From assembly GCA_903891325.1 (NCBI GenBank), contig CAITEC010000102.1:1-64000 (forward strand): a DNA stretch of 64,000 nt. The letters run 5' to 3'. This document shows positions 1-64,000 of this stretch, in pieces. A program made the translations under genes and the position numbers. The notes beneath the pieces are model-generated. The model saw only the letters and a program-made list of their open reading frames with translations, was not told where the DNA came from and made no database searches. The stretch comes from an uncultured Opitutaceae bacterium (GTDB lineage Bacteria > Verrucomicrobiota > Verrucomicrobiia > Opitutales > Opitutaceae). Positions within the stretch are counted from its first letter, which is position 1; every line of letters starts with the position of its first letter.

Positions 1-450
1 CCCGTAGAGGTCATAGACTTTGAAGCCAAAGAACTTCCTCTCCACCACCGGAACGAAGCGGATCGGATTGCCCTCGATTGTCCTCGGCAGATACTGGCGC
101 CGTGTGGCAACGCAGATCGTGGTGGGCTTCTGAGTCGTGAGGCCGTGGTAGGAAGCTGCCGCCCACCAACCGACGTAGGAAGGTTCAACCACGGCGGCCG
201 CCAACGCCAAGGCGTTGTTTTCTCCCAGATTCTCCGGACCGTATTCTGGGGGAAGGAAAAGGTAGCGGCCACCGACCAACCGCGTCAGCCAACCCTTGCG
301 GACCAGATTGCGCGTCACCTTCCGGCCAGCTTGCTCACTGCCGGCGAGCGCGATGATGTCGGCCGCGTGCACGACGCTGCGCCCCTCCTCTCGAAAGGAG
401 AGTACAGTTTTGGCCTCCTTGGGCCCCAACGTACGCAGATTGCTATCCAT
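1..450 (-). CDS. AbiEi-like antitoxin / transcriptional regulator, truncated by window start
   Basis: Reverse strand from ATG at 450 reads MDSNLRTLGPKEAKTVLSFREEGRSVVHAADIIALAGSEQAGRKVTRNLVRKGWLTRLVGGRYLFLPPEYGPENLGENNALALAAAVVEPSYVGWWAAASYHGLTTQKPTTICVATRRQ..., open to base 1. Resembles AbiEi-family wHTH proteins. Absent from the ORF track because it runs off the window. Confidence 0.8.
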   Translation of the reverse strand, partial: MDSNLRTLGPKEAKTVLSFREEGRSVVHAADIIALAGSEQAGRKVTRNLVRKGWLTRLVGGRYLFLPPEYGPENLGENNALALAAAVVEPSYVGWWAAASYHGLTTQKPTTICVATRRQYLPRTIEGNPIRFVPVVERKFFGFKVYDLYG

Positions 451-457
451 GTTATAA

Positions 458-473
458 AGCCCCTAATAGGGCT
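458..473. promoter_or_regulatory. Short inverted repeat AGCCCCTAATAGGGCT upstream of the AbiEi-like gene (candidate operator)
   Basis: AGCCC-ctaata-GGGCT located 8 nt upstream of the start codon; TATAAAG occurs next to it and again about 30 bp further upstream. Confidence 0.35.
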
Positions 474-639
474 ATTCTCGCATATAAAGCAATCTCTAAG
501 AAAAACAGGCCTAACTGACTTACAAAAAACCACTAACAGAGATTAATGTTACGCCCTGTTCCGGGCGTCTTGCCATCCGAGTCGCCGAGAGGAAGTGGAC
601 GCAGACCGAGCTGTGTGAGAAATTCGTTGTGATTACGCG

Positions 640-835
640 TCGCTGTTTGGATCCCAGCGCAGACTGAAGGACGGGTTGGCGACGATGGCGTCGAACTTCG
701 GCGTCTAGGCCGGGTTGGTCTCGCACAGGAAATCCCAGTCATTGGTCAGCGCGTCGCCGTCGTAGATTTCGAACTCGGTGTCCTTCACTCCGTGCAGCAG
801 TACGTTCGTGCGCGCGAGGTTGTAGGTGGTGATAC
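640..835 (-). pseudogene. Type I restriction-modification methyltransferase (HsdM) fragment
   Basis: Reverse strand reads TYNLARTNVLLHGVKDTEFEIYDGDALTNDWDFLCETNPA*TPKFDAIVANPSFSLRWDPNSDA*. This resembles the HsdM N6-methylase motif region (NARMNMLLHG..., FDAIVANPPFS.W) with an in-frame stop and no flanking full-length gene. Confidence 0.7.
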
Positions 836-1029
836 CAAGCTTCCGGTATTGCGGCTGCCAATCTATGCGTAGTCACCCGCGAAGGTGCCTTTATAAAGCA
901 CCTCTGCGCTCATCGTGCGGTTATCCCGGATTGCTTCTCGAACATCCGCGCGCATCAAATCCAGCGCGCGCAATTTACCGGCGTGGCTTGCAAGACTCAG
1001 CGGAATTAAGCATTTGGAGCCGATCCAAG

Positions 1030-1135
1030 GAGCCGATCCAAGGGGTCATATCTGGACTCTGGACAAAAATCAGCCCACCGGAAGTTCCAGCTGCCTTTTT
1101 GTCCAAAGTCCAGATATGACCCCTTTGCCCGGTCC
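1030..1135. repeat. 106-bp palindromic repeat, family A, copy 1 (REPIN/MITE-like)
   Basis: gagccgatccaaGGGGTCATATCTGGACTCTGGACAAAAA...TTTTTGTCCAAAGTCCAGATATGACCCCtttgcccggtcc; apparently identical to 1595-1700. Confidence 0.9.
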
Positions 1136-1141
1136 AGTACG

Positions 1142-1339
1142 CTACCGCACCGCCGCAAGACCGCGCTTCTTCAGCGCCCTGTTGACGTCCTTCAAGTCAC
1201 GCTTTGTCGGTTTGTGCATCGGCATGTAGCCGGATCGGTAGGGGTCCTCGATGACGGTACTGTAGCGGCCCCCGCCCGCCGGATACCGCCTGCTGATCCG
1301 GGACATCAACTTTATCAGCTCTTTTTGGGATAGTGCCAT
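1142..1339 (-). CDS. Hypothetical protein, 65 aa
   Basis: MALSQKELIKLMSRISRRYPAGGGRYSTVIEDPYRSGYMPMHKPTKRDLKDVNRALKKRGLAAVR; ATG overlaps the upstream stop (TGATG). Confidence 0.6.
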   Translation of the reverse strand: MALSQKELIKLMSRISRRYPAGGGRYSTVIEDPYRSGYMPMHKPTKRDLKDVNRALKKRGLAAVR

Positions 1340-1578
1340 CAAAGTTCCTCAAAAACAAGGTAAGGCACCTTGCAGCGTTGTCCACCCCGAACCACGGAGA
1401 GAACCTGGGTGGAAGCAATCAGGAGAAAGCGGCTGCCTTCCGGGAAAATCACCTCACGCTGCAGGGGATACTTCGCTCCAATTTTTCTGAAAATCGGCTC
1501 CATGTCCCGGCCGGACTTCGGTTTCCTGATCTCCCAAAGAAGTCCATACCGATTTAGAAACTCCGCCTTTGACGACAC
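1339..1578 (-). CDS. Hypothetical protein, about 79 aa (GTG start) or 54 aa (ATG at 1503)
   Basis: (V)SSKAEFLNRYGLLWEIRKPKSGRDMEPIFRKIGAKYPLQREVIFPEGSRFLLIASTQVLSVVRGGQRCKVPYLVFEEL*; stop overlaps the start of the 65-aa ORF. Start uncertain because repeat A abuts it. Confidence 0.5.
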   Translation of the reverse strand: MSSKAEFLNRYGLLWEIRKPKSGRDMEPIFRKIGAKYPLQREVIFPEGSRFLLIASTQVLSVVRGGQRCKVPYLVFEEL

Positions 1579-1594
1579 CCGCCGGCTCCTACTT

Positions 1595-1700
1595 GAGCCG
1601 ATCCAAGGGGTCATATCTGGACTCTGGACAAAAATCAGCCCACCGGAAGTTCCAGCTGCCTTTTTGTCCAAAGTCCAGATATGACCCCTTTGCCCGGTCC
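1595..1700. repeat. 106-bp palindromic repeat, family A, copy 2
   Basis: Direct-oriented copy apparently identical to 1030-1135. Confidence 0.9.
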
Positions 1701-2058
1701 CACGGTAATTTCGACATGATTCTTGCCCTCGGGCCGCAGGGCCCGGCCGGCGAAGTCCTGATCGGCTAAGACTGCGGAAGAAGGCAGCGGTTGCTATTAT
1801 CCCGGTATGCGAACGCGGCTCTATCCTTTCGACCCAAACTTTGATGATGAACATCCCGATTGTGACCGCGGCTAGTTGGGAGCGGGGAAGGCGCCGCCCG
1901 ACTGGCGCTGCACTCCGCCTGCCGGACAGCGCGCGTCGGCACCCCGAGGTTCTGCTTGCGGGCTGAATTCTCGATTTGTTTTTGGGTGAACAAGGATGCA
2001 CCGGCGGGAGCGACTTTTGCCATTTGCCGGCAACTGACTAGAAACGTGGGACGCAACC

Positions 2059-2709
2059 ATGAGCACCATCAGCCGCGAAGATCTCCTCCAGCAATTGCAC
2101 TGGCGCTATGCGACCAAGCAGTTCGATCCCACCCGAAAGATCAGTGCGGACGACTGGTCGGCGCTGGAGCAGGCGCTACTCCTGTCAGCCTCGAGCACGG
2201 GGCTGCAGCCGTGGAAATTCATAGTCGTGAAGGATCCGGCGCTTCGGCTTCGCCTGCAACCGGCCGCCCGCGGCCAGACGCAGGTGGTGGACGCCTCGCA
2301 CCTGGTGGTGTTTGCGGCCAAGCTTGATGTCGGGGAGGCGGACGTGGACGCGCACCTGCGGCGGACCGCCGCGGTGCGGGGGATGCCGGTTGAGGCGCTG
2401 GCCGCCTACCGCGGCATGGTAGTCGGGGGCATCGTCAAGGGCATGGACACCGCGGCCCGGAACGGCTGGTCGCGCAACCAGACCTACATCGCCCTGGGCA
2501 ACCTTCTGACCAGCGCCGCCTTGCTGGGGATCGACGCCTGCCCGATGGAAGGCTTCGACCACGCCCAATTCGACGAGATTCTCGGCCTGAAGGCCAAAGG
2601 CCTGGCCTCCACGGTGATGGCGACGCTCGGCTACCGCGCCGCGACCGACAAGTACGCAGCCCTGCCCAAGGTCCGCTTTCCGCTGGACGAAGTGGTGGTC
2701 AACGTCTGA
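2059..2709 (+). CDS. Nitroreductase family NAD(P)H-dependent oxidoreductase
   Basis: RYATKQFDPTRKIS...LLSASSTGLQPWKFIVV...ALGNLLTSAALLGIDACPMEGFD: typical NfsB-like fold signature. Confidence 0.85.
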   Translation: MSTISREDLLQQLHWRYATKQFDPTRKISADDWSALEQALLLSASSTGLQPWKFIVVKDPALRLRLQPAARGQTQVVDASHLVVFAAKLDVGEADVDAHLRRTAAVRGMPVEALAAYRGMVVGGIVKGMDTAARNGWSRNQTYIALGNLLTSAALLGIDACPMEGFDHAQFDEILGLKAKGLASTVMATLGYRAATDKYAALPKVRFPLDEVVVNV

Positions 2710-2773
2710 CCACCCGCCAAAAAAACATGATTGCCCCGCCCGCCGGCCTTGTGAGAGCCTAACCCCTCAAGCC

Positions 2774-2846
2774 GGACGCTTAGCTCAGTTGGTTAGAGCA
2801 CGTGCTTCACACGCACGGGGTCACAGGTTCGAGTCCTGTAGCGTCC
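2774..2846 (+). tRNA. tRNA-Val (anticodon CAC)
   Basis: Cloverleaf GGACGCT TA GCTC AGTTGGTTA GAGC A CGTGC TTCACAC GCACG GGGTC ACAGG TTCGAGT CCTGT AGCGTCC. Confidence 0.95.
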
Positions 2847-2849
2847 AGA

Positions 2850-2866
2850 GCTTCGGAATCCGAAGC
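2850..2866. repeat. Palindrome GCTTCGGAATCCGAAGC directly after the tRNA (family B, copy 1)
   Basis: 8-bp arms around a single A; core repeated at 4583-4603. Confidence 0.6.
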
Positions 2867-3027
2867 CCTGCCCTCCGAAGCGGGGGCCGGCAACGACGGC
2901 CACCGCGAAGGAGGGCCTACCACGCCGCCTAAGCGAGGGTCTGCGAAGCGAACAGGGTCCACGCCAAAGTTGGAGGGTCTACGCCAATGCTGGGCCCTCA
3001 ATATCCGCCCATGGCGGCGACTAAGAT

Positions 3028-3495
3028 TCATTGTCGGGCGAGCTGTAGCCTCAGGAAGGGATACGGGTAGGATAATCCACCACGGATTACAAAGACGCTT
3101 CCGGCGAGTTGGTCTCCTTCGAAGTCCAACGGGGCGCTGATCCGATGGACGCCGGCCTCGGAACCAGTGGAAATCCGGCCGGCGATCTTTCCGCGGATAA
3201 TGTAATCGGTCTTGATGTGGAGCATTCGACCCAGCCAACCCCGGTTGGCCTCGATCGTGCACTCGCTTAACTCCGCCCCGCCGATCCGGCCCCGGACCGT
3301 TCCATCCGCCGAGATCGTCAGCTGCGCCTCCAGGTACCGCGCCTCGCCATGGAAGGCGGCGCCCTCCTCGTGGTTCAATCCGAAGAAGCGATCGGTTCCA
3401 TGCCATTGTCCGACGAGCCGGCCATCGGGAAGCGAGAGAGCCACCAAGGCGAAAAATACGGCGGCGCCCGCGCTGAAGAATGAGGTCGTTTTCAT
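3028..3495 (-). CDS. Hypothetical protein with N-terminal signal/TM segment
   Basis: MKTTSFFSAGAAVFFALVALSLPDGRLVGQWHGTDRFFGLNHEEG... Confidence 0.6.
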   Translation of the reverse strand: MKTTSFFSAGAAVFFALVALSLPDGRLVGQWHGTDRFFGLNHEEGAAFHGEARYLEAQLTISADGTVRGRIGGAELSECTIEANRGWLGRMLHIKTDYIIRGKIAGRISTGSEAGVHRISAPLDFEGDQLAGSVFVIRGGLSYPYPFLRLQLARQ

Positions 3496-3652
3496 GGGTG
3501 TCTCCTTGGCTGGCTTTGAGCATACCACACGCGGCGCCGGAGCGTTAATCGATAAACCCGATGGGCCGCATCGGATCGGTCAATGCCAAGAAATGCGCAC
3601 CAAATTCTCTGTAGGTGCCCGGGCGGCCGGTGTAGCCTTGGACTTCGCGGCC

Positions 3653-4540
3653 ATGCTCAATCCGCACCACCTTGAGCTTTTCTATTTTGTGGCGCGCCAC
3701 GGCGGCATCAGCCGTGCGCTGCGCCACATTCCCTATGGCATCCAGCAACCAGCCGTCAGCGGCCAGATGCTGCGGCTGGAGGAGGCGCTGGGCGCGAAGC
3801 TCTTCGTGCGCACGCCGTTCCGCCTGACTCCGGAGGGAGAGGAACTGTTTCGGTTCGTGCAGCCGTTTTTCGAGAACCTGGACGCGATGGAGGCGCGACT
3901 GCGCGCCGGATTGGCGCCAACGCTGCGCATTGGCGCAGCCGAATCTGTCCTGCTCGACCACCTGCCCGCGGTGTTCAAGGCAATGCGCCGGCAGGAGCCA
4001 CGCCTGCAACTCCAGCTTCGCTCCGGCTTCCAGCCGGAACTCGAGTCCTGGCTGCAGGAGCGCCAAATCGACCTGGCTGTTGCGGCGCTCGAGTCGCGCC
4101 CGTCCGCGAATCTCCACCGCCTGCCTCTGGTGCGACTGCCTCTTGTTCTGCTCGTTCCGCGCCGCTCCGCACCGGACAGCATCGGGGGCTTTTGGGCGCG
4201 CTTCCGCTCCGACATGCCGCTGATCAGCCTGCCCCCCACCGAGACAGTCAGCCGGCATTTCCAAAACGGGCTCCGGCGCCGGAAGCTCAAGTGGGCCCCG
4301 ACGATTGTCGCCAGTTCGCTCGAGACCGTTGCGAGGTACGTTGCTGACGGCCACGGGGTGGGAGTGAGTGTCGCCGGCTCTACCCGTCAGTCCGGCGTGC
4401 GGGAGCTCGTGTTGGATGACTTTCCCCGGATCGAGATCGTCGCGCTTTGGATCGGGCATCCACTGCCGATTGCGCAGAGGGCTCTCGATGCGATGCGCCA
4501 GTATTTGGACGCACACTGGCCGCGCGGCGCCACTGACTGA
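3653..4540 (+). CDS. LysR-family transcriptional regulator
   Basis: MLNPHHLELFYFVARHGGISRALRHIPYGIQQPAVSGQMLRLEEALGAKLFVRTPFRLTPEG: LysR HTH. Upstream part of the ORF-track entry is not coding. Confidence 0.85.
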   Translation: MLNPHHLELFYFVARHGGISRALRHIPYGIQQPAVSGQMLRLEEALGAKLFVRTPFRLTPEGEELFRFVQPFFENLDAMEARLRAGLAPTLRIGAAESVLLDHLPAVFKAMRRQEPRLQLQLRSGFQPELESWLQERQIDLAVAALESRPSANLHRLPLVRLPLVLLVPRRSAPDSIGGFWARFRSDMPLISLPPTETVSRHFQNGLRRRKLKWAPTIVASSLETVARYVADGHGVGVSVAGSTRQSGVRELVLDDFPRIEIVALWIGHPLPIAQRALDAMRQYLDAHWPRGATD

Positions 4541-4582
4541 GCGTGAGAATCCGCAGCCAAACAGCAGCCAAGCTCGCGTCGA

Positions 4583-4603
4583 GGGCTTCGGAATCCGAAG
4601 CCC
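4583..4603. repeat. Palindrome GGGCTTCGGAATCCGAAGCCC (family B, copy 2)
   Basis: 10-bp perfect arms around a single A just after the LysR gene. Confidence 0.65.
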
Positions 4604-4798
4604 TGCCCGGCGGAACGACGTGGAGACGGGCCCTCAATCACCGGCGAAGAGGGAAGGAGGGCGGGTCCACGGGACGGCCCTCCCCGGCCACGAAGCGGAG
4701 AACAACAAGCAGCCCATTTGTCTTTCCACCTTAGGACGACGCAGGTAACAGCTTTTAGGGCCTGCCCCCCGCCTGGCGCCGGGGGGCGCATTAAACCT

Positions 4799-5914
4799 AT
4801 GGGAAAATTAAATTGGGAAGTCGGAAGTGCGGTTGATACCGAAATCAATGCGGCGAACGGGGTGCGCCCGGACTGTGTTCCCGCCCTTTGCCGGGACGCG
4901 GAAGGCGGCCTATGGGCCATCGCAGGTCACTCGGGTTACGGGAAAATCGGCGTTTTCAGCGGCCGGAATGCCGGGGACCTTAAAAAACTCTACGATGCCG
5001 AACTCCTGTTTCCAACCGGACCCGCCGGCACGGCATTCGGCGGTCAAAAACATCCTTATCCGGATGGGCCTTTGCCTCGCGGCGAGGTCTGGGCGACCGG
5101 GCTTTGGATAGTGCCTGGGAACGCCACAAAGTATCCGGGCCGGTTTTACGCGCTGTTTCACAATGAAACCGGCTGGGGGGCCGGTTCCACCGGCTATACG
5201 GCCTATGCCCGGGAGGATGGAGAACCCGATTTCAGGCATATCGGCCTGATGTCGTCCGACGACCGGGGAAAGACCTGGGACTTTCACGGCTGGGTCATCA
5301 CCGCTGCCGAGCCTTGTTACACCGAGCGGTATAGGCCGGACGGAATTGGCACCGGAGGGCAGAAAACGGGTATCATCAATCTAGGCGCCGGGGATTTGTC
5401 GGTTTTCTTCAAGCACGATGAAAAGAGACTCTACTGCTTCTATTCCATGATTTGGTACAATATGGACGACCGCAGCGTCGTGTCGGACAAGGTCTTTGTC
5501 GCCCGGGCCAAAATGCAGGAAACTGGCGAACTCGGTGAGTTTGAGAAGTATCATCGGGGCTGCTTTGGCACCCCGGGGAACGGTGGAGCTGAAACGGCGA
5601 TTATGACCGGCGGAGCAGAGCCGAGTGTCGCCTATCACAAGCCCCTTGGCTGTTACCTCTTGACGACCTATAACCGGGCGTATTGGGGCACGGGGCCAAC
5701 CCTGCAGGTGTGCTGCAGCGACAATCTGACGGACTGGACGGAGCCTGTCCGCGTCGTGGAAACGCACGCCGAATTGAGCATGCCTTATTTTGCCCTTTGT
5801 GGCCGCGAACCCGGCCAGCCGCATAATTTCCTGGGCGAGGATTTCGACTTACTGGTGTGTTCGAATAATACCGACATACGTCGGCATGAGATAAAGACTG
5901 GATCCAATGAGTGA
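4799..5914 (+). CDS. Beta-propeller (sialidase/glycosidase-like) protein
   Basis: Repeated D-x-G-type blades (SSDDRGKTWDFHGWV, SDNLTDWTEPVRVV, AEPSVAYHKPLGCYLLTTYN). Confidence 0.5.
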   Translation: MGKLNWEVGSAVDTEINAANGVRPDCVPALCRDAEGGLWAIAGHSGYGKIGVFSGRNAGDLKKLYDAELLFPTGPAGTAFGGQKHPYPDGPLPRGEVWATGLWIVPGNATKYPGRFYALFHNETGWGAGSTGYTAYAREDGEPDFRHIGLMSSDDRGKTWDFHGWVITAAEPCYTERYRPDGIGTGGQKTGIINLGAGDLSVFFKHDEKRLYCFYSMIWYNMDDRSVVSDKVFVARAKMQETGELGEFEKYHRGCFGTPGNGGAETAIMTGGAEPSVAYHKPLGCYLLTTYNRAYWGTGPTLQVCCSDNLTDWTEPVRVVETHAELSMPYFALCGREPGQPHNFLGEDFDLLVCSNNTDIRRHEIKTGSNE

Positions 5915-5953
5915 AAAGGGCCAATCCAGACGGCCGGTTGAGCACAGGACCTA

Positions 5954-6460
5954 ATGAAGGGCGGGGAGGTCATTTACAGGGATTGGCGGCCGGATGATCC
6001 GGTCGGAGATATCACCGCAATGCTCCATGCGGCTTATCGCGCGCATGCTCTGATGGGATTCAATTTTACGGCCGCGGATCAGGACGATGCAACGACCCTT
6101 CAGCGGCTCTCAAGCGGCAGATCGATGGTCGCGGAGATGAATGGCCGGATTGTGGGAACCATCACGCTTCATGGGCCGCAGGCCGCGGACATGTGCCTCT
6201 GGTATCGGGAGCATTACAGTTTCGAGCAATTCGGGGTGCATCCGAGTCATCAAAAGCTCGGGATCGGACGCGAACTGCTGCGCCGAACGGAAGAGCGGGC
6301 CCGCGAGGCCGGCGCCCGGGAACTGGCGTTCGACACATCCGAGGGCGCAACCGACTTGTGCCGCTGGTACGCGAAGATGGATTACCGGTTCATCAAGCAC
6401 CTTTCTAGGAACGGAAAAACCTACCGCAGCGTCATCCTGTCGAAGGCCCTGATCGATTGA
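5954..6460 (+). CDS. GNAT-family N-acetyltransferase
   Basis: FEQFGVHPSHQKLGIGRELLRRTEERAREAGARELAFDTSEGATDLCRWYAKMDYRF. Confidence 0.85.
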   Translation: MKGGEVIYRDWRPDDPVGDITAMLHAAYRAHALMGFNFTAADQDDATTLQRLSSGRSMVAEMNGRIVGTITLHGPQAADMCLWYREHYSFEQFGVHPSHQKLGIGRELLRRTEERAREAGARELAFDTSEGATDLCRWYAKMDYRFIKHLSRNGKTYRSVILSKALID

Positions 6461-6619
6461 TGGCGCAGGTGGAGTTTTGCGGAGGTCGTTTGACATGACC
6501 CGTTCGGCCGATCCTACCTGGATTCGGATGGCGAAGCAGAGTGCTCCGTAAACACATAGTGATCCTTCTGCCATATACCGTGAAGCTTGCCTGTGTGCCC
6601 ACCGTACTGGTAACTCAGT

Positions 6620-6726
6620 GCCAAGCCAGTGGGTCAGGTTGAACATTGTACCCCGGGTGGAATAGCGGCATCCCAAGAAACAGGCGGGTTGGGAACAATG
6701 TTCAACCTGACCCGCTGTCTTGGGCT
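6620..6726. repeat. REPIN-like palindromic element, family C, copy 1
   Basis: gccaagccagTGGGTCAGGTTGAACATTGT...ACAATGTTCAACCTGACCCGctgtcttgggct. Confidence 0.9.
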
Positions 6727-6821
6727 GAAGGATGTCGATCCTGGCGCTGGAGACGTACTTAAAGAGCATGCTGAGGTACGGGGCTAGCCTGCCCGAGCAG
6801 CGGCCGCCGCTACCCGGTGGT

Positions 6822-7061
6822 TCAGACCGCGATGGCGCGGACGCTCAATATCTCATCATCCCTGAGCGCCTCGACGGCTTTCGCTGCAACAGCGACCACG
6901 GCCAGAGTCTGCCCTTTTGCCCCGAGGACTTCGGCCGAGTATCCTTCTTCACCATCAGGGGCCACATGGTGCTCCACCAAGCGCAGCAAATCACCGCGGC
7001 GAAGCCGGTATTCCGGCAGATCGCGGGCGAGAGCGACATCGGTGTACAGTGGGAACGTCAT
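6822..7061 (-). CDS. DUF4926-like protein, 79 aa
   Basis: MTFPLYTDVALARDLPEYRLRRGDLLRLVEHHVAPDGEEGYSAEVLGAKGQTLAVVAVAAKAVEAL: DUF4926-like pattern. ATGA overlap with the upstream gene. Confidence 0.7.
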   Translation of the reverse strand: MTFPLYTDVALARDLPEYRLRRGDLLRLVEHHVAPDGEEGYSAEVLGAKGQTLAVVAVAAKAVEALRDDEILSVRAIAV

Positions 7062-7459
7062 TTGGCGAAAACTTCTATGGGGATCAATGTTATGAACTTT
7101 GTCGTTCCTGACAAGCGTTCCGTCATCCAGATCGTCTTGACCCGTAGGTCCACACCGACCGGGCCATGTAGAATTCCGACGATTTCATAGTACTGGCCGA
7201 ACTTATTCTCGTCGACCAACTGGGCCTCGCCCTCATTCAGGATCACCGCCAAGCCCGCAATCAACGCCGTTGGATTTGCAGGCGTAAACCCCGCCCGTTC
7301 CAAAAACGCTGATTTGTCGCTACGATTCTGCCGAACGAGCAGATAGTTCGTGATTTTATCTGGGGCAATTGTTGCGTCGCGAGGAAGCTTCATGACGAGT
7401 CGGCGGCCTTTGAGTCCCCAATGTTCGCAAATTTCATGGAGAAGGAGTTCGCTGCCCAT
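7058..7459 (-). CDS. DUF6883-like protein
   Basis: MGSELLLHEICEHWGLKGRRLVMKLPRDATIAPDKITNYLLVRQNRSDKSAFLERAGF...GQYYEIVGILHGPVGVDLRVKTIWMTERLSGTTKFITLIPIE: DUF6883-like pattern. Confidence 0.65.
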   Translation of the reverse strand: MGSELLLHEICEHWGLKGRRLVMKLPRDATIAPDKITNYLLVRQNRSDKSAFLERAGFTPANPTALIAGLAVILNEGEAQLVDENKFGQYYEIVGILHGPVGVDLRVKTIWMTERLSGTTKFITLIPIEVFAK

Positions 7460-7511
7460 CGACCCTGACCCATTCGACCTTGGTGGGCGGCGGTGCCAGC
7501 ACGTCAATCAT

Positions 7512-7616
7512 GCCAAGCCAGTGGGTCAGGTTGAACATTGTTCCCTGCTCATCGTCATTTCGGACGGGACCAATCTCTCTCGGTACAATGTTCAACCTGA
7601 CCCGCTGGATTGGGCT
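7512..7616. repeat. REPIN-like palindromic element, family C, copy 2
   Basis: gccaagccagTGGGTCAGGTTGAACATTGT...ACAATGTTCAACCTGACCCGctggattgggct; arms shared with 6620-6726, centre different. Confidence 0.9.
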
Positions 7617-7685
7617 CAAGGGCTATTGATCGTTTTGGCATCACAATGGGAATCGGGGTAAGTTCAATCTGATGAATCGTGCGCC

Positions 7686-8633
7686 TCAGTCCCCTCTGTA
7701 GTCTCTCCCTGAAACCTGCTTTAGCAGCGGATCATCCGCACCGTGCTTATCAAGGTAAAAGCTGCAATGGCTCTTTGTCGTAAGAAGGTCCAGTTCCCTT
7801 GGGCCGTTGGTGTACCAAAAATAGATCACGCCTTCCCTATCACTGAAGTAACCTTTCGCTGTAGGGCTTATCACAATTACGGGCTCGTTTATTCCGGGCA
7901 CGTTTTGCTCTTCCGGTTTACTCAACGCCTCTGGCAAAACCGCATGGCAGCTAGCTGAAGATAAAAACGCGACGAGGTTGGCCCTGGTAATGCAGGGGGA
8001 GTCAATTGCGTTCTGAAAGTCGCGAATGTCGGAATCTTTCGGCACCTTGATCGGGTGGGGCGGGGGCACTTCTCCTTTGCTCGGATCCGTTTCTGAGGTT
8101 ATGATGGGCTTCAGTTCCACTTCCGCTCTCGTCCCATCTCCAAGATTCAGGCAAGTCCACTTGCTAATGTGACCTCCATGTTTTCGAATTATGTTCGCCG
8201 CGTGAGGACCGAGTAGCTCCCAGACAAAGATCCTTCCGGTACTGTCGGTAAACACGCCCGTCGCATATCTGGAAATCAGCCTTCCCGCTTCGAAGCCATC
8301 TTTGCCATTGGAAACCTCTTTCGGAAAATCAAACTCCCCGTTATCAGCACGCCTTTTGATGTCTGGCGGCACGGAGGCCTCTGCGTTTTCGCCGTAAATC
8401 TTGGCGGAACTCAGGAAATCAGTGAAATTGTCCCGTGATAAGATGAAATGATGCGATCCAGGAGGACCCCGCAGCGGAATGTTTGCAAATCCGGTGATCG
8501 CTTTGGCGGGAGGGACGGAATCGCCTTCACTTCCGAATGCTTCGACCCGGACAACAGAAGCAAAAAACGGGAGGCAGCAAACGATGGCAGCGACCCAAAG
8601 AGACTGCATGCCGCCTGCCGCACGTGTGTTCAT
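7686..8633 (-). CDS. Hypothetical secreted protein with internal duplication
   Basis: N-terminal signal-like segment; two similar halves (see findings). Confidence 0.55.
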   Translation of the reverse strand: MNTRAAGGMQSLWVAAIVCCLPFFASVVRVEAFGSEGDSVPPAKAITGFANIPLRGPPGSHHFILSRDNFTDFLSSAKIYGENAEASVPPDIKRRADNGEFDFPKEVSNGKDGFEAGRLISRYATGVFTDSTGRIFVWELLGPHAANIIRKHGGHISKWTCLNLGDGTRAEVELKPIITSETDPSKGEVPPPHPIKVPKDSDIRDFQNAIDSPCITRANLVAFLSSASCHAVLPEALSKPEEQNVPGINEPVIVISPTAKGYFSDREGVIYFWYTNGPRELDLLTTKSHCSFYLDKHGADDPLLKQVSGRDYRGD

Positions 8634-8817
8634 CGATTTATCTCAGCATTGAGCTGAGTTCTGGTATTGGTACCAGAACGCATGAAGTGGTCAATCTGAT
8701 GGGTGGGATTGACTTGGCGCTTAGCGAATTGCAATAGCGCTGCTGCCTGCTTTGATCTCGGCCATGCGCAGAGGCCCTCCACAGCGCCGAAGCGGCGAAC
8801 AACCAACCGCCCCTCAA

Positions 8818-9627
8818 TCACCCGCGAATAGTCTCCTTCATTTCGACAGTTTTGGTTTGAAGCTCGATCGCCCCGCCCTGCTGCCATTCGTCCGCACCCG
8901 GTTGGATCGCCGGCGCGACGATTGCGGCCCGGCTCGTTTTCTTCTCTTCCGGAGAAATGCCGTACTCTGTATTGCGGTCGGCAAGGAGCTCGGGATTGGC
9001 CTGGCCGTCCGCGGTGAAGGCCATCATGAGCTGAGGTATGCCGAGCGGCACTTTGTCGTCGCGGTCGACCTGCCAGGTGTACCAGGTTTTTCCGTAGGTG
9101 CCGACAAAACCCTTCATCACTTCCATTTCGGCAGCGTCGGGAATTCCGGGTGCGGTCAACTGCCCCGACTTCACCTCATAGACGTGGCTGTGCCAGAACT
9201 TCCTCTCTTCGGCTGGAAGCGTCTCGAATAGCCTCGGGCTGATCACATATTCGATCCCGACGAGTCGTGCATGCTTTTTGTCGGAGTCATAGATGGAGCA
9301 CTGGCGAAGGTCCCTGCTGACGTGCGAGCAGTAGTGATGGGCGATCACCTGCCTTTTGAGGTCGCCGCTGTAGAAGTGGAGCCCGCACACATGGGCGTCG
9401 ATGGCCGACAGCGGTCCTTCGCCCTGAAGACGTCCACCCCGTTCCACGACCCCGGCTCCGCCAGCGGGAATTGGCGAACACACCAGCGTATCGTCAATTG
9501 CATCCGTCCGCCCCTTTGCCGCCGCGAGGCCGATGCACGAAGCAACCGCCGTAGCCGCCAAAGACGCCGTTTTCACAAAATCCCTGCGGGAGACAGGGGG
9601 TCTGCCATTTTCGCTCGGTGATTTCAT
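8818..9627 (-). CDS. DUF1264 / oil-body-associated-protein-like, with twin-arginine signal
   Basis: SRRDFVKTASLAATAVASCIGLAAA then IDAHVCGLHFYSGDLKRQVIAHHYCSHVSRDLRQCSIYDSDKKHARLVGIEYVISPRLFETLPAEERKFWHSHVYEVKSGQL. Confidence 0.8.
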   Translation of the reverse strand: MKSPSENGRPPVSRRDFVKTASLAATAVASCIGLAAAKGRTDAIDDTLVCSPIPAGGAGVVERGGRLQGEGPLSAIDAHVCGLHFYSGDLKRQVIAHHYCSHVSRDLRQCSIYDSDKKHARLVGIEYVISPRLFETLPAEERKFWHSHVYEVKSGQLTAPGIPDAAEMEVMKGFVGTYGKTWYTWQVDRDDKVPLGIPQLMMAFTADGQANPELLADRNTEYGISPEEKKTSRAAIVAPAIQPGADEWQQGGAIELQTKTVEMKETIRG

Positions 9628-9762
9628 GGGGAAAGTATCCGCCGCTGTAGGGGAAGGCGATATGGGGTGTTATCCCCGCAGCTCAACCTTCGCCCGCGCC
9701 CGCCGGGCATATCCACCCGGGATGTCCCGATTGGCCACCAAGCTGTCTCAGCCTCAGCTTGA

Positions 9763-10449
9763 TTAATTCAGATCTGACCCGGAAACCAATTGAGCGGTGA
9801 TTTTCGAGTACGAATAGTAATACTGGGAAGCCTGAGCCTCGACACCTGCAAAGCCAACGTGGTTTATCGGCGCGGGCGGCCGGCCAAACGCCGGGGTCCC
9901 GCTGGCAATCATCGTCGGCAACACCTCGTCGATGTAGTGCCCCCATCTGGGCGTTAAGACTTCCAGGGACCAAAGTTGGACCCTCTTGTGCTGCTGGGAG
10001 GCTTTTAGATCCAACGCCGATATTTTCAGGAAATATTCCTGCCTGTCGGGGAGCTTATGCCAGGAACTCTCCTGGGCCCTGTCACCCCACGCGAAAGTGA
10101 TGATGAGGGATGGGGGGGATAACTTTGTCGCGATGCGATAGCCCTGCGCGGCGAGTTCCTTTACCAATAGGTGCTCGGCCTGGGCGGTCTGATTTGCGGT
10201 CATGGGCGGACTCTTTGAATAAAAGCTGACTGGGTGGCCTTCCTCCCTGTAGCCGAAGAACATCGGCTGATAATAGACCGGTTTGGCCGGAGTCGCTCGC
10301 GCAAACGCTTTGCCTTCGGGGTTATAGTTGGAACGCCAATAGACGCTGATGCCCCCATCGTCGGCCAGGACTTCCCTCGAGAAAAATAGGCCGGCGAAGG
10401 CCATGACGAAACGGATTGCGGCTTTCATGATAGGACGAGACGTGTTCAA
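9763..10449 (-). CDS. Hypothetical secreted protein (possibly DUF4136-like)
   Basis: Signal-like N-terminus after MNTSRPIMKAAIRF; pattern LLVKELAAQGYRIATKLSPPSLIITFAWGDRAQESSW. Confidence 0.5.
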   Translation of the reverse strand: MNTSRPIMKAAIRFVMAFAGLFFSREVLADDGGISVYWRSNYNPEGKAFARATPAKPVYYQPMFFGYREEGHPVSFYSKSPPMTANQTAQAEHLLVKELAAQGYRIATKLSPPSLIITFAWGDRAQESSWHKLPDRQEYFLKISALDLKASQQHKRVQLWSLEVLTPRWGHYIDEVLPTMIASGTPAFGRPPAPINHVGFAGVEAQASQYYYSYSKITAQLVSGSDLN

Positions 10450-10520
10450 AGCCGCGTTCCATTAACAGGAGGTAGGCAAATCTGGCGAAACTTCACCGTC
10501 GTGCTTCATCCTCGGGAAAG

Positions 10521-10549
10521 ACAACGGAGCCTGTCCCCCTCGGGGCCCC
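10521..10549 (+). repeat. Short repeat, family D, copy 1
   Basis: acaacggagcctgtccccctcggggccc, also at 12350-12377. Confidence 0.7.
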
Positions 10550-10624
10550 CTTGTGGCAATAGGAACCTGCTGCGATCCAACTTTCCTCTCGGCATTCCCT
10601 GCTCACGCGACAAAATCAGGGTTC

Positions 10625-12298
10625 ATGAACCGAACCTGGAAGTTCGCCTTCCTGTGGTCGATCGGTGCAGCGACTTTGCTGCCGACCCGGCTTTGGTCCC
10701 AGGAGACGCAATTGGTCGCGATGAGCGACGGAGTCCGGCTCAGCACGAATGTGTACCTGCCGGACGGAAAGGGCCCCTGGCCTGTGGAACTGGAGCGCAC
10801 GCCCTACGGCAAGGCCAATGGCGACGTGAAAAACCTGTCCGCGAGTGTCACGGCCGATGGCTGGGTCCTGGTGATTCAGGACACCCGTGGGCGAGGGGCC
10901 TCCGAAGGCGCCAATGTGCCCTTTGAGGCTGACGGATGGGGGGTAAAGCACGACGGCGCCGACACAATCAGATGGATCGCCGGCCAACCATGGTGCGACG
11001 GGCACGTGGTCACCTGTGGGGCCTCGGCCCTTGGAATAGCCCAGCTTATGCTGGCGGGAACGGGCGTCCGCCCGTTGTCCGCGCAATATATTCAAGTGGC
11101 CGGATCGAGCTCGTATGCCGGGATCTACCGGCAGGGGGTTTTTCGGAAGGCCATGATCGAGGGATGGATTCAGCGGTTCAAATTCGACCCGTCGACGCTG
11201 CGGGTATGGACGTCTCATCCCGGCTACGACGACTACTGGATGCAACGCGACCTTGCCCGTCGCTACCCGTTCGCGGACTCACCCGCGGTTCACGAAGGCG
11301 GCTGGTTCGATATCTTCACGCAGGGCACGCTCGATTCGTTTGAAGGCTACAACGAAGACGGCGGTCCGCATGCGCGTGGCCGCCAGCGTCTCATAATGGG
11401 GCCCTGGACACACATGATTGGCTCGGACCATGCCGGCCAACTCACGTTTCCGAATGCGAACGCCATCCCGGCTGCCGTCGGAAAACCGCTGGCGTGGTTT
11501 GATTACACCGTGAAAGGCGCGAACGGCGGCATCGGGAACGAGTCGCCGGTCACCTACTACGTGATGGGGGACACGACCGATCCGCGAGCCCCCGGAAATT
11601 TCTGGCGTTCCGCCGAGCGCTGGCCCCGGCCGGAAGCCAGGCCAACCCCGCTCTTTCTCCATGCGGACCATTCAGCCGGGTTCGCGCCGTCGTCCGGGGA
11701 TGCGGCGACGCTCCCGTGGACCTCCGATCCGGACCATCCCGTGCCGACGATTGGCGGGCCGCAGCTTCCAGGCTCCGTGGTGGCGCCCGGGCCCATGGAT
11801 CAGGCGGAGGTGGAGGCGCGGCCCGACGTGCTCGTTTTCACCAGCGATCCGCTGCCGGAACCCATGGAGGTAACCGGCCGAATTGCCGCGAAGATATGGA
11901 TTTCGAGCGACGCACCGGACACGGATGTCATCGTGCGCCTGTGCATTGTCGGCGCCAACGGGAAGTCCTACAATCTGGCCGAGGGGGCAATCCGTGCCCG
12001 CTATTGGCGCTCGTTGCGCGAGGAACATCTCCTTGAGCCAGGGAAGATCTATCCGCTCGAGATCGACCTGTGGTCGACCAGCGTGGTCTTCAATCGCGGT
12101 AATCGGATCCGCGTGGATGTCGCGTCCACCAGTGCGCCCGGTTACGAGGTTAATCCTGACAACGGCCTGCCGCTGAGGGTGCCCGGCGCGTCGCGCCTGG
12201 CCCGCAACCTCATTCACCTGGGCCCCGCTTATCCGTCCCAAATTGTCCTGCCCGTTGCGCCGTATCTGGCCCCTGGCGCCGGTCGGCCGAATCGCTAG
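10625..12298 (+). CDS. CocE/NonD-family hydrolase (X-Pro dipeptidyl-peptidase S15-like)
   Basis: LVAMSDGVRLSTNVYLPDGKGPWPVELERTPYGK...VLVIQDTRGRGASEG...TCGASALGIAQLMLAG...VDVASTSAPGYEVNPDNG. Confidence 0.9.
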   Translation: MNRTWKFAFLWSIGAATLLPTRLWSQETQLVAMSDGVRLSTNVYLPDGKGPWPVELERTPYGKANGDVKNLSASVTADGWVLVIQDTRGRGASEGANVPFEADGWGVKHDGADTIRWIAGQPWCDGHVVTCGASALGIAQLMLAGTGVRPLSAQYIQVAGSSSYAGIYRQGVFRKAMIEGWIQRFKFDPSTLRVWTSHPGYDDYWMQRDLARRYPFADSPAVHEGGWFDIFTQGTLDSFEGYNEDGGPHARGRQRLIMGPWTHMIGSDHAGQLTFPNANAIPAAVGKPLAWFDYTVKGANGGIGNESPVTYYVMGDTTDPRAPGNFWRSAERWPRPEARPTPLFLHADHSAGFAPSSGDAATLPWTSDPDHPVPTIGGPQLPGSVVAPGPMDQAEVEARPDVLVFTSDPLPEPMEVTGRIAAKIWISSDAPDTDVIVRLCIVGANGKSYNLAEGAIRARYWRSLREEHLLEPGKIYPLEIDLWSTSVVFNRGNRIRVDVASTSAPGYEVNPDNGLPLRVPGASRLARNLIHLGPAYPSQIVLPVAPYLAPGAGRPNR

Positions 12299-12329
12299 GG
12301 CCGGGCTCCAAAATCCATAACCAATTGCG

Positions 12330-13664
12330 TTGAAACGACAAAAAGAACGACAACGGAGCCTGTCCCCCTCGGGGCCCGGCTGGGATGACCTGCAAACCAA
12401 TTTGGCCACGCTGCAGCAATTGGCCCGCGAGACGGTGGCGACGGCCGAGGTGAAGCCGGGGGTTGGGATTGCCAATGGAGTCAATACCACGGGCTATGTG
12501 CTGCGCCTTCCGGGAGGCGGCGGAGCATACCCTGCCTTCTGGGTCAGGGACGCGGCCATGATGCTGGGAGGCGGGCTCATTTCGGCTGGCGAGATCGAGG
12601 GTTGGATCCGCGTCATCGCCGCGGTCCAGCCCGGTCCGCGGGGCATCAGCCTGAAGCGCGGCCTTTTCGTGCCGGGCTACAGCATCCCTGATCACATCAA
12701 TGTGAACGGGAGGGCCGTGTGGTATCCCGGCACCTATGCCGACGGCGACGACCAGGGGAACGGTCAATACGGATTTTTGCCCCCGGCGGATGATGCCTTC
12801 TATTTCATCCAGATGGTTCGGGAGCATCTGAACCTGACCGGGAAACCCGATATCTTGAGAAGCCGCGCGGCAACCGGGTGGGGGAACCCTTCCATCATGG
12901 AAATCTGCGACAAGGCGTTCGAGTCAGTCGCAGTGGATTCGGCCACCGGCGTCGTCGTCTGCGACGGGGCTGAGGGAGGCTCCCGGGTCGATTGGGGCTT
13001 TTGCGACTCGGTGCGAAAAACCGGCCTGGTGCTCTTTCCGACACTATTGCGCTACCGCGCCGCGAGCGACCTCGCGTCCATGCATGATGCCCTGGGCGAA
13101 CCTGAGCCCGCGGAGGCCTATCGCCGCGTGGCGAACCGGCTCCGCGACTCCGTAGGAAGCACCTTTCTGCGTGAAGCCGTTGACGACGAAGCGATGCTCA
13201 TTTCCGCCACCGGCCTTGGGCGGAAGGACGATGTCTGGGGTTCGGCATTTGCGGTCTCGGAGGGGATTTTGTCCGGGAAAGCCGAAGCGGCGGTCTGCAG
13301 GGGGCTGCTCTCGCTCTATAAGGGCGGTGGCATCGTCGCCGACGGGCAGGTGCGGGGGCTGCCGCCCAGCGGGCCGTTCGGAGGCTATTGGGAGCAGTCG
13401 AGTTCGCCCCAGGGTCACTATCAGAACGGAGGTTTTTGGGGCACCATGTCAGGCTGGCTGGTGGTGGCGCTGCACCGGGTGAGTCCTCCGAGTGCGTCGG
13501 GAATCCTGCGTGACCTGGTCGCGAGCATCGTGGCGCACCGCCGGGAAGGCGCGCCATGGGAATGGATCAACCCGGCTCTGAATTCATGCCAAAACGCGTT
13601 GTACTGCGCGACGGTTGCGTTGCCCCATGCCGCGCTCCGGCGGAGCGGGTTGGCGGAACCCTGA
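12330..13664 (+). CDS. Hypothetical protein, six-hairpin-glycosidase-like; start disrupted by repeat D
   Basis: WVRDAAMMLGGGLISAGEIEGWIRVIAAVQ...QYGFLPPADDAFYFIQMVREH...GFWGTMSGWLVVALHRV. Track start is TTG inside the repeat. Confidence 0.55.
   Translation: MKRQKERQRSLSPSGPGWDDLQTNLATLQQLARETVATAEVKPGVGIANGVNTTGYVLRLPGGGGAYPAFWVRDAAMMLGGGLISAGEIEGWIRVIAAVQPGPRGISLKRGLFVPGYSIPDHINVNGRAVWYPGTYADGDDQGNGQYGFLPPADDAFYFIQMVREHLNLTGKPDILRSRAATGWGNPSIMEICDKAFESVAVDSATGVVVCDGAEGGSRVDWGFCDSVRKTGLVLFPTLLRYRAASDLASMHDALGEPEPAEAYRRVANRLRDSVGSTFLREAVDDEAMLISATGLGRKDDVWGSAFAVSEGILSGKAEAAVCRGLLSLYKGGGIVADGQVRGLPPSGPFGGYWEQSSSPQGHYQNGGFWGTMSGWLVVALHRVSPPSASGILRDLVASIVAHRREGAPWEWINPALNSCQNALYCATVALPHAALRRSGLAEP
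12350..12377 (+). repeat. Short repeat, family D, copy 2 (within 5' end of an ORF)
   Basis: acaacggagcctgtccccctcggggccc. Confidence 0.7.
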
Positions 13665-14501
13665 TCAATCCCCGCGCCGATCGACCCCGAAATCGTAGGA
13701 CAGGCCCAGGATCGAGGTGACATACTCCCCGGGCTCCAGGTCGTCCTTCAGGACAATATCGAACTTCTTCACGCCAAGCGGGCCCTTGTAGGTCATGTCC
13801 TGCACCAGCGTGAAATCGCGCCTGCTCTTGCCGGGTATCACGGTGATCTTCTTGATCACGGCAGGGAATTCCCTGTGATCGCTTTTCACATCGGCTACGA
13901 AGACCTCCTCCAGTCCGGTCGGCTCAATCTGCCCGGGAATTAGAAACTCAAGTTTTGGCTTCGGGTTGCTGGTCCGGGTTGCCGCCCGGGTGCCGGGAAT
14001 GGCGGAAAGGACCCTGACCATTCCGGAAAGTCCGAAGCTGAAGACCGGCTTGATGTAGACGTCCTTATGCGCCTTTAGCTGGGTCCGCTTGTCGCCATCG
14101 ATCAGATAGACGCCGTCGATCCCCGTCAGGTCGGGCCCGGCCGCCGCCGCAGGGGCCGTCGATGCGGCCGGCTCGCCCGGATTCCCGGACGCAGGCTGAC
14201 TTGGCGGGTGGTCGGCTGACTTGGAGTGAACTTCAATGATGGCGCTGATGATTTCCTTGCCGACGCCGCCTCGGCTCAGGGCGATCAACGCCTGGGCGGA
14301 GACATCGTAGTCGCCCGGCTCGGTCCTGACGGCCAGCAATACGGAATCCGCCGGGACCCCCGCATGGATCATGTCGACGACGTCCGAGTTGGTCAGCGGC
14401 TTTTCGTCCTTGGCGAAGCCGGGGGCGGCGGTGAGGACCGCAATCGCCACCAGCGTAGCGTAACGGCACATTTTTGTCATCGCCCGACGACGCTTGGACA
14501 C
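13665..14501 (-). CDS. Hypothetical secreted protein
   Basis: MTKMCRYATLVAIAVLTAAPGFAKDEKPLTNSDVVDMIHAGVPADSVLLAV: signal peptide plus short conserved-looking N-terminal domain. Confidence 0.55.
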   Translation of the reverse strand: MSKRRRAMTKMCRYATLVAIAVLTAAPGFAKDEKPLTNSDVVDMIHAGVPADSVLLAVRTEPGDYDVSAQALIALSRGGVGKEIISAIIEVHSKSADHPPSQPASGNPGEPAASTAPAAAAGPDLTGIDGVYLIDGDKRTQLKAHKDVYIKPVFSFGLSGMVRVLSAIPGTRAATRTSNPKPKLEFLIPGQIEPTGLEEVFVADVKSDHREFPAVIKKITVIPGKSRRDFTLVQDMTYKGPLGVKKFDIVLKDDLEPGEYVTSILGLSYDFGVDRRGD

Positions 14502-14785
14502 CGCCTGAGAGGGTGCGAGCTAATTTGATCGCTCGCGTGCGCTCCCGGGCAATCGTGACCCGTGATTAATGTCGTGGTCATCGTTGCGGTTTCGGCGTTC
14601 TCCATAGCCGTGATCTGGTGGACGGCCTGATCAGGTACGAGGAGAGGGGCACGTTTGCCAATGCCGCGGTGATCCGGCGTGTCGCGGCGCTGGCGGACCT
14701 GATGGTTGACCTTGCAGTTGTCGCGGAGGTCGCGGACCGGGACTGAGGCCAACCAATCCCGACCTGGGCGTCGCCTTGGTTGCGC

Positions 14786-15271
14786 CTAGCGCACAAGTGG
14801 CAGCGACCATCGGGAGAGGAAATCCAATATCTTGGCGGGGCTGTGATGGTTGCCCTCCTCGAGCTCGCCGCTGTCCTTGGTGGTGAGAAGCCGTCCGTCG
14901 GCGTCGAGCACGACCAGGACCGGAATTCCGAAGCGGACGGGATTGCCGTATTTCCGGATCAGATCGGCATTGCGCGCGGCTTCCCGGCGGGAGTTGACGT
15001 CCACGAGGACCACCATGAACGAGTCGTGCAGCTTGGCAGCGACGGCGGGATTGGCCTCGAGGGTGTGATTGAGCCGGCGGCACCAGATGCACCAGTTGGC
15101 GCCGAAGTCCACGAGGACCCGCTTGTGCCCGGCGCGCGCCTGGGCAAGTGCGGCGTCGATCTGGCGGGCGCCGGAAGCATGGACGTCGTAGATGTCCGGT
15201 CCCATCCGGGGGTACTCGGGCGCGGCGCCCAGGGAGACGGTCAGAACGAGCAGGGGCAGGAGAAAGCGCAT
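14786..15271 (-). CDS. Thioredoxin-family protein
   Basis: VLVDFGANWCIWCRRLNHTLEANPAVAAKLHDSFMVVLVDV...FGIPVLVVLDADGRLL: CxxC thioredoxin fold. Confidence 0.85.
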   Translation of the reverse strand: MRFLLPLLVLTVSLGAAPEYPRMGPDIYDVHASGARQIDAALAQARAGHKRVLVDFGANWCIWCRRLNHTLEANPAVAAKLHDSFMVVLVDVNSRREAARNADLIRKYGNPVRFGIPVLVVLDADGRLLTTKDSGELEEGNHHSPAKILDFLSRWSLPLVR

Positions 15272-15308
15272 GGCAAGCTGGATGTTGGATTGGAGTGGGG
15301 GGATCGCT

Positions 15309-16166
15309 TCAGCCGCGGGAGGGTTCGGCCATGGTCTCCCGCGCCTTCTTTGACAGGGCTGCCAAGTGGCTGTCATTGGCCATCACCTGTTCGAGGTGGC
15401 GCCGCCGCTGCGGGCCGGCCGTATTCATCATGATCTCCCCATAGGCGCGATCGAGCCAGAAGCGGGAGATGCCGTTGAGATAGTCCCGCAATTCCTGAAT
15501 CCGCGCCTCCGGGAAGCGCTGGCAGAGGTTCATCGTGAACATCCGACGCCACCCCCCGCCGCCAAATGCCGCGTGCTTCAAGTTGTGGTTAAAGACCAGA
15601 ACGTCTCCGGGCACGGTTTCCAGCGCGACAGCGGGGACATCCCTTGCGTGCACGCCGCAGGTCTCCAGGGAGCGGCCTAGATTGCCCTGGAGCGACTCGG
15701 CAAATGCGTCGCCCTTCCTGTGGCTGCCGGGGATGACGCGGAGCGCGCCCGTATCCCGCGTGAGCGGATCGAGGTAGAACGCCAGCTTGATGTGCAGGAT
15801 GTCCCCGTCCAGTCCTGCGGGGCGCCAGTCGGTGTCGGAATGCCAGTTGGTGTCGCCCGAATAATAGTTTCCGTCACTCGGCATGTAGTTGAAGTCGTCG
15901 CCGAGCAGGGAGGAAGCGAGGCCATGGATTCTGGGGTCGTCCAGAAGGCTCGAGAGGACGGCGCTCTGGTCGGGAAACGGGACGATGCACGATCTTTGCT
16001 TCCCCTCGTGCGGCTTGCCGAAGTGCCCGCCCCCGCGCTTCTTGAAAATGTCCTCGAACTCCCGGATAATTTCGTCGATGCGGTCCGCCAGGAGGCCGGG
16101 AAAGGCCAGGAATCCGAAGGTGTTGAAAAATGAAACTTGCTCCTTGGTGAGTTTTTGGTCGGACAT
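15309..16166 (-). CDS. Phytanoyl-CoA dioxygenase family protein
   Basis: MSDQKLTKEQVSFFNTFGFLAFPGLL...TNWHSDTDWRP...LRVIPGSHRKGD...VPGDVLVFNHNLKHAAFGG. Confidence 0.85.
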   Translation of the reverse strand: MSDQKLTKEQVSFFNTFGFLAFPGLLADRIDEIIREFEDIFKKRGGGHFGKPHEGKQRSCIVPFPDQSAVLSSLLDDPRIHGLASSLLGDDFNYMPSDGNYYSGDTNWHSDTDWRPAGLDGDILHIKLAFYLDPLTRDTGALRVIPGSHRKGDAFAESLQGNLGRSLETCGVHARDVPAVALETVPGDVLVFNHNLKHAAFGGGGWRRMFTMNLCQRFPEARIQELRDYLNGISRFWLDRAYGEIMMNTAGPQRRRHLEQVMANDSHLAALSKKARETMAEPSRG

Positions 16167-16355
16167 GGAAATTCGCCCTTTCCTAGCATTTTGGGAATTG
16201 CAGACGCAACGATAACCCCAAAGGGGGCCGGCGGAACCCGTCCCCACCGGGCCCGTCTCCAGCTGTTGGACAAGCGGCCGGACAAGCACCTCCCAGCTAC
16301 ATCGATGCTCTTGTGGCGATTGCGGAAATGACGGAAATCGGGTTCTGTCCCCGGG

Positions 16356-16628
16356 ATGTCCCACAGATTCGTCCCACCTTCAGAATGCCCAGTCTGCGGG
16401 GCTGATGTTCCCCGGAATGCCAGGGCTTGCCCGGAGTGCGGGGCGGATGAGCGTTCGGGCTGGGACGAGGAGGCTGCCCGCTACGACGGGCTGGATCTTC
16501 CCGGCGAGCCTGACGGAATTGAGAAGAGCCGTGCCACCAGGAGCGGCATTCCTGTTTTCTGGTGGGTGATCGGTGTCATTGTCCTCGTTCTCTTCGTCGG
16601 GCTCACGATCAGGCTTTTCCCCCGCTGA
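16356..16628 (+). CDS. Zinc-ribbon small membrane protein
   Basis: CPVCGADVPRNARACPECGADERSGWDEEAARYDGLDLP...IPVFWWVIGVIVLVLFVGLTIRLFPR. Confidence 0.8.
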   Translation: MSHRFVPPSECPVCGADVPRNARACPECGADERSGWDEEAARYDGLDLPGEPDGIEKSRATRSGIPVFWWVIGVIVLVLFVGLTIRLFPR

Positions 16629-16639
16629 TCCAAAGTGCC

Positions 16640-16972
16640 ATGGGCAAACCCACCCGCCGCAAACCCGTCGCGTCCGCGGCCCCGCACCGTTGGGGTTGCC
16701 CGTGCTGCACGGGTGAGCCGATCGAGTTTGTCCGGCCGGCGGCAGCGCTTGAGGCGATTCGGGAGCGACAGGCGGAGATGTTCCCGCTTCTCCAAGCACC
16801 AAGCAGCCGTGCAATTGGAAGAAAGGTCAAATTTTCTCCTAAAGGTGGAGCGCGATCTCCGAGCGCGCTGTGCGACGATAGTTCCAAACCAGCGTGCCCG
16901 GAGGTCCCGCTCCACCCTCAGAAAGACCCACTGACTGAAAAATTTGTCAGGTTGAAGCGTTTGAAGGGCTGA
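16640..16972 (+). CDS. Hypothetical protein whose 3' half is encoded by a REPIN
   Basis: MGKPTRRKPVASAAPHRWGCPCCTGEPIEFVRPAAALEAIRERQAEMFPLLQAPSS... then repeat-derived residues. Confidence 0.4.
   Translation: MGKPTRRKPVASAAPHRWGCPCCTGEPIEFVRPAAALEAIRERQAEMFPLLQAPSSRAIGRKVKFSPKGGARSPSALCDDSSKPACPEVPLHPQKDPLTEKFVRLKRLKG
16844..16916. repeat. REPIN-like element, family E, copy 1
   Basis: ggtggagcgcgatctccgagcgcgctg...ccaaaccagcgtgcccggaggtcccgctccacc; reverse-complement counterpart at 47256. Confidence 0.9.
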
Positions 16973-18059
16973 CACTCCCGGCGTTTCGCTCCCGGAGCTG
17001 CCCGCAGGCGGCGTCGATGTCGCGGCCGCGGGGACGGCGAAAGTGCGCCACGACGCCGCGCTCCTTCAGGGCCGCGGCGAACGCGTCGGCCTCGGCATCC
17101 GGCGAAGGCTCGTAGACGATGCCGCGCAGGCTGAGACCGGTCGGGTTGTAGCGGAGCAGGTTGACGTGCATGCGGCGGCTTTTGAGGAGTTCAGCGAGCT
17201 GCGCGGCCTGGTCGGTTGAATCGTTCACTCCGCGAAGCAGGCAGTACTGGATCGTGACCGGCCGTCCCGTGCGGGCCTGGTAGCGATCGGCCGCGGCGAG
17301 AATCTCCGCCACGCCGAAACGCCGGCCGACGGGCAGGAGCTTTTCCCGGGTCGGGTCGTCGGGCGCGTGGAGCGACACGGCGAGGTGGACGCCAAGGCCG
17401 GAGTCGGCGAGGGCGTCTATCCCGGGAACGATGCCGACGGTGGAGACGGTGACCTGCCGGCAGCCGAGCGCCCCGAGCCCGTTCCCGGCGATCCGGGGGA
17501 TGGCTGCGAGGACGGCGTCCAGGTTGAGCATCGGCTCGCCCATGCCCATGAAGACAATGGTCTGGAGCCGGCGGCCGCCGGCGAGGGCCTCCCGCCGTAG
17601 GGAGAGAAACTGCTCGACTATCTCCGCAGCGCTCAGGTTGCGCTCGAAGCCGTTTCGGGTCGTGGCGCAGAAGTCGCAACCCATCGCGCAGCCGACCTGG
17701 GTGGAGAGGCATCCGGCCGCACGGTCGGCGCGGTAGTCGGGCATGAGGACCGACTCAACGGTGCGGCCATCGGCAAGGCGGAGGAGGAGCTTGGTCGTGC
17801 CATCCTCGGCGACCGCGCGAAGCTGAAGGCTTGTCGCTAGCTGCATCGGGGCGGACGAGAGTCTTTCCCTCAGGCCGACGGGAAGAATCAGGCTGTCCCA
17901 GGCGATCTCTCCGCCGCCGGCGTAGAAGGCGCGCAGGAGCGGCGCGGCGTGGGAGGGCTTGAAGCCCAGGGAGACCAACTGCGCGGCGAGGCTTTGGGGA
18001 GTGTGTTCGGCGAGGGCGATCACGGGGCCTATCAACGCAGCGGGTGGGACTAAAGCCAA
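16947..18059 (-). CDS. rlmN: 23S rRNA (adenine-C2)-methyltransferase RlmN
   Basis: CLSTQVGCAMGCDFCATTRNGFERNLSAAEIVEQ...IVFMGMGEPMLNLDAVLAAI...VSLHAPDDPTREKLLPV. Confidence 0.95.
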   Translation of the reverse strand: MALVPPAALIGPVIALAEHTPQSLAAQLVSLGFKPSHAAPLLRAFYAGGGEIAWDSLILPVGLRERLSSAPMQLATSLQLRAVAEDGTTKLLLRLADGRTVESVLMPDYRADRAAGCLSTQVGCAMGCDFCATTRNGFERNLSAAEIVEQFLSLRREALAGGRRLQTIVFMGMGEPMLNLDAVLAAIPRIAGNGLGALGCRQVTVSTVGIVPGIDALADSGLGVHLAVSLHAPDDPTREKLLPVGRRFGVAEILAAADRYQARTGRPVTIQYCLLRGVNDSTDQAAQLAELLKSRRMHVNLLRYNPTGLSLRGIVYEPSPDAEADAFAAALKERGVVAHFRRPRGRDIDAACGQLRERNAGSVSPSNAST

Positions 18060-18117
18060 GAGGTCTTTGGGTGGCGGTCCAAGTTGCGCACCCTATGGCG
18101 AAACCCATTTCGGAATT

Positions 18118-18270
18118 GAACAGGAAGTTCGGGAAGGGCGGGAAGATCGAAGCCAATGCCTTCCAAGCGAGTCCGGAACTACGGAAGGGATGCCATCCCT
18201 TCCGTAGTTCCGGGGTTAGGTTTCGGACCCTTCTTTTCAGACCTCTCCGATCTTCCCGGCCTTGTTTAAA
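18118..18270. repeat. MITE-like element, family F, copy 1
   Basis: GAACAGGAAGTTCGGGAAGggcgggaagatcg...cgatcttcccggccttgttt; ends related to 56467-56618. Confidence 0.6.
18173..18213. repeat. 41-bp perfect palindrome
   Basis: CCGGAACTACGGAAGGGATG-c-CATCCCTTCCGTAGTTCCGG. Confidence 0.9.
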
Positions 18271-18371
18271 AGGTATTCCTCCGAGGCTGTTCAACGACTG
18301 GCCCTTGGGTGACGGAGCGGCGATATTCGCATCGCGTGGGCGCATTTCCGTCGCTATTCTTTCCGCACCCC

Positions 18372-19463
18372 ATGACGCATCGTGAACGATTCTTGGCCAC
18401 CGTGCTGGATCGACCCCGGGACCGGGTTCCCTACTGGCTCTTCTGGGGGCCGTGGGGCACGACCTGGGAGCGCTGGCGGCGGGAGGGCATGCCCGCCCAG
18501 TTCAAGTCGTACGCCGACGTGCAGGAGCTTTTCGGCGCGGATCCGCGCCCGCGGACGGTCGATGTGAAGCTCGGTCCGGTGCCGGACCCGAGCGCCCGGA
18601 TTAGCGAGGATGCGGAGTCGGTCACGTCCATCGACAGCTGGGGCATCCGCCGGAGGGACCTGAAGGGGATCGAATCGATGTCCGAATTCATCGACTGGCC
18701 GGTGAGGAACCGCGCCGACTGGATCCGGTTCCGCGACGAGCGGCTCGATCCCCGGGATCCGAGGCGCCTGGCGGGCGGTTGGCGCGAGCAGTGCCGCGAG
18801 TGGGCTGCGGCGGGGATCCCGATCCAGCTCGGCCAGTATCCGGACTGCGGAATCTTCGGGACGCTGCGCTGGCTGCTCGGGGACGAGGAGTGCCTGATCG
18901 CCTTCCACGACGAGCCCGACCTGGTTCATGAGATCATGGAACACATGACGGGCCTCTACCTGGGGATCTTTGCCACGGTGGTCCGTGAGGTCAGGGTGGA
19001 CGTGATCCACCTCTGGGAGGACCTGTGCGGCCGGCAGGGGCCGCTCATGTCGCCGGCCCATTGGCGGGAATTCATCGGGCCGTGTTACCGGCGGATCCTC
19101 GCGTTTGCCCGCGAGCACGGAATTCCCGTCATCTCGGTGGACACCGACGGGCAGCCGGAGCTGATCGTGCGGCCCATGATCGAGGCGGGCGTCAATTTCC
19201 TGTTTCCGATGGAGGTGGCCGCCGGGGCCGACGTGTTCGCCTGCCGGAAGCGCCATCCGGAACTGGCGCTCATGGGCGGGATCGACAAGCGGGCCCTTGC
19301 GCTCGGTCCGACGGCGATCGACGCGGAACTGGAGCGGATCCGGCCGGCGCTCGCGACGCGGCGCTACATTCCCGATCTCGATCACCTCGTGCCCGACGAT
19401 GTTTCCTGGGCGAATTTCCGGCACTACGCGGAGCGGCTGAGGGAAATGCTCGCGGAAGCCTGA
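18372..19463 (+). CDS. Uroporphyrinogen decarboxylase (URO-D) family protein
   Basis: MTHRERFLATVLDRPRDRVPYWLFWG...LVHEIMEHMTGLYLGIF...VISVDTDGQPELIVRPMIEAGVNFLFPMEVAAGADVFACRKRHPELALMGGIDKR. Confidence 0.85.
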   Translation: MTHRERFLATVLDRPRDRVPYWLFWGPWGTTWERWRREGMPAQFKSYADVQELFGADPRPRTVDVKLGPVPDPSARISEDAESVTSIDSWGIRRRDLKGIESMSEFIDWPVRNRADWIRFRDERLDPRDPRRLAGGWREQCREWAAAGIPIQLGQYPDCGIFGTLRWLLGDEECLIAFHDEPDLVHEIMEHMTGLYLGIFATVVREVRVDVIHLWEDLCGRQGPLMSPAHWREFIGPCYRRILAFAREHGIPVISVDTDGQPELIVRPMIEAGVNFLFPMEVAAGADVFACRKRHPELALMGGIDKRALALGPTAIDAELERIRPALATRRYIPDLDHLVPDDVSWANFRHYAERLREMLAEA

Positions 19464-19476
19464 CGCAACCGGCCTG

Positions 19477-20490
19477 TCAGACCGGCTGGATCCTGATCTC
19501 GTCGTAGTGGCCCCGGCGGTAGAGGGCCAGCGAGACCGCCCAGCTCGCCACGAAGACCCCGATCACGATGAAGCCCAGGAGGCCGAAATGGTCGTTCAGC
19601 GCGCAGACCGCGCGCCAGAAGGAGTTCTGCGACCGGACGTGCCCGCCCACCAGCCCCAGGACCTCGACGCCGCCGACCAGCACCGCCACGACAATGGAGA
19701 TAAAGGTTATCGTCAGGTTGTAGTGGAGTTTCCGGAGGGGCTTGGCGAAGGCCCAGCGGTAGGCGCCGAGCATCACGATGCCGTCGGCTGTGTCCACGAG
19801 GGACATCCCGGCGGTAAAGAGGGTGGGGAAGATGAGGATCGACCAGATCGGCAGCCCCGTTGAGGCCTCCTTCGCCGAAATCCCCAGGAGGCCGACCTCC
19901 GTGGCGGTGTCAAATCCCAGCCCGAAGAGGAATCCCACCAGGTACATCTGCCAGCTCTTCCGGACCATCCGGAAAAGGGCGCGGATCGGCCGCTTGAAGA
20001 AGCCGCTGCCGCCCAGGACGAGGTCGAGGTTCTCCTCGGTGTAGGCGCCCCCCTGCTTGACCCGCCGGAAGGTCCGGTAGACGGAGACGAGGACCAGGCA
20101 GTTGGCGCCGGCGATCAGGAAGAGGAAGGCGGCGGAGACGGCGGTGCCGAAGGTGCCGGCCAGGTCGGCCCACGCCGCCAGGCGGTCCTTGATCGCGACG
20201 GAGGCGATCGCGATTACGACCGAGAGCCCGAAGACGATGGTCGAGTGCCCCAGCGAGAAGAAAAAGCCCACGCCGACCGGCCGCTGGCCCTGCTGCATCA
20301 GCTTTCGCGTCACGTTGTCGATGGCCGCGATGTGGTCGGCGTCGACGGCATGCCGGAGCCCGAAGGTGTAGGCCAGGAGCGCGGTCCCGAGCAGGACGGG
20401 AAAGTGGTGCAGCGAGACGAGCGCCCAGGCCCAGGCACCCAGGTTGCACGCCAGAAGGAGGGCGACGACGGCGATGACCCTTTGCTTCAT
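19477..20490 (-). CDS. nixA: HoxN/HupN/NixA-family nickel transporter
   Basis: AYTFGLRHAVDADHIAAIDNVTRKLMQQGQRPVGVGFFFSLGHSTIVFG...GFLFGLGFDTATEVGLL: family signatures. Confidence 0.95.
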   Translation of the reverse strand: MKQRVIAVVALLLACNLGAWAWALVSLHHFPVLLGTALLAYTFGLRHAVDADHIAAIDNVTRKLMQQGQRPVGVGFFFSLGHSTIVFGLSVVIAIASVAIKDRLAAWADLAGTFGTAVSAAFLFLIAGANCLVLVSVYRTFRRVKQGGAYTEENLDLVLGGSGFFKRPIRALFRMVRKSWQMYLVGFLFGLGFDTATEVGLLGISAKEASTGLPIWSILIFPTLFTAGMSLVDTADGIVMLGAYRWAFAKPLRKLHYNLTITFISIVVAVLVGGVEVLGLVGGHVRSQNSFWRAVCALNDHFGLLGFIVIGVFVASWAVSLALYRRGHYDEIRIQPV

Positions 20491-20506
20491 GGTGCTTCCG
20501 GCCCTT

Positions 20507-21031
20507 TCAGCCGCCTCCGGCGGTCAATTCGGCAAGGAGTCGGCGGACCGCGTCGGCCACCGGCGGCATGGCGGCATTCACGGCGGGCGAGAGGTCCAGG
20601 CACATCGGATGGATCGTCTCGACGGATATCGTGTAAAGGTGGATCACGGGAAACTGGCCGAGGAGGGCGGCGGCGGCGAAGAGGTCCCGCAGGCCAAAAT
20701 CGTGCGCGGAGAGCCCGCGGGGAATGTCCGCGACCTCCGCGGGCCGCAGCCGGGTGACCGTGCCGGCGGGGTGACCATCGCGGGTCGCGTCGATCATGAC
20801 GATCACCGGTGCGCGCCCTATGCACTCGAGCAGGTTGATGCCCCCGGTTCCGCCGTCCAGGAATTGCACGCCGGGAATCGCCGGTCCCGACTCGAGCGTG
20901 CGCAGGATGTGGACCCCCACGCCCTCGTCGCCCATCAGCAGGTTGCCCACGCCGATCACCAGGACGTCGGGAGCGTCCCCATCGGCCACCGCGGGTGAGC
21001 CGGCGACCAGTTCCAATGCGGAGCCGTTCAT
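20507..21031 (-). CDS. hyaD: Hydrogenase maturation protease (HyaD/HupD-like)
   Basis: VLVIGVGNLLMGDEGVGVHILRTLE...VQFLDGGTGGINLLECI...VIVMIDATRDGHPAGTV. Confidence 0.92.
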   Translation of the reverse strand: MNGSALELVAGSPAVADGDAPDVLVIGVGNLLMGDEGVGVHILRTLESGPAIPGVQFLDGGTGGINLLECIGRAPVIVMIDATRDGHPAGTVTRLRPAEVADIPRGLSAHDFGLRDLFAAAALLGQFPVIHLYTISVETIHPMCLDLSPAVNAAMPPVADAVRRLLAELTAGGG

Positions 21032-21801
21032 GGCGGCGGCCCGGGACGCCCGGGGTGCGGGGGCGAGGCCTTGCCCACGGTGAACCAGGACTTGCCCTGG
21101 ACCGCCTCCCGGTGCCGGGTGGGGAGGAACTTCCATCCCCCGGCCATCGAGGAAATCACGCCGTGGCCCTCGACGTAGTCGTGGTAGAAGACCAGGTAGA
21201 CGTGGATGATCGTGAAGACGATGAAGAACCAGGTCGCGAAGTGGTGCCAATTCCGGAGGCTCGCGTCTCCGCCGAAGAGCGGCAGCATCCAGGTGAAGAG
21301 CTGGGGAAGCCACCAGTGGCTCATCTTCGCGTAGAGGGCGAACCCGCTGGCCACCTGGAAGAGCGAGACCAGGAAGAGCACCGTGTAGGTGAGGTAGGCG
21401 AGGGCGTTGTGGCCGATGGCGACAATCACCTTGTTGGACGTCTCCAGGATATCCACCCGCAGGACCGTGAAGATTTCCCTGTACTGCGCCCGGCGCAGCG
21501 GCAGGAAGTTCTTCCAGTTCGCATACTGGTTGCCCACAAAGCCCCAGTAGATGCGGACGAGCAGGTTGAAGACAAAAATGTAGGCGGCCGCGAAATGGAT
21601 GAATCGGGTGGTTCCGAACCAGTAGCTGAACGCAGCCTCGCTCCCGTTGTTGATCGCGGGCGGGTTTGCGATGATGAAACCCGTGACGATCAGCGTGAGG
21701 ATGCAAAGCGCGTTCAGCCAGTGGTAGAAGCGGATCGGCAGTTCCCAGACATAGATCCGCTGGAATGCGTGGGGCGGCGCGGGCAGGGTGTTCGTTCTCA
21801 T
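21028..21801 (-). CDS. hyaC: Ni/Fe-hydrogenase b-type cytochrome subunit
   Basis: RIYVWELPIRFYHWLNALCILTLIVTGFII...TRFIHFAAAYIFVFNLLVRIYWGFVGN...NWHHFATWFFIVFTIIHVYLVFYHDYVEGHGVISSM. Confidence 0.95.
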   Translation of the reverse strand: MRTNTLPAPPHAFQRIYVWELPIRFYHWLNALCILTLIVTGFIIANPPAINNGSEAAFSYWFGTTRFIHFAAAYIFVFNLLVRIYWGFVGNQYANWKNFLPLRRAQYREIFTVLRVDILETSNKVIVAIGHNALAYLTYTVLFLVSLFQVASGFALYAKMSHWWLPQLFTWMLPLFGGDASLRNWHHFATWFFIVFTIIHVYLVFYHDYVEGHGVISSMAGGWKFLPTRHREAVQGKSWFTVGKASPPHPGRPGPPP

Positions 21802-21811
21802 GGCGGCCTCC

Positions 21812-23533
21812 TCAGACTGCCGGCGAGGTGGTGAACTCCGTGATCGTGTTGCCCCGGCCGTCGTAGAGGTGGACCGCGCAGGCCAGGCAGGGGTCGAACG
21901 AGTGGATGGTGCGGATGATCTCGAGCGGCAGCTTCGGGTCGTGCACGGGCGTGCCGATGAGCGATGCCTCGTAGGGCGAGCGCTCGCCTTTCGCGTCGCG
22001 CGGCGACCCGTTCCAGGTCGTGGGAACCACAAGCTGGTAGTTGGCGATCTTCTGCTCGTTGATCACGATCCAGTGGGCCAGGGCCCCGCGGGGCGCCTCG
22101 GAGGCGCCCACGCCGCGGCAGGTGGTCGGCCAGGTGGAGGGATCCCACTTCTCCTTGGTGAAGGTGCGCGAGTCCCCGTTCTTGATGTTGGCGAGAAGCT
22201 GGTCGTAAAACTCCAGCCCCCAGCGGGCGACCAGGCGGGTCTCGATTCCGCGGGCGGCCGTCCGGCCCAGGGTTGAGAACAGGACGCTGGCCGGCGCATT
22301 CAGGCCGGCGAGGGCCTCCGTCACCGCGTCCTTGATTTCGGCGCTTCCGGAGGCGTAGCCGACGAGCATGCGCGCGAGGGGCCCGACCTCCATCGCGTGT
22401 CCTTTCCAGCGCGGCGTCTTCAGCCAGGAGTACTTCCCGTCGACGTTGAGGTGCTCATAGGGGGGCTGCGGTCCGGTGAAGTTGAACGTCGTCTCCCCGT
22501 CCCAGGGATGCCGGCCGCCTTCCCCCTGGTAGGAGTACCAGGAATGGTCGACGAACTCCTTGATCCCCTCCGGGTCGCGGGGGTCCACCTCGTGAACATG
22601 CGACAGGTCGCGGTCGAGGATGGCGCCGCGGTGGAACTTGAAACGGGCGATATCGGCGAATCCGTTGGTCGGCAGGTCGCCGTAGCACAGGTAGTTGCTC
22701 ACCCCCCCGCCGATCTTCGTCCAGTCCAGGTAGTACGGGGCCACGGCCATCAGGTCGGGCAGGTAGACCTGCTCTACGAAGGTCTTGGCCTGCGCCAGGA
22801 GCGCGCCGACCATCGCGAGGCGCTCGGCGTTGAGCGCGTTCGCCTCGTCGATGTTGATCGCGCAGGGCACGCCCCCGACCAGGTAGTTGGGGTGCGGGTT
22901 CTTTCCGCCGAAGATCGTGTGGACCTTGACGATCTCCTTCTGCCACTCGAGGGCCTCGAGGTAGTGCGCCACGCCGATCAGGTTGATCGCCGGCGGCAGC
23001 TTGTAAGCCGGGTGGCCCCAGTAGCCGTTGGCGAAGATCCCGAGCTGGCCGCTCTCGACGAAGCGCACGAGGCGCTTCTGCAGGTCGCTGAAGTAGCCCG
23101 GCGAACTCTTCGGCCAATGGGAGATGCTCTGCGCGATCCGCGAGGCCTCGGCCGGGTCGGCCTTGAGGGCACTCACGACGTCGACCCAGTCCAGGGCGTG
23201 CAGGTGGTAGAAGTGCACGACGTGGTCCTGCATGTACTGGGTGCAGAACATGATGTTGCGGATCAGCTCCGCGTTGGGCGGGACGGCGACGCCGATTGCG
23301 TCCTCGACGGAGCGGACCGAGGCGAGCGCGTGGACGGTGGTGCAGACCCCGCACACCCGCTCGCAGAAGGCCCAGGCGTCCCGCGGATCGCGGCCCCGGA
23401 GGATGATCTCCAGGCCGCGGACCATGGTGCCCGCGCTCCAGGCGTCGGTGATGACGCCGTTTTCAACCTGGGCCTCAATCCGGAGATGGCCCTCTATCCG
23501 GGTGACCGGATCAACGACAATGCGTGCGCTCAT
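21812..23533 (-). CDS. hyaB: Group 1 [NiFe]-hydrogenase large subunit
   Basis: [20 protein letters not shown]...[25 protein letters not shown]...[19 protein letters not shown]. Confidence 0.97.
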
Positions 23534-24708
23534 GGCTGGGTCCCTCCCTTGTCCTCAGGTTTGACGGCGGGTGGCGGCGGCGCGGCGGCCGCCGATTCGC
23601 CGGGCTGCTCTCCGATCTCGTCGTGCTTGCGGATATTCGTGAGGACGGCGTGCGCCGCGACGCCGGCGACCGTCGCCACCCCGGCGACCATGCCGATGCG
23701 GTCGGCGGTCGTCTCGATCCCAAACCCGGGGAAACTGGTGAGGCGGGTATAGAACGGGCCGTTGTCCCAGAAATTCGACTCGGAGCAGCCGATGCAGCCG
23801 TGGCCGGACTGGATCGGGAAGCTGACGCCCCCGTTCCAGCGGATTGTGCCGCAGGAATTGTAGGTGGTCGGCCCGCGGCATCCCATCTTATAGAGGCAGA
23901 ACCCCTTCCGGGCGTTGTCGTCGTCGAAGGACTCGACGAAGAGGCCGGCGTCGTAGTTGGGGCGGCGGTAGCAGGTGTCGTGGACCCGGCGCGAGTAGAA
24001 GGCCTTCGGGCGGCCCAGGGCGTCGAGCTGCGGGATCCTGTCGAAGGTCAGCAGGTGGACGAGGACCCCGGCCATCACCTCGGCGATCGGGGGGCAGCCC
24101 TGGACATTGACGACGGGCTTGCCGGCGATGAGCCGATGAATCGGGGTCGCGCCGGTCGGGTTGGGCTTGGCGGCCTGGACGCAGCCCGAGCAGGCGCAGT
24201 TGCCCCAGGCGATCACCGCCTTGGCGCCCTCGGCGACCTCCGTGAGGATGGCCTCGGCCGAGCGGCCGCCGATGCAGCAGTAGGCGCCATCCGCCCCGGT
24301 CGGCACCGAGCCCTCGACGCAGAGAAGGTATTCGCCCTTGTACTTGGTGATCGTGTCCTGGAGGCAGGCCTCGGCCTGGTGGCCGGAGGCGGCAAGGAGG
24401 GTCTCCGTGTAGTCGAGCGATATCTTGTCCAGGAGGATGTCGGCCACGATCGGGTGGGAGGAGCGCAGGAAGGACTCGCTGCAGCAGGTGCACTCCTGGA
24501 AATGCATCCACACGACCGGTATCCGCCGCTTGTTTTCGAGGGCGTTGGCGACCTGGGCCATGCCCTCGGTCCCCAGGCCCATGCAGGCGCTGATCCATCC
24601 GCAAAATTTCAGGAATTCGCGGCGGGAGACGCCGCGGGAGACCATCTGCTCGTAGACGGTCTGCTGGTCGGGTGCCGCTACAGCGGCGGTTTTGGCAATC
24701 GTTTCCAT
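23530..24708 (-). CDS. hyaA: Group 1 [NiFe]-hydrogenase small subunit (O2-tolerant type)
   Basis: Tat motif [52 protein letters not shown]-terminal TM anchor. Confidence 0.97.
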
Positions 24709-24912
24709 GGAGTCGGTGGGGTTGGCCGCGGGCGCGGCGGGTGTGATTTTCCAGCGGGGTATGGCTGCGCGACTGACGCTATCACCAAGTGCAGGGCGCA
24801 ACTCCGCGTTTTTTGCGACACCCTGCCCACGATTTGCGAAACAGGCCTTTTCGCTCGACGGGCGCCTCTTTGGCTTCGACACCCTCGGCCGCAGGTGGTC
24901 AAATCCGCAGCC

Positions 24913-25974
24913 ATGGAAACCCCCGTCCCGCCGGTCCCGGGCCTGGCGTGCCCCGTCCCCTTCTCGAACCACGCCGAGGTCACGATCGGGCACGGCGGAG
25001 GCGGGAAGCTCACCCAGGGCCTGATCGACCGGGTGTTCCGCCCGGCGTTTGCAAGCCGCGAGATCGACGCCCAGCACGACGGGGCGCTGCTCACCGCCGG
25101 CGGGGCCCGGTTCGCCTTCTCGACGGATGTCCACGTGGTCAGCCCGCTTTTCTTCCCGGGGGGAAACATCGGTTCGCTGGCCGTCAACGGGACGGTGAAC
25201 GACCTGGCAATGTGCGGTTCGCGGCCCCTTTGGCTGAGCGCCGGGTTCATTCTCGAGGAGGGTTTCCCCGTTGCCATCCTGGAAAAGGTGGCCGCCGCCA
25301 TGGGCGCGGCGGCGGCGGCCGCGGGCGTGAGCATCGTGACCGGCGACACCAAGGTGGTGGAGCGCGGCAAGGGCGACGGGCTCTACATCGCAACTTCCGG
25401 CATCGGCCTGATCGAGGGGGAGCGCTCCGTCTGCCCGGCTTCCATACGGGCCGGCGACGCGGTGCTCATTAGCGGGGACATCGGGCGCCACGGGATGGCA
25501 ATCCTGGCGACGCGGGAAGGGCTCGCCTTCGAGAGCCCGATCCAGAGCGATTGCGCGCCGCTGGTGGCCCCCGTCCAGGCGCTTCTCAAGGCGGGATTGG
25601 AAATCCACTGCCTGCGCGACCTCACCCGCGGCGGGCTGGCCACCGCCCTGATCGAGCTCGCCGAGTCCAGCAGGACGGCGATCGGCGTAGATGAGGTCGC
25701 AATCCCGGTGACCGACCTGGTCCGGGGCGCCTGCGAGATCCTCGGTCTGGAGCCTTCCTACGTCGCGAACGAGGGACGCTTTGTGTGCATCCTGCCGGAG
25801 AGCCAGGCGGAGGCCGCTCTCGCAATCCTTGCCGCGCATGCGACGGGCAGCCCGCCGGCGCGGATCGGGTCGGTTAGGCCCGGGCCGGCGGGGATGGCGA
25901 TTCTCAGGAGCGTGATCGGGGCCGAGCGGATCCTCGACCGGCTGAGCGGCGAGCAGCTACCGCGCATCTGCTGA
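24913..25974 (+). CDS. hypE: Hydrogenase expression/formation protein HypE
   Basis: [11 protein letters not shown]-like [20 protein letters not shown]...DGALL...[35 protein letters not shown]-terminal PRIC. Confidence 0.96.
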
Positions 25975-27066
25975 GACGGCCTCGCGGTGCCGGTAGCGGT
26001 GGTAGGCCGCGCAAGCCCCCTCTGTCGAGACCATCGGGGCGCCGAGCGGGTGCTCGGGGGTGCAGCGCGTGCCAAAGGCGGGGCACTGGAAGGGCTTTTT
26101 CACGCCGCGCATGATCTCCCCGCTGATGCACTCCCCGGGGTGGCTCATGACGGCTGCCGGGAGGGAGAAGCGGAGCGGCGCATCGTACCCGGAGTATTCC
26201 GGGCGCAGGCCCAGGCCGCTTGAGGGAATCGGGCCCAGTCCGCGCCAGCTCCGGTCCACTACGGTGAAAACCGACTCCACGAGCCCCCGCGCGGCGGGAT
26301 TGCCCTCGTCGCGCACGGCGCGGGCGTAGGCGTTCTCCACCCGGGACTCCCCGGCCTCGAGCTGCCGGATGCAGCGCAGCAGCCCCTCGAGGATGTCCAC
26401 CGGTTCGAAGCCGGTGACCACGATCGGGATCCCATAGGTGGCGGCGATCGGCCCGTACTCGGCGGTCCCCATGACCGCGCAGACATGGCCGGCGGCCAGG
26501 AACCCCTGGACGCGGTTGTCGGGGGCGCCGAGGATCGCGCGCATCGCGGGGGGGACCAGCACGTGCGAGACCAGGATCGAGAAATTGCGCAGGCCCTCCC
26601 GGTGGGCCTGCAGGACGGCGAGGGCGTTGGCCGGGGCCGTCGTCTCGAAGCCGACCGCGAAGAAGACCACTTCCCTGCCCGGATGGGCCCGGGCCAGGGC
26701 GACGGCGTCCAGGGGGGAGTAGACGATCCGGACGTCGCCGCCGCGGGCCTTCGCGGTCAGCAGGTCGATCGTGGCCCCGGGCACCCGGAGCATGTCGCCG
26801 AAGGAGCAGAGGATGACGCCGGGCTTGAGCGCCAGGGCGACGGCCTGGTCGATCAGTTCCGAGGGCGTGACACAGACCGGGCAGCCCGGCCCGTGGACGA
26901 GGGTGATGCCGGGGGGCAGGAGCTCGTCGAGGCCGAACTTCACGATCGCGTGGGTCTGGCCGCCGCAGATCTCCATCACCGTCCAGTTCCCGGTGGTGGC
27001 CCGGGCTATGGCGGCGGCGAGGGTTTTCACCAGGGCCGCGTCGCGGTACTCGTCGACAAATTTCAT
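25957..27066 (-). CDS. hypD: Hydrogenase formation protein HypD
   Basis: [38 protein letters not shown]...[17 protein letters not shown]. Confidence 0.97.
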
Positions 27067-27323
27067 GGCGGTGCGGCCGGGGCCTCCAGGCCGTCCATTT
27101 CGCCCATCTCCCTCAGGTAGCGCATCGTCGTCTCCGCCTCGGCGGCGTCGACCACGCTCAGCGCAAGCCCGACGTGCACGAGGACGAAGTCGCCGACCCG
27201 GGCCTCCGGCACGCAGGAGAGGCTCACCTGCTTGACGGCTCCGCCGAAGCTGACGCGCCCGCTGCGCAAGAGGGGATCATCGCCTTGGATGTCTATGATT
27301 TTTCCTGGAACGGCGAGGCACAT
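27063..27323 (-). CDS. hypC: Hydrogenase assembly chaperone HypC
   Basis: [70 protein letters not shown]. Confidence 0.97.
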
Positions 27324-27338
27324 GGGAGAGGGGGAGGT

Positions 27339-29639
27339 TCAGGGAAGTCGGACGGTGCTGAGGTTCCACAGCGCCGCGAGCGCCTGGCCGGCGGCGATGT
27401 TTCCATCGTTGGGGGGCAGCTCGCGGTGGACGATCACGTCGAATCCGGCAACCCGCAGGCTCGCCCGGGTCAGGTCCAGGAGCCTCGCATTCTGGAAGCA
27501 GCCCCCGGTGAGCGCCACGGCGCCGACGCCGGCCTTGAGCGCGACGGAGGTTATGGCCGTGGCCAGGGCGCGGTGAAAGGAGGCCGCCAGGTCCTCGACA
27601 CCCGTGCCGCGGGCGCGCTCGCGGCGAATCCCCTCGAAAAGGGGCTGCCAGTCGACCTCGAAGAACGCGCCGCCGCCCGGCGCAACCGCGCAAAGGCCGG
27701 TCTCAAGCTCGATCCTCCCCGTGGCCCGGGCCGCGCAGGCCTCGAGGGCGAGGGGGGTCTGGCCCTCAAAGCGGTTGAGGCCGCCCAGGCCGAGGAGGGC
27801 CCCGACGGCGTCAAACAGGTGGCCGGCGCTGCTGGTCACGGGAGAATTCAGGCGCTGCTCCATCATCGTGCGCAGGGTCCGGGCCGTCCCGCCCATTCCC
27901 AGGGCGTCTGCGAGAGCGTCGTAGCCGGGGTCCCCGATCTCGTGGGCAAGCGCGAGCGCGGTCCGCCGACCGTCGCGGATCGCAGCTTCGCCGCCCGGGA
28001 GCCGGAACGGCCGCAAGCGCGCGAAGCGGGTGGCGGCGCGTTTTTCCATGCGGATGAATTCCCCTCCCCAGACCGTGCCGTCCTCGCCGAACCCGGTCCC
28101 GTCCCAGGCGACGCCAAGGACATCGTCGGCGTCGTGGCCGTTCTCAAGGAGGCAGGCAAGGACGTGCGCAAGGTGGTGCTGGACCGGAAGGCAGGGCAGC
28201 CCCATCGCGGCCGCGAAGCGGGTGGACACGTAGTCGGGATGCCGGTCGCAGGCGACCGCGGTGTACGGGGCCTGGTGCACCTCGGCGAGCATGTCGACGG
28301 TGCGGGCGTAGACCTCGCGGGTGGCGACGCCGTCGAGGTCCCCGATGTGCGGGCTGAGGACGACGCCATTTCCGGAGGCGACCGCCGGCGCGCATTTCAT
28401 CTGCGAGCCGGCGCAAAGCCACGTGCCCGCCAGGGCTTCGGGGAGCCGGATGGGGGTCGGCGCGTAACCGCGCGCCCGCCTCAGCCTAATCGGGCCGGAT
28501 ACCGAGGGGCGCACGACCGAGTCATCCACCGGGTGCACGATCCGGCGGTCGTTCCCGAGGATGGCGTCGGCGATTCCCGCCAGGCGGCGGTGCGCGTCGG
28601 CGTCCGAGAAGCACAGCGGCTCCTCGGACAGGTTGGCGCTCGTTGCCACAACCGGTCCCCCGAAGGCCTCGAGGATGAGGACGTGCAGCGGCGCATAGGG
28701 CAGGAGCGCCCCGATCCAGGGGTTTCCCGGGGCGACCTCGGCGGCCAGGCCCGACTCCGGACGGCGGAGGAGAAGAACGATCGGGGCGGCGGCGGAGACG
28801 AGCAGGACCCTCGTGTCCGGGGTGACCACCGCTTCCGCATGGATGGCGGGAAGGCTCGGGAACATGACCGCGAATGGCTTTTCCTCGCGGTGCTTGCGCC
28901 GGCGCAGCTCGGAGACGGCCGCCGGGTTGCGGGCGTCGGCCAGGAGATGGTACCCGCCGATTCCCTTCACGGCGACAATCCCGCCGGCCTTCAGGATCCC
29001 CGCGGCCCGGGATATCGCCTCCTCGCCGCGGGCCTGCGCGCCCGTGCCGAGGTCCAGCCGGACGGACGGCCCGCAGGCCGGGCAGGCGTTGGGCTGGGCG
29101 TGATGGCGCCGGTTGTCCGGATCGGAGTATTCGCGCTCGCACTCCGGGCACATCCGAAAGGCCCGCATGGTCGTCCGGGGACGGTCGTAGGGCAGGTGCT
29201 CGATGATCGAGTACCGCGGGCCGCATTGGGTGCAATTGATGAAGGGGTAGCGGTACCGGCGGTCCTGGGGATTGAGGAGCTCCCGGCGGCAATCCGGGCA
29301 GAGCGCCAGGTCGGGAGTCATCGCGGCCTCCAGCGATCCGGTGTCCAGAGGGCTCGGCGCGATCGCGAAATCCCCCCCGGCCGGCGCCGCATCATCGTGC
29401 GCGGAGAGGGACTCGACCGACTCGACGCGGGCGGCCGGCGGTGCCTCCGTGCGGATGGTCAGAAGGAGCGTGTCCAGCGCGCTGCGCGGGCCCGCCGCGC
29501 GGATCAGGACGCCCTGGCCGTCGTTGAGGACCCAGCCCCGCAGGTGGAGGCGGTTCGCCGTGCGACGAACGAAGGGCCTGAAGCCGACCCCCTGCACAGT
29601 GCCCCTAACGCGGAGCAGGATGTCGGTCTCTTCAAGCAT
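27339..29639 (-). CDS. hypF: Carbamoyltransferase HypF
   Basis: Acylphosphatase domain VRGTVQGVGFRPFVRRTAN; zinc fingers CPDCRREL/CTQCGPRYSI/CPECEREY/CPACGP; HHLAHVLACLLENG. Confidence 0.97.
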   Translation of the reverse strand: MLEETDILLRVRGTVQGVGFRPFVRRTANRLHLRGWVLNDGQGVLIRAAGPRSALDTLLLTIRTEAPPAARVESVESLSAHDDAAPAGGDFAIAPSPLDTGSLEAAMTPDLALCPDCRRELLNPQDRRYRYPFINCTQCGPRYSIIEHLPYDRPRTTMRAFRMCPECEREYSDPDNRRHHAQPNACPACGPSVRLDLGTGAQARGEEAISRAAGILKAGGIVAVKGIGGYHLLADARNPAAVSELRRRKHREEKPFAVMFPSLPAIHAEAVVTPDTRVLLVSAAAPIVLLLRRPESGLAAEVAPGNPWIGALLPYAPLHVLILEAFGGPVVATSANLSEEPLCFSDADAHRRLAGIADAILGNDRRIVHPVDDSVVRPSVSGPIRLRRARGYAPTPIRLPEALAGTWLCAGSQMKCAPAVASGNGVVLSPHIGDLDGVATREVYARTVDMLAEVHQAPYTAVACDRHPDYVSTRFAAAMGLPCLPVQHHLAHVLACLLENGHDADDVLGVAWDGTGFGEDGTVWGGEFIRMEKRAATRFARLRPFRLPGGEAAIRDGRRTALALAHEIGDPGYDALADALGMGGTARTLRTMMEQRLNSPVTSSAGHLFDAVGALLGLGGLNRFEGQTPLALEACAARATGRIELETGLCAVAPGGGAFFEVDWQPLFEGIRRERARGTGVEDLAASFHRALATAITSVALKAGVGAVALTGGCFQNARLLDLTRASLRVAGFDVIVHRELPPNDGNIAAGQALAALWNLSTVRLP

Positions 29640-29663
29640 GCGGCCTTTGGGCGCCGGGAGGGG

Positions 29664-30401
29664 TCAGCCCCCGGCAAGCGCCGCGCCCAGCGCGGCGTAC
29701 CACGAGACCATCCCCTCGCCGGTGCGGGAGGAGACCGTCAGGATGCGCGCGCCAGGCGCGATTCGCCGGATATTCTCCAGCGCGGCGGCCTCATTGAAAC
29801 CGAGCGGCTTCGCGAGGTCGGTCTTGGTCAGGATCACAATGTGCGCGGACTTGAAGATCGGGGGGTACTTGAGCGGCTTGTCCTCCCCCTCCGTCGTCGA
29901 AAGCAGGACGACCCGGATCTCCTCGCCGAGGTCAAACGAGGCTGGGCAGACCAGATTGCCGACATTCTCGATGAAGAGGACCCGGACGCCCCCGAGGTCC
30001 AGGTTCTCGGCTCCGCGGGCGACCATCGCTGCATCCAGGTGGCAGGCTCCGCAGGTCGTGATCTGCGCCACGGGAACATGCTCGCGGCGGAGCCGCTGGG
30101 CGTCGCAGTCGGTCTCGAGGTCCCCGACCAGGACGGCGCAGCGCACCTCCCGGCCGAACTCGTCGAGCGTGCGCTCGAGCAGGGCGGTTTTCCCCGAGCC
30201 GGGCGAGGAGACAAGGTTCACCGCGAGGATCCCGCGCTTCCTGAAGTCGCGCCGGTTCGCCTCGGCGAGCTGGTCGTTCTTTTCCAGGAGGGGAACGCGC
30301 AGGTCCACGGCGAAAACGGGGTCGGGACCCGGCACGATGACGCGAAACACGTCGCCGTCCCTGTCCTTGTACTCGGTGACCTGGGGGGTGGGGGATGGCA
30401 T
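29664..30401 (-). CDS. hypB: Hydrogenase nickel incorporation GTPase HypB
   Basis: NLVSSPGSGKTALLERTL...GDLETDCDAQRL...GACHLDAAMV...LFIENVGNLVCPASFDLGE...LTKTDLAKPLGF. Confidence 0.96.
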   Translation of the reverse strand: MPSPTPQVTEYKDRDGDVFRVIVPGPDPVFAVDLRVPLLEKNDQLAEANRRDFRKRGILAVNLVSSPGSGKTALLERTLDEFGREVRCAVLVGDLETDCDAQRLRREHVPVAQITTCGACHLDAAMVARGAENLDLGGVRVLFIENVGNLVCPASFDLGEEIRVVLLSTTEGEDKPLKYPPIFKSAHIVILTKTDLAKPLGFNEAAALENIRRIAPGARILTVSSRTGEGMVSWYAALGAALAGG

Positions 30402-30416
30402 CGTGGTCTCTCCGGT

Positions 30417-30761
30417 TCAGCTCATTTCAATGCGGGAAAGCTCCAGCTCGCGGCCCTGCCGGAGATCCCCGCAGATCCGCCGGCACCGCGGGCACTCGGT
30501 GATGAAGGCCGCGTCGGCGTCAAATTCCAGTGCGCAATCCGGGCAGACGGCGCGGGCAGGCACCTCGTCGATGTCCAGGACGGCGCCGTCGGCCGGGGTC
30601 CCCCGCGCCACGATGTCGAAGGCGAAACGCAGCGCGTCAGGCTCGGCGCCGCTCAGCGAGCCCACCCGCAGGACGATCCGGTGGACCCTGCTCGCGCGGT
30701 TCTCGCCGGCCGTCCGCAGGACGGCGGCCATCGCCGACTCCATTATGCCGAGCTCGTGCAT
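30417..30761 (-). CDS. hypA: Hydrogenase maturation nickel metallochaperone HypA
   Basis: MHELGIMESAMAAVLRTAGE...CPDCALEFDADAAFITECPRCRRICGDLRQGRELELSRIEM. Confidence 0.95.
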   Translation of the reverse strand: MHELGIMESAMAAVLRTAGENRASRVHRIVLRVGSLSGAEPDALRFAFDIVARGTPADGAVLDIDEVPARAVCPDCALEFDADAAFITECPRCRRICGDLRQGRELELSRIEMS

Positions 30762-30833
30762 TTTCGATGGACGAATCGTCGCGCCCAATCCCGGCGCGGG
30801 TCGAGCCGATACCCCCCAAAAGCCAAGAAGTGC

Positions 30834-31316
30834 TTAGTGATTGGCAAACGGTGGGATCGCGGCGGGCCCAAAGCCCCGCTTTCGCTGCAAATCCCTGATC
30901 TTCCTGACCGCCTCCTTGAGCCCCCGGCGCGCGATCGGGGAGAGCTCCTCGCCAAACCCGATGTTCTCGGCGGGAACCAGCAGGCACCACGCCTCCGGCG
31001 CGCGGCCGTAGACGTCGCGGGCCAGCGCGAGGAGGGTCGGCGGGTCCGCGGAGTGGGAGAACACCCGCGAGGATTCCGCGGGCTCAAGCCGCCGCAGGAT
31101 GGGGTGGGCGACTGGACCCTCGGCGGCCACGTCCACGAAGATCACCGCGCTTGCCTTCGAGACCAGGTCGGCCAGCTCGGGGGTGAGCTGGGTGCACGCG
31201 TGGGTGCCCACGCCGGGCAGCCCGAGGTTGGCGACGGCCTCGGCAACCCTCGCCCCGACGCCATCATCGCTGCGAAGCGTGTTGCCGTAGCCGATAACGA
31301 GCAGGTTGTCATTCAC
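30834..31316 (-). CDS. hoxW: Hydrogenase maturation protease (HoxW-like)
   Basis: [63 protein letters not shown]. Confidence 0.88.
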
Positions 31317-32733
31317 GGGTCACCTCCCGGCGCACGGATCCGTCCGGCCCGATCAGCCGGACCTCAAGCGCCATCTGTCCGAACGCATGGGTTGAGCAGC
31401 TCAGGCACGGGTCGTAGCACCGGATCCCGTGCTCGATGCGGTTGAGCATCGGCTCGGGGATCTGGTCGCCGCGCACGAAGTGCCGGGCGATCTGCGCGAC
31501 GGTCCGGTTCATCGCCAGGTTGTTCTGGCCGGTGGCGACGATCAGGTTGACCTTCTTAAGCAGGCCGTCGCGGTCCACCGTGTAGTCGTGGAAGAGCGTG
31601 CCGCGCGGGGCCTCGCTTGCGCCCACGCCCCGGGGCGAGTTGACACCCGCCTCGGCGCGTAGGTCCCGGCTGAACAGGTCCGGGTCCTCGAGGCCGCGCT
31701 CGATCAGCTCCACCGCGGCGAGCATCTCGATGAGCCGGGCCTGGTGGTAGAGGAAGGAGGAGGTGACCGCGCCGTGGCCCTGCTGCCTGAACAGCCGCAG
31801 CTCGGCGTCGGCGCGGGGGACCCCCATTCGTTCGCAGACGTTGAGCCGGGCCAGCGGTCCCACGCGGTACATGCCGCCCGGGAGGCCGAGCGCCTTGAAG
31901 TAGGGGGACTTCAGGTAGGAGTCCTTCTGCACGGACTCCCCGATGTATTCGAGGTAGTCCGCCGGGTCGATGTGGTCGGCGATCACGCTGCCGCTGCTGT
32001 CGGTGAAGCGCAGCTTCCCGCCATGGTGCTCCCAGGTGCCGTCGGCCGCCACCAGGCCCATGAACAGGGACGGAAAGTTCCCGAAGATGAAGGCCTCCTC
32101 GCGGTGGGTCTCCAGCGTCCTGCGGAAGAGCTCAAAGCCGGTGGCCACCGTTGCGAAGGCCTCCGGCAGCCAGGCGCGGATGCGGTCGCGGCCCTCCTCG
32201 GTGAGGGCGCTGCGCACGCCTCCCGGCACGCCCCACGCCGGGTGGATCTTCTTTCCCCCGAGGATCTCGATTATCTCCTGGCCGAACTGGCGGAGCCGGA
32301 TGCCGGCCCGGGCCAGTTCCGGGTGGGCGGCGATCAGGCCGAACACGTTGCGTTCCGCCGGGGGGGTGTCCCAGCCGAGCAGGAAGTCGGGCGCGCTCAG
32401 GTTGAAGAAGCTCAGCGCGTGGCTCTGCAGGATCTGCCCGAGGTTCATGAGCCTGCGGAGCTTGTCGGCCGCCGGGGGGATGGCCACGGCCATGATCGCG
32501 TCCCCCGCCCTGGCGGAGGCGAGAAGATGGCTGACCGGGCAGATCCCGCAGATGCGGGCCGTGATGCCCGGCATCTCGCTGTACGGCCGCCCCTCGCAGA
32601 ACTTCTCAAATCCGCGGAACTCGACCACGTGGAACTGCGCGTCGGCCACCTGGCCGGCGTCGTCCAGGAAGATGCTGATCTTGGCGTGGCCCTCGATGCG
32701 GGTCACGGGATCGATGACGATGCGCTTTGCCAT
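31309..32733 (-). CDS. hoxH: Bidirectional NAD-linked [NiFe]-hydrogenase large subunit
   Basis: [22 protein letters not shown]...[24 protein letters not shown]...[24 protein letters not shown]. Confidence 0.96.
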
Positions 32734-32750
32734 AATGGGGCTGGCTTCCT

Positions 32751-33299
32751 TCAGCCGAACCTCGGTTCGTCGCCGTCGACGCGGGGCGGAAGGCCTGCCA
32801 GAACGCGTTCCAGCAGCTCCTTGATTTTGCCGGCCGACGGCGGGCAGCCCGGGAGGAACACCTCCACCGGCACGATTTCATGGACGGGCCGGACCCGTTC
32901 GAGCAGCTCCGGGACGATGCCCTCCGACCGCGGCAGCCGGGGGTTGTCCTGCGCGTTGTCGATATAGGCGCACTGGAGCACGTTCTCGACGTTGCGGGGC
33001 CCGAGCTGGTTGCGGATGGCCGGGACGTTGCCGGTCACCGCGCAGTCGCCGAAGGAGACGAGCACCTTGGTGCGCTTCCGGATCCGGTGGAGCAATTCCA
33101 GGTTGTCGTGGTTGCAGATCGCCCCCTCGACCAGGCAGACGTCGACGTTCTCGGGATATTCCTTCACGTCGATCACCGGGCTGAAGACAAGGTCGGCCTT
33201 TCCGGCGAGCTCGATCAGGAACTCGTCGAGGTCCAGGAAGGACATGTGGCAGCCGGCGCAGCCGCCGAACCAGGCCGTGGCTATTCTGAGACGATCCAT
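32751..33299 (-). CDS. hoxY: Bidirectional hydrogenase small subunit
   Basis: [97 protein letters not shown]. Confidence 0.95.
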
Positions 33300-34003
33300 T
33301 GCTTTTTCTCCCGTGCGTTGACGATGAATTCGAGCTTGGTGCGGTCGCGCTCCATCTCGCCCACGGTCGATCCGCGGTCGAACAGGGCGCCGGTCGGGCA
33401 GGCGAGGACGCACTTGCCGCACGACGTGCAGGACTCCGAGTCCCCCCAGGGCTGGTTGAGGTCGTCGATGATGAACGACTTGGCCCCTCGCCCCGCGACG
33501 TTCTTGGTGCCGGCGCCCTCGATGTGCCAGCAGACCCGGACGCAGCGGGTGCACAGGATGCAGCGGTTGTGGTCCAGGCCGAAGCGCGGGTGGGTTGCGT
33601 CCACGCCCCAGCGCGGGAAGCGGTAGTCGTAGCGGACGTGGTCGATCCCGTGCTCCGAGGCGAGAGACTGGAGCTCGCAGTGGCCGTTGGCCACGCAGAC
33701 CGCGCACACGTGGTTTCGCTCCGCAAGGAGGAGCTCGAGGGTCATCCGGCGGTAGCGCCTCAGCCGGTCGCTCTGGGTCACGACCTCCATCCCCTCGGCC
33801 ACAAGCGTCGTGCAGGCCGGCAGCAGCTTGGCCGTGCCGGCGACCTCGACCAGGCAGAGCCGGCAGGCGCCCGCGTCATAGACCCCCTCCAGGTGGCAGA
33901 GCGTCGGGATCCTGATCCCGGCCTCGGCCGCGGCGTCGAGGACGGTCGTGTCCTCGGCGGCGCTGACCTGCCTGCCGTCAATCTTGAGGGTTTTTGCGGC
34001 CAT
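33281..34003 (-). CDS. hoxU: Bidirectional hydrogenase diaphorase subunit (NuoG-like Fe-S)
   Basis: [51 protein letters not shown]...[19 protein letters not shown]...[17 protein letters not shown]. Confidence 0.95.
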
Positions 34004-34007
34004 GGGA

Positions 34008-35651
<1,644 letters not shown>

Positions 35652-36240
35652 TTTTCCAGTTGGGCCAGCACCATCTCCGGCGTCTGCTTTGCCGCGACCT
35701 GGCCGTCGTAGACGACCGCCGGGGCGATGGCGCAGGCGCCGATGCAGCGCGCGGTCAGCAGCGAGAGCTGGCTGTCCGGGGTCGTCTCACCGGACTTGAT
35801 CCCTGCCGCGGCCTCGGCGGCGGCCAGCACCTTGGCCGATCCCTTCACGTAGCAGGCCGTGCCCAGGCACACCACGCAGGTGTGCGCGCCCTGGGGCTTC
35901 AGGCAGAAAAAATGGTAGAAGGTCGCGACGCCGTACACGCGGCTTGGCGGCAGCTTCAGCCGGTGGGCGACGAAGAGCAGCAGGTCGTCCTCGAGGTAGC
36001 CGAAGAGCTCCTGGGCCTTGTGGAGCACCTCGATCAGCGCATCCTGCCGGGCCTGGAACTTCTTGATGTGGGCCTCAAGAATCTTGAATCGCTTGTCGCC
36101 GCTCGCATGGGCTGTCACGCGGGCCGGTGAACTCTCCTCCCCCGCACTGGTCAAACTGGGGATCACGGCGGCGCCATGATACTCCCATCCCCGGAGCGTT
36201 CTACGCGGATGTTGCCCATCGCTGGGCGTATTTTGGGATC

Positions 36241-36260
36241 GCCGGGGTTTTAGCCCCGGC
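36241..36260. repeat. Hairpin GCCGGGG-ttttag-CCCCGGC between pirin gene and hoxE
   Basis: 7-bp GC arms; no clear T-tract on the minus strand. Confidence 0.4.
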
Positions 36261-36273
36261 GCTCCCTTCCCGC

Positions 36274-36966
36274 TCAGGCGAGGTCGAAGAGCAGCACCTG
36301 CGAGGGCTTCACTCCCGCCACCTCGAGCGCGGTGTCCGGGTCGATCACCGCCGCGTCTCCGCCGGAGAGGGTCTGGCCGTTCAATTTGACCTCGCCCTCG
36401 GCGACATGCAGCCAGCCGTGCCGTCCCTGGCCGAGCTTGCGCGAAACCGACTGGCCGGGCTCGAGGCGGGCCAGCCAGAGGTCCGCATCCTGGTGGATTG
36501 CAATGGAGCCGTCGCGCCCGGTCTTGCTCGTGAACAGGTTCCAGGCCCCGGCGGGCGCCTGGGCGAAGGACTTGTCCGCATACCGCGGCTTCACGCCGAT
36601 CTCATCGGGCTGGATCCAGATCTGGAGCAGATGCACGGCCTCGTCGGCGGAGGGATTGAACTCGCTGTGGCGGACCCCGGTGCCGGCCGCCATGTACTGC
36701 ACTTCGCCCGCGCGGACGACCCGCTGGTTGCCCATGGAGTCCTTGTGCTCGAGGGCGCCGCTCAGGATGTAGGTGATGATCTCCATGTCGCGATGGGGGT
36801 GCGTGCCGAATCCGCCGCCGGGGGCGACAACGTCGTCGTTGATGACGCGCAGGCTGCGGAAGCCCATCCACTTGGGATCGTAGTAGTCCGCGAAGCTGAA
36901 GGAGTGGTGGGTCTCGAGCCAGCCGTGGCTGGCGTGCCCCCGTTCATTGGATCGGCGAAGAATCAT
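36274..36966 (-). CDS. Pirin family protein
   Basis: MILRRSNERGHASHGWLETHHSFSFADYYDPKWMGFRSLRVINDDVVAPGGGFGTHPHRDMEIITYILSGALEHKDSMGN. Confidence 0.95.
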   Translation of the reverse strand: MILRRSNERGHASHGWLETHHSFSFADYYDPKWMGFRSLRVINDDVVAPGGGFGTHPHRDMEIITYILSGALEHKDSMGNQRVVRAGEVQYMAAGTGVRHSEFNPSADEAVHLLQIWIQPDEIGVKPRYADKSFAQAPAGAWNLFTSKTGRDGSIAIHQDADLWLARLEPGQSVSRKLGQGRHGWLHVAEGEVKLNGQTLSGGDAAVIDPDTALEVAGVKPSQVLLFDLA

Positions 36967-37050
36967 GGTCGGGAATCTAGCCGGGGAGCCCGATTTGGCA
37001 AGGTGAGCGGACCACTTGCGCTTGGCGGCCAAAGCCTCCAGAACAGGCGA

Positions 37051-38355
37051 ATGTTTTCGCGCCCCCGGGAACCCCTGCTGTGGATGGCCGTGGCACTGCT
37101 GTCGGCGGCCGGGTTCTGGTGGGCCGGGCGCAGCCGCAATCCGGCTCCGCTTCCGGGGAAGACGATCGTGACCTGGTACCAGCTCATCACGCCGCTGCAG
37201 GATCTCCACCGCGAGGAGGCGGCGGCCTTCGAGAAGGCGCATCCGAACATCGAGGTCCGGATCGTCTGGGCGACGGGGACCGAGTACAATACGAAGCTCA
37301 AGACCCTCGCCGCCGCCCATCAGCTTCCCGACCTTTTCTTTGCGGGCGACGTGTGGCTGAGCTACCTGCGGCCGCTCATGAGGGATCTCACCCCGCTCGT
37401 GCGGCGCGACGCGGCGGCAATGGGGCTGGACGATTTCTACCCGGCCATCCGCGCCGCCATGCAGCTCGACGGGCGAACCTACATCATGCCCGACACGATG
37501 AACCTCTCGCTGCTCTACTACAACCGGCGGCTGTTTTCCGAGGCGGGACTTTCGGAGCCCACCGACGGGTGGACCTGGGATGACGTGGTCCGCGCCGGCC
37601 GGGTACTGACCCGGCCCGGAACACCCGGGCGACCCGGGGTCTGGGGATGCTCCCGGGTCGAGGGATGGTGGGGAGAGTGGCTGATCTACGTCCGGCAGGC
37701 GGGCGGGGCGGTCTTCACCGCGGACGGTCGGCGCTGCGCGCTCGATTCGCCGCAGGCGGTCGCCGGGCTCGGGTTCTACCTGGACAAGTCCGCCCGTTAC
37801 GGGATCAGCGCCCCGCCGGGCTTCGAGCCGGCCAACGGCTTTGTGAACCAGCGAACGGCGATGGTCGTCGGGGGGCATGTGAGTTTCTGGCTGAGCTACA
37901 GCGCGACGCCGGGGCTGGACTGGGACGTGCAGGTGCTTCCGTCGGGCCCCGCGGGCCGCCCCGGCGGGGAGCTTGCGATCGCCGGTTACAGCATCAGCGC
38001 GACCTGCCCGCACCCCGAGGCGGCCTGGGAGCTGGCAAAGTTCGTGACCCGGCCGGAGGCGATCGCGGCCATCGTGGCCCGAGGCGGCGTGTCCGTTCGC
38101 CGCTCGGTGGCGGAGGCGGCGATGCGCGACCTCCGCCGCGGCTCGGGGCCAGGAAACCTCGCCGCGGTCTACCGCCAGTTCGACTACGGCGAGCCGATTC
38201 CCCACAATCCCTATTTCCTCGAAATGATGTACAACCTTATCCAGCCCGAGGTGGACCGGATGCTCCTCGGCGAGCTCACGCCCGCTGAGACGGGCCGGCG
38301 CGCGGCGGCCGCGGTCAACGCCTTCATGGCCAATTTCGACCCGGAGGGATCATGA
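37051..38355 (+). CDS. Extracellular sugar-binding protein of ABC transporter
   Basis: TIVTWYQLITPLQDLHREEAAAFEKAHPNIEVRIVW...PDLFFAGD...DGRTYIMPDTMNLSLLYYNRRLFSEAGL. Confidence 0.88.
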   Translation: MFSRPREPLLWMAVALLSAAGFWWAGRSRNPAPLPGKTIVTWYQLITPLQDLHREEAAAFEKAHPNIEVRIVWATGTEYNTKLKTLAAAHQLPDLFFAGDVWLSYLRPLMRDLTPLVRRDAAAMGLDDFYPAIRAAMQLDGRTYIMPDTMNLSLLYYNRRLFSEAGLSEPTDGWTWDDVVRAGRVLTRPGTPGRPGVWGCSRVEGWWGEWLIYVRQAGGAVFTADGRRCALDSPQAVAGLGFYLDKSARYGISAPPGFEPANGFVNQRTAMVVGGHVSFWLSYSATPGLDWDVQVLPSGPAGRPGGELAIAGYSISATCPHPEAAWELAKFVTRPEAIAAIVARGGVSVRRSVAEAAMRDLRRGSGPGNLAAVYRQFDYGEPIPHNPYFLEMMYNLIQPEVDRMLLGELTPAETGRRAAAAVNAFMANFDPEGS

Positions 38356-39248
38356 GCGCCCGCGGTCCGCGATCCACCTGGTTCTGGTTCCTGGCGGGCC
38401 CCGCGCTGCTCGGCTTCGCGTGCTTCAACCTGGCCCCGATGGCCTATTCGCTCTGGCTGAGCCTCTGCCGCTACGAGGTGGTGTCGCCGCCCCGTTTCAT
38501 CGGGTTTGGAAATTACGCCTACCTCTTTGTCCACGACCCATCGTTCTGGCCCTCGGTCCGCGTGACGCTCGCCTTCACGCTCACGCAGCTTCCCCTCTCG
38601 ATCGTCGCCTCGCTTGGGTTCGCCCTGGCGCTCAACCAGCCAATCCGCGGACGGGGATTCCTCCGCTCGCTCTTTTTCCTCCCCTCGATCCTGCCGCAGG
38701 CGGTCTTCGCGGTCGTCTTCGTTTACCTCTTCCAGGCCGACGGCGGGGTGCTTAATGGGATCCTGGGCTGCCTCGGGATCAGGGGCCAGGCATGGACGAC
38801 GAATCCGGCATGGGCGCTCCCGGTCCTGGTCACGGCCAGCATGTGGGGATTCGGCTACCCCCTGGTCGTATTCCTCGGGGGACTGCAGAACGTTCCCCGG
38901 GAGCTTTACGAGGCGGCGCACATGGACGGCGCAGGCCCCTGGGAGCGCTTCCGGCATGTCACGCTTCCGCTGATCTCGCCGGTGATCTTCTTCAACCTGG
39001 TCATGGGCACGATCGGGGCGCTGAAGGTCTTCGACCTTGCCTACGTCTTCAGCGTGACCCAGGGCAAGCCGCCGGGCGGCCCCGCCCGCGCCACGCTTTT
39101 CTACGGGCTGAACCTCTACGAGCAGGCCTTCGGCTACTTCCACATGGGCCTGGCCAGCGCGATGGCCTGGCTTCTCTTCGCCGTGGTGCTGGTGATAACG
39201 GCGGTCAATTTCCGGCTCGGCCGCCGGTGGGTGCACTACGGGGACTGA
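38352..39248 (+). CDS. Sugar ABC transporter permease (MalF/UgpA-like)
   Basis: PRELYEAAHMDGAGPWERFRHVTLPLISPVIFFNLVMG: EAA motif. Confidence 0.92.
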   Translation: MSARGPRSTWFWFLAGPALLGFACFNLAPMAYSLWLSLCRYEVVSPPRFIGFGNYAYLFVHDPSFWPSVRVTLAFTLTQLPLSIVASLGFALALNQPIRGRGFLRSLFFLPSILPQAVFAVVFVYLFQADGGVLNGILGCLGIRGQAWTTNPAWALPVLVTASMWGFGYPLVVFLGGLQNVPRELYEAAHMDGAGPWERFRHVTLPLISPVIFFNLVMGTIGALKVFDLAYVFSVTQGKPPGGPARATLFYGLNLYEQAFGYFHMGLASAMAWLLFAVVLVITAVNFRLGRRWVHYGD

Positions 39249-39249
39249 C

Positions 39250-40110
39250 ATGGACCGCCGCCATCCCCTCGCCACCGTCTGCCTCTACGCCGCGCTCGGG
39301 CTTGGCGCCCTGTTCATGGTCGTGCCCCTGGCGTGGATGGTCCTCACCAGCCTGAAGACCTTCCCCGAGGTCATCCATTCGCCCCCCGTCTGGTTTCCCT
39401 CCGCACCGCAGTGGGGAAACTACCGCACGGTGATGGCCGGCTTCGCCTTCTATCGCCTTTTCCTCAACTCGCTCTTCGTGGCCGCGATGGTGATTGCCGG
39501 GACGATCCTCACCTGCTGCCCGGCGGCGTACGCCTTTGCGTTCCACGAGGTGCGGCACCGGGAAATCCTCTTCGGAATCCTTCTCACCAGCCTGATGCTT
39601 CCGGCCCAGGTGACGATCATCCCGCTGTTCCGGGTCTTCTCGGCGATCCACTGGGTCAACACCTACCTACCGCTCGTCGTCCCGGCGTGGCTCGGCGGCA
39701 ACGTGTTCGGGATATTCCTCCTGCGGCAGTCGTTCCGTGCGATTCCGCGCAGCCTGATCGACGCCGCCCGGATCGACGGGGCCACCGAGTGGACCATCCT
39801 CTGGCGGCTGGTCGTGCCGGTCAGCATGCCCGCGGTGCTGACCGTCTGCGTGTTCACCTTCATCTGGAGCTGGAACGACCTCTTCAACCCGCTGATCTAC
39901 CTCCAGGACGAAAGCATGGCGACCCTGCCCGTCGGCCTTCTCTACTTCATCAACCGATCCCAGCAGATCGCCAGCGCCAGCGCCGACCAGGTGCCCTGGC
40001 AGCTCGTGATGACCCTGGCCACCGTGATGGTCCTTCCCCTGATCGCGCTCTTCGCCTTCGTCCAGCGCCGGCTGGTGGAGAGCGTGGCGTCGAGCGGCGT
40101 GAAGGGTTGA
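39250..40110 (+). CDS. Carbohydrate ABC transporter permease (MalG-like)
   Basis: IPRSLIDAARIDGATEWTILWRLVVPVSMPAVLTVCVFTFIWSWNDLFNPLIYLQD. Confidence 0.93.
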   Translation: MDRRHPLATVCLYAALGLGALFMVVPLAWMVLTSLKTFPEVIHSPPVWFPSAPQWGNYRTVMAGFAFYRLFLNSLFVAAMVIAGTILTCCPAAYAFAFHEVRHREILFGILLTSLMLPAQVTIIPLFRVFSAIHWVNTYLPLVVPAWLGGNVFGIFLLRQSFRAIPRSLIDAARIDGATEWTILWRLVVPVSMPAVLTVCVFTFIWSWNDLFNPLIYLQDESMATLPVGLLYFINRSQQIASASADQVPWQLVMTLATVMVLPLIALFAFVQRRLVESVASSGVKG

Positions 40111-40114
40111 CCGC

Positions 40115-41134
40115 TCAGCCTTCCGTCTTCCGGCCGATCGCGTGCTCTTCCTGGAGGCGCGATCCCTCGCCGTCCGGCAGCCCGTCGCGGAAGGTGTGGA
40201 ACCAGCGGTCGAAGGGCAGCACCGGGGCGCCGTAGTTGCACTCGAAGTAGCGGTGGTGCAGGTAGTGGAAGTAGGAGCCGGTCGGCAGCTTCTCCTTCAG
40301 GATCGGCCCCTCGAAGCCGTGGTGGACGGAAGCCGGGGCGAGGGCGGCGTGCTGCAGGTTGAAAAGGAAGATGAAGGGATGGGAGGGGACGACCCAGTGG
40401 ATCAGCGACACGCTGAAATAAAGGACGATCTCCACCGGATGCATCGCCATCCCCGACCACGGGTTCGGGTTCACGTTCTTGTGGTGCAGGTAGTGCACGT
40501 GCTTGTAGAGGGGCTTCCAGTGGATCAGCCGGTGCACCCAGTAGAAATGGAATTCCCGCCAGAAGACCACCAGCGGGATCCACGCGATGAACAGGACCGG
40601 GTGCTCCCGCCAGCCAAGGTAGGGTATCTTGTGGTTTGCGTAGAGCCAGAGGGTGACCGCCTCGTAGGCCGTCCAGATGAGCCCCCCGGCTCCGCAGGTC
40701 CAGATAATGTTGTCGTAGACCTGGTTGCCAAACAGGAACATCTTGCGGTTGGTGGCCGGCCAGTGGGAATCGTACTTCGTCCTGATGCCCTCCGCCTTGA
40801 GGACGTACAGATAGAGATGGTAGCCGCCGTAGACCAACCACATGAGGCCCAGGTTGCGCAGGTAGATCCAGCCGACCCAGCCCCACTGGAAGTGGACGCA
40901 GCGGCTGATCGCCGGCTGGGTGAACAGCCACGAGAGCGCCGAGATGGAGAAAAGCCCGAGGTTGGCCGGCCACATGAAGCCCGGCCAGCTGAGCAGCCAC
41001 TTCAGCAGCTTGAGGGGCTGGGGCGGCCAGACAAAGACCGGGGCGTACCTGATCGGGTAGGGCGGACGCCATTCGCCGCGGGCGTCCCGCTGGCCGGGCT
41101 GGGGGGATTGGGATGCACTCGCGTCGCTTGCCAT
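40115..41134 (-). CDS. Sterol desaturase / fatty acid hydroxylase family protein
   Basis: Histidine boxes HRLIHWKPLYKHVHYLHHKNVNPNPWSGMAMHP and YFHYLHHRYFECNYG. Confidence 0.9.
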   Translation of the reverse strand: MASDASASQSPQPGQRDARGEWRPPYPIRYAPVFVWPPQPLKLLKWLLSWPGFMWPANLGLFSISALSWLFTQPAISRCVHFQWGWVGWIYLRNLGLMWLVYGGYHLYLYVLKAEGIRTKYDSHWPATNRKMFLFGNQVYDNIIWTCGAGGLIWTAYEAVTLWLYANHKIPYLGWREHPVLFIAWIPLVVFWREFHFYWVHRLIHWKPLYKHVHYLHHKNVNPNPWSGMAMHPVEIVLYFSVSLIHWVVPSHPFIFLFNLQHAALAPASVHHGFEGPILKEKLPTGSYFHYLHHRYFECNYGAPVLPFDRWFHTFRDGLPDGEGSRLQEEHAIGRKTEG

Positions 41135-41201
41135 GGGTATTCCCGTGTACTTTGCGCCCCGTGCCGTGTCACGACCAAACAATCGGGGAGGGGCTCCCCG
41201 G

Positions 41202-42218
41202 CTACCAGCGGTGCGGCGACAGCCCGAAGTCCGCCTCGTAGTAAGGCGAGGTGAAGGACTGCGGCGGCACGATCGCATCGATCGCCGCGAAGTCCTCGGA
41301 CCCGAGCTTGACGTTGAGGGCGCCGAGATTGTCCTCGAGCTGTTCGAAAGTTCGCGGGCCGATGATCGCGCTCGTGATCCCCGGCTGGTTCATCACCCAG
41401 GAGAGCGCGTACTGGGAGAGCGGCACGCCCTTTGCCGCGGCCAGCGGGAGAAGCTTTTCCACGACGGGAAGCGCCGCGTCGGTGGAGCTTTTCCGATAGA
41501 GGGGGATCGGCGAATTTTCCCGGCCGAAAAGACGGGTGCCCTCGGCGAAGGGTTTCCCCATCCGGTACTTGCCGGTCAGCATGCCGCTGGCCAGGGGGCT
41601 CCACGGTATCACGGCAATGCCGAAGGTCCGGGCCATGGGGATCAGTTCCCGCTCAATCCTCCGGTCGAGGAGGTTGTAGGGGGGCTGCTCCGAGACGAAG
41701 CGGTTCAAGCCGAGCTCCTTCGAGCACCAGAGCGATTCGACGACCTGCCAGGCCGCGAAGGTCGAGGTCCCGATGTGGCGCACCTTTCCCGAGCGGACCA
41801 GGTCGTCGAGCGCCCGCAGGGTCTCGTCAATCGCGACCTCGGGCTGCGGGCGGTGGATCTGGTAGAGGTCGATGTGGTCGGTCCCGAGCCGGCGCAGGCT
41901 CGCCTCGCATCCGGCGATGATGTGGCGGCGGGAGTTGCCCGCGGCATTCGGATCGGTGTCGTTCATCCGGTTGTGCACCTTCGTGCAAAGGACGACCGAC
42001 TCCCGGCGGCCGTTTCGCTTCAGGGCCTCGCCCACGAATTCCTCGCTCTTTCCCCGCGAGTACATGTCCGCCGTGTCCAGGACGTTGATTCCCGCATCGA
42101 GGGCCCGGTCGATCATCCGGCAGGTCTCGTCCTGCCCCGTGGCGTGACCGAACATCATGCAGCCCAGGGTGAGGGGAGAGACCTTGATGCCGGTGCGGCC
42201 GAAGTTGACAGTTTTCAT
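41202..42218 (-). CDS. Aldo/keto reductase
   Basis: MKTVNFGRTGIKVSPLTLGCMMFGHATG...LDTADMYSRGKSEEFVGEALK...SLRRLGTDHIDLYQIHRPQPE...IPWSPLASGMLTGKY. Confidence 0.95.
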   Translation of the reverse strand: MKTVNFGRTGIKVSPLTLGCMMFGHATGQDETCRMIDRALDAGINVLDTADMYSRGKSEEFVGEALKRNGRRESVVLCTKVHNRMNDTDPNAAGNSRRHIIAGCEASLRRLGTDHIDLYQIHRPQPEVAIDETLRALDDLVRSGKVRHIGTSTFAAWQVVESLWCSKELGLNRFVSEQPPYNLLDRRIERELIPMARTFGIAVIPWSPLASGMLTGKYRMGKPFAEGTRLFGRENSPIPLYRKSSTDAALPVVEKLLPLAAAKGVPLSQYALSWVMNQPGITSAIIGPRTFEQLEDNLGALNVKLGSEDFAAIDAIVPPQSFTSPYYEADFGLSPHRW

Positions 42219-42398
42219 GGTGGTGGTGCCCAGGTCAAAGAGTACACGGGAATTTGGATTTGACCAGCAACCAACGGGTTGCCAAAAATCTCGCCCGATG
42301 AACCCCCGGCTTGCCGTCATCGCCGTGACTCTGGCCGCGGCGCCGGCAGGGGTCTGCGCAGCGAGCGCCGCCGGGTCGTCGTCCGACCGGGGGATGAG

Positions 42399-43328
42399 AT
42401 GAGCGGGTTTCTCCACGCCCATTCGGACGCCTTCGCCCAGGCCACGGCGGTCCTGCGCCGCGGACGGCCCCTCGACCGGGCGCGGCTGCTTTTCCACTTC
42501 GAGTCCGGCCCGGCCGAGCTGGTCGTGTCGGCGCTCGAGGCATTCCAGAACCGGGATGGCGGGTTCCATGGGCTGGAGCCCGATGTTGGCATCCCGGCTT
42601 CAAGCGTCCTTTGCACGTGCCGGGCGCTTCACACCCTTCACGCAGTCGGCGCCGGGGCGAAGGACGCGATAGTGCAGCGGGCGCTCACCTACCTGCTCGC
42701 CTCCCATGATCCGTCCCTTGAGGCGTGGCCGATTATCCCGCCCCACGACAATTCCGCGCCCCACGCGCCCTGGTGGACTTATTCGGGGAAATTTGCGGAC
42801 AACTTTGGCCGCTATCAGGACAACCCGCGTCCGGACGTCCTCGCCTGCCTCTATTTGTTCGCGCACGCCAGGACCGACAGCCTCAGGCGGCACGCCACGG
42901 ACGCCGTCCTCAAGCGCCTGCGCACCGGGTCGCCGGACGTCGAGATGCACGGGCTTCTGTGTTTCCTCCGGCTGCATGAGGCCCCGGGGATACCCGAGGA
43001 GCTCGAGCGGGAGCTCGACCGCATCCTGCCCGGGTGGATTGAGAAGCACGTGCAGCGCGACCCGGCGAAATGGACCGGCTACGGCCTGCGGCCGCTGGAC
43101 ATCGCGCCGACGACCGCCTCGGTTTTCTGCGAACAGCTCGGCCCGTCCCTCGACGAGAACCTGGACTTCCTGGTCAACAGCCGGGATGAGGACGGCGGCT
43201 GGCAGCCCACGTGGAACTGGGGCGGCACATTTCCAGAAGCCTGGCCGGTCGCCAAGCGGGACTGGGAGGCCGAGCTGACCCTTCAGGCGCTTCTCAGCCT
43301 CCAGAGCCACGGGCGGATCGCGCGCTAG
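42399..43328 (+). CDS. Hypothetical protein, prenyltransferase/terpene-cyclase-like alpha toroid
   Basis: EAFQNRDGGFHGLEPDVGIPASSVLCTCRALHTLHAVGA...FLVNSRDEDGGWQPTWNWGG: QDGGF/W-type repeats. Confidence 0.6.
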   Translation: MSGFLHAHSDAFAQATAVLRRGRPLDRARLLFHFESGPAELVVSALEAFQNRDGGFHGLEPDVGIPASSVLCTCRALHTLHAVGAGAKDAIVQRALTYLLASHDPSLEAWPIIPPHDNSAPHAPWWTYSGKFADNFGRYQDNPRPDVLACLYLFAHARTDSLRRHATDAVLKRLRTGSPDVEMHGLLCFLRLHEAPGIPEELERELDRILPGWIEKHVQRDPAKWTGYGLRPLDIAPTTASVFCEQLGPSLDENLDFLVNSRDEDGGWQPTWNWGGTFPEAWPVAKRDWEAELTLQALLSLQSHGRIAR

Positions 43329-43356
43329 GCGCGTTCAGAAGCCACATAGTAAATAG

Positions 43357-45417
43357 GTGAATTTCCGAAGAATGATCTCACAAAAGCATGGAATAGTCCC
43401 CATCCTCGCACTCCTTCTTGGAATAGCGCCGGCCGCGCTGGCGGAGCCGCTTCCGGCTTCGATATTTGCGCGGGAGGAGGCATATAACGACGTCCGGATC
43501 TCGCCGGACGGTGAGTTCATCGGGTTTGTCGGCACGGTTGGCGCCGAGGGCCTGCATCACGTGATCTTCTTCCTCAACCTGGCCTCCGGCAAAGTGGCGA
43601 CGGCTGAATCGCCCGTGAACGCCTACGACGCCGAAGGCGGCACGGAGGCCAGGCATTTTTGGTGGCTCACCGGCACCCGGGCGCTTTTCTCCTTTGAGCA
43701 GGGGAGCGAATCCAGGGCGACGGGGTATTTATCCTGGGCGGCCGGGAACTATAATTGGGGAGGATTGGCTGCCGTGGGCCGGGATGGGAAAAATTGGCAT
43801 GAGATGTGGGGTGCCAAGCTCTTCTTCATCCCGCCGAACTCCAGTCACGTGCTCCTCTTGGGGTACGATCCGGACGAATTGAACCGCCGGGCGATCGTTG
43901 ATGAGGATACCGGCTTCGATTTCGCCAAAGGCAGCGAGGGCACGGATCTTCGGGCTCCGCCTGTCGACGCGAGACCCAACATCGTCGCCAATTACGCCCA
44001 TGAAATGGAAAACTGGATAACCGACCGCAATGGCGACATCCGCATGGGTGTGGGCTTCGACGGGGCGCACACCCGGGTTTACTTTCGCGAAAGGACCGAT
44101 ACCCCGTGGGCTGAGGTGCCGGACCTTGGATTTGCGGGATGGGGAACCCTGCCGGTTGCGATCGACTGGGACCGGCGCACTGCGTATGTGGACACGCTTA
44201 CGCGATCGGGCACCTGGGGTTTGTCCACCTACGATCTTGCCACCATGAAAATGGGCGCCCTCGTCGCCTCGGATCCGAACTACGACATAGACAACCCTGC
44301 CGGCAGCTCGTGCGACATGCTCTTCTCGTCGAAGAAGCGGCGATTGGTCGGCATCCGCTACCAGGCGCGCACCTACCGGACCCTGTGGCTCGACCCGGAG
44401 ATGGCGGCAATCCAGGCGAGCGTGGACCACGCACTCCCCGGGGCGGTGAACCTGGTCCTCAACTGGTCGGACGATGAGTCCCGGATGATTGTCGGTTCGT
44501 TCACAGACCTGCACCCCACGTCCTATTACCTGCTCGACAGGAAGGCGCGCCGATTCCGCAAGTTGTTCGACGCGGCCGATTGGATAAATCCGGACCAAAT
44601 GAGCAGGACGTTCCCGATGTCATTCCGGGCAAGGGATGGGCTCCTCGTCCATGGATTTGTCACGTTTCCCCAGGGGAGCGTCCAGAAAAACCTTCCGACG
44701 ATCGTGGTCATGAACCCGGACTTCGGCGCAATGGGGGCGACCCCGGAATACGACTCCTTTATCCAATACCTGGCCAGCCGGGGTTACGCCGTGCTTCGGA
44801 TCAATCCCCGGGGGACGCCGGGATACGGCAAGGCCTTCTACGATGCCGGCCGACGGCAGCAGGGTGGAACTGTTCAAGATGACATTACCGACGGGGTGCG
44901 CTGGGCGGTGGCGAAGGGGATCGCCAACCCCGGGAGGGTGGGTGTGTACGGCTCGAGGCTTGGAGGCTTTTCGGTCGGCTGGGCGCTGGCGCACGAACCG
45001 AGCCTCTACCGATGTGGCGTGGCAAACGAGGGCCTCTTCGACTGGAAGCCGATCATGGAGTATTACAATGCCGGGCCCAGCTTCATCAAGAGGGCGGGCC
45101 ACTCGTACAATGCAAAATGGATCAACTACCTCAATTCCGAGATGGGTGATTCCGGGAAGGACGGGCCGACGGTGAGCGACCTGTCGCCGATCAATCGCGT
45201 GGACCGTATCAAGGCGCCGGTCCTGATCATTTCCCGGAAGAGGGATTATCTCGACGAAATGGACCAATCCAAGGAATTCGCCAGCGCCCTTGAGAGCCAC
45301 GGTGTGGCCCACGAGTTCAAGGTTTTCCCAAAGACGAGCAATACGGCCGAAACCCGCAAGCAACGGGAGGAGTATTACACGCTCGTCGGATCATTTTTCG
45401 ACAAGAACCTGAAGTGA
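43357..45417 (+). CDS. S9-family prolyl oligopeptidase
   Basis: RINPRGTPGYGKAFYDAGRRQQGGTVQDDITDGVRWAVAKGIANPGRVGVYGSRLGGFSVGWALAHEPSLYRCGV: peptidase S9 region, with the G-x-S-x-G-like site reading GSRLGG. Confidence 0.88.
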   Translation: MNFRRMISQKHGIVPILALLLGIAPAALAEPLPASIFAREEAYNDVRISPDGEFIGFVGTVGAEGLHHVIFFLNLASGKVATAESPVNAYDAEGGTEARHFWWLTGTRALFSFEQGSESRATGYLSWAAGNYNWGGLAAVGRDGKNWHEMWGAKLFFIPPNSSHVLLLGYDPDELNRRAIVDEDTGFDFAKGSEGTDLRAPPVDARPNIVANYAHEMENWITDRNGDIRMGVGFDGAHTRVYFRERTDTPWAEVPDLGFAGWGTLPVAIDWDRRTAYVDTLTRSGTWGLSTYDLATMKMGALVASDPNYDIDNPAGSSCDMLFSSKKRRLVGIRYQARTYRTLWLDPEMAAIQASVDHALPGAVNLVLNWSDDESRMIVGSFTDLHPTSYYLLDRKARRFRKLFDAADWINPDQMSRTFPMSFRARDGLLVHGFVTFPQGSVQKNLPTIVVMNPDFGAMGATPEYDSFIQYLASRGYAVLRINPRGTPGYGKAFYDAGRRQQGGTVQDDITDGVRWAVAKGIANPGRVGVYGSRLGGFSVGWALAHEPSLYRCGVANEGLFDWKPIMEYYNAGPSFIKRAGHSYNAKWINYLNSEMGDSGKDGPTVSDLSPINRVDRIKAPVLIISRKRDYLDEMDQSKEFASALESHGVAHEFKVFPKTSNTAETRKQREEYYTLVGSFFDKNLK

Positions 45418-45424
45418 CCGGCCC

Positions 45425-47191
45425 TCAGGCGGGAGTGATCCGGATCTCCGAGAACTGCATGCCCCCGTCGGAGAAGTGGGTCTTGTGCTTCTTCAGGATG
45501 TTGAGCTTCACGGCGCGCAGGCGGAGCGAATAGGTGCCGGGGTGGTCGAAGGTCAGCCTGCCGAAGCGGGTCGCGATCTGGGGATAGTAGACCGAGCGCA
45601 GGCCGGGCAGCAGCCGCCCCTTCTTCGTCACCCGGCGCAGGACCTTGCCGGCGCACTCGACCGCCAGCGTGTGGCCGCCGCTCCAGGGCTCCAGGTGCTG
45701 GTGCGTGGTCACGACGTCCACGTCGTAGGTGCCCGGATGGATGACCGTGAACTTCCAGTCGACGTAATCGGTGTTCACCAGCCAGTTCTCGGTCAGGCCG
45801 CTTCCGCCGATCCTCATCGTCGCCTTGGGCGCGGTGGTCCCGACGCGGCCCAGGGGCCCGATCAGGGTGACCGAGTTGTCCGGCTGCTGGAGCGTGAGGG
45901 GATCGACCGAGGGCGCGGCCGCAAGGGTCACCTCGACGACCGTCACCGGCTTGGTCTCTTTCGCCGCCGCGAAGTTGATCGCCAGGACCGGCATCTTGGT
46001 GGCGTTTTCGACCGTCTGGCAGAAGGGGAACTTTTTTCCGGGGCCGGCGAAGGCGCGCACACCGGTGACGCGCGTCCGGAGCCCGTGCAGGACAAAGAAG
46101 TGCGGGGGCTTGCCGAAGAAATGAAAATACAGCGTCTTTCCCCGGGTCGTGATCCGGCCCCAGGGAAAGTCGTGCCGGTAGGGGCTGGGCTGGGTGCCGC
46201 GGACGGCGGCGCCGTTCTGCCGCATCCACGCCCCGATTTCCAGGAGGCGCGCAACGCTGGGCGCCGGCACCCGGCCGTCGGCATCCGGCCCGATGTTCAA
46301 CAGGTAGTTGCACCCCTTGCTCGAGAGGTCCACCAGCGTCCGGATGAGGTTCGAGGCGTCCTTCCACTCGTGGTCGTCCTTCCGGAAACCCCAGGTATGG
46401 TTCATCGTGGCGCAGCTTTCCCAGTTGCCGTCAAGCCGGCCGGGCGGAAGGAAGTTGTCGCGCGGCAGGTTGTAGTCGCCAAGCCCGTGGCCGATCCGGC
46501 CCGAGACAAGGCAGTGCGGCTGGAGGCGCTTCACGTGCCTGCGAATCGCCGCGCTCTGCTGCTTTGAGAGCGACATCGGCGTGTCGAACCAGATCATGCC
46601 GATGTCGCCGTACTGGGTCAGGATCTCGGTGAGTTGGGGGAGCACCTTCTCGCGCAGGTAGCGGCCGGAGTCCTTGCGCTTCACGTCGTAGTCCCAGAAG
46701 TTCCAGGCGCCGTCCGGGTGCTGCCAGTCGATGTCCTGCGAGTAATAGAAGCAGAGCCGCACGCCCTGCTTGCGGCATTCCCGTGCCAGGCCGACCATCG
46801 GGTCGTGGTGCCAGGGAGTCGCATCGACGACATTGTAGGGGCTGGCCGCCGAGCGGTACATCGCGAAGCCCTCGTGGTGCTTGGCGGTGATGACCAGGTA
46901 GCGCATGCCGGCTTCCTTCGCCAGGCGGACAACCGCGGCCGGATCCCAGTGCCTGGGATTGAAGTGCGCGGCCAGCTTCGAGTACTCGGCGAAGGGAATC
47001 TCGTCGTGGTACATGATCCACTCCCCGGCGTATCGCACGGGCTTGCCCTTCCAGAAACCCGCGGGGATCGCGTAAAGGCCCCAGTGGATGAAGAGCCCGA
47101 ACCGGGCATCCCGCCACCAGGCGAGATCATCGCGCCCGGAGGCCGGGCGGCGGCTTGGGCGCCTTACGGTGGAGATGTCGACGGCACGCAT
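45425..47191 (-). CDS. Alpha-L-fucosidase (GH29)
   Basis: WWRDARFGLFIHWGLYAIPAGFWKG...YLVITAKHHEGFAMYRS...NYLLNIGPDADGRVP. Confidence 0.93.
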   Translation of the reverse strand: MRAVDISTVRRPSRRPASGRDDLAWWRDARFGLFIHWGLYAIPAGFWKGKPVRYAGEWIMYHDEIPFAEYSKLAAHFNPRHWDPAAVVRLAKEAGMRYLVITAKHHEGFAMYRSAASPYNVVDATPWHHDPMVGLARECRKQGVRLCFYYSQDIDWQHPDGAWNFWDYDVKRKDSGRYLREKVLPQLTEILTQYGDIGMIWFDTPMSLSKQQSAAIRRHVKRLQPHCLVSGRIGHGLGDYNLPRDNFLPPGRLDGNWESCATMNHTWGFRKDDHEWKDASNLIRTLVDLSSKGCNYLLNIGPDADGRVPAPSVARLLEIGAWMRQNGAAVRGTQPSPYRHDFPWGRITTRGKTLYFHFFGKPPHFFVLHGLRTRVTGVRAFAGPGKKFPFCQTVENATKMPVLAINFAAAKETKPVTVVEVTLAAAPSVDPLTLQQPDNSVTLIGPLGRVGTTAPKATMRIGGSGLTENWLVNTDYVDWKFTVIHPGTYDVDVVTTHQHLEPWSGGHTLAVECAGKVLRRVTKKGRLLPGLRSVYYPQIATRFGRLTFDHPGTYSLRLRAVKLNILKKHKTHFSDGGMQFSEIRITPA

Positions 47192-47255
47192 GGGATCCCC
47201 TAGGACGGCGACAGGGCCGGGTGCAGGCAAACTTTTTAGATGCCAATTCAGTGTG

Positions 47256-47330
47256 GGTGGAGCGGGACCTCCGGGCACGCTGGTTTGGGACTCCTGCCCA
47301 TTCAGCGCGCTCGGAGATCGCGCTCCACCC
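47256..47330. repeat. REPIN-like element, family E, copy 2 (inverted relative to copy 1)
   Basis: ggtggagcgggacctccgggcacgctggtttggg...cagcgcgctcggagatcgcgctccacc. Confidence 0.9.
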
Positions 47331-47397
47331 TAATTCACAATTTGGACTGTGCTTTTCGGCTGGAGCGCGCCCGTCCCCGCCGCCACGTTTGGCGGCG

Positions 47398-47943
47398 ATG
47401 ACCGAGGCCCTCGAACTCCTGCGCAACCACCTTCAGTCCCCGATCGACCCGAACGAGTCGGCCATGGCCTCCGATGCGATCGCATTCATCGGGCTTCACC
47501 CGGACTGCCTGGTGAGGACGTGCATCCCCGGGCACCTCACCGGCTCGGCCTTTGTGGTCAACGCCGCGCGCACCCGCACGCTTCTCACGCTCCACCGCAA
47601 GCTCGGACCGTGGCTCAACCCCGGCGGTCATGCGGACGGGGACCCCGACCTGCCGGCCGTGGGGCTCCGCGAGGCCCGGGAGGAGTCGGGGCTCTCAAGC
47701 GTCCGGCTCGTCTCCGGAAAACTCCTCGATTTTGACCGGCATTGGATCCCGGAGCGAAAAGCCGAACCCGGCCACTTTCATTACGATTTTCGATTTCTCT
47801 GCGAGGCGGACGACGGCGAGGCCCTGGGAATCAGCGAGGAGTCCGTGGACCTGGCCTGGTTCGAGCTGGGGGAGGTCGCCGCGCTGAATCCGTCGGAGTC
47901 GATGCGCCGGCTCGTCGAGAAGTGCCGCGCGGGCAATTGCTGA
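47398..47943 (+). CDS. NUDIX hydrolase
   Basis: LNPGGHADGDPDLPAVGLREAREESGLSSVRLVSGKLLDFDRHWIPER: Nudix box-like. Confidence 0.85.
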   Translation: MTEALELLRNHLQSPIDPNESAMASDAIAFIGLHPDCLVRTCIPGHLTGSAFVVNAARTRTLLTLHRKLGPWLNPGGHADGDPDLPAVGLREAREESGLSSVRLVSGKLLDFDRHWIPERKAEPGHFHYDFRFLCEADDGEALGISEESVDLAWFELGEVAALNPSESMRRLVEKCRAGNC

Positions 47944-47987
47944 TCCGCCGGGCTTGAATCGCCGGCGGTCCCGTATAGGCAAGGCGG

Positions 47988-50042
47988 ATGCGAGGAGCCA
48001 ATGTCGGGACACGGGCTGGGGGATGGCGGGGTCCCGCCGCCTGCGCGATCCTGGCCGCCGGCACAGCGGCAATCTACAGCCGCACATTTTCGGTCCCGCT
48101 TCTGCTGGACGACATCACGCCGATTACGGACAACCCGTCGATCCGCCGGTTGTGGCCGCTCTGGCAGGTGTTCTCCCCGCCCGCCGACTGCGGGACGGGG
48201 GGCCGGCCGCTGATCAACCTTTCGTACGCCCTGAACTACGCGGCGGGCGGAACCGCCGTTGCCGGCTACCACGCGGTGAACCTGGCGATCCACGTTTTGG
48301 CGGCGTTGGTCCTTTTCGGCCTGGTCAGGCGGACGCTCGAATTGCCGAGCATGGCCCGGCGATTTGGCGCCGCCTCGATCCCCCTGGCCCTGGCCGTCGC
48401 CGCAATCTGGGCCTGGCACCCCCTCCAGACCGAATCGGTCACCTACATCTCCCAAAGAGCCGAGTCCCTAATGGCGCTCTTCTACCTCCTGACCCTCTAC
48501 TTCTTCGTCCGTTCGGTTGATTGTGGATCGGGGTTCGACTTTCGGGTTTCAGGTTTCAAGTTTCAGGTTTCTGCAGTAATTGTCTGCGCCCTCGGCTCTC
48601 TATCCAAGGAGGTCATCGTCACTGCGCCAATCGCCGTATTTCTCTACGACCGCACCTTCGTTTCAGGGAGTTTCTCGGCGTCATGGCGGCGGCACCGCGC
48701 CCTTTACCTCGGCCTTGCGGCCACGTGGATTCCCCTTGGCCTCCTGCTGCACGGGCTCCAGCACCGGGGCGTTGGATTTGACAAGGGTGTGTCCGGTTTG
48801 GCTTACGCCCTCGCTGAGTGCCGGGTCGTCGTCGCCTACATCCGGCTCAGTGTCTTTCCGAGTCCCCTGGTCTTTGACTATGGGCCGTGGACCCCGGCCG
48901 AATTTCCCTCCTCGTGGAGCCAGGCACTGATCGTGGCCGCGGCGCTCGGGGCGTCTGCCCTGGCGCTGCGCCGGTATCCGGCGGCGGGATTTGCGGCCTG
49001 CTGGTTCTTCCTCATCCTCGCGCCGACCTCGACCGTCGTCCCGATCGTCGGGCAGCCGATGGCGGAGAGCCGGCTGTACCTTCCCCTCGCCGGTGTCGCC
49101 GCGCTCGCCGTGCTCGGCTCATTCGCACTCGCAGGGCGGCGGATGCTTTATGTGTTCGCAGGGATCGCCGTTCTCCTGGGAGGCGCCGCAGCGGCCCGCA
49201 ACCGCGACTATTTGAGCGCGGAGGCGATCTGGGCCGACACGGTTGCCAAGTGCCCTGGGAATCCGAGGGCGCACAACAACCTGGGGAATGTCTGGCTGAA
49301 GGAGCCGGGCCGCCTGCCAGCCGCCATCGGCCAGTACCGGATCGCAATCGGGCTGGATCCGGGCAGCGCCACCACGCACGACAATCTTGGAAATGCCTAC
49401 CGCGATCTTCCCGGAGCCTGGGACGCGGCCGTCGGGGAATACCAGGAGGCCGTCCGGCTGGCGCCGGACGATCCGGAGGCCCGCAACAACCTGGGGGCCG
49501 CGCTGCTAAAGGAGCCGGGCCGGCTGGCCGGCGCGATTGACCAGCTGCGTGCGGCGGTGCGGCTGAAGCCCTGGTATGCCGAGGCCCACGACAACCTCGG
49601 CACCGCGCTGCTCGGCTTGCCGGGAGGGGCGGATGACGCAATCGCCGAGTACCGCGAGGCGCTGCGGCTGGACCCGCGGGATCCCGAGGCGCATTTCAAC
49701 CTGGCGAATGTCTGGGCGGCCGCCCCGGGCGGGACGGCCGACGCGGCGGCCGAGTACCGGGCGGCGCTGGGGCTCCGGCCGGGCTTCGCCGAAGCGCATT
49801 TCAACCTGGGCAACGTGTTGATGAAGGGGGGCGGGCGGATGGGCGAAGCCGCAGCGGAGTTCGAGGCGGCGCTGCGGGCCCGGCCGGGCTATGCGGAGGC
49901 CGAGTTCAACCTGGCGGTCGCGCTGCTCAACCTCGGGAAGTACCGGGAGGCCGAGGGGCAACTGGAGGCGTTTCTAAAGCTGCGCCCGGGAAATCAGGCG
50001 GCACTGCGGATTCTGGAACAGCTGCGCGCGTCCGGGCGCTAA
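47988..50042 (+). CDS. Multipass membrane TPR protein
   Basis: N-terminal TM segments (SVPLLLDDITPITDNPSIRRLWPLW...) and C-terminal TPR units (AHNNLGNVWLKEPG..., AEAHFNLGNVLMKGGGRMGEAAAEFEAALRARPGYAEAEFNLAVALLNLGKYREAE). Confidence 0.88.
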   Translation: MRGANVGTRAGGWRGPAACAILAAGTAAIYSRTFSVPLLLDDITPITDNPSIRRLWPLWQVFSPPADCGTGGRPLINLSYALNYAAGGTAVAGYHAVNLAIHVLAALVLFGLVRRTLELPSMARRFGAASIPLALAVAAIWAWHPLQTESVTYISQRAESLMALFYLLTLYFFVRSVDCGSGFDFRVSGFKFQVSAVIVCALGSLSKEVIVTAPIAVFLYDRTFVSGSFSASWRRHRALYLGLAATWIPLGLLLHGLQHRGVGFDKGVSGLAYALAECRVVVAYIRLSVFPSPLVFDYGPWTPAEFPSSWSQALIVAAALGASALALRRYPAAGFAACWFFLILAPTSTVVPIVGQPMAESRLYLPLAGVAALAVLGSFALAGRRMLYVFAGIAVLLGGAAAARNRDYLSAEAIWADTVAKCPGNPRAHNNLGNVWLKEPGRLPAAIGQYRIAIGLDPGSATTHDNLGNAYRDLPGAWDAAVGEYQEAVRLAPDDPEARNNLGAALLKEPGRLAGAIDQLRAAVRLKPWYAEAHDNLGTALLGLPGGADDAIAEYREALRLDPRDPEAHFNLANVWAAAPGGTADAAAEYRAALGLRPGFAEAHFNLGNVLMKGGGRMGEAAAEFEAALRARPGYAEAEFNLAVALLNLGKYREAEGQLEAFLKLRPGNQAALRILEQLRASGR
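48546..48573 (+). repeat. Four tandem 7-bp units (GTTTCAG-type) inside the TPR gene
   Basis: gtttcag gtttcaa gtttcag gtttctg, translated FRVSGFKFQVS. Confidence 0.8.
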
Positions 50043-50473
50043 AGCCCGGGAACCATCTTAAACGGTGCCTTGGCCAGCGTGATCTTGATTTCGCCCGAGC
50101 CGATCGGCTCGGTCGGCGAGAACACAAACCGGATCTTGCCCCCGGCGGACACGACCACGCCGTAGACGCTGATTCCCTGCTTTGCGAAAAGCAGCGGGAG
50201 GCCGGGCGGCGGACCGAACTTGTCGAAGACAAAAACATTCATCGAGATCGGCAGGCTCACGTGGAAATAGATCCTTTCGCCGGTGATGACAGGAAAGTCC
50301 TGGACGGCGCTAACCGCCATGTCGTCCTGGCCGTAGTCGGAGGTGAACGTGGGGATGGCCACTTCCACCGTATAAGTGCCCGGCGGGGTGTCGTAGGGCT
50401 CGGTCATGCAGGCCGCAGGGAGCAGGCAGGCGGCAAGCGCGGCGGAAAGCCGGAAAAACAGGGGCATTCTCAT
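50039..50473 (-). CDS. Hypothetical lipoprotein
   Basis: MRMPLFFRLSAALAACLLPAACMTEPYDTPPGTY: lipobox LPAAC. Confidence 0.65.
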   Translation of the reverse strand: MRMPLFFRLSAALAACLLPAACMTEPYDTPPGTYTVEVAIPTFTSDYGQDDMAVSAVQDFPVITGERIYFHVSLPISMNVFVFDKFGPPPGLPLLFAKQGISVYGVVVSAGGKIRFVFSPTEPIGSGEIKITLAKAPFKMVPGL

Positions 50474-50970
50474 GGTGTCTTGGAGTTGGGCTTTGCGGCG
50501 CTGTTGCTATCCGCGGGCGGTTGAGGGGTCAATCCAGCGGATTCGCCCGGCTTGGCGCGGCGGTCGTGGTCGGCCGGGGGAAAGGCGGGTATTTTCGGAA
50601 GGTGCTCCGCGAGCAGGAAGCAGGCAAGCCCGATGACGATGGCGAGGACGGCCAGCGTATAGGCGAGCTCCCGACCGTGCCACAGCGCGTCGAACCAAGA
50701 CTGAAAGTCATTGGCCAGGATGTTGGCCTTTCCGCCGTATAGCTCCATCCGGTACTGATCGATCTTCGTTTCCTGTACGCCGGGAATCGCGCCGGGAAGC
50801 TCGGGGCTTCGGGTCGCCCGGACGTAGGCCCAGGCCGCCCCGGACAACCCCGCGGCCAGTATGAGGGCGCCCGCGCGGTAGAGCAGGACCTGGCCCTTGG
50901 TCAGGCCCCGGCCGGTCGCGGGTGCGGATCCTGTGCCATTAGCGTTCATATACAGGCTATTAACAGCCAT
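50470..50970 (-). CDS. Hypothetical membrane protein
   Basis: Two TM segments (VLLYRAGALILAAGLSGAAWAYV; LAYTLAVLAIVIGLACFLLAEHL); ATGA overlap with downstream lipoprotein gene. Confidence 0.6.
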   Translation of the reverse strand: MAVNSLYMNANGTGSAPATGRGLTKGQVLLYRAGALILAAGLSGAAWAYVRATRSPELPGAIPGVQETKIDQYRMELYGGKANILANDFQSWFDALWHGRELAYTLAVLAIVIGLACFLLAEHLPKIPAFPPADHDRRAKPGESAGLTPQPPADSNSAAKPNSKTP

Positions 50971-51050
50971 CGTTAGGGCTTCCTGACCTTGTTGAAGGCT
51001 GCTCGTCGCGTTGACAAGCTCCCATCCGGCGGCATTTTTAACCCTCCCCC

Positions 51051-52883
51051 ATGTCCACTACCGCTTCTTCCTCACGTGCGACCGGCAACTCCTCCGGCCC
51101 GAGCTCGGCGCGATCGATCCACGATGCGGTGATCCGACTCGCGGGAGACTCGCAGGACGGCATCCAGACAATCGGCGGATTTCTCGCCCGGCTCGCCGGC
51201 CGTTCCGACCAGGAGGTCATGACCTACATGACGATCCCCTCCACGATCTCGGGCGGCCCGTCGATCTTCCAGGTGCGGATGGGCACCGGGGACATTCTCA
51301 CCGCGGGTGACCAGACCGACCTCCTCGTGGCCTTTTACCAGCACAGCTACGAGAGCCATGTGGAATCGCTCCGCCCGGGCGGCGTCCTCATCTACGACTC
51401 CGACCACGTGAAGCCCGACCCCGAGGACAAGCGCTTCACGGCGATCGGCGTGCCGATCACCAGCCGGACGGTCGAGTCGGTCGGCGGCGCGACCAAGGGA
51501 AAGGGGAAGAACATCTTCGTGCTCGGGCTCCTCGGCCGGATCTTCGACCTCGATGTCGCCAAGCTCACGACTCTCATCCAGGAGCGATTTGGCGGGAGGT
51601 CCGAGGATATCGTGCGCAACGCGATGCTGGCCTTCGACTCCGGCTACGCCTACCCGGCGGACAATATCCGCGATTGCTTTTTCCGTTTCGACGCCAAGGC
51701 GCAGGAGGCCTCCTCCGGGCGCCCCCAGGTGACCATGGACGGGAACCTGGCGCTCACCTACGGGCTGATCGCCGCGGGCGTCCGTTACGGCGCCGGGTAC
51801 CCGATCACGCCCTGGTCGAGCATCATGGAGACGCTGCGCTCCGAGCTGCCCAAGTACGGCGGGATCTTTGTGCAGGCCGAGGACGAGCTGGGGGCGATCG
51901 CCTACGCGCTCGGATTCTCCTACGCGGGGCACCTGGCCGTCACGGGAAGCTCCGGACCCGGGCTCTCGCTCAAGATGGAGGCCCTCGGCTGGGCGTCCAT
52001 GTCGGAGATTCCCCTGCTTGTCATCAATGTCCAGCGCGGCGGTCCCAGCACGGGCCTGCCGACCAATGTCGAGCAGTCCGACCTCATGCAGGCGATCTAC
52101 GGCAGCCACGGCGACGCTCCGCGGGTGGTGCTTGCGCCCAAGAACGTCGAGGATTGCTTCCACGTCGCCATTGAGGCCGGGCGGATCGCGCGGGAATACA
52201 GCACGCCGGTCATCATCCTCTCGGACCAGGTGCTCGCCACGCGGATCGAGGCCTTCGACGAGCCCGACCTCAAGGCAATGATGGCCGATCCCAAGCCCGA
52301 CCTCTCGGACCGCGGGCCGGAATTCAAGCCCTTCCCCCTGGACCGGATCACGCGCCATGCTCCGCCGGGATCGCGGATGCTCGGGGGGCACTACCCGACG
52401 GTCACCGGGCTCGAGCACGACGAGAACGGACACCCGGCGGCCGGGCCGGAAATGCACGTGAAGATGACCGCCAAGCGCCGGGACAAGATCAAGGCGGTCG
52501 CCGCGGCGCTGCCGCCGACCACCGTCCACGGGGACCCCGAGGGCGATGTCCTGCTGGTGGGCTGGGGCTCGACCTGGGGATCGATCCGCGAGGCGGCGAA
52601 CCGGCTCCGGGCCGACGGCCGGAAGGTCGGCCAGGTCCACATTCGAAGCCTCAATCCGCTGCCAAACGACCTCGAGCCCATTTTCCGCCGGTACCGGCAG
52701 GTCCTCGTCGCGGAGCTCAACGACGAGGGGCTCTACGGGTTCGGCCAGTTGGCGACGCTCCTGCGCGCCCGCTGGGCGCTCCCATCCATTCGCAGCATCA
52801 CCAAGACCGACGGCCTGACCTTCAGGGTCGGCGAAATCGTCGACGGCGTCACCGCCAGCCTGGCCCGCAACGGAAACTCCTGA
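51051..52883 (+). CDS. korA: 2-oxoacid:ferredoxin oxidoreductase, fused gamma-alpha subunit
   Basis: N-terminal gamma-like domain, then GNLALTYGLIAAGVRYGAGYPITPWSSIMETLRSELPKYGGIFVQAEDELGAIAYALGFSYAGHLAVTGSSGPGLSLKMEALGWASMSEIPLLVINVQRGGPSTGLPT. Confidence 0.93.
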   Translation: MSTTASSSRATGNSSGPSSARSIHDAVIRLAGDSQDGIQTIGGFLARLAGRSDQEVMTYMTIPSTISGGPSIFQVRMGTGDILTAGDQTDLLVAFYQHSYESHVESLRPGGVLIYDSDHVKPDPEDKRFTAIGVPITSRTVESVGGATKGKGKNIFVLGLLGRIFDLDVAKLTTLIQERFGGRSEDIVRNAMLAFDSGYAYPADNIRDCFFRFDAKAQEASSGRPQVTMDGNLALTYGLIAAGVRYGAGYPITPWSSIMETLRSELPKYGGIFVQAEDELGAIAYALGFSYAGHLAVTGSSGPGLSLKMEALGWASMSEIPLLVINVQRGGPSTGLPTNVEQSDLMQAIYGSHGDAPRVVLAPKNVEDCFHVAIEAGRIAREYSTPVIILSDQVLATRIEAFDEPDLKAMMADPKPDLSDRGPEFKPFPLDRITRHAPPGSRMLGGHYPTVTGLEHDENGHPAAGPEMHVKMTAKRRDKIKAVAAALPPTTVHGDPEGDVLLVGWGSTWGSIREAANRLRADGRKVGQVHIRSLNPLPNDLEPIFRRYRQVLVAELNDEGLYGFGQLATLLRARWALPSIRSITKTDGLTFRVGEIVDGVTASLARNGNS

Positions 52884-52897
52884 CCCCCGAAATTCCC

Positions 52898-53845
52898 ATG
52901 GTCTCCGCCTCCTCCGAAATTCCATCCGCCCCGGCGCAGGATCGCCTGCCCATCACCCGCAAGAGCATCACGGGGGACCACCCCACCTGGTGCCCGGGGT
53001 GCGGCGACTTCGCCGTCCTCGCCGTGTTCTACAAGGTCCTGGAGAAGCTCCAGTACCCCCATGAGAGCATCGTGACGATGGCCGGGATCGGCTGCTCGTC
53101 CCGGTTTCCCTACTTCGTCAACACCCACGGCGGGCATTACATCCACGGCCGCTCGCTGCCCTTCAGCGCGGCGATCAGCCTGGGCCGCGACGACCTGCAC
53201 GTGTTCGCCTTCGGCGGCGACGGCGACGGCTTCTCGATCGGCGGCAACCACCTGGTCCACACCGCGCGCAAGAATCCCCGGATGACCTACGTGATCATGG
53301 ACAATTCCGTGTACGGCCTCACCAAGAAGCAGACCTCCCCGACCTCGCCCCTGGGCTTCAAGTCCAAGACCGATCCGACCGGCGCGATCGACCAGCCGAT
53401 CAACCCCATGGGCACGCTGGTGAACAGCGGGGCCACCTTCATCGCCCGCAGCCACGCCACGCAGATCAACCACATGGCGCAGATGATGGAGCGGGCGGCC
53501 CGGCACGACGGCTTCTCCGTGGTCGAGATCCTCTCCGAGTGCGTCGAGTTCTTCCCGGGCGCGTTCGACGCGGGCAATCCCCGCAAGGGCGGCGCCTTTT
53601 CGATCATCGAGGAGCGCAAGAACGACGGCACGCCCGAGGACGAGCAGCGGCATGACACCTCCGACGCCCGGGCGGCCTACCGTCTCGCCTCGCTGCCCTG
53701 GCCGGGCGCGTTTGGCGTCTTCTACGAGTCGCACCGCCCGACCAAGAACCAGCTAGAGGGAAACCTGATCAGCGCCGCCCGTCAGAAGGTGGCCGGAAAG
53801 TCCGACCTGCAGATCCTCCAGTCGAGCTTCGCCAAGCTTCGCTGA
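52898..53845 (+). CDS. korB: 2-oxoacid:ferredoxin oxidoreductase, beta subunit
   Basis: HPTWCPGCGDFAVLAVFYKVLEKL...GIGCSSRFPYFVNTHGGHYIHGRSLPFSAAISLGRDDLHVFAFGGDGDGFSIGGNHLVHTARKNPRMTYVIMDNSVYGLTKKQTSPTSP. Confidence 0.95.
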   Translation: MVSASSEIPSAPAQDRLPITRKSITGDHPTWCPGCGDFAVLAVFYKVLEKLQYPHESIVTMAGIGCSSRFPYFVNTHGGHYIHGRSLPFSAAISLGRDDLHVFAFGGDGDGFSIGGNHLVHTARKNPRMTYVIMDNSVYGLTKKQTSPTSPLGFKSKTDPTGAIDQPINPMGTLVNSGATFIARSHATQINHMAQMMERAARHDGFSVVEILSECVEFFPGAFDAGNPRKGGAFSIIEERKNDGTPEDEQRHDTSDARAAYRLASLPWPGAFGVFYESHRPTKNQLEGNLISAARQKVAGKSDLQILQSSFAKLR

Positions 53846-53854
53846 CGGGGACGC

Positions 53855-56401
53855 TCAGTAGCGCGCCGCCACCGTCACGCGGCCGGATAGCCCCTTCAGC
53901 TCGATATATTCCCCGGCCGGGTCGAAGTTCGTCCACGGCTTCCCGTTCACCTCCACGCTCCGGATCCTCGCTGCGGCGGGATGCCGCAGCCGCAGGCGGA
54001 CGGCATTGGGCGGATTGCGCGACGGGATGTCCACGATGGCGCTGATCGCGCCGTTCGCCGCGTCGGAGGTGATGGCGAAGGCGGCCTCGCCAAAGCAGGT
54101 GGGCGCGCGCGACACCGCGATCCGCTTTCCCTGGCCGAGCCAGGCGCGGGGCGTGCCCCGGGCGAGCCAGAGCACACCGCCGTCCTCCATCACGAGCATC
54201 ATCCGCACGTTGCGGAGGAATCCCGCCTCCTCGAAGGTCTTGTCCTTTGCGTCGGACCTGTCGGTCCCCTCCCAGAGCGTGTACCCGTTGCCCGGGTCGA
54301 TTTCCGCGGCGTAGCCGTTGTACAGCCCGCGCAGGAACATCGGGATGTCGTCCCGGGCCAGGTAGACGCCGGGGGCGTTGTTGTAGCTGTTCTGCTCGTT
54401 CTGCCCGTCGCGGACCAGGCGGTCCTCGTAGACGTCGAGCAGGTCGGCGACGATCGGGTCCCGCGGACCGATGACTCCCGCCTCGACCAGCGTCAGCGAT
54501 CCCATCTTTCCGTCGTAGTAGCGGCTGTGACCGGTCGCGGCGCCGCTGTCGACATCCAGCGCCAGCCCGCGGATATAGGGCATGAAGGAGTAATCGCGCC
54601 GGTAGGTGCCGTCGGAAACCTTCACGACCTGGGTGAGCGCAAGGGAGCGGTCGACGGCCCGGCGGATGTCGCTGCGCATGACGTCCGCCTCCCGCACCGG
54701 ATCGGGCCCGGGGAGCGCGCGCGTGTGTTCCAGGAGCAGGCCAACGTCGTTCAGCCCCTGGAAAAAGAATCCGGACATCGCGTAGAAAATCCGGTTGTCG
54801 TTGTTGTCCGAGATGTTCGACGGGGGCATGAGCCCGTGGGCCCACGAACCGGCTGGCTGGGAGCCGTCCCAGGTGTCCCGCAGCCGAATCGTCGCCTCGG
54901 CCGCCTTGCGCAGGACCGGCTCGGCCTTTGACCACCAGTCCGCATCCCGGGTCATCCGGTAGTGGAAGGCGGCCGCCGCCATGATCCGCCCGTGGCCGGA
55001 GCTGTGCTTCTGGTCGTAGCCGGGCGAGCGCCGGTTGGGGCTGTTGTACGGGTTGCAGAGAGCGTCGGCGCCCATGGATTCGGCGTGCCAGATGAAGGGC
55101 TGGGCATGCGCTCCGAAAAGCCAGTAGTCCAGTCCGCCCCGGGCGAGGTCGTGCAGCCCCATCATGTCCAGGACGCGGATGTTCAGGAAGCTTTCCGAGC
55201 CAAGGGCGACCGTGCCCTCATTGCCCCCGTTGCTCTTGTCGTAGGGCCAGATGCTCACCGCATAGGTGCCGTCGGGGCATTTCTGGCACCAGCGCTGCAG
55301 GTGCCACGCGCCCAGCTCCCATTGGCGGACGATCGGTTTTTCCGGGACGTCGATCGTCATGACCGGCTTTATCGGGGGGACGGGGAAATCCGGAAACTGC
55401 GCGCCGGGGTGGAAGCGCCGCATGGCGCTCTCCCAGCTCTCCTCGGGGGCGGCCTCGACCCGTTCCCGGGTGGTCTTCAGTCCCCTTGCCGCCAGTTGCC
55501 GGGCAAATTCGGCGGCGGAAACCCCGGTTCCGGACTTTGCAACGAAGATCCCGGCTCCCGGCATGAGAACAGGGCCCTCGTCGAGCGCCCGAAGCGCGAC
55601 CGTGACATCCTCAACGCCGCCGCGGACGGTCAGGAGCGTCCGGCTGTTGCCCGGGTCGTCGGTCTGCAGAAGGCGCACATGGATGCCGCGCCGGCTGCCG
55701 TCCCGGGACACCAGGGGGGTTATCCCCCGGACAAGGCCATTGTAGGCCTCCACCCGGCCGAGCCAGCCCGTGCGCGGGCCGCCGCGCCGGAACCCCCACT
55801 CGACGTCGATCGTCGATTCCTTCATCCAGCGCGCCTTGCCATAGGCGTGGATCGCGGGGACGGCGACGTCGGGATCGGCGCCGCGATAGATGACGTAGAG
55901 CTTGGTGAGGGGCTGGCAGGTGAGATTGAATCTGAATGCGATGGTCCCCTGCGGGGTGGCCGCCGGGTGCCCCTGCTCCTCCGCCACAACAGCGGCATAC
56001 GGCGGCTTGCGGCACACATCCTCCCACAACGAGGCCGACGACCGTGCGGCGACAAGGATCTCCCCCACCTTGGGGAGGTGCCCGCCGGCGTTGGGGAATT
56101 CAAGGGTCACGTGCTGGATGTCGCGGGGCTCCTCCCAGAGAAGGCCCGCCAGGACGATGCCGCGGGGAAGGACATCGGCGGAGTCGTCGTAGTACCACAC
56201 CAGCGACCCGTTGATCGTGTCCCAGCGAAGCATCTTGTGAGGCTGGAGCCAATCGGACTCCGGGGGGTTGGCGGCGGAGCCCCTGCCGTAGGCGTAGGCC
56301 CAGGGCGAAAGGTCAACCGGCTCGCCCGGGGTCGCGGGCGCGGCCGCAAGCCGGAGCGAGGCGAGGATCAGGAGCGCGGTTAGGGGCCAATTTTTCAGCA
56401 T
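53855..56401 (-). CDS. Large secreted protein, six-hairpin (alpha/alpha toroid) glycosidase-like
   Basis: MLKNWPLTALLILASLRLAAAP signal peptide; SGHGRIMAAAAFHYRMTRDADWWSKAEPVLRKAAEATIRLRDTWDG and related toroid-like helices. Confidence 0.55.
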   Translation of the reverse strand: MLKNWPLTALLILASLRLAAAPATPGEPVDLSPWAYAYGRGSAANPPESDWLQPHKMLRWDTINGSLVWYYDDSADVLPRGIVLAGLLWEEPRDIQHVTLEFPNAGGHLPKVGEILVAARSSASLWEDVCRKPPYAAVVAEEQGHPAATPQGTIAFRFNLTCQPLTKLYVIYRGADPDVAVPAIHAYGKARWMKESTIDVEWGFRRGGPRTGWLGRVEAYNGLVRGITPLVSRDGSRRGIHVRLLQTDDPGNSRTLLTVRGGVEDVTVALRALDEGPVLMPGAGIFVAKSGTGVSAAEFARQLAARGLKTTRERVEAAPEESWESAMRRFHPGAQFPDFPVPPIKPVMTIDVPEKPIVRQWELGAWHLQRWCQKCPDGTYAVSIWPYDKSNGGNEGTVALGSESFLNIRVLDMMGLHDLARGGLDYWLFGAHAQPFIWHAESMGADALCNPYNSPNRRSPGYDQKHSSGHGRIMAAAAFHYRMTRDADWWSKAEPVLRKAAEATIRLRDTWDGSQPAGSWAHGLMPPSNISDNNDNRIFYAMSGFFFQGLNDVGLLLEHTRALPGPDPVREADVMRSDIRRAVDRSLALTQVVKVSDGTYRRDYSFMPYIRGLALDVDSGAATGHSRYYDGKMGSLTLVEAGVIGPRDPIVADLLDVYEDRLVRDGQNEQNSYNNAPGVYLARDDIPMFLRGLYNGYAAEIDPGNGYTLWEGTDRSDAKDKTFEEAGFLRNVRMMLVMEDGGVLWLARGTPRAWLGQGKRIAVSRAPTCFGEAAFAITSDAANGAISAIVDIPSRNPPNAVRLRLRHPAAARIRSVEVNGKPWTNFDPAGEYIELKGLSGRVTVAARY

Positions 56402-56466
56402 GGGAAGGGGTGGGACAGGCAATGAGGCGCGGTCGGCCGGGTCAATTTCAGACGGAAACGGATTTT

Positions 56467-56618
56467 GAACAGGAAGTTCGGGAAGATCGGAAAGGCCCGG
56501 AAGGATGGGCCCAAGATCAAAATCAAGACCGACTGCGTGCAGGGAATCCGGATGGGACTCCGGAAGGAGTTGGATTATGGATGGATCGAGCTCCCCGCTC
56601 TTCCCGACCTTCCTGTTC
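56467..56618. repeat. MITE-like element, family F, copy 2
   Basis: GAACAGGAAGTTCGGGAAGATCGG...CTCTTCCCGACCTTCCTGTTC; about 20-bp terminal inverted repeats with a mismatch. Confidence 0.7.
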
Positions 56619-56684
56619 GAGTCCGAAATTTTCTCTTGTTGATTGTGGCGGCTGCTTCCTATCCCCTTTTTTCAACAACCATCC

Positions 56685-57719
56685 ATGAAAAACCGCTTCA
56701 AGCAGGCAAAGGACATCAAGGTCGGCGTCATCGGGTACGGTGGCGCCTTCAATATGGGTAAGCTCCACCTTCAGGACATGCTGAAGGCGGGGATGACACC
56801 CTGGGCGGTGGCCGAGCCCGACGCGGTCCGCCTGGCGGTCGCCGCGAAGGAATTCCCGGGGATCCAGACCTACGCCAGCGTGACGGAGATGCTGGCCAAG
56901 TCGGAGGTCAACCTGGTCGTCATCATCACGCCCCACAACACCCATGCGCCGATCGCGCTCCAGTGCCTGCGTGCCGGGCGGCATGTCGTTTCCGAGAAGC
57001 CCCTGGCGATCACCACCGCGGAGTGCGACGCGATGATCGCGGCGGCCCGGAAAGCCGGCGTGATGGTCTCGACCTTCCACAACCGCCACTGGGACGGCTC
57101 GATCGTGAAGGCGCTCGAGGTCGTCCGCTCCGGGGCGATCGGGGATATTGTCCGGATCGAGGCGCACATGGGGCAGTGGGGGAAGCCGGGCGACTGGTGG
57201 CGCTCCAGCAAGAGCATTTCCGGCGGCATCCTCTACGACTGGGGAGTCCACCTGCTCGAGTACTCGCTCCAGCTTCTCGATTCCGAGATCGCGGAGGTCA
57301 GCGGCTTCGCCAAGTCCGGATTCTGGGCGGGCCAGTCGAAGTGGGGCGCGGACACGATCGAGGACGAGGGCTTTGCCGTCGTGCGCTTCAAGAGCGGCAC
57401 CTGGCTCACCCTCTGCGTCACCGGGATCGACGCGAGCCCGAAGCGGGGAATGGTCGAGGTGACCGGGACGAAGGGGACCTTCTGGTGGGATTACGACAAC
57501 TACGAAATCACCGTCCGCGATAGCGAGAAAGCCATCGTGACGAAGGGCAGGAATCCGACCTCGCTGTGGGAAAAGTACTATGAAAATGTCGCCGCCCACC
57601 TGGTGAAGGGCGCGCCGCTGACGATCACCCCCGAGTGGTCCCGCCGGCCGATCCACATCCTGGACCTGGCCGACCGCAGCGCGCGCGAGGGCCGGGCGCT
57701 CAAGCCGAAGTACGTTTGA
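56685..57719 (+). CDS. Gfo/Idh/MocA-family oxidoreductase
   Basis: IKVGVIGYGGAFNMGKLHLQDMLKAGMTPWAVAEPD...VITPHNTHAPIALQCLRAGRHVVSEKPLAITTAECDAMI. Confidence 0.95.
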   Translation: MKNRFKQAKDIKVGVIGYGGAFNMGKLHLQDMLKAGMTPWAVAEPDAVRLAVAAKEFPGIQTYASVTEMLAKSEVNLVVIITPHNTHAPIALQCLRAGRHVVSEKPLAITTAECDAMIAAARKAGVMVSTFHNRHWDGSIVKALEVVRSGAIGDIVRIEAHMGQWGKPGDWWRSSKSISGGILYDWGVHLLEYSLQLLDSEIAEVSGFAKSGFWAGQSKWGADTIEDEGFAVVRFKSGTWLTLCVTGIDASPKRGMVEVTGTKGTFWWDYDNYEITVRDSEKAIVTKGRNPTSLWEKYYENVAAHLVKGAPLTITPEWSRRPIHILDLADRSAREGRALKPKYV

Positions 57720-58662
57720 GTCGCCAGCGGGCGCAGAGGTCGGCGGCGGCGGCCGGCCAGTCGGGAAACTTGAACGCGAAGCCGGACTCAAGCAGCCGGC
57801 CGGGCACCACGCGCCGGCTTTTCAGGACCAGCTCGGTCTCCGTCCGCAGGAAGAAGGCCCCGATCTCCAGCATCCAGCGGGCGGCGGGGAGGCCGAACCG
57901 GACGCCCCAGGCCCGGCGCAGTTCGCGCATGAACGCGGCGTTCGGGACCGGCCCGGGTGAAACGATGTTCACCGGTCCGGATATCTCCGGGTGCTCGATG
58001 AGCCACCCGATCGCCGCGACAAAATCATCCTCGTGAATCCAGGAGACGAATTGCCGCCCGTCCCCCGCGCGTCCGCCCAGCCCCCGGCGCACCAGCCCGA
58101 GCAGGACGTCGAAGGCGGTTCCCGGCTCGGCGCCCATGACAATGCCGATCCGCAGCGCGACCTTCCGGGTCCGCGGCGCATCCGCGTCGGCCAGCGCCTT
58201 TTCCCAGGTCCTGGCGACGCCGGTGCTGAAGTTCCAGGTCTCGGGGACGCCCGGCTCGGTGTCGGGGATGATACCGGAGGTCTCGTCGTTGGCCGTGTCG
58301 TAACGGTGCGCGTAAATGGTCGCGGTCGCCGCCTGGAGCCATAGGGAGGGCGGTCGGGAGGCGCGCGCGATCGCCTCGCCGATCACCCGGGTGGACCTTG
58401 TCCGCGAATCGACGATCTGGCGGCGGTGGGCTGCGCTGTACCGGCAGTTGACGGTGCGACCCGCAAGGTTGATCACGGCGTCCGCCCCGTCGATCTCGGC
58501 CATCCACGGACCGGGGCTCATCGCGTCCCAGACTGCTGTCCGCCACGGAAGGCCCGGGGCGGGGCTGCGGCTGAGGACCACGACCTCGCGCCCAGCCCCG
58601 GAAAGCGAGCGAGCCAGGGCGCGGCCCAGGAATCCCGAGCCCCCGGCGATCACGATTTTCAC
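57700..58662 (-). CDS. TIGR01777-family (DUF1731) NAD-dependent epimerase-like protein
   Basis: MKIVIAGGSGFLGRALARSLSGAGREVVVLSRSP...ADAVINLAGRTVNCRYSAAHRRQIVDSRTRSTRVIGEAI. Confidence 0.9.
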   Translation of the reverse strand: MKIVIAGGSGFLGRALARSLSGAGREVVVLSRSPAPGLPWRTAVWDAMSPGPWMAEIDGADAVINLAGRTVNCRYSAAHRRQIVDSRTRSTRVIGEAIARASRPPSLWLQAATATIYAHRYDTANDETSGIIPDTEPGVPETWNFSTGVARTWEKALADADAPRTRKVALRIGIVMGAEPGTAFDVLLGLVRRGLGGRAGDGRQFVSWIHEDDFVAAIGWLIEHPEISGPVNIVSPGPVPNAAFMRELRRAWGVRFGLPAARWMLEIGAFFLRTETELVLKSRRVVPGRLLESGFAFKFPDWPAAAADLCARWRLKRTSA

Positions 58663-59621
58663 GACGCAACGCCCCGCGGAACCGCGTGGATCTCGATCGT
58701 CACATGCAGCAGTTCCGCGTGCTCCTTGAATTTTTTCCTGTAGTACTCGGGCGTCCTCGGGTTTTCAGCGGCGATCGAGACGATCGCGGAGAACTGCCCG
58801 ACGCCGACCTGCCAGACGTGGAGATCGACAATCGAGGTGCCCTCCTCGGACTCGACCGCCTTCCGGATCTCGTCCTTGAGATCGGTCTGGGGGGTCCGGT
58901 CGATCAGGATGACGCTCGTGTCCCGGAGGAGGACCCAGGACCATTGCGCGACCACGCCCGACCCGATGATCCCCATCACCGGGTCCATCCAGACCCAGCC
59001 CAGGAACTTGCCCGCGACGAGCGCCGTGATCGCGAGGAGGGAGGTGACCGCGTCCGCCAGGATGTGGACGTAGGCGGCCTTGAGGTTCAGGTCCATCTCC
59101 CCGGCGTGCCCATGGCCGTGCGAGTCGCCGTGCCCGTGGCCGTGCTTGAGGAGCAGGGCGCTGGCGACATTCACACAGAGGCCGAGGCAGCCGATCGCAA
59201 TCGACTCGTTGTAGTGGATCGGAAGGGGATGGAAGAGGCGAAGGACGGACTCCGCGGCCATGAAGACGGCGACGACGCCCAGGAGGACGGCGCTCGTGTA
59301 GCCCCCCAGGACGTCGATCTTGCCGGTCCCGAAGCAGAAGCTGGAGTCCTGCCGGTGGCGGCGGGAGATGGCATAGGCCGCCGCCGTGATGAGGAAGGCG
59401 GCGACATGCGTGCTCATGTGCCACCCGTCCGCGAGGAGGGCCATCGAGTGAAAGCGCCAGCCGGCGAGGATCTCGAAGACCATCATCGCGGCGGTGAGCA
59501 GGACGAGCCGCCGGGTCTTCTTCTCGGAATCGCCCCGTTCGGGCGTGTAGTCGTGGTCGTGTCTGAACGGCTTGAGCAGCTTGTCTTGCACGGGGGCAGT
59601 GTGTACCTTCCCGGCCGCCAT
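58659..59621 (-). CDS. Cation diffusion facilitator family transporter
   Basis: RRLVLLTAAMMVFEILAGWRFHSMALLADGWHMSTHVAAFLITAAAYAISRRH...HGHGHGDSHGHGHAGEMDLNLKAAYVHILADAVTSLLAI. GTG at 59591 is an alternative start. Confidence 0.93.
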   Translation of the reverse strand: MAAGKVHTAPVQDKLLKPFRHDHDYTPERGDSEKKTRRLVLLTAAMMVFEILAGWRFHSMALLADGWHMSTHVAAFLITAAAYAISRRHRQDSSFCFGTGKIDVLGGYTSAVLLGVVAVFMAAESVLRLFHPLPIHYNESIAIGCLGLCVNVASALLLKHGHGHGDSHGHGHAGEMDLNLKAAYVHILADAVTSLLAITALVAGKFLGWVWMDPVMGIIGSGVVAQWSWVLLRDTSVILIDRTPQTDLKDEIRKAVESEEGTSIVDLHVWQVGVGQFSAIVSIAAENPRTPEYYRKKFKEHAELLHVTIEIHAVPRGVAS

Positions 59622-59925
59622 GACAATCTTGCATGTCCACATCCAGGTGAAGCCCGAGTGCGTCGAGGCCTTCAAGGCGGCGACGCTTGAGAACGCCCGC
59701 AACAGCGTCCAGGAGCGGCTGGTCGCCCGCTTTGACGTCGCGCAGCAGGAGGACGATCCCACGCGCTTTGTCCTCGTCGAGGCGTACCGCGGCCCGGAGG
59801 GCCATGCCGCGCACCGGGAGACCCGCCACTACCAGGCCTGGCGCGACACGGTCGCCCCCATGATGGCCGGGGAGCGCAGGGCCTCCCGATACACGAACCT
59901 CTTTCCCGCAGATGACCGCTGGTGA
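59620..59925 (+). CDS. Antibiotic biosynthesis monooxygenase (ABM) domain protein
   Basis: MTILHVHIQVKPECVEAFKAATLENARNSVQERLVARFDVAQQEDDPTRFVLVEAYRGPEGHAAHRETRHYQAWRDTV. Confidence 0.92.
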   Translation: MTILHVHIQVKPECVEAFKAATLENARNSVQERLVARFDVAQQEDDPTRFVLVEAYRGPEGHAAHRETRHYQAWRDTVAPMMAGERRASRYTNLFPADDRW

Positions 59926-61081
59926 CCCGGCGGCATTCGAGTTCGCGACGGCGGCCCGGATCCTCTTTGGCGCGGGCCGCCTCCGCGAGGCGGGCGACGC
60001 GGCCCGGTCCCTTGGCCGGCGCGCCTTCCTGGTCACCGGGGCGAACCCGGAGCGGTCCGCGCCGCTGCGCCGGCTCCTCGACGCGGCGGGCGTCTCGTCG
60101 ACGGCCTGCCGGGTTTACGGCGAACCCACCGTGGCCGCGGTCGCAGCGGCGGTGGCGGCGGCGCGCGAGGCCGGGTGCGACTGCGTCATAGGATTTGGCG
60201 GCGGCAGCGCCCTTGATGCGGCCAAGGCCGTGGCGGCGCTTGCCCCGAACCCGGGCGAGCCCGCCGATTACCTTGAGATCGTCGGGGCGGGGCGCCCGCT
60301 GGCGCTGCCGTCGCTGCCCTGCATGGCGATCCCGACGACCGCCGGGACGGGCTCCGAGGCGACGCGAAACGCCGTCCTCGGGTCCCCGGCCCACGGCGTG
60401 AAGGTCAGTCTGCGCGGGCCGACGCTCCTGCCGCGGATCGCGCTTGTCGACCCGGGGCTCACCCGGGACCTGCCGCCGGCGATCACCGCGGCCACGGGGA
60501 TGGACGCGCTCGCCCAACTGATCGAGCCCTATGTCTGCCTTCGCGCCAACCCGTTCACGGACGCCCTGTGCCGGGAGGGCATGGCCCGCGTGGCGCGCGC
60601 GCTGCGGCGCGCATTCGCCGACGGGGGGGACGCCGCCGCGCGGGAGGACATGTCCCTGGCGAGCCTCTGCGGGGGCATCGCGCTGGCGAATGCCGGGCTT
60701 GGCGCGGTCCACGGTTTTGCGTCGCCGGTCGGGGGCCGATTCGGGGCGCCCCACGGGGCGGTCTGCGCGGCGCTTCTCGCGCCCTCGATCGAGGTGAACC
60801 TCGGGGCCCTGCGGAGCCGGGGCGGCGGGGAAGGGCAGCGGCGCTACGCGGATGTCGCGCGCATCCTCACGGGCCGGGATACAGCGCGGGCCGACGACGC
60901 GGCGGCCTGGGTGCGCGAACTGGTCCGCGACCTCGGGCTGCCCGGCCTGGGCGCCTACGGGGTGCTTCCGTCCCACTTTGAAATCCTTTCCGGGCAGGCG
61001 GCCAACTCCAACAGCATGAAGGCCAACCCGGCGGTGCTCACCGCCGCGGAGCGGGTTGAAATCCTTGCCCGGGCGCTCTGA
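59912..61081 (+). CDS. Iron-containing alcohol dehydrogenase
   Basis: RAFLVTGANPERSAPLRRLL...DCVIGFGGGSALDAAKAVAAL...MAIPTTAGTGSEATRNAVL. Confidence 0.93.
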   Translation: MTAGDPAAFEFATAARILFGAGRLREAGDAARSLGRRAFLVTGANPERSAPLRRLLDAAGVSSTACRVYGEPTVAAVAAAVAAAREAGCDCVIGFGGGSALDAAKAVAALAPNPGEPADYLEIVGAGRPLALPSLPCMAIPTTAGTGSEATRNAVLGSPAHGVKVSLRGPTLLPRIALVDPGLTRDLPPAITAATGMDALAQLIEPYVCLRANPFTDALCREGMARVARALRRAFADGGDAAAREDMSLASLCGGIALANAGLGAVHGFASPVGGRFGAPHGAVCAALLAPSIEVNLGALRSRGGGEGQRRYADVARILTGRDTARADDAAAWVRELVRDLGLPGLGAYGVLPSHFEILSGQAANSNSMKANPAVLTAAERVEILARAL

Positions 61082-61223
61082 GCGGGCCGCCGGACCGGTG
61101 CGCCGGGGACGCACGGCGCGGCAGATGGTTTCACCGGACGCGCATTTTTGTCAGGGAAAATTATCGGGCGCCGGGAAACACGGGCGGCCGCGCCGCGTCT
61201 TACCCCGCATAACCAATCCATCC

Positions 61224-61397
61224 ATGAATAACGAATCGACGCGGCCCTCTGCGGGGCAATTCCACAACTTCCTCTTTGCGTTCATGATCGTCACCATCCT
61301 CGGCGGCGTTCTCCTTGCATTTTCCAATCCCGGGCAATCGCCCGCCAGGAAATCCGGCTTCGCCTCCGCCGCCATCGTGAGGGGAATCGCCCCGTAG
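61224..61397 (+). CDS. Small single-TM protein, 57 aa
   Basis: MNNESTRPSAGQFHNFLFAFMIVTILGGVLLAFSNPGQSPARKSGFASAAIVRGIAP. Confidence 0.4.
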   Translation: MNNESTRPSAGQFHNFLFAFMIVTILGGVLLAFSNPGQSPARKSGFASAAIVRGIAP

Positions 61398-61407
61398 GCT
61401 TGGAACC

Positions 61408-62691
61408 TCAGGCGACCGGCGCGCACTCCTCCAGGTCCGACTGGCCGGTCTCCCGGCTGCGGAGGAGTGCAATGAGCGTCAGGACCGATGCCGCGGAAAG
61501 GTAGCAGCCGACCGCCCAGAGCCCGTACCGCGCGGCGAGCCAGGTCGCGAGGGTTGGGGCGATCGACCCGCCAAAAATGCCGGCCAGGTTGAAGCTCAGC
61601 GAGGAGCCGGTGTACCGGACCGGCGTCGGGAATAGCTCGGAAAGGAGCGTGCCCAGGGGGCCGTAGGTCATCCCCATCAGGAAAAAGCCGACAATCATCG
61701 TCAGAAACGCCCCGCCGTGCGGGATTCCGAACAGCGGCCCGAGCGCCAGGCCGAAGAGGATGATCGAGGCGGTCACGACGAGCAGCGTCAGCCGCCGGCC
61801 CCTGCGGTCCGCGAGGATCGCGGAGCAGGGGATGGCCGCCGCGAAAAACACGGCTCCGGCCATCTGGATGAGGAGAAACTCCTCGCGGGTGTACCCGAGC
61901 CGGCCCGTCCCCCAGTTCAGGCAGAAGACCGTGAGGACGTAGAAGAGGAGGAAGGTGGCAAGCGACAGCAGTGTGCCCAGGACCACGGCGCCGGCGTGCC
62001 GGCGCCAGACGGCGATGAGGGGCGCGCTCACCCGCTGGTGCCTCTCGATTGCCCGCTGGAAGACGGGAGTCTCCGCGATCCGGAGCCGCACGTACAGGCC
62101 GACCAGGACGAGCACGCTGCTGGCGATGAAGGGAATCCGCCAGCCGAAGGCCAGGAACTGTGCGTTGGTGAGGCAGTGGGACAGCGCGAGGAAGATGCCC
62201 CCGGAGCAGATGAAGCCGACCGGAGCACCCAGCTGCGGAAACATCCCGTACCAGCCGCGCTTCCCCGGCGGGGCGTTCTCGGTGGCGAGGAGGATGGCGC
62301 CGCCCCACTCGCCGCCCAGGCCCAAGCCCTGGCCGATCCGGCAGAGCGCGAGCAGGAGGGGCGCCGCAATCCCCGCCGTCGCATAGGTCGGAAGCAGTCC
62401 GATGGCCACCGTGGACACCCCCATCGTGAGGAGGGAGGCGACGAGCGTTGTCTTGCGGCCGATCCGGTCGCCGAAGTGGCCGAACACGGCCGAGCCGAGC
62501 GGGCGGGCGAGGAAGGCGAGGCCGAAGGTCAGGAGGGATTTTAGGGTGGCCGTGGCCGGGTCGGAACCGGGAAAGAAGAGCGCGGGAAAGACCAGCACCG
62601 CGGCGGTCGCGTAGATGTAGAAGTCGAAGAACTCAATCGTGGTCCCGGCCATGCTTGCCAGGAGGATGCGCCGCGTGCTGTTGGGGATCAT
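61408..62691 (-). CDS. MFS transporter (metabolite:H+ symporter-like)
   Basis: MAGTTIEFFDFYIYATAAVLVFPALFFP...ARPLGSAVFGHFGDRIGRKTTLVASLLTMGVSTVAIGLLPTYATAGIAAPLLLALCRIGQGLGLGGEWGGAILLATENAP. Confidence 0.95.
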   Translation of the reverse strand: MIPNSTRRILLASMAGTTIEFFDFYIYATAAVLVFPALFFPGSDPATATLKSLLTFGLAFLARPLGSAVFGHFGDRIGRKTTLVASLLTMGVSTVAIGLLPTYATAGIAAPLLLALCRIGQGLGLGGEWGGAILLATENAPPGKRGWYGMFPQLGAPVGFICSGGIFLALSHCLTNAQFLAFGWRIPFIASSVLVLVGLYVRLRIAETPVFQRAIERHQRVSAPLIAVWRRHAGAVVLGTLLSLATFLLFYVLTVFCLNWGTGRLGYTREEFLLIQMAGAVFFAAAIPCSAILADRRGRRLTLLVVTASIILFGLALGPLFGIPHGGAFLTMIVGFFLMGMTYGPLGTLLSELFPTPVRYTGSSLSFNLAGIFGGSIAPTLATWLAARYGLWAVGCYLSAASVLTLIALLRSRETGQSDLEECAPVA

Positions 62692-62701
62692 GGGTTCGGG
62701 G

Positions 62702-63565
62702 TCAGCCCTTGACCGTGCCCGAGGTGAGCCCGGAAATAAACTCCTTTTGGAGCAGGAGAAAAAGGCAGATGATCGGGGCGACGGAGACAAGGGTCCCGGC
62801 CATCATCATCCCATAGTCGTTGCCGTAGTTCGAGCCCAGGCCGGCCAGCGTGACAGCGAGGGGCTGGCGCCCGGCGGACTGCAGGATGATCTGGGGCCCG
62901 ATGAAGTCGTTCCAGACCCCGAGGAAGGTGATGATGATGAACGCCCCGACCATGGGGCGGACCAGCGGCAGGACCAGGGTGAAGAATATCCTGATCTCGC
63001 CGCAGCCCTCGAGCCGGGCCGACTCGATGATCTCCGCGGGGATGTGGTTGAGCATCGCCTGCCGGAAGAGGAAGACGCCGAAGGCGGGCGCGAGCTGGGG
63101 CAGGAGGTAGCCCGCGAAGGTGTCCAGCAGGTGCAGGTGGTAGATCAACTCGAAGCGGGGCGCCAGGAGCAGGGGCACGGGCAGGATCGCGGTGCCCAGG
63201 ACGAGGGAGGTCAGGAGGCCGCGGCCCCGGAATTCGAAACGGGACAGCGCGTACCCGCCCATCGCCCCGCACAGGGTCGCGAACAGGCTGGTGACCGAGG
63301 CGAGGAAGACCGAGTTGACCAGCGAGCGGGCCATCGGGACCTCGCGGAAGAGCCGGCGGAAATTGTCGAGCGTCAGGTGGTCCCACGCCACGCCGAGGAA
63401 TCCGTTCCCCGCCGGGAGGAAGAGCGAGAGGAAGAAGTCGCCGCCGGACTTGAAGGCCGAGGTGATCATCCAGGCGAAGGGCACGGCCGTGAGCGCGGCA
63501 AAGAGGACCAGGAAGGCGTAGAGCAGCGGGCGGCCCAGGACTCGGGCGAGGCGGCGGGCGTTCAT
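62702..63565 (-). CDS. Carbohydrate ABC transporter permease (MalG-like)
   Basis: IPAEIIESARLEGCGEIRIFFTLVLPLVRPMVGAFIIITFLGVWNDFIGPQIILQ. Confidence 0.93.
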   Translation of the reverse strand: MNARRLARVLGRPLLYAFLVLFAALTAVPFAWMITSAFKSGGDFFLSLFLPAGNGFLGVAWDHLTLDNFRRLFREVPMARSLVNSVFLASVTSLFATLCGAMGGYALSRFEFRGRGLLTSLVLGTAILPVPLLLAPRFELIYHLHLLDTFAGYLLPQLAPAFGVFLFRQAMLNHIPAEIIESARLEGCGEIRIFFTLVLPLVRPMVGAFIIITFLGVWNDFIGPQIILQSAGRQPLAVTLAGLGSNYGNDYGMMMAGTLVSVAPIICLFLLLQKEFISGLTSGTVKG

Positions 63566-63567
63566 GG

Positions 63568-64000
63568 TCACTGGGTCTCCCCGCGGGAGAGGGCGCGGTG
63601 AAGGAGGGCGATCGCGACCAGGAGGAGCGCCAGCACCCAGCCGATCGCGCTCGCGTAGCCGAGGTCGCCGATCAGAAACCCCGTCTTGTAAAGGTACATC
63701 ACCACCGTGAGGCCCCGGTTGAGCGGACCGGCCCCGCCGGTGCGCAGGAACATGACATAGGGCAGCACGAATATCTGGAAGCTGCCGGCGATCGAGAGCA
63801 TCACGATGAAGCCGGCCACCGGCCGGATGGCCGGGAGTGTCACGTGTCGGAAGCGCCCCCACGGCCCGGCCCCGTCGATGCTCGCCGCATCGAGCTGCTC
63901 CTGGGGCACGTTCTGCAGGGCGGCCAGGAAGTAGACCATGTTGAATCCGGCGTAGAGCCAGAGGGCGGCCAGGATGAGCGAGGCCATCAGGTAGTCCTCC
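63568..64000 (-). CDS. Sugar ABC transporter permease (MalF/UgpA-like), truncated by window end
   Basis: NVPQEQLDAASIDGAGPWGRFRHVTLPAIRPVAGFIVMLSIAGSFQIFVLPYVM; EAA motif. Confidence 0.92.
   Translation of the reverse strand, partial: EDYLMASLILAALWLYAGFNMVYFLAALQNVPQEQLDAASIDGAGPWGRFRHVTLPAIRPVAGFIVMLSIAGSFQIFVLPYVMFLRTGGAGPLNRGLTVVMYLYKTGFLIGDLGYASAIGWVLALLLVAIALLHRALSRGETQ

Follow-up and report, generated by a model that had tools for sequence, protein, structure and literature searches.

The two small genes of the DUF6883 and DUF4926 families found in the window (i.e. the whole stretch of 64,000 nucleotides from an uncultured Opitutaceae bacterium analyzed here) most probably form a toxin-antitoxin (or toxin-immunity) module, in which a DUF6883 RNase of the BECR fold would be blocked by the DUF4926 protein, and to which the palindromic elements on both sides of the pair do not belong. 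We put the probability of this reading at roughly 70%. We also consider it somewhat better than an even bet that the pair represents an undescribed toxin-antitoxin family spread across phyla, whose toxin is a colicin D-like tRNase and whose toxin domain has been exchanged between toxin-antitoxin modules and phage head proteins (MuF and LPD3 polyvalent proteins). If this domain has indeed passed between chromosomal or plasmid modules and phage heads, then the phage-injected effector and the plasmid-maintenance toxin would be one family, opposed by one family of SH3-like antidotes. The sequence-only reading had already suggested a translationally coupled, toxin-antitoxin-like pair, and this suggestion is now strongly supported by the pairing across phyla, the MuF fusions, the tandem immunity-type genes, the predicted BECR-RNase fold and the invariant Lys-Tyr-Thr set.

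Table 1. Features discussed in the text; positions are those of the window, except where another locus is named.
Feature	Position	Strand	Length	Basis or remark
DUF6883 gene, predicted toxin	7058-7393	minus	111 aa	Pfam PF21814, homologue starts, AF2, Foldseek, invariant residues
DUF4926 gene, predicted antitoxin/immunity protein	6822-7061	minus	79 aa	Pfam PF16277, overlap, AF2
Predicted catalytic codon K13	7357-7355	minus		invariance
Predicted catalytic codon Y17	7345-7343	minus		invariance
Predicted catalytic codon T102	7090-7088	minus		invariance
Palindromic element, family E, copy 1	6619-6731	plus		resembles a TIRtron TIR dimer; lies downstream of the pair
Palindromic element, family E, copy 2	7511-7621	plus		oriented like copy 1, with an unrelated centre; lies upstream of the pair
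Family E end sequence				GGGTCAGGTTGAACATTGT
Palindromic elements, family A	1030-1135 and 1595-1700			106/106 identical, direct, GGGTCA...TGACCC frame
Genes between the family A pair	1142-1342 and 1342-1575	minus		66-aa gene and C-terminal ~78 aa of a longer protein
TAT-signal gene	8818-9627
Tandem DUF4926 genes	L025 796-1490	minus		three genes
Family D palindromes	L103 2189-2247 and 2540-2604 (C116)			in frame in a 717-aa TPR-protein gene
Flanked Y1_Tnp gene	L108 1413-2446 (C88)
Flanked Y1_Tnp gene	L110 1783-2836 (C87)
Flanked Y1_Tnp gene	L098 4502-5621 (C69)
Flanked Y1_Tnp gene	L047 (C110)
Flanked Y1_Tnp gene	L048 (C23)

Both family assignments of the sequence-only reading are confirmed by Pfam above the curated cut-offs: the DUF6883 protein scores 48.5 bits (E 1.2e-12) against a cut-off of 27 bits, and the DUF4926 protein 39 bits (E 5.1e-10) against 29.1 bits. 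The minus strand and the 4-nt ATGA overlap of the two genes had also been read correctly, but the start of the DUF6883 gene had been placed at 7459, which adds 22 amino acids absent from the homologues. The first residue of the latter aligns with the internal ATG at 7393 (MKLP...), and therefore the gene probably comprises 7058-7393 rather than 7058-7459. According to the Pfam scan, DUF6883 is the sole domain of the window protein, which has no MuF domain, and searches of PADLOC, NCBIfam and PHROGs returned no match for either protein. The promoter scan of the locus found one weak and uninformative site, within the DUF6883 gene.

An adjacent DUF4926 gene is present in 36 of the 42 DUF6883 loci inspected, which come from Verrucomicrobiota, from cyanobacterial and other plasmids, and from viral contigs. 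The pairing holds in 14 of the 15 loci from Verrucomicrobiota (the phylum of the window), in all seven cyanobacterial plasmid loci examined, in seven of the eight IMG/VR contigs, and in 8 of 12 further plasmid loci (from Pseudomonadota, Deinococcota, Actinomycetota, Bacillota and one cyanobacterium). Three loci (L118, L140 and L141) have weak or unclassified DUF4926 candidates alone, and near DUF6883 in three others (L019, L142 and L146) no DUF4926 gene was found; hence not every DUF6883 gene is paired with an antitoxin gene. The two genes often overlap by 4-11 nt, the 4-nt variety being common in the Verrucomicrobiota loci, and both gene orders occur (the reversed one at L117 and L138). In two of the exceptional loci, on a Streptomyces plasmid (L142) and on Methylobacterium radiotolerans pMRAD03 (L146), DUF6883 lies within proteins of ~500 aa that have no other Pfam domain and are possibly other carriers of polymorphic toxins.

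These neighborhoods bear on the possibility that the pair functions as an operon for housekeeping or regulation, devoid of any toxic function. The search of the openly accessible literature found DUF6883 nowhere named and DUF4926 named once, and both families are known here by computation, which leaves some room for such a role. However, the distribution of DUF6883 is patchy (12 of 388 genomes of the phylum in the Pfam scan), plasmid-borne pairs lie beside partition-type and restriction-modification genes, DUF6883 is fused to phage MuF and LPD3 proteins, and DUF4926 occurs in tandem copies behind one DUF6883, so that we regard a housekeeping operon as very improbable. The earlier proposal that the pair might be a defence module has gained circumstantial support: in Anabaena cylindrica pANACY.03 it is located between hsdS and hsdR of a type I restriction-modification operon, and in Rhizobium etli (pRsp8C3b, L140, 1-2836) DUF6883 directly follows a gene for a BPTD_3080 family restriction endonuclease. 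The C-terminus of the latter enzyme exhibits a weak match to DUF4926 (E 0.0014), and it is possible that this protein is an antitoxin-endonuclease fusion.

The link to phages comes from domain architecture. DUF6883 forms the C-terminal domain of MuF head proteins in two loci. In an IMG/VR contig (L118) the MuF domain (PF04233, E 1.6e-17) is followed by C-terminal DUF6883 (E 4.4e-22), and a 62-aa gene with a DUF4926 match below the cut-off (E 0.0011) overlaps the stop codon of the fusion; in an Anoxybacillus plasmid (L141) the fusion belongs to a portal-MuF-scaffold-capsid operon and is followed by an overlapping 56-aa gene of no significant family. In another locus (L025) DUF6883 forms the end of an LPD3 polyvalent-type protein, and three DUF4926 genes lie in tandem behind it. 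These genes resemble each other, suggesting amplification of the immunity gene. Temperate phages are known to encode a family of polymorphic toxins in which the toxin domain forms the C-terminus of a MuF protein (Jamet 2017, PMC5576092), and the MuF and LPD3 fusions with adjacent DUF4926 genes are a polymorphic-toxin/immunity architecture. The BFVD structure search with DUF6883 likewise has phage minor capsid proteins as its top matches (TMq 0.89 and 0.78). A tblastn search of deposited phage genomes detected no DUF6883. The viral contigs were scanned with a narrow DUF6883 alignment, the broad one being too poor in conserved stretches.

The AF2 model of the window DUF6883 protein, built from its sequence and eight viral-contig homologues, has a pLDDT of 91.4 and a pTM of 0.83. 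In this predicted structure three N-terminal helices (residues 11-19, 26-32 and 41-54) precede four strands (58-63, 66-76, 82-92 and 98-109). This HHH-EEEE topology agrees with the BECR fold, in which one or more N-terminal helices precede four or five antiparallel strands. A sequence search for solved relatives in the PDB yielded none that was convincing, whereas Foldseek against the PDB returned at E <0.01 only chains A, C, E and G of 6cp9 (TM 0.58-0.67, E 4e-4 to 2e-3), the next match having E 0.014 and TM 0.29. The similarity is modest (TM about 0.65, rmsd about 4 A, 15% identity). 6cp9 is CdiA-CT Kp342, a tRNase of the BECR fold that depends on EF-Tu/EF-Ts/GTP. It is reported to share with EC3006 a Lys-Tyr-Thr triad, in which the Lys and Tyr are 3-4 residues apart and the Thr lies near the C-terminus (K157/Y160/T255 and, in EC3006, K204/Y208/T330; PMC9086364, PMC6851490). 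A conserved Ser or Thr in strand 4 is a general feature of the BECR fold (Iyer 2017, PMC5512222). In DUF6883, K13 and Y17 are invariant in 40 of 40 sequences, with the spacing of K204/Y208 in EC3006, and of the 39 sequences that include position 102, in the last strand, every one has Thr or Ser there. Thus K13, Y17 and T/S102 match the triad in order and in predicted secondary structure, a correspondence that is based on the published positions of the known enzymes and not on residue-level superposition. Taken as a prediction from the model, DUF6883 would be a colicin D-like RNase toxin of the BECR fold.

A toxin-antitoxin or toxin-immunity module could nonetheless be built around a DUF6883 protein that is not an RNase, its BECR-like shape and conserved Lys, Tyr and Thr residues serving some other purpose, e.g. 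the modification of nucleotides or proteins, or binding. The remoteness of the fold match would agree with this, as would the existence of inactive or presumed RNA-binding members of the BECR fold (Iyer 2017, PMC5512222) and the fact that K27 is no less invariant than the three residues proposed. We nevertheless consider it unlikely, given that the only solved structure to stand out is a tRNase with the same three types of residues, all of which are invariant in the 39-40 sequences of DUF6883.

The AF2 model of DUF4926 (pLDDT 84) is a barrel of the SH3/Tudor type with one C-terminal helix, and its fold matches are of the same type and weak (best E 0.04); neither Pfam nor the model reveals a DNA-binding domain, and there is no HTH match in Pfam. 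We speak of it as a predicted antitoxin or immunity protein with an SH3-like barrel. The immunity proteins of the Kp342/EC3006 group cover the active site of the toxin (PMC9086364, PMC6851490).

From the computed features (pairing, overlap, fusions, predicted fold and invariant residues) we infer the RNase activity, the tRNA substrate, the direct binding and the biological role as follows. DUF6883 would be a metal-independent BECR RNase, closest to the tRNases colicin D and CdiA-CT Kp342, acting via the Lys-Tyr pair of its first helix (K13-x3-Y17) and the Thr/Ser of its last strand (T102), and it would probably cut tRNA or another RNA, bringing translation to a halt. Translation of DUF4926 would be coupled to that of DUF6883 through the overlapping ATGA, and the resulting protein would bind DUF6883 directly, probably over the active site. 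Loss of the antitoxin or imbalance of the two proteins could then set the toxin free, which may serve the maintenance of the plasmid or locus, or cause growth arrest under stress or phage attack. The palindromes would be terminal-repeat dimers of the TIRtron type that have settled beside the pair, outside the module, where they may serve as putative transcription insulators or terminators.

That the pair is bounded by two palindromic elements with common outer arms and different centres, as the sequence-only reading had it, is real. In direct orientation the left halves of the two copies (35 nt) are 97% identical and the right halves (40 nt) 90%, and each element, of ~110 bp, is an inverted repeat with arms of 32-33 nt, 91% complementary, and a centre of 37 nt. 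The centres are unrelated, and therefore one copy is not simply derived from the other. A 20-mer of the arm occurs four times in the window and is expected zero times in shuffles; an 18-mer marks only four half-sites, hence two elements, in the whole assembly (3.29 Mb, 94.7% complete). As single-stranded DNA the elements fold far better than shuffles (z about -7 to -8), while the half-sites alone do not (z +0.4 to +1.1). The exact 19-mer of the arm is absent from the genome-contig and viral-contig collections, and Rfam gave no meaningful match. Their former identification as REPINs has to be abandoned, because the half-sites form no hairpin of their own (even though GTGG, as in REPs of the GTAG type, is present in the left half) and because the 3.29-Mb assembly contains no more than two copies. 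Integron attC sites do not fit either: the RYYYAAC...GTTRRRY boxes are not matched, and the outer ends, TGCCAAGC ... (C/A)TTGGGC, have no conserved GTT.

A better fit than REPINs is offered by TIRtrons, whose terminal inverted repeats (TIRs) have GGGGWSAS in common and are often arranged as dimers or in clusters (Di Nocera 2013, PMC3733652), an arrangement that corresponds to TnpAREP subclass 2.1 (Quentin 2018, PMC6006769). The halves of family E, as we call the two elements, agree with this consensus at seven of eight bases (TGGGTCAG / CGGGTCAG), and those of families B and D agree fully. A genome-wide search with the GGGTCA...TGACCC frame gave 24 matches vs 2 in the reversed control, and the palindromic matches fall into families A-E. 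Such palindromes, of at least five families, are found on contigs C29, C30, C38, C68, C69, C85, C102, C116 and C130 of the same genome, and two other genomes contain many of them with family sequences of their own (G026, 23 vs 5 in the reversed control; G043, 37 vs 3). Y1_Tnp genes lie between single, inversely oriented half-sites of families A, C and D, and the Y1_Tnp genes on C110 and C23 have terminal repeats of their own (22/22). Altogether five Y1_Tnp genes possess inverted terminal repeats of the GGGTCA type, the sequence of which differs from gene to gene, and these genes provide good material for matching TIRYT transposases to repeats. None of the six Y1_Tnp genes found in the assembly has family E ends, which, given its 94.7% completeness, may be explained by loss or by a gap. 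Family E is therefore assigned by likeness to its siblings and should be regarded as TIRtron-like only, its palindromes resembling TIR dimers.

It is tempting to consider the pair and its palindromes as one composite cassette that is mobilized at its outer ends by a Y1 (TIRYT-type) transposase or exchanged by recombination between the direct copies, as had been proposed from the sequence alone. The only two family E copies of the genome are 0.8 kb apart and flank exactly the gene pair, an arrangement that looks striking because the probability of two random sites falling within 900 bp is about 5e-4; in addition, DUF6883 was found in 0 of 12 genomes of the same genus searched, and Y1 transposases of the sibling families are present in this genome. 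However, close pairs of one family are common here whatever the DNA between them. A family A pair on C69 flanks a lipoprotein-like gene, a family D pair on C116 lies within one ancestral-looking gene for a 717-aa TPR protein, and the window contains a second pair, of family A (Table 1). As such pairs recur with unrelated DNA between them, local clustering is a property of the repeats themselves, and as they occur even inside one ancestral-looking gene, a pair of flanking copies is no proof of a mobile cassette. The in-frame family D palindromes encode peptides like VRPPEVK..FFTSGG.TPF, i.e. repeat-encoded protein segments. The gene bounded by the family A pair of the window is 5'-truncated compared to its intact homologues of 209-226 aa (in G033, where an 83-aa partner gene follows, and on contig C20 of the same genome), and as the truncation point coincides with the palindrome, a rearrangement at the repeat is suggested.

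The cassette is further opposed by the unrelated centres of the two family E copies and by the lack of a Y1 transposase with E ends in the assembly. The palindrome scan revealed comparable repeats on both sides at none of 21 other DUF6883 loci, and we discarded the idea that the palindromes are part of the module. Neither an empty nor a recombined site was found among the relatives searched: the TAT-signal gene has one homologue (50% identical, in G009), the gene order around the cassette is not shared by that genome, and the neighboring GNAT gene has distant matches only, so that no empty site can be read. We consider the mobile cassette distinctly unlikely.

Most likely, DUF6883-DUF4926 is a conserved, so far unnamed toxin-antitoxin or toxin-immunity family with a specific, testable mechanism, and the repeats beside it are ordinary ones of the TIRtron type. 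If this is true, two families of unassigned function, present on plasmids, on chromosomes of several phyla and in phage head proteins, gain a specific and quickly testable one: that of an RNase toxin, for which three candidate catalytic residues can be named, and that of its antidote. It would also make it easier to annotate MuF head proteins, as many of their C-terminal extensions contain no known domain. The matching palindromes around the pair do not indicate a mobile cassette, since dimers of the TIRtron type cluster on their own account.

Among the known systems, the pair resembles type II toxin-antitoxin modules in its two small overlapping genes, conserved pairing, plasmid carriage and patchy distribution; however, here the toxin gene usually comes first, neither Pfam nor the model gives DUF4926 a DNA-binding domain, and both families are absent from the PADLOC and NCBIfam libraries. 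The palindromes are similar to TIRtron TIR dimers in that they are inverted pairs of unstructured halves that start with GGGTCA(G), near GGGGWSAS, and in that siblings of theirs (A, C, D and two more families) border Y1_Tnp genes, but family E deviates by one base (TGGGTCAG/CGGGTCAG), has two copies with unrelated centres and lacks a cognate Y1 transposase in the assembly. With the MuF polymorphic toxins DUF6883 shares the position at the C-terminus of minor head proteins, whose genes overlap with a tiny gene behind them, although the gene of the window has no MuF domain. Compared to CdiA-CT Kp342, EC3006 and colicin D, DUF6883 has no sequence similarity detectable by the PDB search and mostly occurs as stand-alone proteins of 110 aa; unlike CdiA-CT, it has no CdiA/CdiB delivery genes beside it in the window, its partner is a small SH3-like protein rather than one of the CdiI types, and its additional conserved residue is Lys27, whereas His and Arg are listed for the CDI toxins. 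Nonetheless, it shares with this group the predicted helices followed by four strands, for which 6cp9 is the sole confident fold match, as well as the Lys-Tyr pair in the first helix and the Thr in the last strand.
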